A stretch of DNA of 34,641 bases from positions 1 through 34,641 of the forward strand of contig JAAYBV010000016.1 of assembly GCA_012744475.1 (NCBI GenBank), given 5' to 3'. This document shows, piece after piece, positions 1-34,641 of this stretch (its first letter is position 1; each line of letters begins with the position of its first letter). The translations under genes and the position numbers were made by a program. This stretch comes from Phycisphaerae bacterium (GTDB lineage Bacteria; Planctomycetota; Phycisphaerae; Sedimentisphaerales; Anaerobacaceae). The notes beneath the pieces are model-generated. The model ran no database searches. It was not told the origin of the DNA and saw nothing but the letters and a program-made list of their open reading frames with translations.

Positions 1-1942
1 ACGGCGCGTTGATGTAGCCTACCGTTGCGCCGGTCTGATTGACCCAGCCGTCCACCCAGGTGTCGAAGATGGCCTCGCCGGCTTCGATGTCGTCGGTGTA
101 GTCCTCGAAGCCGTCGACCAATGCGTACTCCTGCGTCGAGAAGCTCCACAGCTCGCCGGCCCACAACTCGGCCCCGGCCTCATCGATTCGCCAGTAATAT
201 GTGGTCCCGAAATCGAGCGCGCCCGGCGAGAAGCTGGCCGCCGTCACGCTGTCGGCCAGAGTCAGATTCTCCGCGTCCGTACCGAAGTAGATCTCATGCG
301 TGGTGGCCTCGCGGCCGGCACGCCAGCTCAGGACGGTGTCCGGATCGACGTCCGTGGCGCCGTCGGCCGGCTGCGGCTCGCGCGCCTGCGCCGGCGTGTA
401 GGTGAACCGGACTTCGCTCAGACCATACTGGCCCATCACGCCGTGTCCGCTGTTGATCGTGAACCGCACGAACTTCGCCGCGACTCCTGCAAGATCGACG
501 ACCGTATTGGCAACGTAATCGTCCATGGCGGTCGCCTTGGCAAACTCGGTGTCCGTCAGAACTGTCCATTCGGCGCCGTCGATCGAGTACTCGATGGTAA
601 CGTCTTTGAGCCCGAAGCCCAGCACCGGCTCGAACATCACGTTGTAGTTCCAGACCTTCAACTCGTAGAGCTTGAACACCTTCTCGAACTCGAACTGAAT
701 CCAAACCGGTGTTTCCTCACCCGGGGCGGCCATCCACATGTCAGTCGCCTCGGTCGAGTGCTGATCGGCATCGTTGAGACCGGAGCCGTTGACCGTGTTC
801 TCGGGCCCGCTCGTCTCTTCAGAGACACCGTTCGTGGTCACTGCGATATTCTCAATCGGATAGGCGACCGGCTCGGTCGTGAAGCTCCAGATCTTGCCGA
901 CGTACTGGGTCACGCCGTCACCCGCGAAGCCGTCTACGCGCCAGTAGTAGGTCTGGCTGAAATCCAGCAGGTCGGCTGCATCGTATGTGTCGCCGGCCTG
1001 CCCCTGGCTGACCAGGACCCCCATCGAGTTGGCCCTGCTGGCGGCGGTAACGTCATCCAGCGAAGTCCCGAAGTACACGTCGTGGGTGGCCACGCCTTCG
1101 CCCGGCATCCAGCCGAGGACCACGTCGCGAGGCACATCAGTCGCGCCGTCTTCCGGTGTCGGACTCGCGGCCCGTCCGGGCTCGATGTCTTCACCCATCA
1201 TATAGAGGATCGCATTGGCGAACACGGCCTTGCCCGTCTCGGTGAGATTGAACTTGCCCTGGGGTGTAGCACCCGATTCCTGCGTCCCCATGCAGAAGAG
1301 CATGCGATTGCCGGCGGGCGTGCCGGCGCCGCTGTAGAAGGCCTGGCCGGCCGGCCACTCCACGATGCATGCGCTGGTGCCGGTCGAGACGATCACCGTC
1401 CCGCTACCGAGGGTCAGCATGCCCAACATGGACGTCTGGCCCGTACCGGTCGTGCCGTCGACCAACTGGACCGTGTTGCCGGCGCCGAGGTCCACACCGG
1501 TGAAGATGGGGTGCTCGGGCAGCAGGACGTCCATCGTCGGACCGACGAGGTTGTTGATGGTGGTGGTGTTGGCCCACAGCCATCGGCTGTTTCGAGCAAG
1601 GTAGCTCGTCATGTTGATCATCGGGGTCGTGACGCTGTTCCACTGGCCCACCTCGGCGGCATCTGTGGCATACTGGGCGCTGTCGGTCGAGCGGCTGACG
1701 ATGATCAAATCGGCCGCGTTGAGGGCCGCGATCTTCGTCGCGTCCAGCGCCGTCCAGTTGCCCCGCTGAACGTCCAACTCGTGCCCCAGAGACCTCACGA
1801 AATCCTCGGCCTCCAGGTCGTCCTGGACCCCGTCGACGTCGGTATCATACGCCTGCGAGACCCAGATGATATTGGCCGCTTGGGACGCAGGACACAACAG
1901 AAGCCCCAGCAGCAACATGAGGGAAACGACTTTCGAGTGCAT
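1..1942 (-). CDS. Secreted discoidin/LamG-type protein, C-terminus cut off by window edge
   Basis: The frame is open from an ATG at 1942 to the left edge, about 647 codons, so the C-terminus is missing. AAGGAGG sits just upstream of the ATG. The product starts with a Sec signal peptide (MHSKVVSLMLLLGLLLCPASQA). Residues 24-240 form a ThuA/GATase-like alpha-beta region (NIIWVSQAYDTD, ADLIIVSRSTDS). Two short fibronectin-like modules carry the phrase 'P-GATDV-x-L-W' followed by HDVYFGT or HEIYFGT. Between them, around residues 360-500, is an F5/8 type C (discoidin) domain (VWIQFEFEKVFKLYELKVWNYN, then KFVRFTINSG and YGLSEVRF). The end seen here, LVDGFEDYTDD followed by DTWVDGWVNQTG, is the linker that precedes a LamG/jellyroll domain in many planctomycete proteins. 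It is probably exported and carbohydrate- or surface-binding; no catalytic function can be assigned. Confidence 0.85.
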   Translation of the reverse strand, partial: MHSKVVSLMLLLGLLLCPASQAANIIWVSQAYDTDVDGVQDDLEAEDFVRSLGHELDVQRGNWTALDATKIAALNAADLIIVSRSTDSAQYATDAAEVGQWNSVTTPMINMTSYLARNSRWLWANTTTINNLVGPTMDVLLPEHPIFTGVDLGAGNTVQLVDGTTGTGQTSMLGMLTLGSGTVIVSTGTSACIVEWPAGQAFYSGAGTPAGNRMLFCMGTQESGATPQGKFNLTETGKAVFANAILYMMGEDIEPGRAASPTPEDGATDVPRDVVLGWMPGEGVATHDVYFGTSLDDVTAASRANSMGVLVSQGQAGDTYDAADLLDFSQTYYWRVDGFAGDGVTQYVGKIWSFTTEPVAYPIENIAVTTNGVSEETSGPENTVNGSGLNDADQHSTEATDMWMAAPGEETPVWIQFEFEKVFKLYELKVWNYNVMFEPVLGFGLKDVTIEYSIDGAEWTVLTDTEFAKATAMDDYVANTVVDLAGVAAKFVRFTINSGHGVMGQYGLSEVRFTYTPAQAREPQPADGATDVDPDTVLSWRAGREATTHEIYFGTDAENLTLADSVTAASFSPGALDFGTTYYWRIDEAGAELWAGELWSFSTQEYALVDGFEDYTDDIEAGEAIFDTWVDGWVNQTGATVGYINAP

Positions 1943-2129
1943 CAGGTGTTCCTCCTTCCAGTAGTAATGGGCGATAGCCCTACAACAGTGAGGTGATTGA
2001 CGATGCCCGTAGCATCGTTTATACCAGATGGGGGCCTGTGACTTCAAGTAAAAATCGCGTCCCCCGGGCCGGCAATGGAGGGGGCATGCTGCGACGGAGC
2101 GAGGGAGGCCAGTATGTCCCCGGGCAAGG

Positions 2130-2759
2130 TCAGTTGCCCGGCCGAAGCAGCCATTCGGCAGAGAGCCTCCTGCCGGCGGGGATCAGGCAGGTGACTTCGA
2201 GCACATACATCTTCTCAGGAGCGATCTGGACCGGAACCACAAATTCGTAGGCCCGCAGGAAATCCCGCCAGTATTTCTGGTTCTCGGCCGGGCTGGTCAG
2301 ATCCATGTCCGGCCAGATCGCGATCCGCTGGCCCTTGGGCTCGGCGGACCGCTGAACGTAGTCGTACAGCTCGATGCGGAATACCCCGGGCGCTTTCATC
2401 TGGGAGCCGTAGGCATCCGCGAGAGAAACGTAGACATTCAACTGCTGCCCCCGATCATCTGTCGGCTGGCTCAGCTCCGTCAGAGGCAGGACGGTGATCG
2501 CTGCCGGCCCGAACCCACTCGCGGGGGCCGCGGGAACCGCGGGAACCGCGGGAGCCGGTTCCACGACCTGCGCAGTCCTGGGCTGGGTCTGCACCAGCGG
2601 CTCGGTGTCACGAGGGGGTGAATCCCCGCTGCCTCCCGCCTGCGGCTCGCCGCATCCGGCGCAGAGCGCCATCGACATCAGCAAGCACGGGGCGGCCCAC
2701 TTCAGGAGCAGGCCGATGGACTTCCGAAGGTCCGGTCGAATGATCGTGCGCTCGTCCAT
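2130..2759 (-). CDS. Putative lipoprotein of unknown function
   Basis: This 209-residue protein has a hydrophobic N-terminal segment (residues 15-35) ending in LCAGC, with Cys36 as the likely lipidated residue; position -3 is Cys, so the lipobox is not canonical. A Pro/Ala-rich linker with repeated PAVPA units (about residues 68-83) follows. The rest is a soluble domain (VYVSLADAYGSQMKAPGVFRIELYDY, WRDFLRAYEFVVPVQI) that I do not recognise. The ATG lies 3 nt after the ribBA stop codon, and GAGGAT inside the end of ribBA could serve as its ribosome site, so it is very likely translated from the same mRNA. Its role is unknown, and the link to riboflavin or phospholipid synthesis is positional only. 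Confidence 0.75.
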   Translation of the reverse strand: MDERTIIRPDLRKSIGLLLKWAAPCLLMSMALCAGCGEPQAGGSGDSPPRDTEPLVQTQPRTAQVVEPAPAVPAVPAAPASGFGPAAITVLPLTELSQPTDDRGQQLNVYVSLADAYGSQMKAPGVFRIELYDYVQRSAEPKGQRIAIWPDMDLTSPAENQKYWRDFLRAYEFVVPVQIAPEKMYVLEVTCLIPAGRRLSAEWLLRPGN

Positions 2760-2762
2760 GAA

Positions 2763-4034
2763 CTATAGATCCTCATCCAGCAAATGTCCGAGACGGTGCT
2801 TCTTGGTGCGCAGGTAGTTGATGTTGTGCTCGCCCGGGACCGCCTGCAAGGGGACCTGCTCGGAGATCTGGATGCCGTAGACCTCCAGCCGGCTGACCTT
2901 CTTGGGATTGTTGGTCAGAATCCGCACGTTGCGAAGACCCAAATCCCGGCAGATCTGCGCGCCGATGCCGTAGTCGCGACGGTCGGCGCTGAAGCCCAGC
3001 TTCAGGTTCGCGTCCACGGTGTCCAGGCCCTGCTCCTGAAGCTCGTAAGCGCGCAGCTTGTTGGACAGGCCGATGCCTCGACCCTCCTGACGCAGATAGA
3101 TCAGAGCTCCTTTGCCCTCTTCTTCGATCATCTGCATGGCGGTGATGAGTTGATAGCCGCACTCGCAGCGCTGCGAATGAAACAGATCACCGGTCAGGCA
3201 CTCCGAATGCACGCGAATGAGGACCGGCTCGGGATGCTCGACGACATTGCCGGCCTCGTCACGGTCGCCGATGCCTCCCTTGCACAGGGCCAGGTGCGGC
3301 TCCGGGCTGGTCATGCTCTCGTAGGCGAAGAGCTTGAAATCGCCGTAGTCGGTGGGCAGATTGACCGACACGATGCGTTTGACGTGGCTCTCCCGTTGCA
3401 GCCGGTACTCGATGAGCTTGGCGATCGAGAGCACCTTCAGGCCGTGCTGCCTGCAAAACTGCAACAGCTCGGGGACACGGGCCATCGATCCATCCTCGTT
3501 CATGATCTCGCAGATCACCGCGGCCGGTTTCAGGCCGGCCAGGCGGGCCAGATCGACCGCCCCTTCCGTCTGTCCGGCGCGGACGAGAACCCCGCCGTCT
3601 CGGGCACGAAGCGGAAAGATGTGGCCCGGCCGCGCCAAATCGCGGGCTCTGGCGCCGTCGGCGATGGCCACCTGGATCGTGTGCGCCCGGTCCGCGGCGC
3701 TGATCCCCGTCGTGATGCCCTCGGCGGCATCCACGGAGACCGTGAACGCCGTTCCGAAACGAGCCGTGTTCTCCAGCGCCTGTGGATACAACCCCAGGGC
3801 GTCGCACTTCTCGGCGGTCAGCGGCAGGCAAATCAGCCCGCGACCGTACTTCGCCATGAAGTTGATGATCTCCGGCGTGACCTTCTGGGCGGCGCAGATC
3901 AGGTCCCCCTCGTTCTCGCGATCCTCCGCGTCCACGAGGACGGCCATCTTGCCCTGCCGAAGATCCTCCAGCACTTCCGGCACATCACTGAACGTCACTG
4001 CGGGTGTTTCCTGCTGCGAAGGAGACTGGCTCAT
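2763..4034 (-). CDS. ribBA: Bifunctional 3,4-dihydroxy-2-butanone 4-phosphate synthase / GTP cyclohydrolase II
   Basis: This is the entry enzyme of riboflavin synthesis. The N-terminal half converts ribulose 5-phosphate to dihydroxybutanone phosphate, and the C-terminal half opens GTP. The N-terminal RibB domain shows DAEDRENEGDLI and the later GHIFPL and GGVLVRAGQTEGAVDL blocks. The RibA domain shows SECLTGDLFHSQRCECG, the three-cysteine zinc site, then LRQEGRGIGL and LTNNPKKV. At 423 residues it matches fused RibBA enzymes. An upstream GTG or other start would lie inside pgsA, so I chose the ATG at 4034 (MSQSPSQQ), 16 nt after the pgsA stop. It is the middle gene of the pgsA-ribBA-lipoprotein run. 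All catalytic motifs look intact. Confidence 0.95.
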   Translation of the reverse strand: MSQSPSQQETPAVTFSDVPEVLEDLRQGKMAVLVDAEDRENEGDLICAAQKVTPEIINFMAKYGRGLICLPLTAEKCDALGLYPQALENTARFGTAFTVSVDAAEGITTGISAADRAHTIQVAIADGARARDLARPGHIFPLRARDGGVLVRAGQTEGAVDLARLAGLKPAAVICEIMNEDGSMARVPELLQFCRQHGLKVLSIAKLIEYRLQRESHVKRIVSVNLPTDYGDFKLFAYESMTSPEPHLALCKGGIGDRDEAGNVVEHPEPVLIRVHSECLTGDLFHSQRCECGYQLITAMQMIEEEGKGALIYLRQEGRGIGLSNKLRAYELQEQGLDTVDANLKLGFSADRRDYGIGAQICRDLGLRNVRILTNNPKKVSRLEVYGIQISEQVPLQAVPGEHNINYLRTKKHRLGHLLDEDL

Positions 4035-4050
4035 GCTCACACTGGACTGC

Positions 4051-4770
4051 CTAACGCACTTGTGTCTTGTCTGTATCCGTCGAGCCGGTCGACGCCGTTT
4101 TGGCGCCGGACCGCTCAAACTGTTCAATATAGCGGCTTCCGTTGCGGATGTAAACCAGGGTGGCCAGAATGGCCACGACGGCCGCCGACCACCAGAGGAC
4201 GCTCAATGCCGTCCTGTAGTGCGGGATCCATCGTGAGAATTCCGGCGCCGTCAGCACGCAGGCGACCATCACCAGTTGCAGCGCGGTGGCCGCCTTGCCC
4301 AGGAGCACGGGCACAACGTGAATCTGCGAGGTGACCAGGTACACGATGACAAACCCCAGCACGATCAGGACGTCCTTGCCCACGATCGCCACCACGACGG
4401 CCAACGGCAGCGTAAACCCCTCGACGTGCCCCCTTTGCGAAGCGAGCAGCACACAGGCGCTCGTCATGAGCAGCTTGTCGGCCACGGGATCGAGAAACGT
4501 GCCCAGCTTGGTGATCTGCCTGTAGTGGCGAGCCAGATAGCCGTCCAGGGCGTCGCTGACCGCCATGAACAGGAACACGGCGATAGCGACATAGCGAAAC
4601 GCCCTCCGTGCATGCTCGCCGACCGATGGATCGCTGGCATTCAGCAGGCAGATGATGAACGGCACGATCAGGAGGATGCGGACCAGCGTGATCCGCGTCG
4701 CCCAACTGAGCTTGAATCGCTCGGCCGACCGCGACAGGTGAAGGAAGCGAGACCAACCATCGAGTTTCAT
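4051..4770 (-). CDS. pgsA: CDP-diacylglycerol-glycerol-3-phosphate 3-phosphatidyltransferase family protein
   Basis: This integral membrane enzyme of the CDP-alcohol phosphatidyltransferase family probably makes phosphatidylglycerol phosphate. The signature D-x2-D-G-x2-A-R-x8-G-x3-D-x3-D is complete in DALDGYLARHYRQITKLG followed by TFLDPVADK. Further hydrophobic segments (ITLVRILLIVPFIICLL, YVAIAVFLFMAV, LPLAVVVAIVGKDVLIVLGF, LSVLWWSAAVVAILATLV) fit the usual six-helix fold. The start at 4770 (MKLDGWSRF) gives 239 residues, close to the family size; a longer frame to 4908 adds a non-conserved stretch that overlaps the predicted promoter. It heads a three-gene run with ribBA. The exact alcohol substrate (glycerol phosphate or another) is inferred from closest resemblance, not proven. 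Confidence 0.87.
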   Translation of the reverse strand: MKLDGWSRFLHLSRSAERFKLSWATRITLVRILLIVPFIICLLNASDPSVGEHARRAFRYVAIAVFLFMAVSDALDGYLARHYRQITKLGTFLDPVADKLLMTSACVLLASQRGHVEGFTLPLAVVVAIVGKDVLIVLGFVIVYLVTSQIHVVPVLLGKAATALQLVMVACVLTAPEFSRWIPHYRTALSVLWWSAAVVAILATLVYIRNGSRYIEQFERSGAKTASTGSTDTDKTQVR

Positions 4771-4815
4771 CGCATTGTCCCCATCCGGGCCTACGAAGGC
4801 CCCTGTGCATCCCCA

Positions 4816-4843
4816 TTGCGTTGTTCCGCTGACGTGGTATACT
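4816..4843 (+). promoter_or_regulatory. Candidate sigma-70 promoter for the GspF-like gene
   Basis: TTGCGT (4816-4821), a 16-bp spacer and TATACT (4838-4843) lie about 95 bp upstream of the ATG at 4937. The TATACT box shares five bases with the opposing pgsA -10 box because the core GTATAC is self-complementary. Confidence 0.45.
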
Positions 4844-4867
4844 ACGACAAGCCCGTCGCCTTGGCAA
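4839..4867 (-). promoter_or_regulatory. Candidate sigma-70 promoter for pgsA-ribBA
   Basis: Reading the minus strand, TTGCCA (4862-4867) is followed by a 17-bp spacer and TAGTAT (4839-4844), about 70 bp before the pgsA ATG. The -10 hexamer overlaps the -10 of the opposite promoter that points to the GspF-like gene. Identified by eye only. Confidence 0.45.
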
Positions 4868-4936
4868 TGCTCCGATCCCGATGGACGTCGAGATCGGGAC
4901 GCGGGCACTGCGGAACGGGCAGCGGAGCGGATCGCT

Positions 4937-5908
4937 ATGAGTTCGAAGACGGGACTGGGACAGGCCTACTACGATTTGTCGGTGATGATGGACGCAGGCG
5001 TGCCTATTCTGCGCTCGCTGGACATCGCCATCGAGGGACGCCAGGGGTACCTCAAGCGCGTTCTCATGCGGATCCGAGACTCAATCTCCAAAGGATCGGA
5101 CCTGTCCACCGCCCTGGCGGAACACCGACACGTGTTTCCCCAGTTGGATCGCATGCTCATCGAAGCGGCGGAAACCTCGGGGTCGCTCGGCCCCTCCTTC
5201 AAGATGCTGGCCGACTGGCACGAATTTGTCCATCGCATCACCCGCCGCATGTTGGTGGGATTGATCTACCCCATCCTCCTTCTGCACATGGGAGCGTTCA
5301 TTGGTGCCTTTGCCGATGTCATCCTCGATGGATTCACATTGCGAAGCTTCATCATGGGCGCGTTGCATCTGCTCCAGTATTTCTACATCTTCGCCGCCAT
5401 CGTGCTTGTGTTCATGTTCCTGAGAAGCCGAAGTACCTTGCTCCGCTGGCCGCTGGATTTCCTCGTCCTGAGGATCCCGTTGCTGGGCAAGGCGGTCTAT
5501 CACATCTCCGTGTGCCGGTACGCCAGGACATTTGCCATGATGTACGGGGCGGGCGTCCCCATCACCGAGGTGACGGATCGTGCCACGCGCGCCACCGGCA
5601 ATGAGGTCGTCGCACGCCTCTTCGCCGGAGGCAAGGACAGCGTCCGCGCCGGTGGGCTGGCTTGGGAAGGATATTCCAAGCGCCTGCCGCCGCAGTATCT
5701 GCACCTGTTCCAGATCGGCGAGGAAACCGGAGAACTGGATAAGACCGCAGCGAAGGTTGGAGAAATCGCCGGCGACCACGCCGACCTGCTCTTCACCGAA
5801 TGGGCACGATGGGCGCCGATCGTCATCTACATCATCATCATGATCGTCCTGGTGATGAAGATCCTGGGGATTTGGCAGAAGATCTATGGCACGGCGCTGT
5901 CTTTCTGA
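4937..5908 (+). CDS. GspF/PilC-like type II secretion system F family membrane protein
   Basis: This protein belongs to the inner-membrane platform family of type II secretion and type IV pili. Two T2SSF repeats are visible: residues 8-125 (YYDLSVMMDAGVPILRSLDIA, IEAAETSGSLGPSFKMLADW) and about 195-320 (YARTFAMMYGAGVPITEVTDRA, FQIGEETGELDKTAAKVGEIA). Membrane segments follow each repeat (LVGLIYPILLLHMGAFIGAF, LLQYFYIFAAIVLVFMFL, IVIYIIIMIVLVMKILGIW). At 323 residues it is shorter than the usual 400 or so, because it lacks the N-terminal cytoplasmic extension. The start at 4937 is preceded by GGAGCGG. No secretion ATPase, pseudopilin or secretin gene is nearby, so it is a solitary member. Its last 25 bp overlap the convergent cyclophilin-like gene. 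Confidence 0.85.
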   Translation: MSSKTGLGQAYYDLSVMMDAGVPILRSLDIAIEGRQGYLKRVLMRIRDSISKGSDLSTALAEHRHVFPQLDRMLIEAAETSGSLGPSFKMLADWHEFVHRITRRMLVGLIYPILLLHMGAFIGAFADVILDGFTLRSFIMGALHLLQYFYIFAAIVLVFMFLRSRSTLLRWPLDFLVLRIPLLGKAVYHISVCRYARTFAMMYGAGVPITEVTDRATRATGNEVVARLFAGGKDSVRAGGLAWEGYSKRLPPQYLHLFQIGEETGELDKTAAKVGEIAGDHADLLFTEWARWAPIVIYIIIMIVLVMKILGIWQKIYGTALSF

Positions 5909-6279
5909 GCGACCGTCACGGAGACGGCCATCCCGTCGGTGATCCGCCAGAGCGGTTCGACGTCTCCGCAGACACGGCCGACCACGTTGACTGCCGAGGC
6001 CGCGCGGATTTCGTTGCCGATGGAAGCGGGCGTCGGTCCGAAGAAGATGCACAGAACGTTGCCGGCTGGCCAGCAGGCCAGTTCGCCGGCCTGGAGCACC
6101 TCGCGGGCCCCTTCTTCGAGATCGACCTCGACAGGGATCGAGAAATAGACCTCCCCACCCCATCGGTTGGCCTCGCTTACAATGGGCAATGCCTCGCCGA
6201 TGGCCGCGGCAGCCGGGGTATCGTCCAGTTCCGCCAGGACGCGCACGCGTCCGGCTGTGATGACAATCTGCCTGGGCAT
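5884..6279 (-). CDS. Cyclophilin-like fold protein, TM1367 type
   Basis: This small cytoplasmic protein of 131 residues resembles the TM1367-type cyclophilin-like family across its length. The conserved blocks NRWGGEVYFSIPVEVDLEEG, AGELACWPAGNVLCIFFG and ASAVNVVGRV are all present. No enzymatic role is established for the family; a ligand-binding or peptidyl-prolyl function is only suggested by the fold. The start was chosen from the RBS: GGAGG at 6288-6292 lies 8 nt before the ATG at 6279 (MPRQIVITAG), and it overlaps the earlier ATG at 6294, which therefore has no ribosome site of its own. The 3' end overlaps the convergent GspF-like gene by 25 bp. Confidence 0.83.
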   Translation of the reverse strand: MPRQIVITAGRVRVLAELDDTPAAAAIGEALPIVSEANRWGGEVYFSIPVEVDLEEGAREVLQAGELACWPAGNVLCIFFGPTPASIGNEIRAASAVNVVGRVCGDVEPLWRITDGMAVSVTVAQKDSAVP

Positions 6280-6287
6280 GACTCGCA

Positions 6288-6292
6288 CCTCC
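6288..6292 (-). promoter_or_regulatory. Shine-Dalgarno site that fixes the cyclophilin-like start
   Basis: On the minus strand GGAGG is embedded in an upstream in-frame ATG (ATGGAGGTG) and sits 8 nt before the ATG at 6279. This argues for the shorter, 131-residue product. Confidence 0.6.
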
Positions 6293-6311
6293 ATATGACT
6301 CGGGCGCGTGC

Positions 6312-6340
6312 ATTTTATGGGCTTATTGACTTGATGTAAA
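6312..6340 (-). promoter_or_regulatory. Candidate promoter for the cyclophilin-like gene
   Basis: On the minus strand TTTACA (6335-6340), a 17-bp spacer and TAAAAT (6312-6317) lie 33 bp before the ATG at 6279. It overlaps the pdxJ promoter read on the other strand. This stretch is clearly richer in A+T than its surroundings. Confidence 0.45.
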
Positions 6341-6358
6341 TGCTCTCACTGATACAAT
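6331..6358 (+). promoter_or_regulatory. Candidate sigma-70 promoter for pdxJ-dapA
   Basis: TTGATG (6331-6336), a 16-bp spacer and TACAAT (6353-6358) lie 28 bp before the pdxJ ATG. An alternative pairing is TTGACT (6327-6332), an 18-bp spacer and TGATAC (6351-6356, starting two bases earlier). Either way the 5' leader is short. Confidence 0.45.
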
Positions 6359-6386
6359 TGCCCCGTCAGTGAAGAAGGGTGCAGTC

Positions 6387-7109
6387 ATGGCAGTTCTGAA
6401 CGTCAATATCGATCACGTGGCAACGGTGCGTCAGGCGCGTCTGGCGGACGAGCCGGACCCGGTCTGGGCGGCCGTCCAGTGTGAGTTGGCCGGGGCCAAC
6501 GGCATCACCGTCCACCTGCGGCAGGACCGCCGGCATATCAACGACCGCGATGTCCGGGTGCTCAAGGAAACCGTCGCCTGTAAGTTCAACCTGGAAATGT
6601 CCATGGCCGAGCCGATCGTCAAGATCGCCGAGCAGGTCCGGCCTGACCAGGTGACGCTCGTGCCGGAGAACCGCGCCGAGCTGACCACCGAAGGCGGACT
6701 CGACTGCGCCCGGCACAAGCAGCGTCTGGCCCAGGTGGTCCGGCGAATGCACAAGAAGGGCATTCTGGTCAGCACGTTCATCGTGCCCCAGCCCGAGCAG
6801 ATCCTCGCCTCGGGCGAGACCGGCTGCGACGCCGTCGAGTTGCATACCGGCGCGTACGCCAACGCCAGGACCGAAGCGGCGATCCGCAAGCGACTGGCCG
6901 AACTGGCGGCGGGCAAAGACCTGGCCAGGGAGCACAAGCTGGTGGTCCACGCCGGACACGGACTGACCTATCGCAATATCGTCCCGGTCGCCCGCATCGA
7001 GGGATTGTGTGAGTTCAACATCGGTCACAGCATCGTCGCCCGCGCCGTGCTCGTCGGCATCCGCGAGGCAACCAGGCAGATGATCGATCTGATTGAGAGA
7101 TCTGCGTAG
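6387..7109 (+). CDS. pdxJ: Pyridoxine 5'-phosphate synthase
   Basis: PdxJ condenses 3-amino-2-oxopropyl phosphate with deoxyxylulose 5-phosphate to give pyridoxine 5'-phosphate, in the DXP-dependent vitamin B6 route. The cytoplasmic TIM-barrel motifs are present: LNVNIDHVATVRQAR at the N-terminus, GITVHLRQDRRHINDRDV, NLEMS, VTLVPENRAELTTEGGLD, and AGHGLTYRN with EFNIGHSIVARA near the end. Length is 240 residues, typical of the family. I placed the start at the ATG at 6387 because AAGGG lies 8 nt upstream and the family begins there; a GTG at 6369 is in frame but less likely. It is followed by dapA on the same strand, and its TAG stop forms part of an intergenic inverted repeat. Confidence 0.96.
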   Translation: MAVLNVNIDHVATVRQARLADEPDPVWAAVQCELAGANGITVHLRQDRRHINDRDVRVLKETVACKFNLEMSMAEPIVKIAEQVRPDQVTLVPENRAELTTEGGLDCARHKQRLAQVVRRMHKKGILVSTFIVPQPEQILASGETGCDAVELHTGAYANARTEAAIRKRLAELAAGKDLAREHKLVVHAGHGLTYRNIVPVARIEGLCEFNIGHSIVARAVLVGIREATRQMIDLIERSA

Positions 7110-7161
7110 GATGGGCCGTGCCCACCGTTTGAGCAGCGATGGTGTGCAGGGCACACCCTAC
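7106..7161. repeat. Imperfect inverted repeat (type A) between pdxJ and dapA
   Basis: Two 21-nt arms (7106-7126 and 7141-7161) match as inverted copies at 17 of 21 positions, around a 14-nt loop. The outer ends are GTAGG and CCTAC; the inner ends are GCCCACC and GGTGTGC. The left arm includes the pdxJ stop codon. The same core, GGTGGGCACGGC, reappears at the right edge of the window (34629). This looks like a REP-like dispersed palindrome that would fold strongly in the pdxJ-dapA mRNA. Confidence 0.6.
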
Positions 7162-7190
7162 CAAACTTTCGCATTTTCAGGAGCAGCAGG

Positions 7191-8063
7191 ATGTTCACAG
7201 GCGCCATGGTGGCACTGATCACGCCCTTTCACGAGGGCGAAATCGACTTTGAGACGCTCGACGAACTGATCGAGTTTCATCTCGAAAACGGCATCGACGC
7301 GATCGTCCCCGTGGGGACGACGGGAGAGTCCCCCACGCTCAGCTTCGACGAGCACAAGCAGGTAATCGAGCGCGTGGTCAAAGGGGCCGGCGGCAGCGTG
7401 CCGGTGATCGCCGGCGCCGGGTCGAACAGCACCGCCGAGGCCATCGAGCTGACCAGCTTCGCCAAGAAAGTCGGCGCCGACGCCACGCTCCAGGTCTGCC
7501 CCTACTACAACAAGCCGACTCAGGAAGGATTCTACCAGCATTTCAAGGCGATCTGCGAGGAAGTGGATCTGCCGATGATCCTGTACAACATCCCCGGCCG
7601 CTGCGGGGCCGGCATGACGCCGGAAACCATCGCCCGCCTGAGCGAGCTGGACAACGTCGTCGGCATCAAAGAGGCCACCGGCAGTCTCGACCAGGCGTCG
7701 GAGATCGCGATGCGATGCGACCTGACGATCCTGTCGGGCGATGACTCTCTGACCCTGCCCATTGCGTCCGTCGGAGGCAAGGGCGTGATCAGCGTGGTCG
7801 CCAACATCGTCCCGGCCGACGTGAAGGCGATGACCGACCTGATCCTCGAAGGCGACCTCGTCAAGGCTCGCCAGTGGCACCGCAAGCTCTTCGCGCTGAG
7901 CAAAAACATGCTCACACTGGCGACCAACCCGATCCCGATCAAGGCGGCAATGGCCATGCTCGACATGGCCTCCGAGGAGCTTCGTCTGCCGATGACCCCG
8001 CTGACGGAGTCCCAGAAGGCCGCTCTGAAACAGACCCTGACGAGCTACGGCCTGCTGAGCTGA
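7191..8063 (+). CDS. dapA: 4-hydroxy-tetrahydrodipicolinate synthase
   Basis: DapA condenses pyruvate with aspartate semialdehyde at the first committed step of the lysine/diaminopimelate pathway, which supplies lysine and, where present, peptidoglycan. Visible active-site elements are GTTGES (Thr43-Thr44), YYNKPTQEG, YNIPGR with Tyr132, and GIKEATG with Lys160, the Schiff-base lysine. Length (290 residues) is exactly typical. GGAG lies 8-9 nt before the ATG at 7191. It is downstream of pdxJ with an 81-bp gap that holds the type A inverted repeat, so the two genes are probably but not certainly cotranscribed. It converges on the LRR gene with only 16 bp between stops, and no clear terminator is visible there. 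Confidence 0.95.
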   Translation: MFTGAMVALITPFHEGEIDFETLDELIEFHLENGIDAIVPVGTTGESPTLSFDEHKQVIERVVKGAGGSVPVIAGAGSNSTAEAIELTSFAKKVGADATLQVCPYYNKPTQEGFYQHFKAICEEVDLPMILYNIPGRCGAGMTPETIARLSELDNVVGIKEATGSLDQASEIAMRCDLTILSGDDSLTLPIASVGGKGVISVVANIVPADVKAMTDLILEGDLVKARQWHRKLFALSKNMLTLATNPIPIKAAMAMLDMASEELRLPMTPLTESQKAALKQTLTSYGLLS

Positions 8064-8079
8064 TATCCCGCCAACCGCG

Positions 8080-10020
8080 TCAGCCGCCCTGTCGAGGACC
8101 CCGGCGTGCACCCGCCAGAACCTTGTCGCGCAGGTAGGTCTGTCCGGGCGGTTTGGAGCCGATCTGTGCCGTGTAAAGGTGAGGCAGCGCTTCGAACAGA
8201 TGGCGGATGTCGTCCTGGCTGAAGCTGTGCTCGCCGATCAAGGTCAGATACGTCAGGACGTCAAGGCATTCCAGATGCTTAAGACCTTCGTTGGTGAATC
8301 TGCCGCCGTAGATGTTCAGCATGTCCAGTTTCTTCATGCCACGCAGATGCGCCAGGCCTTCGTCGGTCAGGTCCGGTCCGCCGATGGTCAGCCGATCCAT
8401 CTGCGTCAGTCCGGCAAGGCCGGCGAGTCCTTGGTCTGTCAAGCTCGGCGGCCTGATCGCCGGATTCCCAATCTGAAACCACTTCAGTCGGGTCAGCCCA
8501 GCCAGACAGACCACATCCGCATCGCCGATTACCCCACCATCTCGGCGTGTTCCGATGGTCAATTGCTCCAGCGTCTTCAGGCCGGAAAGACCCAGCCCGG
8601 TATAGTCCTGTTTGACGCCGTCGATATTGAGTCGTCGCAGATTGGCTAATCCGCTCAGGCAGGACAGACCCGAGATTGTGGCGTTCGCATCATGCACATT
8701 CAGAACTTCCAGGTCTTTCAGAGAGGCCAGTTTCTTCAATCCCTCGTCGGTGACAGCCGTACATCCGAAGAGAGTCAGATCGCGGAGGTTGCGCAGCGTC
8801 GCAATGGCCTCCATAGAAGCATCGGTCATGCCGATGCTCCCCACGCTCAACTCTTCGAGGTCTCGGCAGCGGGCAAGCATTCGAATTCCCTTGTCGGTGT
8901 AGTAGCCCTGCTCTCCGCTGGAATCCCTGCGATAGTCCCGGCTGACATTGAGACTGCGAAGTCGAGGCAACTGCGAAAGGTACTCCAGACCCGTGTCCGA
9001 AATCCCTTCCGACGGAAGCCAGAGGGTTTCGAGCGTCTTGACGTCTCTCAGATGAGCCAGGCCCGCATCGGTTACTCTGGATCGGGCCACGTCCAGACTC
9101 CGCAGATGCGGCAGCGCCGCCAGATGCCGAATCCCTTCATTGGTGATGCCCTGCGACCAGTGGAATGTCAGATCCTGCATGCCGGTCAGCTTGGAAAGAT
9201 GAGCCAGCCCCGCGTCCGTCGTGTTGGGCAGATGTGCCAGATGAAGGACGCGCAGGCTCGGGACACGCTGCAGGTGCGCGAAACCCGCATCCGTGAAGCC
9301 CTCGCCCTGCAACATCAGGTAACGCAGGCGTGGCAGCTTCCCCAAGTGGACCAGACCGGCATCGGTGATCCGCCCTGCTCCCAGCGCCAACTCCTCAAGA
9401 CCCTGCAAACCCGCCAGATGTCTCAGGCCGGCGTTGGTGATCCGGCTCTCCCGAAGGTAGAGCCCGGTCAAAGCGGGCAGTCTCGCCACATGGGCCAGTC
9501 CGGCGTCGTCCATGCGATTCGGCGCGGTCAGATGCCGGAGGTTCTGCAATCCGGCGACCCATTTCATTCCGGCTCCCGTGATGTTCGTCTGGCTCAGATC
9601 CAGCACTCGCAGGCCGGTCAGGTGCGCGACGTGCTGCATGCACGCATCGCCCGGCTTGGCGCCGCCGCTGTAGGAGCCATGAATGCCGAGCTGACAGAGG
9701 TCGTCCGGCTGGAGGTTGCGCAACGGGGAAAGGTCGCTCCAGGCCTCTTTGCGTTCGACGTTCAGCGATATCCACTTGCCGGGCGGAACCGCGACATCGC
9801 CGCGTGCATCGGCCAGGTACTTCCAGTCTTCACCTCGAATCCAGTAAGAGAACCCCTCCAGTGGTTTGTCAGGCACCGGCTCGCAGACCAGTACCTTGCC
9901 CAGCGACCGATCCGTCGGGAAGTGCAGGGTCCGCGCCTCCATGCCGGTGGCCCCCTTCAGCCCTGCTCCGCCGAGGACAGTCAGTATCCAGACCACCCGA
10001 ATCTGTCGCGCCATGTCCAT
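8080..10020 (-). CDS. Secreted leucine-rich-repeat protein
   Basis: The 646-residue product opens with a probable Sec signal (MDMARQIRVVWILTVLGGAG). After a non-repeat N-terminal domain (residues 25-120) it carries about twenty leucine-rich repeats of 24-25 residues with the consensus T-D-A-G-L-x-H-L-x2-L-x2-L-x2-L, running to about residue 620. These are GALA/ribonuclease-inhibitor-like repeats, common in planctomycetes and probably protein-binding. The start at 10020 is preceded by GGAGGTG; an in-frame ATG at 10050 is rejected because it lies inside a palindromic repeat and lacks a ribosome site. ATG 10014 is an alternative. It follows the tethered ECF sigma gene in the same direction, so a shared role is possible. 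No enzymatic function is evident. Confidence 0.85.
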   Translation of the reverse strand: MDMARQIRVVWILTVLGGAGLKGATGMEARTLHFPTDRSLGKVLVCEPVPDKPLEGFSYWIRGEDWKYLADARGDVAVPPGKWISLNVERKEAWSDLSPLRNLQPDDLCQLGIHGSYSGGAKPGDACMQHVAHLTGLRVLDLSQTNITGAGMKWVAGLQNLRHLTAPNRMDDAGLAHVARLPALTGLYLRESRITNAGLRHLAGLQGLEELALGAGRITDAGLVHLGKLPRLRYLMLQGEGFTDAGFAHLQRVPSLRVLHLAHLPNTTDAGLAHLSKLTGMQDLTFHWSQGITNEGIRHLAALPHLRSLDVARSRVTDAGLAHLRDVKTLETLWLPSEGISDTGLEYLSQLPRLRSLNVSRDYRRDSSGEQGYYTDKGIRMLARCRDLEELSVGSIGMTDASMEAIATLRNLRDLTLFGCTAVTDEGLKKLASLKDLEVLNVHDANATISGLSCLSGLANLRRLNIDGVKQDYTGLGLSGLKTLEQLTIGTRRDGGVIGDADVVCLAGLTRLKWFQIGNPAIRPPSLTDQGLAGLAGLTQMDRLTIGGPDLTDEGLAHLRGMKKLDMLNIYGGRFTNEGLKHLECLDVLTYLTLIGEHSFSQDDIRHLFEALPHLYTAQIGSKPPGQTYLRDKVLAGARRGPRQGG

Positions 10021-10049
10021 ATCACCTCCACAGGGCCGCTCATCGCTCA

Positions 10050-10075
10050 TAGGGGCGAATGATTATTCGCCCCTA
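10050..10075. repeat. Perfect palindromic repeat (type B), 11-bp arms
   Basis: TAGGGGCGAAT (10050-10060) and its exact reverse complement (10065-10075) flank the 4-nt loop GATT. It lies between the sigma factor stop and the LRR gene start. A second, slightly diverged copy is at 34500-34525, so this is a dispersed element rather than a chance hairpin. Confidence 0.75.
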
Positions 10076-10093
10076 CCGCCATCTGGCAGATCG

Positions 10094-11275
10094 CTACTTA
10101 TCGGGGTCATCGTCATCGACGTCATTCGGGTGGACGTCACGATAGGCCCCCATTCCCATGCCTCCCATCATTCCGCCACCCATCAGGCCCCCTGCCGGCA
10201 CGACCTCTTGCTCGTTGGGGTCGGCATGCGGATCGGACGCCAGGGCAAAACCGTCCGCGTCGTCCTCAGTATCCGCCTGGGCCCCGGGCATCGCCGCGCC
10301 CGCAGCAGGCGTCTGCGTCTCCGATGCGACCGGCAACTCGGTCAGGTCGGCGTCGGCAGCACTCTGTGACCACCATGGCACGAACCGCGATGGCGCGTCG
10401 GCAGGGGCATTTCGCCCAGCCGTGGACGCCGTTGGTCGCAGAACGGGATTCGACGGTCTCGGGGCCGGTTGCGTCCTGGTGATCTCCGTATTGGAGGATG
10501 GCTTGGTCACCTCGTGATAGGTCACCACCGAGCCCACTCCGATGACCGTCACCGCTGCGACGGCAACCGCCTTGGCCTTGACCCCGGTCAGTGTGGCGTC
10601 ACCTACAGTCTGGGCGAGCCAGGAGCCCCCGGTGGAGGCCGCCGCAGCCGGCGCACCGGCCAGGGCCATCTTCCCCAGTTCCCCCAGCACGGCTTGTGGA
10701 GCCGCCTGCACGGCGTTCTCGGTCAGAAGCGTGCCGAGCGCGCCGGCCGCGACCAGAAGGCCACGCGTCTGGAGAACCCGTCGCAGCGTCGTCACGCCGG
10801 CATCGATTCGCCGGGAGACCGTCGCCTGGGAAATTCCCATCGCACCTGCAATCTGTCGCGTCGTCTGGCCCTCCAGGAAGTGGGCCACGAGGATTTCACG
10901 CATTTCGGCATCGAGGGCATTGAGCCCCTCGTCGATGGAGGCTGAGAGGTCCTTCCATTCGGTGATCTCGCGAGGCCTCGAAGCGGCGTACTGGGATTCC
11001 CTTTGCCTGCGAGTGACGTCCTTGCGCCAGGCATCGATGGCCTTGTGCGTCGCGACGCGGTGAAGCCAGCCGGGCAGCGAGCCCGTTACCGTCGCGGCGT
11101 CTTTCGTCAGTTGCAGGAAGGTCTCCTGCGCCACATCGGAGGCCCTGTCCACATCCTGGAGGATTCGCAGCGCCGCCCCATAGACCAGTCCGGCGTGCCG
11201 CCGGATGATCTCACGAAACGCCTCCGCATCCCCCGTCCTCGTGAACCGCCGCAACAACACGAGTTCTGCTTCCAT
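10094..11275 (-). CDS. ECF-type RNA polymerase sigma factor with C-terminal membrane segment and exported tail
   Basis: Residues 5-90 form sigma region 2 (FREIIRRHAGLVYGAALRIL, DVAQETFLQLTKD, GWLHRVATHKAIDAWR). Residues 115-170 form region 4 (LDAEMREILVAHFLEGQTTRQI, AGAMGISQATVSRRIDAGVTTL). Ordinary ECF factors end near residue 190; this one continues to 393. A hydrophobic helix at about 233-253 (AVAVAAVTVIGVGSVVTYHEV) is followed by a Pro/Thr/Ala-rich stretch, a Met/Gly-rich patch (GGGMMGGMGMG) and an acidic end. The extension suggests a factor anchored to the membrane. The start at 11275 has AGGAG upstream. No separate anti-sigma gene is adjacent. The LRR gene follows 73 bp downstream across a type B repeat. 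Confidence 0.9.
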   Translation of the reverse strand: MEAELVLLRRFTRTGDAEAFREIIRRHAGLVYGAALRILQDVDRASDVAQETFLQLTKDAATVTGSLPGWLHRVATHKAIDAWRKDVTRRQRESQYAASRPREITEWKDLSASIDEGLNALDAEMREILVAHFLEGQTTRQIAGAMGISQATVSRRIDAGVTTLRRVLQTRGLLVAAGALGTLLTENAVQAAPQAVLGELGKMALAGAPAAAASTGGSWLAQTVGDATLTGVKAKAVAVAAVTVIGVGSVVTYHEVTKPSSNTEITRTQPAPRPSNPVLRPTASTAGRNAPADAPSRFVPWWSQSAADADLTELPVASETQTPAAGAAMPGAQADTEDDADGFALASDPHADPNEQEVVPAGGLMGGGMMGGMGMGAYRDVHPNDVDDDDPDK

Positions 11276-11374
11276 CTTCGTCTCTCCTGAACACCGTCGC
11301 CTGCTCTCCACATCATAAGGCGATGCCCGCTCGGAAATGATTCAAAAAAGACCGCAGGTAGCAGAAGGCCTGCT

Positions 11375-11998
11375 CTACGACCCGGTCGTCACTGGCGACA
11401 GGAGAGGGCCGAGCCACTGGGAAAGGCCGGAGAGCGTCATCTGGACCGCCACCGCCGTGACGATCAGGCCAGTGATCCGGATCAGCGGACCGAACGCGTG
11501 GAGCCGTTGGAGGATTCGGCCGATCCACAGCGACATCAGCATGACCAGGAAATTGGCGGCTACCGCCGTCGTCAGCGACAGGGCCGTCATGGTGATGCCG
11601 TGCGCCGCGGCAAAGGAAATGGCGGCGGTAATCGTGCCGGGTCCGGCGATCAGAGGCGCCGCCAGCGGAACGATCGAGATGTCCGTCCCCCCGTGAAAGT
11701 CCTGCTCATAGAAGCGTCCTTTCCGCACCGCCGTCAGACCGATGATGAACAGCACGATGCCGCCGGCCACCTGCAAGGAGTAGATCTCCACGCGAAACAC
11801 CTCATGCAGGAGAACATGGCCGATGCCGGAAAGGACCAGAAGGATCGCCAGGGCCACCGACGTCGCTGTCACCGAGACCTTCAGCAACTCCGCCCGTGAA
11901 TACGGAGGGTCCATCGATGAGAGAAGGAACACCTTGCTGGGAGGGTTGATCAACGCCAGGAAATACAGCGAAGTCTGTACGAAGACGTCCACATCCAT
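11375..11998 (-). CDS. MarC family integral membrane protein
   Basis: This 207-residue polytopic protein has about six membrane segments, including FVQTSLYFLALINPPSKVFLL, VALAILLVLSGIGHVLL, LQVAGGIVLFIIGLTAV and FLVMLMSLWIGRIL. The family hallmark ALINPPSKVFLLSS and the central block DISIVPLAAPLIAGPGTITA are clear. MarC proteins are inner-membrane proteins of uncertain transport function; the old link to multiple antibiotic resistance is not supported for the family in general. I chose the ATG at 11998; a GTG at 12007 would add three residues. No convincing ribosome site precedes either. It lies 99 bp upstream of the ECF sigma start on the same strand and may be a separate transcript. Confidence 0.85.
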   Translation of the reverse strand: MDVDVFVQTSLYFLALINPPSKVFLLSSMDPPYSRAELLKVSVTATSVALAILLVLSGIGHVLLHEVFRVEIYSLQVAGGIVLFIIGLTAVRKGRFYEQDFHGGTDISIVPLAAPLIAGPGTITAAISFAAAHGITMTALSLTTAVAANFLVMLMSLWIGRILQRLHAFGPLIRITGLIVTAVAVQMTLSGLSQWLGPLLSPVTTGS

Positions 11999-12249
11999 AT
12001 TCGGCACTCGAAGTCCCGGGACTCAATCGTTCTGCCGGCGCCTGCGGGCGTCGGGCTTTCGCGTACAATCACATCCTGCACGCCGGGTGTCAACCGGAAA
12101 GCTGCGTCTGATGCGTGGGTCAGAACTCCGTGAGTGCGTGTCGAACCGTGGAAGAACTCTGGACAATCGGGCGCCGCGCGGATAGGCTTGGTTGTCTCCT
12201 GGCAATGCACTTGTCTACAAGGATAGGTCTTCTTGAAAGGGTGGTTTCA

Positions 12250-15051
12250 ATGAGGAGCATCAACCGAACAATGCCCGTAGTTGCCGTAGCACTTGTCATG
12301 TGCGCCCTGTGGGGTAGCCTTTCGAAGGGCCAGGACATTCCCCTGCCGGAGCATCCGCGGCCCGACTTCCAACGGTCGCAGTGGGTGAATCTCAACGGCG
12401 TCTGGGACTTCCGCTTCGACAAGGAAGATGCAGGGCTCAAGGACGACTGGTCATCGGGCAAGACAGAGTTTCCGCTCTCGATCAGCGTGCCGTTCCCGTG
12501 GGGTTCGGAACTATCCGGCGTGGAGAGCCAGGCGGACATTGCCTGGTACAAGCGGACGATCCGCGTGCCGGCGGAATGGAAAGGCAGCCGGGTCTTCGTG
12601 GTGGTCGGCGCCTGCGACTGGCTGACAACCGGATGGCTCGACGGCCAGAAGGTCGGCAGCTTCCAGGGCGGATATACCCCCTTCGAATTCGAGCTGACCG
12701 AACAGGTCAAGTGGGGCCAGGAGCAGACCCTCGTGCTGCGCGTCGACGACACGCCCCACCGATTCAAGCTCGAAGGCAAGCAAGGCTACGGACCGGCCAA
12801 GGGCATCTGGCAGACGATCTATCTGGAGGCCCGTCCCAAGGTCGCGCTGGAGACGGTGCAGTTCCTGCCGGACATCGACGCCGGGAAGGTGACTGTCAAG
12901 GCAACGCTGAATCAGGCGGCGCCTGAGGCCATGCACTTCGCGATCCAGTTCAAGCCCGAGGACCGGTCCGGCGCCGCCGTGCAGGCCACCATCACCAAGG
13001 GCGGCAAAGACATCGAGCTGGAAATCCCCATGAAGCCGATGCGGCTCTGGTCGCTGGAAGACCCATACCTGTATGAGGTCAAAGCCATCCTGTCGGGCGC
13101 GGGAGCCGAAGACGTCGTCTCGACCTACTTCGGGATGCGGAAGATCAGCGTGACCAGGCTCCCCGGCACGGACTTCCCCTACATCGCGCTGAACAACAAG
13201 CCCGTCTACCTGAAGCTGACGCTGGATCAGGCGTATCATCCCGAGGGCTTCTACACATTCCCGAGCGACGCGTTCATGCGCGACGAAATCCTGCGCTCGC
13301 GTCAGATCGGGCTCAACGGCCAGCGGATTCACGTCAAGATCGGCATCCCGCGGAAGCTCTACTGGGCGGACAAGCTGGGCGTGCTGATCATGGCGGACGT
13401 GCCGAACAGTTGGGGCCAGCCCGACGCGGACATGCGTAACGAGGCGGAAGTGGCCCTGCGCGGCATGATCAAACGCGACTTCAATCATCCCTGCGTCTTC
13501 AGTTGGGTGATATTTAACGAGACGTGGGGCCTGCGGACGGGCGACCAGGGCTACACGCCGCAGACGCAGGAATGGGTGGCCTCGATGGTGCGGCTGGCCA
13601 AGCAGCTCGATCCGACGCGGCTGGTGGAGGACAACTCGCCCTGCAACCTCGACCACGTCCTGACGGACATCAATAGCTGGCACGCCTATCTGCCCGGCCA
13701 CAAATGGACCGAGCACCTCGACCAGGTCTGCCGCGACACGCACGAGGGCTCGACGTGGAACTACATCGGCGGCCGCAAGCAAGGGACCGAGCCCCTGCTC
13801 AACAGCGAGTGCGGCAACGTCTGGGGCTATGAAGGCAGCACCGGCGACGTGGATTGGAGCTGGGACTATCACATCATGATGAACGCGTTCCGGCGGCATC
13901 CGCAGGTCTGCGGCTGGCTCTACACCGAGCATCATGACGTCATCAACGAGTGGAACGGATACTGGCGCTTCGACCGATCGCAGAAGTTCACCGGCATGGA
14001 GGAACTGATGCCCGGGATGAGCCTGCGTGACCTCCATGGCGATTTCTACGTCGCGATGGGCGAAGAGCTGTGCCAGGAGGTCAAGCCGGGTTCGAGCGTG
14101 GAGGTTCCCCTGTATGTCTCGTTCCTGACCGATGCGCATGCGGGCCAAGCCATAGTCCTGCGCGGCACCCTGCGGGGCTGGGACAGCCTGGGCCGCGAGC
14201 GCAACTTCGGACGCGTCCAGCGGCGCAACATCCCCTATCAGGCGTGGCAGTGCGGGGCTATCGAGCCGCTGAAAGTGACGATGCCCGACGAGCCGGCAGT
14301 GGTCGTGCTGGCGGTTCAGGTCGAGGATCGGTCCGGCGCCGTGCTCGGACGCAACTTCACCACGTTCGCGGTGCGCGACGGCGCCCAGCCGCGACAGGAA
14401 ACGCTGACGCGGGGCAACCGCACGGTGAAGGTCGTGCGTATCGCGCCCAAGAGCTTCGCCAAGGCCGAATGGCCCGTCAAGCAATGGAACGTGTTCGACG
14501 GCCTCAAGGTCAACGGCGCGGGCGCCGGGTACTTCGAGTACCAGGTGTCCTGGCCTGACAATCTGGACGCCGATGAGATCGACACGGCCAGTTTCCGGGC
14601 CGAAATCTCGGCCAAGCAGCTCTTCGGCAAGGACAAGGAAGGCGCTGGCAAGCAGGAAGGCGACTACATGCGAGGCAAAGGCACGCACGATCCCAGCCTG
14701 AACCCGAACTCGTATCCGATGACGGACGAAACCGTGTATCCCAGCGCGATCCGCATCCGGATCGGTGGCGAGGTAGTCGCGACGGTCGATCTGCCCGACG
14801 ATCCGGCCGATCATCGCGGCATCCTGTCCTGGCACGCACAGAAGCGCGACAACAGGCTCAACGAAGCCGGCTCGTATGGATACCTCGTCACGGCGGAGAT
14901 TCCTGAACGCGTGCTCCGCAAGGCGGCCGAGGAGGGCAAGATTGTGATCCGCCTGGAGGCCGACGGGGCCCTTGCCGGCGGGATTGCCATCTACGGCGAG
15001 CAGTTCGGACGCTATCCGCTGGACCCGACGCTGGCCTTCGTTCTGAAGTAG
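12250..15051 (+). CDS. Secreted glycoside hydrolase family 2 protein
   Basis: This 933-residue enzyme has a Sec signal (MRSINRTMPVVAVALVMCALWGSLSKG). An N-terminal GH2 jelly-roll sugar-binding domain follows (residues 40-200: WVNLNGVWDFRFDKEDAG, IAWYKRTIRVP, VGACDWLTTGWLDGQKVG), then an immunoglobulin-like domain and a TIM barrel from about 300. The likely acid/base is Glu424 in SWVIFNETWG and the likely nucleophile is Glu520 in LLNSECGNVWG. The C-terminal 250 residues are an additional beta-rich region. Retaining beta-galactosidase, beta-glucuronidase or beta-mannosidase activity is typical of the family, but the substrate cannot be told from sequence. AAGGG lies 8 nt before the ATG at 12250; upstream ATGs lack a signal peptide context. 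It begins a run of secreted enzymes. Confidence 0.9.
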   Translation: MRSINRTMPVVAVALVMCALWGSLSKGQDIPLPEHPRPDFQRSQWVNLNGVWDFRFDKEDAGLKDDWSSGKTEFPLSISVPFPWGSELSGVESQADIAWYKRTIRVPAEWKGSRVFVVVGACDWLTTGWLDGQKVGSFQGGYTPFEFELTEQVKWGQEQTLVLRVDDTPHRFKLEGKQGYGPAKGIWQTIYLEARPKVALETVQFLPDIDAGKVTVKATLNQAAPEAMHFAIQFKPEDRSGAAVQATITKGGKDIELEIPMKPMRLWSLEDPYLYEVKAILSGAGAEDVVSTYFGMRKISVTRLPGTDFPYIALNNKPVYLKLTLDQAYHPEGFYTFPSDAFMRDEILRSRQIGLNGQRIHVKIGIPRKLYWADKLGVLIMADVPNSWGQPDADMRNEAEVALRGMIKRDFNHPCVFSWVIFNETWGLRTGDQGYTPQTQEWVASMVRLAKQLDPTRLVEDNSPCNLDHVLTDINSWHAYLPGHKWTEHLDQVCRDTHEGSTWNYIGGRKQGTEPLLNSECGNVWGYEGSTGDVDWSWDYHIMMNAFRRHPQVCGWLYTEHHDVINEWNGYWRFDRSQKFTGMEELMPGMSLRDLHGDFYVAMGEELCQEVKPGSSVEVPLYVSFLTDAHAGQAIVLRGTLRGWDSLGRERNFGRVQRRNIPYQAWQCGAIEPLKVTMPDEPAVVVLAVQVEDRSGAVLGRNFTTFAVRDGAQPRQETLTRGNRTVKVVRIAPKSFAKAEWPVKQWNVFDGLKVNGAGAGYFEYQVSWPDNLDADEIDTASFRAEISAKQLFGKDKEGAGKQEGDYMRGKGTHDPSLNPNSYPMTDETVYPSAIRIRIGGEVVATVDLPDDPADHRGILSWHAQKRDNRLNEAGSYGYLVTAEIPERVLRKAAEEGKIVIRLEADGALAGGIAIYGEQFGRYPLDPTLAFVLK

Positions 15052-15086
15052 TTGGATCGACGCCGATGTGATGCAGTGTGTTTTCG

Positions 15087-15112
15087 GAGGCCGCGCGTAC
15101 GGGCGCGGCCTC
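15087..15112 (+). terminator. Hairpin between GH2 and SGNH genes
   Basis: GAGGCCGCGC (15087-15096) pairs perfectly with GCGCGGCCTC (15103-15112) around a 6-nt loop. There is no T-tract after it, so it may be a weak terminator or an mRNA-stabilising stem between two genes of one operon. Confidence 0.45.
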
Positions 15113-15143
15113 TGCTTCATAGGACGAAAGAGAGGGGCATTCC

Positions 15144-16427
15144 ATGAAGATCGTTCAGATCGCCCTGCTGTTCTGCACGTGCATCAGCCTGCAAGGTTTG
15201 GGCGCCGAGCTGCCGTTGGCGCCGGCGGTCGAATGCCACCCTCGTGGCGGTCTGCCCAACGTACTGGCGAAGCTCCAGGCCGGGCAGGACGTGCGGATCG
15301 CCTACCTCGGCGGAAGCATCACCGCGCAGGCGGGCTGGCGACCCAAGACGCTGGCATGGTTTGCCGGGCAGTTCCCCCAAGCCAGGGTCAGCGAAATCAA
15401 CGCCGCGATCGGCGGGACCGGCTCGGACCTCGGGGTCTTTCGCCTCAAACACGATGTGCTTGACCACAGGCCCGACCTGCTGTTCGTCGAGTTCGCGGTC
15501 AACGACGGCGGCGCGCCGCCCGAGCAAATCTACCGCTGCATGGAAGGCATCGTCCGGCAGACCTGGAGGAACAACCCGACCACGGACATCTGCTTCGTCT
15601 ACACCCTGGCCGGCAACATGCTGCAAACGCTCCGGGAGGGCCGGTTCCCGCGCTCGGCCAGTGCGATGGAGAAGATCGCCGAGCACTATGCCATCCCCTC
15701 GATCCACATGGGCCTGGAGGTCGCGCGTCTGGAGAAGGAAGGCAAACTGATCTTTCAAGGCCCCCAACCTGCGACCGAACAGGAGAAGGCGGCCCTGGGC
15801 GAGAAGATTCTGTTTTCGCCCGACGCGGTCCACCCTTACACCGACACGGGGCACCAGCTCTATCTCGACGCGGTCGTCCGCTCGATGGCAGAAATTCGGC
15901 AAGCGGGCAAACCCGGGCCGCACACGCTGGGCGACCCGTTCGTCCCCGACAACTGGGAGAAGGCCAGAATGGTCCCCTTGGGCCGGGCCAGACTCAGCGA
16001 GGGCTGGAAGAAGCTGGACCCCCAGACCGACACGATCGCCAGGCGATTCGGCGACAGGTTGCCGGAGGTGTGGAAGGCGGACCAGCCCGGCGAGTCGATC
16101 CGGTTCCGCATTCGCGGCAGCGTCGTCCGCATCTACGACCTGGTGGGTCCCGACTGCGGACAGGTCACGATCCAGGTGGACGGTCAACCAGCCTATGTGC
16201 AACCGCGCTTCGACGCCTATTGCACCTACCACCGGCTCAGTTGCCTGACCGCTGGCAAAGCCATGGATGCGGGTGAACACGAGATCACTCTCACGATCCA
16301 TCCCGAGCAGCCGGACAAGGCCAAGATACTCAGCCAGCGAAACGAAACCATGGACGACCCGAAGCGCTTCGACGGAACGGCCTGGTACGCCGGCGCGATC
16401 CTGATCCTCGGCGACTTCCTGGACTGA
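15144..16427 (+). CDS. Secreted SGNH/GDSL-type hydrolase
   Basis: This 427-residue protein has a signal peptide (MKIVQIALLFCTCISLQGLGA). The SGNH blocks are in order: Ser58 in LGGSIT, Gly90-Gly93 in IGGTGSD, Asn120 in EFAVND, and Asp227/His230 in SPDAVHP. The family includes carbohydrate and lipid esterases. After the hydrolase domain (residues 45-260) there is a beta-rich C-terminal domain (about 270-427: IRFRIRGSVVRIYDLVG, GQVTIQVDGQPAYVQPRF) like the accessory domain of two-domain carbohydrate esterases. A role in deacetylating a glycan for the neighbouring GH2 enzyme is plausible but inferred. AGAGGGG lies upstream of the ATG at 15144. Confidence 0.87.
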   Translation: MKIVQIALLFCTCISLQGLGAELPLAPAVECHPRGGLPNVLAKLQAGQDVRIAYLGGSITAQAGWRPKTLAWFAGQFPQARVSEINAAIGGTGSDLGVFRLKHDVLDHRPDLLFVEFAVNDGGAPPEQIYRCMEGIVRQTWRNNPTTDICFVYTLAGNMLQTLREGRFPRSASAMEKIAEHYAIPSIHMGLEVARLEKEGKLIFQGPQPATEQEKAALGEKILFSPDAVHPYTDTGHQLYLDAVVRSMAEIRQAGKPGPHTLGDPFVPDNWEKARMVPLGRARLSEGWKKLDPQTDTIARRFGDRLPEVWKADQPGESIRFRIRGSVVRIYDLVGPDCGQVTIQVDGQPAYVQPRFDAYCTYHRLSCLTAGKAMDAGEHEITLTIHPEQPDKAKILSQRNETMDDPKRFDGTAWYAGAILILGDFLD

Positions 16428-16456
16428 TCCGCACGCTGCAGAGCACAGGAGCGAAC

Positions 16457-17776
16457 ATGACACGTGACCAGATGAGTCGACGTCAGTTCATCAAGGCCGG
16501 CGCAGGTCTTGTCGCAGGCCCGATGCTGGCAGTGCGTGGTTCATCACACGACCCACAGGCAGACTGGCTGAGACTGCATCGAGACCCGGTTTATGGGATG
16601 ATCTCGGGCGGGCCCGATCTGGACCACATTCTCTCGCTGTTTCCCCGTCCGAGGGGTGAGGCCGCCTTCGACGCGGCGCTGATCGCGGAGAACATCGAGA
16701 AGCTCCGCACCCGTCCGGCGGTCGACACGGGACACCCCTTCCTCGACCTGTCCGTCAAGACCGCCCTGGCCCACATCGACGCGACGTTCCAGGGCGACCA
16801 TCCCAAGTACGGCGTCGGCACGTACGCACGTACCGAACACGACGGGTTCCCGCCGACGATCATCGCAGCGGTCGACGCCCTGTCGGCGTGGGGCATGGAC
16901 GGCCGCGCCGCCCGACTGTTCGGGTACTGGCTGGGCCGCTTCGTGCGAGAGGATGGAACCATCGACTATTATGGCCCATCCATAAGCGAGTACGGCCAAT
17001 TGCTCCACACCGCGGCCCTGCTGGAGGAACGGTCCGGCACGGCGGGCTGGTGGTCCGATGGATTCAAGGCTCTGGATGCCATTGCCGAGTACCTTCTCGC
17101 GCTTCGCGCCGGCGCGGAGAAGGAGGACGGACTGATTTCCGGGTCCCCCGAAGCCGACACGCGTGAGGACGTCGGCAAGTACTTCCACAACAACGGATGG
17201 GTCGTCAAAGGGCTTCGGCGATGGGCCGACCTGTGTGAGCGGCAGAAGGCATCCCCTTCCACCGCGGTCTCGACCGCTCGGCAGGTCGCTGGCGGACTGG
17301 CCGGGGACACTCTCGAAGCCATCCACAGGACGTGGCCTGCCGACCCCAGGGATTTCTGGCTGCCGGCGCAGGTGAAGACCTCGGAGCGGCCGGCCTCTCT
17401 GACCGCGACCATCGAAGCGTCGTATACGAACTACCGCTATTGGCCGGAACTGCTGTCGAGCGGCCTGCTGCCTGCCGAGATGGCCAATCGGATCGTCGAG
17501 GCACGCCTGTCGGGAGGCGGTCAGTTCTGCGGGATGACGCGATTCGCCGACCACCTGGACGACTGGCCTCTGGCGGACCACCTTTACGGCCTGTGGTCTC
17601 TTGGTCGCAAGGACGACTTCCTGCTGAGTCTCTATGGACACGTCGCCTATCACCAGGTTGAAGGCCATCTGACCGCCTACGAACAGATCTCCTTTCCGCC
17701 GGGCAAGCGGGTCGCCGACTACTGCCTGCCCTGCCAACTCGTGGCCGCCCGCGCCGCTCGCCTGCTGGTCCAATAG
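16457..17776 (+). CDS. Tat-exported putative six-hairpin glycosidase-like protein
   Basis: The 439-residue product begins with a twin-arginine signal (SRRQFIKAGAGLVAGPMLAV). The mature part is helical and rich in aromatic residues (YARTEHDGFPPTIIAAVDALSAWG, LFGYWLGRFVREDGTIDYYGPSISEYGQ, WLPAQVKTSERPASLTATIE). It resembles alpha/alpha-toroid enzymes such as GH or polysaccharide lyase six-hairpin families. I cannot assign a family number or identify the catalytic residues with certainty. AGGAG lies 8 nt before the ATG at 16457, which is 29 nt after the SGNH stop, so the two are probably cotranscribed. The context suggests glycan degradation. Confidence 0.7.
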   Translation: MTRDQMSRRQFIKAGAGLVAGPMLAVRGSSHDPQADWLRLHRDPVYGMISGGPDLDHILSLFPRPRGEAAFDAALIAENIEKLRTRPAVDTGHPFLDLSVKTALAHIDATFQGDHPKYGVGTYARTEHDGFPPTIIAAVDALSAWGMDGRAARLFGYWLGRFVREDGTIDYYGPSISEYGQLLHTAALLEERSGTAGWWSDGFKALDAIAEYLLALRAGAEKEDGLISGSPEADTREDVGKYFHNNGWVVKGLRRWADLCERQKASPSTAVSTARQVAGGLAGDTLEAIHRTWPADPRDFWLPAQVKTSERPASLTATIEASYTNYRYWPELLSSGLLPAEMANRIVEARLSGGGQFCGMTRFADHLDDWPLADHLYGLWSLGRKDDFLLSLYGHVAYHQVEGHLTAYEQISFPPGKRVADYCLPCQLVAARAARLLVQ

Positions 17777-17850
17777 ACGCACGAGCCACAGGAGCAAGAC
17801 GTCCTGCGATCGATTGAGAGAACAAGAACATGAGCCAAGGGAGGCGTACT

Positions 17851-18453
17851 ATGAACAAGGCGATCATGTGTCTGCTGTCGCTATCACTTGCGATGGTGTG
17901 TTCCTCCTGCAAGCAGAAGGCCCCGCAGACGGCAGAACCCCCCTCCGCCTCGGCCAGTCCGGTCTACCAATTCGAGTTGAACGATATCGACGGGGTCCCT
18001 GTGAAACTGGAGGCCTACCGCGGCAAGGTGCTGCTGCTGGTCAACGTCGCCAGCAAGTGCGGCTATACGCCTCAGTACGCCGGGCTGGAACAGCTCTACC
18101 AGAGGTATCGGACCGAGGGGCTGGTCGTGCTGGGCTTTCCCGCCAACAATTTCGGCTCCCAGGAGCCGGGCACCGAAGACGAAATCAAGGCGTTCTGCAC
18201 CACGAACTACCACGTCACCTTCCCCATGTTCGCCAAGATCTCCGTCAAGGGCGACGACATCCACCCCCTCTACAAATTCCTGACGGAGGCGGCCCCGACG
18301 CAGAGCGGCAGTGCCGGACCGGTCACGTGGAACTTCAACAAGTTCCTGATCGGGCGCGACGGCAGCGTGGTCGGCCGGTATGATTCGAAGGTCGAGCCGC
18401 TCAGTCCTGAGCTTACGGGTGAAATCACGAAAGCGCTCGCGGAGGCGAGCTGA
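17851..18453 (+). CDS. Exported glutathione peroxidase family protein (Cys type)
   Basis: This thiol peroxidase reduces hydroperoxides. The catalytic set of the family is present: Cys70 in NVASKCGYTPQY, Gln104 in NNFGSQEPG, and Trp160-Asn161 in TWNFNKFLIG. Cys116 in FCTTNYHVTFP sits where the resolving cysteine lies in thioredoxin-dependent members, so thioredoxin rather than glutathione is the likelier reductant. A hydrophobic leader ends in VCSSC (Cys20), so it may be a lipoprotein, though the lipobox is not ideal. The start is fixed by AGGGAGG at 17838-17844, 6 nt before the ATG at 17851; an ATG at 17830 is rejected. It follows the glycan genes by 74 bp but has no obvious functional tie to them. 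Confidence 0.9.
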   Translation: MNKAIMCLLSLSLAMVCSSCKQKAPQTAEPPSASASPVYQFELNDIDGVPVKLEAYRGKVLLLVNVASKCGYTPQYAGLEQLYQRYRTEGLVVLGFPANNFGSQEPGTEDEIKAFCTTNYHVTFPMFAKISVKGDDIHPLYKFLTEAAPTQSGSAGPVTWNFNKFLIGRDGSVVGRYDSKVEPLSPELTGEITKALAEAS

Positions 18454-18479
18454 TGGAAGTGAATCGCGCAGCCCTCGCG

Positions 18480-18551
18480 TTAATCCCTGCCGTAGGCAAG
18501 GAGAACCGTCAGAAGCACCGCGATTTCCAGAATAATCAGCACGAGGTTCAT
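18480..18551 (-). CDS. Possible 23-residue membrane peptide
   Basis: A 24-codon frame (ATG at 18551, TAA at 18480) encodes a peptide that is almost one hydrophobic helix: MNLVLIILEIAVLLTVLLAY with a short polar tail GRD. AGGA lies 7 nt before the ATG, which is good ribosome-site spacing. It is 85 bp downstream of the larger minus-strand gene and could be on its mRNA. Size, composition and RBS suggest a real small membrane protein. I do not recognise a family, and chance cannot be excluded without homologues. Confidence 0.5.
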   Translation of the reverse strand: MNLVLIILEIAVLLTVLLAYGRD

Positions 18552-18636
18552 AGCCACGTCCTTGATTGGAGTTCTTCAGCCGTAGCTATAAGGCACACCA
18601 CACCGCATGAGTAACAGTCGCGAAGGAATTCACACC

Positions 18637-20805
18637 CTACTCATCAAAGAGTACTACGATCCGCTCTCGCAGATTGTTCTCCCTTGGCTCGCAGAATCGA
18701 ACGATACCCTTCTTGTCGATCAGGAAAGAGACCGGCCGCTCGTGGACCTGGTACAACCAGTGCGTCGCTCCGGCTGTCACGCCGGGGGGCCGCCCAGGGG
18801 GCATCAGATCGGCCACCAGGTCGGGATCCGAATCGAGAACCCCGGCGATGGACGCCCCTTCAAAGAGGCTTGTCAGGTGGGTCGTGACCAGATCCGCCGC
18901 CACAGGATTGCCGCCGGGCAGATGATCGTAGATCGCTATGACCAGCAACCCGTTTGGGCCGAACTCCGTCAGAAGACTGCGTATCGTCGCCAGACCTGGA
19001 TCGCGATCCATCGTGAAGTTGCGAAACGTCAGCAGCACGACCCGCCCCCGGGCCTCCTTGAGGGTGATCGGCGAGTGATTGAACCACGTATCGGCAACCA
19101 GTGGAGGCGCTTCCTGCCCCAGGGCCCCCCAGCCTTGGGGGACAAGCTGGAAATCACAGGCATAGTCGTCGGCAGTAGTCGCCCGAGACCATGTGCCGTA
19201 GGAAGGCACCTCGATCGTGATGGTAATAGATCGATCGGTTGGCATGTCCGTCAGCGTATAGCAGCCGTCTGCGTCAGTGACGAGGTTCTGGCTGGCCCGT
19301 CCTATTCCCACTCTAATGGCGCGATTGGCCACCGGCAAATCCTGCTCGTCCGTGATCCGCCCCCGAACGATGCCCGAGCCCGGCCGGCTGCCGGTCAGCA
19401 CGATCTCGCCGGCGTCGGCGACGTCGGCTGCCTTCAGATCGAGAGACACCGAACGGCCGCTGACCGTGCCAAGGAAGGCCATGGCTCTGACCCTTGGCCC
19501 CACCGAGACGCCCTGCAACTGGAAGCATCCGTCGTCGTCGGTGGTCGCGGCAAGGAGCGGGTCTGGCAGCCCGGCCCAGCGGTTGTCGAGCATCAGGGTT
19601 TCCAGGCTCACGCGGGCGCCGGGCACAGGCTTGCGATCCACGCCAACCGCGCGACCGACAATCGTTGCGCCAGGCTCCAGAATGAGCGAGATTTCAGTAT
19701 TCCGAGCATCCTTACGCCAGATGAACCGTCGGCCGAGCAGACCCGATGCATCACAGGCGCTGCCAAGCAGACCACCCGGCGGCTGGAACGTCGGCTCCGG
19801 GAGAGAGAACCACGCCGCTGGTTCGGCATTCGGATCGGAAGCCACCCCCTCCAGTGTGACCAGCCCAGGAACGGGATGCCCCTCCAAGTCCACCAGGGCG
19901 ATATCAATCAGGTCTGTCTCCGGCTCGCGTTGGGGCACCAGCAATTCCACGCTCACTGGCGATCCGGGCGCTCTGACGTTGATGAGTCTGGGCGAAACCT
20001 CGATCGACTGCCCCTGGTCCCACGCGGGCGCGTAGACGCGGTACGAACCAGCCGCCACGCTGAATTCACAAGCGCCCTGACCATCGGTCTTCCCGGTGGC
20101 GGCCGCCGGCCCCCGCGTGGACTCGACCACGACGGAGTATGCCTGCACAGGCCGATGGTCCAGATCACCCAAGGCCCGGACAGTGACCGTCGTTTCCGAA
20201 CCCAGGGCCAGGACGACCTCTTCCGACGCGGCCTTCGGGCTGACGTCCACAAGCACGCCGTGACAGAGAATCCGATGCCGAGCCACCGAATCCACCACAG
20301 TCACCGCGTAGAGACCCGCGTCCAGCCCGGTGCACTCGAAACGACCCGCGTCATCGATCGCGCAGGCTCGCTCGTACCCGGGCCCCTGGACACGAACGCG
20401 CAGCATCTCAATCAGTTCCATGCTCTGGACATACGGCGTCCCATCCGGGCGGAGCACCGTGCCTCGAATCGTGCCACCAAGCCTTGAGGCCGGGCCGACA
20501 TTCGAGGCTGCGCGAATGGATCGGATCAACTCGGAATCCGCGGCGGTGCGCTCCGGATGATTTGGCTCGCGAACGACCGTCTGATTTGTGTCGGCAACAC
20601 GCGCGACCGGCTCGGATGATTTCCCATCCCGCCAGGTCGGTACATCGGGAGATGGGACACTGCACGGATCGACAGAGATGACGGCAGGATCGGACTGCGT
20701 CGGCCGCCGAGTTCCCCTGGACGGACGGAGAGCAAATATGCCGGCAACAACTGCGGCCAAGGCCACCGCTGCCAGACCAAATGAGATTCTCTGCCGCCTG
20801 TTCAC
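18637..20805 (-). CDS. Membrane-anchored carboxypeptidase-regulatory-repeat protein with redoxin-like C-terminus
   Basis: The 722-residue product has an N-terminal membrane anchor (residues 8-26, SFGLAAVALAAVVAGIFAL). Several transthyretin-like carboxypeptidase regulatory modules follow (GGTIRGTVLRPDGTPY near 110, GATIVGRAVGVDRKPVPGARV near 380, SGIVRGRITDEQDLPVANRAI near 475). Residues 563-722 resemble an AhpC/TSA-TlpA redoxin fold (GQEAPPLVADTWF, LKEARGRVVLLTFRNFT, PVSFLIDKKGIVRF). The position of the CxxC motif reads FTMDRDPG, so the domain has no catalytic cysteines. Similar repeat proteins occur with sigma factors in planctomycetes. The start is a GTG at 20805 preceded by GAGG. No enzymatic role can be claimed; it most likely displays on the outer face of the membrane. 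Confidence 0.85.
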   Translation of the reverse strand: MNRRQRISFGLAAVALAAVVAGIFALRPSRGTRRPTQSDPAVISVDPCSVPSPDVPTWRDGKSSEPVARVADTNQTVVREPNHPERTAADSELIRSIRAASNVGPASRLGGTIRGTVLRPDGTPYVQSMELIEMLRVRVQGPGYERACAIDDAGRFECTGLDAGLYAVTVVDSVARHRILCHGVLVDVSPKAASEEVVLALGSETTVTVRALGDLDHRPVQAYSVVVESTRGPAAATGKTDGQGACEFSVAAGSYRVYAPAWDQGQSIEVSPRLINVRAPGSPVSVELLVPQREPETDLIDIALVDLEGHPVPGLVTLEGVASDPNAEPAAWFSLPEPTFQPPGGLLGSACDASGLLGRRFIWRKDARNTEISLILEPGATIVGRAVGVDRKPVPGARVSLETLMLDNRWAGLPDPLLAATTDDDGCFQLQGVSVGPRVRAMAFLGTVSGRSVSLDLKAADVADAGEIVLTGSRPGSGIVRGRITDEQDLPVANRAIRVGIGRASQNLVTDADGCYTLTDMPTDRSITITIEVPSYGTWSRATTADDYACDFQLVPQGWGALGQEAPPLVADTWFNHSPITLKEARGRVVLLTFRNFTMDRDPGLATIRSLLTEFGPNGLLVIAIYDHLPGGNPVAADLVTTHLTSLFEGASIAGVLDSDPDLVADLMPPGRPPGVTAGATHWLYQVHERPVSFLIDKKGIVRFCEPRENNLRERIVVLFDE

Positions 20806-20973
20806 TGATTGTCCTCAACATCCACCACCCCAGTCTCCAGTTCGGCCGCTACGCCGGGGCGGGCCAAATCAGAAGTCGCTTGAACGATCCACACCTTCCC
20901 TATACTATCAGAACCGAACTGATTCATCAAAGGCACGCCATCGGGGCGCAGTGGAAGACAACGCATTCCGGCC

Positions 20974-21822
20974 ATGGAGCGGCGGAAGGTGAACGCACAA
21001 GTCCAGCACAAATCGAATCGCTCATGGCGGGATCGCCTGTTCGAGATCATCTTCGAGGCGGACACCCCCGCCGGCAAGTGGTTCGACATCGCGCTGATCG
21101 TCGTGATCCTGCTCAGCGTTCTGGTGGTCATGCTCGACAGTGTCGCGTCCATTCGGGCCGAGTATGGCCGCTGGCTCTACGGTCTCGAATGGCTCTTCAC
21201 GATCCTCTTCACCATCGAGTACATTCTGCGCCTGCTCTGCGTCGGAAAGCCCGTTCGCTATGCAGTAAGCTTCTTCGGCATCGTGGACCTGATGGCGATC
21301 CTGCCGACGTATCTGAGCCTGGTGGTGTTCGGCACCCGCTATCTGGCGGTCGTCCGCATCCTCCGCGTGCTGCGCGTTTTCCGAATCCTCAAGCTCGGCC
21401 ATCACACGAAAGAGGCGCGCATCCTCAAGGCCGCCTTCTACGCCGGTAGGCGAAGGATTCTCGTGTTCCTCAGCTTTGTGCTGACGCTGGTCGTCATCAT
21501 CGGCTCGCTGATGTACGTAATCGAAGGCTCCGCCAACAGCGGCTTCTCCAGCATCCCCCAGAGCGTATACTGGGCGATCGTAACTCTGACGACAGTCGGG
21601 TACGGCGACATCTCCCCTCAGACACCTCTGGGCCAGTTCCTCGCGTCGCTCGTGATGATCCTGGGCTATTCGATCATCGCGGTTCCGGCCGGCATCGTCA
21701 CGGTCGAGTGGTCGCGAGCGAGCATGCGGCAACTACCCAACACTCAGGCCTGTCCCAACTGCAGCGCCGAGGGCCACGACACGGACGCCAGGCACTGCAA
21801 GTTCTGCGGCGCCAAGCTCTAA
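20974..21822 (+). CDS. Voltage-gated potassium-channel-like ion transporter with C-terminal zinc ribbon
   Basis: This 282-residue six-helix channel subunit carries an S4-like voltage sensor with arginine at every third position (VRILRVLRVFRILKLG), the pore helix and selectivity filter TTVGYGD (Thr207-Asp212), and a final S6 helix (LVMILGYSIIAVPAGIVTV). Potassium selectivity is inferred from the filter. The last 23 residues are a four-cysteine zinc ribbon (Cys260, Cys263, Cys275, Cys278; CPNCSAEG and HCKFCGAKL), a cytoplasmic addition. No clear ribosome site precedes the ATG at 20974; a GTG at 20989 with GGAGCGG upstream is an alternative start. Its 5' region is divergent from the gene at 18637-20805. 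Confidence 0.9.
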   Translation: MERRKVNAQVQHKSNRSWRDRLFEIIFEADTPAGKWFDIALIVVILLSVLVVMLDSVASIRAEYGRWLYGLEWLFTILFTIEYILRLLCVGKPVRYAVSFFGIVDLMAILPTYLSLVVFGTRYLAVVRILRVLRVFRILKLGHHTKEARILKAAFYAGRRRILVFLSFVLTLVVIIGSLMYVIEGSANSGFSSIPQSVYWAIVTLTTVGYGDISPQTPLGQFLASLVMILGYSIIAVPAGIVTVEWSRASMRQLPNTQACPNCSAEGHDTDARHCKFCGAKL

Positions 21823-21939
21823 CACCGGCCCTGCCTTGGCCCTCAGATCGCGGGCGGCGTCACCGGAGGCGGGCCACTTGCGCCGCGAGAAACCGTTGGA
21901 AGCATCCGCCGCCCCGTTACCACCGTACGTCGAACTGCC

Positions 21940-21958
21940 TCTATCAATTGGAGATAGA
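21940..21958. repeat. Short inverted repeat upstream of the beta-barrel gene
   Basis: TCTATC (21940-21945) and GATAGA (21953-21958) flank a 7-nt spacer, about 50 bp before the ATG at 22007. It could be an operator, but no clear promoter hexamers surround it. Confidence 0.25.
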
Positions 21959-22006
21959 ATCAGTTACGATTGAGCGCGTGGAGTCTTTTGAAGGAGGTCA
22001 GTAGAG

Positions 22007-22699
22007 ATGAAATCGACGAGATCAGCCGGCAGACAACAGCGGACAACGGTAGCCTGGAAAGGCATCGTAATACTCTTGGGGATAACGAGTTGCGCCTTGG
22101 CTGGCAACGGTCCGGGCGTCGCCTTCAAGGTGGGCGTCCAGACCTTCGAAAGCCCCGTGAGCCTGGAGGACACCACGCGGACCCGGTACGAGATGGAACT
22201 GGCCAGTCAGCTTTTCGCCAACGACCGTCTCGATTTCGCTCTGTCGGTCGGTGGTTCCTCGCTCGGCGAACACAAGGACGCAGACAGTGGCGTCTTCGAA
22301 GACGACGCCGTGTGGGAGCTGTACTCGACCGACGAACTGAGCCTGATCGACATCCGGCTGGCCGCCCGGCTGCACCCTCTTGGCCAGGAAGGCCCGATCC
22401 GACCCTACCTCGGCGCCGGCGTAGGCTACTTCTGGTTCCTCGACTCCTGGAAGGACAGGTACTACGAGACGATCGAGGATCCGGATTTCCCCGGCACCTA
22501 CATCACCTTCGAGGACCGCGACGAGGACACTGAGACACTGGGAGACGGATTCTTTCCGTTCGTCATGGCCGGCGTGAACGTGGCGATCCACGATAACGCC
22601 GAGCTGCTGTTCGAGTTCCAGTACGACATCGAGAAAGAGGACTCGGGCTTCGACTTCGGCGGTCCGATCTATATGTTCGGGGCGCGCTTCCGCTTCTGA
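22007..22699 (+). CDS. Outer-membrane beta-barrel protein
   Basis: The 230-residue product has a positively charged N-terminus and hydrophobic core (WKGIVILLGITSCALAG), cleaved probably near residue 33. The mature part shows alternating beta strands typical of 8-strand porin-like or OmpW/OmpA-type barrels (AFKVGVQTF, LDFALSVGG, IDIRLAARLHPL, IRPYLGAGVGYFWF, FPFVMAGVNVAI, AELLFEFQYDIE). It ends in the aromatic outer-membrane signature YMFGARFRF. The loop regions are very acidic (EDRDEDTETLGDG). AAGGAGGT lies 10-12 nt before the ATG. Function is unknown. A strong bidirectional hairpin follows its stop. Confidence 0.8.
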   Translation: MKSTRSAGRQQRTTVAWKGIVILLGITSCALAGNGPGVAFKVGVQTFESPVSLEDTTRTRYEMELASQLFANDRLDFALSVGGSSLGEHKDADSGVFEDDAVWELYSTDELSLIDIRLAARLHPLGQEGPIRPYLGAGVGYFWFLDSWKDRYYETIEDPDFPGTYITFEDRDEDTETLGDGFFPFVMAGVNVAIHDNAELLFEFQYDIEKEDSGFDFGGPIYMFGARFRF

Positions 22700-22734
22700 T
22701 CCCCAAGCCCATCGGGGCTGTGGCCAAATGCAAG

Positions 22735-22768
22735 AAGGGCCCGGCCATCCATCGGACGCCGGGCCCTT
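22735..22768. terminator. Bidirectional hairpin terminator
   Basis: AAGGGCCCGGC (22735-22745) pairs perfectly with GCCGGGCCCTT (22758-22768) around a 12-nt loop. It lies between two convergent genes (stops at 22699 and 22792). No long T-tract follows on either strand, so strength is uncertain, but position and stem quality fit a shared terminator. Confidence 0.65.
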
Positions 22769-22791
22769 GCGTTCAATCACAATCCCTGCGA

Positions 22792-23805
22792 TTACTTCTG
22801 TGAGGTCTCGGCGGCGCGACGTTTGAACGTCGTCTCGCCACGCGGGCTCGAAGCCCGGTAACCGCCCGATTCGACCGTGTACTCCTTGACCTTAAAGCTG
22901 TCGTTGTCGATCTTGCTGTAGATGTGCTCCATCGTCTCTCTGGTCCCATCCGGCCGCAGCATCTCGTGCCGGTTGATGGCGCCGTCGTAGCTTTCAGACC
23001 AGGTGCTCTTCCAGGTCCCGCCCCGGTTGTCGGCGCCGAACTGTATGACCTCGTCGCCCGACGGCGCCAGCGCGATCATCCCCCAGTACTCATACCGATC
23101 GATCTTCGCCTCCACGAGCACCGCGTTCCTGTCGAGGGCCCACTTGTACTGTACGTCGATGGCCGTTCCCGCCTCGTCGTCGCGGGCCTGCCATCGGCCG
23201 ATCATGTACTCATACCCATACTGCGCCAGCAGGTCTCCGAGGGTTGTCCGATCGCTCCAGCCGGCGCCCCCGTCGGCGGCCTTTGCCTCTGATGCATCTG
23301 CCTTCTGACGCTTGTACGTCAGCGTCGCCCACGGCTCCGAGGCGCGAGAACCGCTGCTGTCGATCGGATACGCCGTGGCCTTGAACGTGTCGGCGTCGAC
23401 CCGTGTGTGAACGATCTCCATCCTGCGAGTCTCGCCATTCGGTCGCTTCTGCTCCATCCGATGGACGGCACTGCCGTATTCGTCCCGCCAGGCCCCGGTC
23501 CAGGCGCCGCCCTGGCTGTCAGCCCCGACTTGGATGATCTCCTCCCGATAGGGGATGAACATGATCATGCCCTGGTATTTCATGTCGCCGATCTGGGAAG
23601 TCGTCACGACGGCGTGCCGATCCAGCACCCACCTCAGCTCGAACGTGATCTTCTGGCCTTCCTCCGTCGTGGCGACCCACTTGCCGATCAGCCAGTCATA
23701 TCCGCCCTGGTACACCATATCGCCGAGACTGTCCTGCGCCCCGACGGGAAAGGCCAGGATCGCCGTCAGTGCCGCCGACAACAAAAGGATGCTCTTGGTC
23801 TTCAT
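22792..23805 (-). CDS. Secreted protein with two tandem DUF1579-like domains
   Basis: The 337-residue protein has a Sec signal (MKTKSILLLSAALTAILAFPVGAQ). The mature chain is two copies of the same domain, about residues 32-150 and 195-320. Shared blocks are YDWLIGKW/YEYMIGRW, RWVLDRHAVV/KWALDRNAVL, MKYQGMIMFIPY/YEYWGMIALAPS, IIQVGADSQGGAW/VIQFGADNRGGTW, and a final D-x-F-K block. This is the pattern of lipocalin-like DUF1579 proteins, which have no firm function. AAGGGAGG lies 6 nt before the ATG at 23805; no earlier start is needed. The 315-bp stretch on its 5' side (23806-24120) holds no gene; it contains the terminator of the STAS gene and a possible AT-rich -10 (TATATT, minus strand). 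Confidence 0.8.
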   Translation of the reverse strand: MKTKSILLLSAALTAILAFPVGAQDSLGDMVYQGGYDWLIGKWVATTEEGQKITFELRWVLDRHAVVTTSQIGDMKYQGMIMFIPYREEIIQVGADSQGGAWTGAWRDEYGSAVHRMEQKRPNGETRRMEIVHTRVDADTFKATAYPIDSSGSRASEPWATLTYKRQKADASEAKAADGGAGWSDRTTLGDLLAQYGYEYMIGRWQARDDEAGTAIDVQYKWALDRNAVLVEAKIDRYEYWGMIALAPSGDEVIQFGADNRGGTWKSTWSESYDGAINRHEMLRPDGTRETMEHIYSKIDNDSFKVKEYTVESGGYRASSPRGETTFKRRAAETSQK

Positions 23806-24047
23806 GGTATCCTCCCTTCTGGAATCCGATGTCTGGCTGAACCACCGCACACGCGCCGGTGGCGTTGAAGCCCGTATCAGGAAACAATCCGTGCCCACCA
23901 ATATAACAAACCGCAGCCGCTGTTGCCTTAGGGGAGCGTTTTTTTTCTCGGGCAAGTCAGGGAACAAGGAGGATCGTGAATCGTCCGCCGGGGGCTTCGG
24001 TTTTTGGCCGGGGACGCATGCGGAACGAGGCCCGTCAAGTCGAAGAC

Positions 24048-24073
24048 GAGGCCGCCTCACGCGAGACGGCCTC
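24048..24073 (-). terminator. Hairpin terminator after the STAS gene
   Basis: On the minus strand GAGGCCG (24067-24073) and CGGCCTC (24048-24054) pair, and an inner CTC/GAG extends the stem. It lies about 50 bp beyond the STAS stop. The following bases are only moderately T-rich. Confidence 0.55.
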
Positions 24074-24120
24074 ATCTCCTGCCATACCACCCGGCAAAGG
24101 GGCACATTCGAACCGAGACG

Positions 24121-24465
24121 CTACGGCTGCGCCAGCGCCAGCTCCAACCTCGCCAGCGCGGTGAATCGATCGTCGGCAAACCGCAGCACGTGGGCCAGAG
24201 CAGGCGAGGTGAACGCTTCCCTGAGACCCGGTCGGGACCCGCAGAGCACCAGTTGATGTCCCCGCGACGTCAATGCACCGTGCAACTCCAGAAGCAGGCG
24301 GCAGCTCGATCGGCCGATCCGGTCGATCTGCGAGCAGTCCACCACCACGTCGCAATCCTCTCGCTCGGAGATCAGCTCGGCCACGTCGGTCAGTTCCTCG
24401 ACCGTCTGGGGCTCGCCCGGCAGGCTGACAAGGACTACGTTTTCGGACCAGTTTTCCACGCCCAT
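24121..24465 (-). CDS. STAS domain protein (anti-sigma factor antagonist-like)
   Basis: This 114-residue single-domain protein has the STAS layout: an N-terminal strand pair (VVLVSLPGE), the helix TVEELTDVAELISE, and the central block CDVVVDCSQIDRIGRSSCRLLLELHGAL. Family members bind anti-sigma kinases and are switched by phosphorylation of a Ser in the D-S-S-G-L motif. Here that motif reads RSSCR, so Ser is kept but the flanking residues are changed. A second part (LVLCGSRPGLREAF) completes the fold. No kinase or phosphatase partner is in the window. AGGAGAG lies upstream of the ATG at 24465. It might serve a distant partner-switching system, or be a non-phosphorylated structural relative. 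Confidence 0.78.
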   Translation of the reverse strand: MGVENWSENVVLVSLPGEPQTVEELTDVAELISEREDCDVVVDCSQIDRIGRSSCRLLLELHGALTSRGHQLVLCGSRPGLREAFTSPALAHVLRFADDRFTALARLELALAQP

Positions 24466-24731
24466 GTCTGCTCTCCTTCATCCGAGATGTCGATCGCGTC
24501 GTCTTCTGCCTGCTCCGGGGCGCCGGACGTCCCCCGGCACGGATCGGGGCAGGCGGTCGCGAAGGCAACAGCCATGTCACCACTTCTTCACATCGCCCGC
24601 CTGAGGCCTCCACGATGAGAGTCGTTGACTCAAATGCATAGCCAATCGTCCCTGGATAGAGTTTCTTGCGCCCCGGGACGCCGGGAGGACTGCCGATAGA
24701 GGAAGACCGGGAGGAAAGCCACAAACGAAAA
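24466..24731. other. Intergenic stretch, no gene seen
   Basis: Between the STAS start and the rpoD terminator I see no supported gene. The only notable structure is GAGTC-GTT-GACTC at about 24620-24632, a short palindrome. The STAS promoter should lie here, but no convincing hexamer pair was found. Confidence 0.4.
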
Positions 24732-24760
24732 CGGCCGGAGGATCGGGGAGCCTCCGGCCG
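24721..24760 (-). terminator. Intrinsic terminator of rpoD
   Basis: On the minus strand CGGCCGGAGG and CCTCCGGCCG form a perfect 10-bp stem (24751-24760 with 24732-24741) with a 9-nt loop. It is followed by TTTTCGTTTG. The stem sits about 28 bp after the rpoD stop. Stem plus T-rich tail is a classic Rho-independent terminator. Confidence 0.85.
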
Positions 24761-24787
24761 GATGTGTCATACCGTGCCTCGACGCTG

Positions 24788-26581
24788 TCAGGCGGACTTG
24801 TGGTCCAGAAACCCTTCGAGCTTCCGCGCCCGGACCGGGTGCTGAAGCTTGCGGATCGCCTTGGCTTCCACCTGCCGGACGCGCTCGCGCGTGACCTTGA
24901 AAATCCGCCCGACCTCTTCGAGCGTGTAGGTGTAGCCGTCGCCGATGCCGTATCGAAGCTTGATGATTTCCCGCTCACGGTATGAGAGGGTCTTCAGAAC
25001 CATGTCGATCCGCTCTTTGAGCATCTCCTGCGTCGCCGACGCCACGGGAGAATCGACGTCGTCGTCTTCGATGAAGTCGCCAAAGTACGAGTCCTCGCTG
25101 TCGCCGATGGGCCGGTCGAGGCTGATGGGGTGCTTGGAGATGTTCAGCACCCTTCGCGTCTCCTGCACGGACATGCCGACTTCGTTGGCGATCTCTTCGA
25201 TCGTCGGTTCGCGGCCCAGTTCCTGATGCAGGACTTTGGAGGCGCTGCGAATGCGGCTCATCGTCTCGATCATGTGCACCGGGATACGAATCGTCCGGGC
25301 GTGGTCGGCGATGGCCCGCGTGATCGCCTGGCGAATCCACCAGGTCGCGTACGTGCTGAACTTGTAGCCGCGACGGTACTCGTACTTGTCGACCGCGCGC
25401 ATCAGGCCGGTGTTGCCTTCCTGGATCAGGTCGAGGAAGCTCAGCCCGCGATTGCGATACTTCTTCGCGATCGAGACGACCAGTCGAAGGTTGGCGCTGG
25501 AAAGCGTTCGTTTGGCCTCCTCGTACTGGGTGAATACGCGTTCCATCGATCGGAGCTTCTTTTCGAGCAGGTCCGGCGTCTCCAGAACCAATTCCTGAAG
25601 GCCCGCCAATTCCTGCCGGGCGGCGCTAATGTCGTCGGCGGTCATCACATCGTTGACGCCCGCGGCGATGATCTTCTCAAGCTGACGCATCTTCTCACAG
25701 ACGCCGTGCAGCTTGATCTTCATCGGCTGGATCCGGCTGGTCCGAAGGCTCAGCTCCTCCAGGAGCGTGGCGATCTTGCGTCGATTGCGACGCAGACGCC
25801 TGGCGTCCACCTTGTGTTCGTCACCGTCCGGATTGACGCCGATCTTCTTGAACAGGCCCTGGTTGATGTCGAGAAGCTCCGTCACCGTCTTGAGGTTGGT
25901 GACCATGCGTTTGCGGATCACCCCTTTGACCGTCAAGGGAGTGGTTCCGGTCTTGATCGTACGATCGAACGACATCGACCCATCGTAGACCTGCTGGAAC
26001 AGCTCCACCGCATTGCGGGCACAATAGTCACACTGGAGCATCTTGCGCCGGAACGCCATGCGGGCGATCTCGATCTTCCGGGCCAGCGAGATCTCATCCT
26101 TGCGCGTCAGCAACGGGATCTGGCCCATCTGCGTCAGGTACATGCGGATCGGATCATCGATGCGGCGGGAGGACTCTCCCTCGGTCAGCTCCTTCTCGAG
26201 GGTCTCGTCTTCTTCGTGAGCCTCCTCTTCCTCGGCCGCCTCCACCTCCGGAATCTCGGCGTCCTCTTCGAACTCCTCACCGGCCTTGCGGCCCTCCTGC
26301 GCCTCGACGTCGCTCTCGTCGATCAGACGCACCCCCATCTCATCCAGCGTTCCAAGAATCCGTTCGAGCCGGCTGGGGCTGACGGCATCGTCGGGCAGCG
26401 AGTCGTTCATCTCTTCGTAGGTCAGATATCCGCGTTTCCTGCCCTTGGCGATGAGCGTCTTGATCAGTTGCTCGACGTCCTGCGCCTTCGGCTCTTCCGT
26501 CTGTGGCGTGTCAGTCGTTTCAGTGACTTGCGTCTGCTTCATATCTGCCGCCTTCTTGGGTTTCTTCACTTTCTTCGCCAC
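24788..26581 (-). CDS. rpoD: Primary RNA polymerase sigma factor (sigma-70)
   Basis: This is the main vegetative sigma factor, 597 residues. It has a Lys-rich start ([17 protein letters not shown]), a region 1.1-like N-terminus ([22 protein letters not shown]), a very acidic linker, and region 1.2 ([20 protein letters not shown]). Region 2 is complete ([62 protein letters not shown]), with region 3 ([18 protein letters not shown]) and region 4 ([41 protein letters not shown]) after it. The GTG at 26581 has GGAG 8 nt upstream; a Met at 26542 is an alternative. dnaG lies just upstream, 158 bp away, as in the common dnaG-rpoD arrangement. It would recognise the TTGNNN/TATNNT promoters noted in this window. 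Confidence 0.96.
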
Positions 26582-26739
26582 AATACCGACTCCACTAAAG
26601 CCAAAGTGCAAACGTCCGAAATCACCACCCGAGTCCGATGACGTCTCCCGTTTCCGTGTCTGAACACTCGAATTCGACTCTGTTACGGCCTATCTTGCGC
26701 GGCAGTTCGCATCCTGCGTCCTTACCGGACGTGACCGGC

Positions 26740-28533
26740 TCACAGCAGGCCCAGGCTATGGGGGTTCTGTCCGGCCCCCGATCCATCCGCCGCGGCAACG
26801 CCGCGGACCTCATTTCCTTCTTGATCGAGTCCGATGGTCTGAGAATCTTTCCGATATCGTCTCAACACCGAGGCAGCGTCCGCCAGCCGGGAAGCATAGT
26901 TGCCCTTCTGCTCTCCGGCCGCCTGAAGGGCCACCAACCCCTCCGCCAGTGACACCGACTCAATCCGAGCCAGCAGCCCGGACAAGGAGAAACCGTCGTC
27001 CGATCGCAGCGCATCCAACAGCACCTCCGCAATCTGACGCAGGATCGGGACGTTGAACAGCGACACACAGATCTCTTCCTGGCGACCCTGAAAGAGAGCG
27101 GGTTCGTTCAAAAGCACTTCGAGCACTTCTCGCTGCGCCGCCGCGTAGAGGCCCTGGCCCCAGTCGATGGGTTCGACTTCATTCCGACGATCTCCATCGG
27201 ATTTCATCGTCTTCGAGACCCGGCCCATCCGCCGGCTCAGATCCGCATTGATCTCCCGTGGTGTAAGACCGATGATCTTCGAGAGCTTGTTGACGATCAG
27301 GCCGCTGTCCAGCACGGGAATATTGTTCGCCGCCAGCCCCGTCGCCACCGCCTGGAGGAATTCGTTCAGGATCGTCCTGCGGTTCGCGAGCGAGTCGTCA
27401 CCCTCGAAGGCCGTTCGCAGCCGGTCCCACTTGAACTGGAGAACGTCTGTGGCCCCGTCGACGACCCGATCGAAAGCCTCCTTGCCTGCCACGAGGAGGA
27501 ATTCGCACGGATCCTTGCCTTCAGGAACGAAACCGAGCTTGATGTCGAGCCTCTGCGAAAGGCACACCTCCAGGGCCCGATTGGCCGCCTCCATCCCGGC
27601 GACGTCGCTGTCGTACACCAGCACGACGCGTTTGGCGTAACGCCGCAGCGTCCGGCCGTGGCCTGTCGTGAAACTCGTGCCCAACGTCGCGACCACGTTG
27701 GCGCAGCCGAACTGATGGGCCATGATCACGTCGGTATAGCCTTCCACCACGACCGCAGTTCCCGTCGAGACGATCCGATGACGGGCCTGTTCAAGACCAT
27801 AGAGGGTGTTGCTCTTGTCGAACAGCGGTGTGGTCGGAGAATTGATGTACTTGGCGCCGGCATCGCTAAGCGTGCGGCCGCCAAATCCGATGAAACGTCC
27901 CGTCGCGTCGGTGATCGGAAACATCAGACGGTGGACGAACTTGTCCTGGCCGGCGCCGGCCACCAGACCGCCCTGCTGAAGCAGACGCAGCGGGATTCTC
28001 GGGCCCGCCGCCTTCGCCAGCGCGTCGACGGCATTCGGCGCCACACCCAGGTTCCACCGAGCGATGCTCTCGGCGGAAATCTTGCGCGAGGCGAGATAAT
28101 CCCGCGCGACCTTGCCGCGCTCGGGATCGTTGAGACACTGCTGGAAGAACTTCGTCGCCCAGGCGTTGACCCGGGCCAACAGATTCGGGTCCACGTCCGA
28201 AACCGGATCGCGACGCTGCGGCGCGGCGGACCGGCGAGACTCCAACTGGATGCCGGCGCGTTCGGCCAACCGCTCCACCGCCTGCGGAAACGTCAGGTTC
28301 TCGCGCATCTGGACGAACTTGATCACGTCGCCGCCGGCGCCACAGGCAAAACATTTGAAAATCTGCTTGGTCGGGCTGACGTTCATACTCGGCGTGTGGT
28401 CTTCGTGGAACGGACAGAGACCCAGCATCTCCCGACCCTTCCGCTTGAGACTAACGTGTTCGGCCACCACGTCGACAATGTCGTTTGCCTGCTGCACGCG
28501 GCTGATCGCCACGTGGTCGAATATCCCTGCCAT
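26740..28533 (-). CDS. dnaG: DNA primase
   Basis: DnaG makes RNA primers at the replication fork. The 597-residue product has the CHC2 zinc finger with Cys40, His43, Cys61 and Cys64 (LCPFHEDHTPSMN, FKCFACGAGGDVI). The catalytic core follows (residues 120-250, PITDATGRFIGFGGRTL, KYINSPTTPLFDKSNTLYGL). The TOPRIM domain shows the acidic residues in VVVEGYTDVIMAHQFG and YDSDVAGMEAAN. The C-terminal helicase-interacting region is less conserved. The ATG at 28533 begins MAGIFDHVAISRV, a typical DnaG start. It precedes rpoD on the same strand. A candidate promoter is at 28644-28671. All key residues are present. Confidence 0.96.
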   Translation of the reverse strand: MAGIFDHVAISRVQQANDIVDVVAEHVSLKRKGREMLGLCPFHEDHTPSMNVSPTKQIFKCFACGAGGDVIKFVQMRENLTFPQAVERLAERAGIQLESRRSAAPQRRDPVSDVDPNLLARVNAWATKFFQQCLNDPERGKVARDYLASRKISAESIARWNLGVAPNAVDALAKAAGPRIPLRLLQQGGLVAGAGQDKFVHRLMFPITDATGRFIGFGGRTLSDAGAKYINSPTTPLFDKSNTLYGLEQARHRIVSTGTAVVVEGYTDVIMAHQFGCANVVATLGTSFTTGHGRTLRRYAKRVVLVYDSDVAGMEAANRALEVCLSQRLDIKLGFVPEGKDPCEFLLVAGKEAFDRVVDGATDVLQFKWDRLRTAFEGDDSLANRRTILNEFLQAVATGLAANNIPVLDSGLIVNKLSKIIGLTPREINADLSRRMGRVSKTMKSDGDRRNEVEPIDWGQGLYAAAQREVLEVLLNEPALFQGRQEEICVSLFNVPILRQIAEVLLDALRSDDGFSLSGLLARIESVSLAEGLVALQAAGEQKGNYASRLADAASVLRRYRKDSQTIGLDQEGNEVRGVAAADGSGAGQNPHSLGLL

Positions 28534-28643
28534 CAGTGCCTACGCACGTCCTTCCTGAAGCGCCGCTCTCTATGGAAAATCCTCCCGCCCGTCGAGGCCA
28601 CGGGCAGAGATAAGGGCCTGCCTCAATGGTTCCAGAGGCGTGG

Positions 28644-28671
28644 CTATTAAATAGGGGCCCAATGCCGTCAA
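28644..28671 (-). promoter_or_regulatory. Candidate promoter for dnaG-rpoD
   Basis: On the minus strand TTGACG (28666-28671), a 16-bp spacer and TAATAG (28644-28649) lie about 110 bp before the dnaG ATG. A second possible -35, TTGACT, is a few bases further upstream. The rest of 28534-28824 holds no gene that I can support. Confidence 0.4.
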
Positions 28672-28824
28672 AAGTCAAGTGATGGGCGCCAAACGGCCCT
28701 TTCTATACTGAGAAACGCCATCGAACATGCTTTTAGACACTTAGTCAAACGAGGCATAAGTCCGATATGTGTCAGCCTGGCACGACAGAAGGCGCTCCTC
28801 CCATCTGACCTGTCCATCCCACAA

Positions 28825-29613
28825 TCACACGCCGCACGCGGGCGGCAGGCCAAAGAAACGCACGGCGGCCTGGGTGCTCTGCCGGGCGAGCTGATCGACG
28901 GACAGACCCCTCAGCTCGGCCAGGAACCGGGCGGTATGGAGCATCAGGGCCGGTTCATTCGGCTTCTGACTGCGGACGGGCTCCGGCGACATGTACGGGC
29001 AGTCCGTCTCGATCATCAGCCGATCGACGGGCACCGCCTGGGCCGCCTCACGGGCGGTCTGGGCGTTCTTGAAGGTGACCACGCCGGTGAAAGAAACATA
29101 GTATCCACTGTCCAGAAGCTGCCTGGCCTGGTCGGCCGACCCGCTGAAACAGTGGAAAACCACCCCCTTCAGCCCGTCCCCGCACCGATCGAGGATTTCG
29201 AGCGTCTCGGCGAATGCATTGCGAGAATGGATGATGACGGGCAAGTCCAGCTCCTTCGCGATGTTCAGATGATCGGCAAAGGCTCGTTTCTGGTCGGGCT
29301 GCTTCGAGAAGTTGTAGTGGAAGTCCAGGCCGGTCTCGCCGATGGCGACGACCTTCTCGCTTCGGGCAAGCGTCTTCAGTTCGCCCAAGGCCGCGGCGTC
29401 GGCGTCCTTGGCATCGTGCGGGTGGATTCCCACGGAGGCGTACAGGTTCTCGTGCCGGCCGGCCAGCTCAACCGCCTTTCGGCTGTCCGCCAGGCTCGTC
29501 CCGACCGTGATCCAGGCGGTCACGCCCGCCTGCCGGCTCCGCTCCAGCACCCCCGGCACGTCCTCCGCCAGCGGCTCAAACGTCAAATGACAATGCGTGT
29601 CGATCAAATCCAT
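28825..29613 (-). CDS. tatD: TatD family metal-dependent hydrolase (DNase-like)
   Basis: This 262-residue TIM-barrel amidohydrolase-fold protein is probably a cytoplasmic 3'-5' DNase. The metal ligands of the family are all visible: His7 and His9 in IDTHCHL, Glu in AIGETGLDFHY, His in PVIIHSRNA, His in VVFHCFSGS, and Asp in IETDCPYMSPEP. The start at 29613 (MDLIDTHCHL) fits the family start, with TAAGG upstream; a longer frame to 29766 adds non-conserved sequence. It lies between yraN and dnaG on the same strand, separated from yraN by 104 bp. TatD is unrelated to Tat export, despite the name. Confidence 0.93.
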   Translation of the reverse strand: MDLIDTHCHLTFEPLAEDVPGVLERSRQAGVTAWITVGTSLADSRKAVELAGRHENLYASVGIHPHDAKDADAAALGELKTLARSEKVVAIGETGLDFHYNFSKQPDQKRAFADHLNIAKELDLPVIIHSRNAFAETLEILDRCGDGLKGVVFHCFSGSADQARQLLDSGYYVSFTGVVTFKNAQTAREAAQAVPVDRLMIETDCPYMSPEPVRSQKPNEPALMLHTARFLAELRGLSVDQLARQSTQAAVRFFGLPPACGV

Positions 29614-29717
29614 GCGCCTTACCGCCCCAATTGACTGAGATAGAACACCGTTCGGATGCCAGGAGCACCGTTTCCACCGTATCATCTTAGCGGATGAAAG
29701 GCAGAACCGCACCTTCT

Positions 29718-30110
29718 TCATGGCGTGAAGGCGTCTTCGTAGTGGCGGATTTCGGGGGGGCCGCAATCGCCTACGACAATGGTTATGACGTCGAAGCGGC
29801 AGATTCGGTCCTGAATTCGGTGGCAGGCGAGGAAATAGCGGGCGGCGCGTCTGACCCGACGCTTTTTGCCTGGGGTGACCATCGCCTCGGCAGGCGCAAA
29901 CTGCTCGCCGGCGCGGGTCTTGACCTCCACGAACACAATGACGCCGTGGGGATCGACCATGACCAGGTCCAGTTCTCCGGTCCGGCAGGAGACGTTGCGC
30001 GCCAGCGTCTTGAACCCTTTGCCCTTCAGGAACCGTTCGCTTCGCTTCTCGCCCCAGCGGCCGAGTCTGGCCCGGTCCGCCAGCAACCTGCGTCTATTGA
30101 ACAGCAACAC
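29718..30110 (-). CDS. yraN: YraN/UPF0102 family endonuclease-like protein
   Basis: This 130-residue protein matches UPF0102 in length and motifs: LGRWGEKRSERFLKGKGFKTLARNV, then the nuclease-like core GELDLVMVDPHG and VIVFVEVKTRAGEQF, and the Arg-rich helix KKRRVRRAARYFLA. The E-x-K and D residues fit a restriction-endonuclease-like fold, but activity is unproven in the family. It starts at a GTG at 30110 with GGAG 8 nt upstream. rplS lies upstream on the same strand, as in many bacteria, but rnhB, which often lies between them, is missing. A strong terminator separates rplS from it, so it may depend on read-through or its own promoter. Confidence 0.88.
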   Translation of the reverse strand: MLLFNRRRLLADRARLGRWGEKRSERFLKGKGFKTLARNVSCRTGELDLVMVDPHGVIVFVEVKTRAGEQFAPAEAMVTPGKKRRVRRAARYFLACHRIQDRICRFDVITIVVGDCGPPEIRHYEDAFTP

Positions 30111-30173
30111 GTCAGGCTCTCCCGCATCCTCAGGTCTCGCTGTGCGTCTATCAGGCGACGGTGCGCCGCCAAG

Positions 30174-30200
30174 AAAAAAGGCCGCATGTCATTGCGGCCT
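30174..30200 (-). terminator. Intrinsic terminator of rplS
   Basis: On the minus strand AGGCCGCA (30193-30200) and TGCGGCCT (30179-30186) form a perfect 8-bp stem around a 6-nt loop. TTTTT follows (30174-30178). It is 49 bp beyond the rplS stop and 64 bp before the yraN start. Confidence 0.9.
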
Positions 30201-30249
30201 CCAGTTGCCAGTCGTTGAGCCGAAAGCCCGCATCGCGGGCCTGAGGCCA

Positions 30250-30618
30250 CTACTTCGAGACGGTGTGCTTGCTGTGGCGATGTGCCAGCTTGACCGCCTT
30301 GCCGGTGCGGGTACGCAGGTAGTACAGCTTGGCGCGGCGGGCCTTTCCGCTCCGGATCGGGCGGACATCCAGCACATTGGGCGAATGCACCGGGAATTTC
30401 CGCTCGACACCTTCGTTGTTTACGATCCGCCGGACCGTGAAGGTCTCATTGATGCCCCGACCCTGCCGGGCGATCACCGTACCGGTGAAAATCTGCGTCC
30501 GAACCTTGTCCCCCTCCTTGATCCGGCAGTGGACGTCCACCGTATCGCCGATCTCGAAGTGCGAAAGTGCATTCTTGAGGTTTTTGCTCTCAACGTGATC
30601 GAGTATTTCCGTCTTCAC
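30250..30618 (-). CDS. rplS: 50S ribosomal protein L19
   Basis: L19 sits at the 30S-50S interface. The 122-residue product shows the family core: FEIGDTVDVHCRIKEGDK, QIFTGTVIARQGRGINETFT, RRIVNNEGVERKFPVHSPNV and KARRAKLYYLR. The start is a GTG at 30618 with AAGGAG upstream at 8 nt spacing. It has its own predicted promoter (30669-30697) and terminator, so it is a single-gene transcript here, unlike the rpsP-rimM-trmD-rplS operon of many bacteria; those genes are not next to it in this window. Confidence 0.97.
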   Translation of the reverse strand: MKTEILDHVESKNLKNALSHFEIGDTVDVHCRIKEGDKVRTQIFTGTVIARQGRGINETFTVRRIVNNEGVERKFPVHSPNVLDVRPIRSGKARRAKLYYLRTRTGKAVKLAHRHSKHTVSK

Positions 30619-30668
30619 CGAACAGTCTCCTTGAGAAGATCGTTTACCGGCCCTGCGTGAAAACTTGT

Positions 30669-30697
30669 ACTATACGGACCGGCCGAACCGAAGGCAA
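30669..30697 (-). promoter_or_regulatory. Candidate sigma-70 promoter for rplS
   Basis: On the minus strand TTGCCT (30692-30697), a 17-bp spacer and TATAGT (30669-30674) lie about 50 bp before the rplS GTG. The pair is close to the sigma-70 consensus. It shares the 331-bp intergenic stretch 30619-30949 with the promoter of the gene on the other strand; a T7 run (30701-30707) lies between. Confidence 0.6.
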
Positions 30698-30839
30698 GGA
30701 TTTTTTTGCACCGCTTTGGGAGATATTCGAACGCGTCCATCGGTCGCAATCGGCCCTCCCGCCCGCCAGAGGCCCGGCGGGAGGCCCCCCGCCCAGGACC
30801 GCAACAGGCCCGCTGCCCCGGAAACTTACCGGCGACCGT

Positions 30840-30868
30840 TTGAATTCCGCCGGGAACCCTGGTATTCT
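30840..30868 (+). promoter_or_regulatory. Candidate sigma-70 promoter for the PurF-family gene
   Basis: TTGAAT (30840-30845), a 17-bp spacer and TATTCT (30863-30868) lie about 80 bp before the ATG at 30950. Confidence 0.55.
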
Positions 30869-30949
30869 GGAACTACCGAACAGTCGGAGCCCATGCCGGA
30901 AGGATGTGGCCAAGCGGCTCCGCACCTCGATGCAGACGGGAGATTTTGA

Positions 30950-32452
30950 ATGAGCGGTCTCTTTGGCGTCGTCTCGGAGGCGAATTGCAGCGAAACCCTC
31001 TTCTACGGCACCGACTACCACTCCCACCTGGGCACAGAGTTCGGCGGTCTGGCCGTCCTGGGCGACGAGTTCTCGCGGCGCATTCACGACCTGAGCCAGA
31101 GCCAGTTCAAGTCGAAGTTTTTCGACGACTGCCGACAGATGATCGGCAAGAAAGGCATCGGGGTAATCAGCGCCTCCGAAGAACAGCCGATCTACCTGAA
31201 CTCCCGATTCGGGCCGTTCTGCCTAGCCACCGCAGGCCTGGTGGAGAACGCCGAGGAGCTGGCCGCCCGGCTTCTGCGTAAGGGCATCTCCTTTTCGGAG
31301 GTCGGCCGCAAGGGGGTCAACACCACCGAACTGATCGGAAAGCTCATCAACCAGGGCGCCGACCTGGTCGACGGCATCGAGCGGATGTTTAACATTATCG
31401 AAGGTTCGTGCTCCCTGCTGCTGCTGACCCGAGCGGGCATCTATGTCGCCAGGGACCGGTTCGGCTACACCCCCCTGGTGGTGGGCCGGGGCAAGGGCTC
31501 ATGGGCGGTGACCAGCGAGTCCAGCGCGTTTCCCAACCTCGGGTTCGAGACCGTAAAGTACGTCGAACCGGGCGAGATTCTCCTGATCAGCGAAGACGGC
31601 ATCGTGCAGCGCAAACCCGGGCGCAAGCGTCCCATCCAGGTGTGCACCTTCCTGTGGATCTACACGGGCTTTCCGGCCTCCAGCTATGACGGAACCAACG
31701 TCGAAATCGTCCGCGAGCGCAGCGGCTGCCTCCTGGCCAGGCGGGACGGTGACACCGACGCCGACATGGTCTGCGGCGTGCCCGACTCGGGACTGGCTCA
31801 CGGACTGGGCTATGCGATGGAATCGGGCAAGCCGTTCCGCAGGCCCCTGGTCAAGTACACGCCGGGATACGGACGCAGCTACACGCCCCCTTCACAGGAG
31901 ACGCGAGACCTGATCGCCAGAATGAAGCTGATCCCCATCAAAGAGGTCATCGAAGGTCACAGCATCGTCCTGTGCGAAGACTCCATCGTCCGCGGGACCC
32001 AACTGAGGAATTACGCCATCCAGAAGCTCTGGGACTGCGGCGCCCGGGAGGTGCACGTCCGGGCCGCGTGCCCGCCCCTGCTGTTTCCGTGCCGCTTCAA
32101 CCTGTCGACCCGTTCCATCAAGGAGCTGGCGGCGCGCAAGGCCATCCGCCGGATCGAGGGGCACGACACCGTAGACGTCTCCCCGTACATCGATCCGGCC
32201 AGCGCCAAGTACGAGCAGATGGTCGAGGTGGTCCGCCAGGACCTCGGGGTCACGACGCTGCGTTACCAGACGGTGGACGACATGGTCGAAGCCATCGGCA
32301 AACCCAAGCACCAGCTTTGTCTGTACTGCTGGACGGGCCAGTGCCCTGAGTCCGCCTGCCGACGCAGCGCGATCGACATCGTCGCCACAAAGAAGCGATC
32401 CCGGCGCGCCGGGACCGTTGTCGATGACTCGGTTCAGCAGCAGCTCTGGTAG
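30950..32452 (+). CDS. Amidophosphoribosyltransferase (PurF) family protein with Ser in place of the catalytic Cys
   Basis: The 500-residue product has the N-terminal Ntn glutaminase domain (about 1-240) and C-terminal phosphoribosyltransferase domain of PurF, which makes phosphoribosylamine at the first purine step. The PRPP loop reads VLCEDSIVRGTQ (Glu343-Thr350; DDSIVRGTT is usual). Four cysteines fit the [4Fe-4S] ligands of Bacillus-type PurF: Cys232 in QVCTFLWIY, Cys381 in LLFPC, and Cys457/Cys460 in CLYCWTG. The N-terminus reads MSGLFGVV, where the family normally has MCGIxG: the nucleophile is Ser2. GGGAG precedes the ATG, and no alternative start exposes a Cys. It may use ammonia, or have another role. 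A GH51-like gene follows 62 bp on. Confidence 0.88.
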   Translation: MSGLFGVVSEANCSETLFYGTDYHSHLGTEFGGLAVLGDEFSRRIHDLSQSQFKSKFFDDCRQMIGKKGIGVISASEEQPIYLNSRFGPFCLATAGLVENAEELAARLLRKGISFSEVGRKGVNTTELIGKLINQGADLVDGIERMFNIIEGSCSLLLLTRAGIYVARDRFGYTPLVVGRGKGSWAVTSESSAFPNLGFETVKYVEPGEILLISEDGIVQRKPGRKRPIQVCTFLWIYTGFPASSYDGTNVEIVRERSGCLLARRDGDTDADMVCGVPDSGLAHGLGYAMESGKPFRRPLVKYTPGYGRSYTPPSQETRDLIARMKLIPIKEVIEGHSIVLCEDSIVRGTQLRNYAIQKLWDCGAREVHVRAACPPLLFPCRFNLSTRSIKELAARKAIRRIEGHDTVDVSPYIDPASAKYEQMVEVVRQDLGVTTLRYQTVDDMVEAIGKPKHQLCLYCWTGQCPESACRRSAIDIVATKKRSRRAGTVVDDSVQQQLW

Positions 32453-32514
32453 AGCGTCCATCGATTTGCCAAGTGACATCGCCACCCAATCGGCACAAGC
32501 CGTGGAGACCGCAC

Positions 32515-34050
32515 ATGAGACCGATCCATAGCACGAGACGCCAATTCCTGAAAGCGATGGGTGCGACCGCCGCGGCATGGAGCATCCCATCGGCCCATGC
32601 CGCCGACGCATCGGACGCGATCGTCGTCGACCCTACGCCGCGCTTCGAGCTGTCGCCGTACCTGTACATGCAGTTCATGGAGCCGTTGGGCACCACCGAT
32701 GGCTCGGTGGCCGCCGCCTGGGACTTCGGACGCGACTGCTGGCGAGAGGACCTGATCGACGTGACCCGCAGGCTGGCTCCCACGATGATGCGCTGGGGCG
32801 GCTGCTTCAGCTCCTACTACCGATGGAAGGAGGCGGTCGGTCCTCCCGAAAAGCGAGTGCCGATGCTCAATATGTGCTGGGGCGGCCTGGACACCGGGCA
32901 GGTCGGCGTGGCTGAGTTCGTGGACTTCTGCCGGCAGGTGGAGGCCGACCCGCTGATGTGCGTGAACTTCGAATCGGACGGCCGCAAGTACTGGCAGAAG
33001 GACCCCAAGGGCAGCGTCCGCACAGCCGGGCCGGAGGAAGCGGCCGAATGGGTCCGCTACTGCAACGATCCGGACGACCGGCTGCGACGCTCGCACGGGA
33101 TCGAGAGACCCTGTCCGATCCGCATGTGGCAGCTCGGCAACGAGACGTCGTACGACCGCGACGGCTACGACTGCGAAACGGCCGCCAAGCGAACCGTTGC
33201 CTTCGCCAAGGCCATGCGGCAGGCCGACCCCAAACTGACGCTGATCGGCTGGGGCGACAGCGGCTGGGCCAAACGAATGCTCGAAATCGCCGGTGAGCAC
33301 CTTCAGTACATCGCCTTCCACCACATGTTCAACCCCGATCAGGGCCGGGCCGATTCGCCCCTGCGCGACACGGAATACCGCAAAGACCCTGCGCGAACGT
33401 GGGAGCACCTGATGAACGCCCACAAGATTCACGACAACCGCATCCGCTGGATGCGCGAGCAGGTGGGCGACGACCCGACGCCGCTGGCGATGACGGAGTG
33501 CCACTTCGCCCTGCCCGGCCGCAACCGGTGTGAGGTCCTTTCGAGCTGGGCCGCCGGCGTGGCCAATGCCCGCCTGCTGAACGTCCACGAGCGGCACGGC
33601 GACCGGCTCAAGATCGCCACGCTGGCCGACTTCTGTGGGACACGCTGGCAGGTCAATGCGATCATGATACCCGTCCCCGGCGGGCCGTCCTTCATGATGC
33701 CGGTGGCGCGGGTGATGTGCCTGTACCGCCACCACAGCGGCGACCGGGGGGTCGATGTCACGCGCACTCCCGACGGGCTCGACGTCACCGCCAGCCGGCG
33801 GGCCGACCGCCTGTTCCTGCACGTGGTCAACACGAACCGCCGGCAGTCCGTATCGACGCAGATCGCGGTCGCCGGGATGCGCATCGCCTCGGGGCAAGTC
33901 TTTGAACTGACCGGCGATCCGGAACACGAGATCATCCGCGACGAGCCCAACGGCGTGGTCCTCTCGGAGAAGGCGCTGCCGCAGGATGGCCGCTGGAGCT
34001 TCCCGGCCGCATCCGTCTCGGCGGTGGAACTGGACGTCCAGACGGTTTGA
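32515..34050 (+). CDS. Tat-exported GH51-like alpha-L-arabinofuranosidase family protein
   Basis: This 511-residue protein starts with a Tat signal (STRRQFLKAMGATAAAWSIP and SAHA). A TIM barrel of the GH-A clan follows, resembling GH51 (YLYMQFMEPLGTTDG, LAPTMMRWGGCFSSYYRWKE, FVDFCRQVEADPLMCVNF). The likely acid/base is Glu210 in MWQLGNETSYD and the likely nucleophile is Glu328 in LAMTECHF. The last 110 residues form the C-terminal beta-sandwich (RADRLFLHVVNTNRRQSVS). GH51 enzymes remove arabinofuranose side chains from hemicellulose or pectin; the exact substrate is inferred. GGAG lies 8 nt before the ATG at 32515. The next gene starts 15 bp after the stop and is also Tat-exported, so the two form an operon for exported glycan processing. 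Confidence 0.85.
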   Translation: MRPIHSTRRQFLKAMGATAAAWSIPSAHAADASDAIVVDPTPRFELSPYLYMQFMEPLGTTDGSVAAAWDFGRDCWREDLIDVTRRLAPTMMRWGGCFSSYYRWKEAVGPPEKRVPMLNMCWGGLDTGQVGVAEFVDFCRQVEADPLMCVNFESDGRKYWQKDPKGSVRTAGPEEAAEWVRYCNDPDDRLRRSHGIERPCPIRMWQLGNETSYDRDGYDCETAAKRTVAFAKAMRQADPKLTLIGWGDSGWAKRMLEIAGEHLQYIAFHHMFNPDQGRADSPLRDTEYRKDPARTWEHLMNAHKIHDNRIRWMREQVGDDPTPLAMTECHFALPGRNRCEVLSSWAAGVANARLLNVHERHGDRLKIATLADFCGTRWQVNAIMIPVPGGPSFMMPVARVMCLYRHHSGDRGVDVTRTPDGLDVTASRRADRLFLHVVNTNRRQSVSTQIAVAGMRIASGQVFELTGDPEHEIIRDEPNGVVLSEKALPQDGRWSFPAASVSAVELDVQTV

Positions 34051-34471
34051 CAGGAGACCTGGCCGATGACCGCCATGCACAACACGCGACGCGATTTCCT
34101 CCGGATGGCCGGTTGTGTCGCGGGCATCATGCCCGCCATGCAAGGGCCCGACGCCCTCGCCACAACACCTGCTCACGCGGCGGAAACTCAAAACGAGGAA
34201 TCCATCCGTGAGGAGTTCTTCCTTCGGCGCGAAGAACTGACGCTGAAGTTCCGCCACACGGGGGCCCAGCGCCGCCTGTCGTTCGCCAGGTTCAAAGGCA
34301 CGCCACAGGCGTGGAAGAAGGCGTGCCGCGACAAGCTGGCAGAGCTGATCGGCTTCTCGAAGCCGGCGCCGTGCCGGGCAAAAAAGGCCGACTGGAAGTC
34401 TTGTAGCCAAATCCGAAATTCGAATACCGAAATGCGAAACAAGCCCGAAAGCCCAAAGCCTCAAATCCGAA

Positions 34472-34487
34472 TCCCGGCGCGCCGGGA
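34472..34487. repeat. 16-bp perfect palindrome TCCCGGCGCGCCGGGA
   Basis: The palindrome lies inside the type C repeat, next to its inner arm. The identical 16 bp also occur at 32399-32414, within the end of the PurF-family gene. Confidence 0.5.
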
Positions 34488-34499
34488 CGGCCGGGGTGG

Positions 34500-34525
34500 T
34501 AGGGGCGAATCATCATTCGCCCGTA
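34500..34525. repeat. Type B palindromic repeat, second copy
   Basis: TAGGGGCGAAT (34500-34510), a 4-nt loop CATC, and ATTCGCCCGTA (34515-34525). One pair in the stem is mismatched compared with the perfect copy at 10050-10075. It sits in the centre of the type C repeat. Confidence 0.75.
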
Positions 34526-34628
34526 CCGGGGACATTCGGATTTCCTTCATTCGAATTTGTTTCGGATTTCGCGTTTCGTGCTTCGAGTTTCCCGTTTTAG
34601 TGTTTCGCATTTCAGGCCGAAGGTGAAC

Positions 34629-34641
34629 GGTGGGCACGGCG
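34629..34641. repeat. Partial type A repeat at the right window edge
   Basis: GGTGGGCACGGCG matches 12 of 13 bases of the inverted form of the left arm of the 7106-7161 repeat and is cut by the window end. The match is short, but its position directly after other repeats supports it. Confidence 0.4.

Follow-up and report, generated by a model that had tools for sequence, protein, structure and literature searches.

The window (the whole stretch of 34,641 nucleotides from a Phycisphaerae bacterium that was analysed here) encodes a PurF homologue, PurF', that has Ser at the position of the glutaminase nucleophile. This Ser is more than a point change, as the whole PurF' clade is altered. By its sequences the family forms one clade far from true PurF, and both halves of the protein are under purifying selection. 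The reading frame begins ATG AGC GGT CTC TTT GGC (MSGLFG), and its codons ATG AGC GGT as well as the agreement of the two nearest relatives confirm the claim of the earlier note that Ser replaces the Cys nucleophile in a PurF homologue. These two relatives, L004 (the PurF' of a named MAG, 91% identical) and L039, come from separate assemblies and carry the same ATGAGCGGT, so that Ser2 is not due to a sequencing error. A stop codon immediately 5' of the ATG makes a hidden in-frame Cys start further upstream impossible, and both of these explanations of Ser2 were thus ruled out. Purine-rich sites similar to the GGGAG of the window were found at the 12 PurF' starts of relatives that were inspected. 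The features of the gene are collected in Table 1.

Table 1. Features of the PurF' gene and its surroundings (positions in the window)
Feature	Position	Strand	Basis
Likely ribosome-binding site, GGGAG, 7 nt 5' of the ATG	30938..30942	+	sequence reading
PurF' gene, encoding a 500-aa PurF homologue whose glutaminase site is no longer functional	30950..32452	+	ORF reading
Glutaminase-like (Ntn) domain with lost active site, residues 1-225	30950..31624	+	alignment, model; limit approximate
AGC = Ser2, position of the Cys nucleophile in true PurF	30953..30955	+	sequence and alignment
Phosphoribosyltransferase domain, residues 226-470	31625..32359	+	alignment, model; limit approximate
Predicted Fe-S ligand Cys232	31643..31645	+	alignment
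PRPP loop EDSIVRGTQ, residues 343-351	31976..32002	+	alignment
Predicted Fe-S ligand Cys381	32090..32092	+	alignment
Predicted Fe-S ligands Cys457 and Cys460 (CLYC)	32318..32329	+	alignment

The NCBIfam purF model (TIGR01134) matches residues 3-464 of the window protein with 213.6 bits (199.7 bits in a second scan), short of the 350 bits that this equivalog model has as its curated cut-off, and the PurF' members listed score 155.4 to 222.3 bits. Pfam detected only glutamine amidotransferase domains, GATase_7 above its cut-off and GATase_6 below. The nearest solved proteins by sequence are PurFs, with that of B. subtilis first. An AlphaFold2 model of the protein (mean pLDDT 88.1, pTM 0.87; built on a 66-row alignment of the window and locus proteins) also finds PurF as its best fold matches in the PDB, 1ao0 superposing with a Z score of 42.4 and 2.3 A over 431 residues. 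PurF' thus resembles PurF (EC 2.4.2.14; TIGR01134; B. subtilis 1gph/1ao0, E. coli 1ecb) in its two-domain fold, its PRPP loop, the Arg and Lys of the flexible loop and the four Fe-S Cys, but has neither the Cys nucleophile nor the Arg-Tyr loop, has the Asp replaced, the Asn mostly replaced and RGTQ in its PRPP loop, and falls into a separate clade. Beta-lactam and carbapenam synthetases are among the fold matches listed for the model, and CPS1 is not among the 50 matches listed. These synthetases and human CPS1 are amidotransferase-derived proteins that have kept a dead glutaminase domain, CPS1 using free ammonia, but unlike PurF' they contain other synthetase domains.

In the window protein Ser2 is accompanied by the absence of the Arg-Tyr loop, by Ala95 in place of the oxyanion Asn and by Thr125 in place of the Asp of SDTE. 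To place these changes we took 68 different PurF' proteins from the class and phylum searches, a first search and the named MAG, of which 66 were compared after dropping two fragments (L017, with Gly, and L186, with Ser); a partial match in G163 was left out, and the comparison set comprised 36 canonical PurFs plus 6 divergent ones. Residue 2 is Gly in 41 and Ser in 25 of the 66 full-length relatives and Cys in 0, while the nucleophile Cys is present in 36/36 canonical and 6/6 divergent PurFs. Since Gly is commoner than Ser, the clade is better described as "not Cys" than as "Ser2". The MAFFT alignment, on which this count rests, shows no Arg-Tyr loop in 66/66 relatives. All 66 have another residue in place of the SDTE Asp; the oxyanion Asn is retained in 7 and its neighbouring Gly in all. 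With these catalytic residues lost, glutamine cannot be hydrolysed in the known way, and the suggestion that the enzyme has lost glutamine use is supported by the disappearance of most of the glutaminase site. The accompanying statement that all other hallmarks of the family are kept holds for the two domains, the PRPP loop and the four Fe-S Cys, but fails for the glutaminase half, from which the Arg-Tyr loop, Asn and Asp are gone.

The second half of the protein is conserved in a different manner. The motif [DE]DS[IV]VRGT is found in 66/66 relatives, and the residue that follows VRGT is Gln in each of them versus Thr in 42/42 comparison PurFs (RGTQ versus RGTT). C232, C381, C457 and C460, which we take to correspond to the Fe-S ligand positions of B. 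subtilis PurF, are kept in 66, 66, 65 and 65 of the 66 rows respectively (one row ends early), and R309, R319 and K326 of the flexible loop are present in at least 95% of relatives. As the residues of the PRPP site are kept, we infer that PurF' binds PRPP and probably also carries an Fe-S cluster. Residues specific to the family are C13, D22, T29, N124 and Q351, nearly invariant among the 66 relatives and also present in six members from elsewhere, together with a new, nearly invariant stretch, GTDYHSHLGT, at residues 20-29. The change from RGTT to RGTQ and this new stretch are equally compatible with a changed role and with a simple use of ammonia. A new metal or His site made of C13, D22, H24, H26 and H46 was considered and is weakened by two substitutions, H24 being Asn in three Bacteroidota members and H46 being Lys in the phage member.

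In our trees, which were built rapidly and carry SH-aLRT support values alone, the 66 PurF' proteins lie on one side of a branch with a support of 100 and a length of 1.81; the software cautions that long branches meet between the clades, and also about long rows in L197. Within the clade Gly and Ser have switched a few times and a return to Cys was never seen, so that residue 2 mapped onto the tree marks a separate clade outside ordinary PurF but not one that is characterized by Ser. The six members from elsewhere (four from records labelled as plasmids, L197 and the phage) fall inside the clade; they too have either Gly or Ser as residue 2 and share its PRPP and Fe-S residues. The mean identity of the dead N-terminal domain within PurF' is 57% as compared to 55% for the live domain within canonical PurF (300 random pairs). 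Three pairs of closely related members have dN/dS values of 0.04-0.07 in the N-terminal half and 0.05-0.10 in the C-terminal half.

The family has a patchy distribution that covers the phylum of the window, Bacteroidota, Clostridia and one phage. Of 298 genomes sampled from the class, 44 gave PurF' matches in profile searches (the other 254 had none at E <= 1e-90), as did 26 of 392 sampled from the phylum; the two samples overlap, and both count the genome of the window. Spread beyond this phylum was sampled solely via records labelled plasmid, phage or viral. Four plasmid-labelled records, of Bacteroides finegoldii, Parabacteroides distasonis, Phocaeicola massiliensis and Peptoclostridium acidaminophilum, contain PurF' with 45-47% identity. 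Three of these are from Bacteroidota, in support of the earlier, tentative suggestion of a wider subfamily with members in Bacteroidetes. The plasmid-labelled Bacteroidota records hold housekeeping genes and look chromosomal. A control genome, Bacteroides ihuae, gave a match to the PurF model at 1e-5 and none at 1e-40, a threshold bettered by all listed PurF' members, and therefore seems to be without PurF'. PurF' is annotated as amidophosphoribosyltransferase in two and as hypothetical protein in one of three annotated records.

The genome of the window also has a canonical Cys-containing PurF, which is followed by purM on another contig (C91). This protein starts with ECGLFG, scores 509 bits with the purF model and keeps HRGQE, RYST, HNGN and SDTE. 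A second PurF was found in 59 of the 68 member genomes, 41 of them scoring above the purF cut-off, 17 at about 300 bits and one being a fragment; six of the 17 lower-scoring proteins were read and all have the Cys. One family (f88; L093, L139, L142, L145, L149, L166) has a divergent PurF of 523-542 aa with an intact Cys, a score of about 300 bits and the PRPP loop VRSTT or VRATT. No other PurF was found in the remaining nine genomes (G157, G198, G287, G293, G031, G041, G080, G587 and G591). Five of these are listed as at most 83% complete, and the other four (90-92%), all of them with purD, have relatives of the same family or genus with a second PurF; we read the gap in all nine as missing sequence and rejected a replacement of PurF by PurF' there. 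Among the 68 member genomes we found none in which PurF' clearly substitutes for PurF. Since most member genomes have another PurF and 254 of the 298 class genomes gave no PurF' match, purine synthesis does not require PurF'.

The gene neighbourhoods were read in 67 stretches from 67 genomes, in 64 of which the gene caller recovered PurF' (it missed L089, L158 and L170). In 12 of the 64 loci PurF' is preceded on its own strand by another PurF gene, in two arrangements. The order purF-purM-PurF' is seen in six loci of the window's own family, of which 11 genomes in the set have PurF'; two further genes stand between purF-purM and PurF' in L140 and one predicted ORF in L141. In a second family, a divergent Cys-PurF directly precedes PurF' in six loci. 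No PurF was present in the stretch read for 52 of the 64 loci, including the window, where PurF' lies between a divergent gene and an arabinofuranosidase-like gene. The product of the latter (32473-34050), just below the Pfam cut-off, has a Tat-like start and is likewise the neighbour in the two nearest relatives (L136, L004). Outside the phylum, pepT follows PurF' in the Peptoclostridium and Bacteroidota records (L191, L192, L193, L194) and is itself followed by gcvT in two annotated Bacteroidota records and, by eye, in an unannotated third.

A further linkage comes from the clostridial-type contig MT836108.1 (L197), with the order purE-purC-PurF'-purF-purM-purN-methyltransferase-purO-like-purH-like. 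The NCBIfam models of purE, purC, purF, purM and purN score above their cut-offs and the purO-like and purH-like genes below, the latter being cut by the end of the contig. The stop codon of PurF' overlaps the first ATG of purF as a 4-nt ATGA, an upstream TTG start of purF also being possible. In the tree this PurF' sits together with the Peptoclostridium protein, on a long branch, and the label "Bacteriophage sp." of the record looks wrong because it holds a bacterial pur operon. The position of PurF' downstream of purF in 12 of 64 loci and within the pur operon of L197 suggests that it belongs to purine synthesis. The earlier observation that the neighbours give no hint of purine synthesis is therefore correct for the window but not for some of its relatives, which are found beside purF and purM or in a pur operon.

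The phage member is encoded on the 83,131-base IMG/VR contig 3300005613_000033, which also has genes for the terminase large subunit and the portal. In the part read, bases 1-33000 (G649; L190, L196), we observed, besides PurF', an IMPDH/GMP reductase, a PRTase, G6PDH and a 5'-nucleotidase-like protein. Neither a further PurF nor an AIRS domain (PurM) nor PurD turned up in searches of the whole record, and a second scan of viral contigs gave no PurF' beyond this same contig. The contig also encodes a protein of 1057 aa (L196:10193-13366) with intein-splicing and LAGLIDADG domains and, by eye, a twin-arginine-like start.

What could such a protein do? The explanation we favour, at close to even chances and thus tentatively, is that PurF' works alongside PurF and converts PRPP and free ammonia into phosphoribosylamine. 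In this reading PurF' is a PurF paralogue of de novo purine synthesis in which the N-terminal glutaminase domain has retained its fold with the catalytic site gone, and in which the C-terminal half, with its PRPP site, flexible-loop Arg and Lys and Fe-S ligands retained, would bind PRPP. It could then form 5-phosphoribosylamine using free ammonia, either beside the normal glutamine-using PurF or touching it, and where ammonia is plentiful this may save the ATP otherwise spent on glutamine. Ammonia as the nitrogen source and phosphoribosylamine as the product are presumed from the retained and lost residues. According to Brown et al. 2011 (PMC3261824), E. coli PurF in which Ala or Ser replaces the Cys can no longer use glutamine but still uses ammonia; together with the loss of glutaminase residues and the conservation of PRPP residues in PurF', this is why ammonia-dependent synthesis is favoured. 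Counting against it are the dispensability of PurF' for purine synthesis, the RGTQ and GTDYHSHLGT changes, the 52 of 64 stretches without a PurF and the pepT and gcvT neighbours in Bacteroidota.

Relatives of this kind are already known in outline from archaea. According to the same paper (PMC3261824), Crenarchaeota have a Cys-less second PurF, also named PurF', with genes near purF, for which ammonia use is offered as one possibility. The window PurF' is alike in having no N-terminal Cys and in being encoded in a genome that also has PurF. Many crenarchaeal proteins are described as having Ala or Val at the Cys position, versus Gly or Ser in the bacterial ones. Mlab_0150 of Methanocorpusculum labreanum, a second PurF copy in the same source (PMC3261824), has Ser for Cys as in the window, but is described there as a fairly recent duplicate of the organism's own PurF whereas the bacterial clade is deep and separate. 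In the literature searched, largely in excerpt, we found no description of the bacterial PurF' family.

The pairing with purF makes a regulatory or structural partner the main rival, which we consider possible though somewhat less probable than ammonia use. PurF' would then form mixed oligomers with active PurF and its PRPP site would act as a sensor of PRPP or nucleotides, in the way that inactive paralogues elsewhere control a sister enzyme. The co-occurrence with a second PurF (59 of 68 member genomes), the position of the genes near purF in two lineages and the ATGA overlap in L197, a coupling often seen for subunits, are all in accordance with this, and so is a dead domain as conserved within PurF' as the live domain is within canonical PurF. 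It is more difficult to reconcile with the 52 of 64 loci, window included, in which PurF' is away from purF, and with the phage record, where PurF' is the sole PurF-like match. A more elaborate proposal, which we regard as speculative and rather unlikely, is that PurF' is a dedicated second PurF subunit whose dead half binds a new ligand through GTDYHSHLGT and sets the rate, the nitrogen source or the feedback of the first purine step, used by Planctomycetes, Bacteroidota and Clostridia and taken up by a phage to steer the purine supply of its host.

It is improbable that PurF' is a phosphoribosyltransferase for a different acceptor amine with a reshaped N-terminal domain. The near-invariance of the family-specific residues in 66 relatives and their retention in the six outside members would suit such an activity, as would the pepT and gcvT neighbourhood in Bacteroidota and pepT in Peptoclostridium, but the informative linkage is to purine genes and the supposed His site is not strictly kept, as the Asn at position 24 in Bacteroidota and the Lys at position 46 in the phage indicate. 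Finally, a functionless, decaying PurF duplicate or a sequencing error can practically be dismissed: loss of catalytic residues is how decay begins and the presence of PurF' is patchy, but the Cys, loop and Asp are missing from 66/66 proteins of one deep clade with intact PRPP and Fe-S residues, dN/dS is 0.04-0.10 in three pairs and the same codons occur in other assemblies.

PurF catalyses the committed, feedback-controlled step of purine synthesis. A strongly conserved PurF' for which the known route of glutamine use is closed, found in several phyla and on a phage contig, implies that in these bacteria this first step may be wired otherwise than models assume, and some database entries named amidophosphoribosyltransferase, as in two of the three annotated records here, carry a doubtful function. 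Two other neighbours of PurF' recur. A HisF-like gene was recognized by eye in seven stretches and is adjacent to PurF' in four; we give it no weight since the adjacent cases all belong to one family and are all convergent. A flavin-reductase-like gene (one protein scanned) follows PurF' in L149, L163, L166 and L167, which represent two families.
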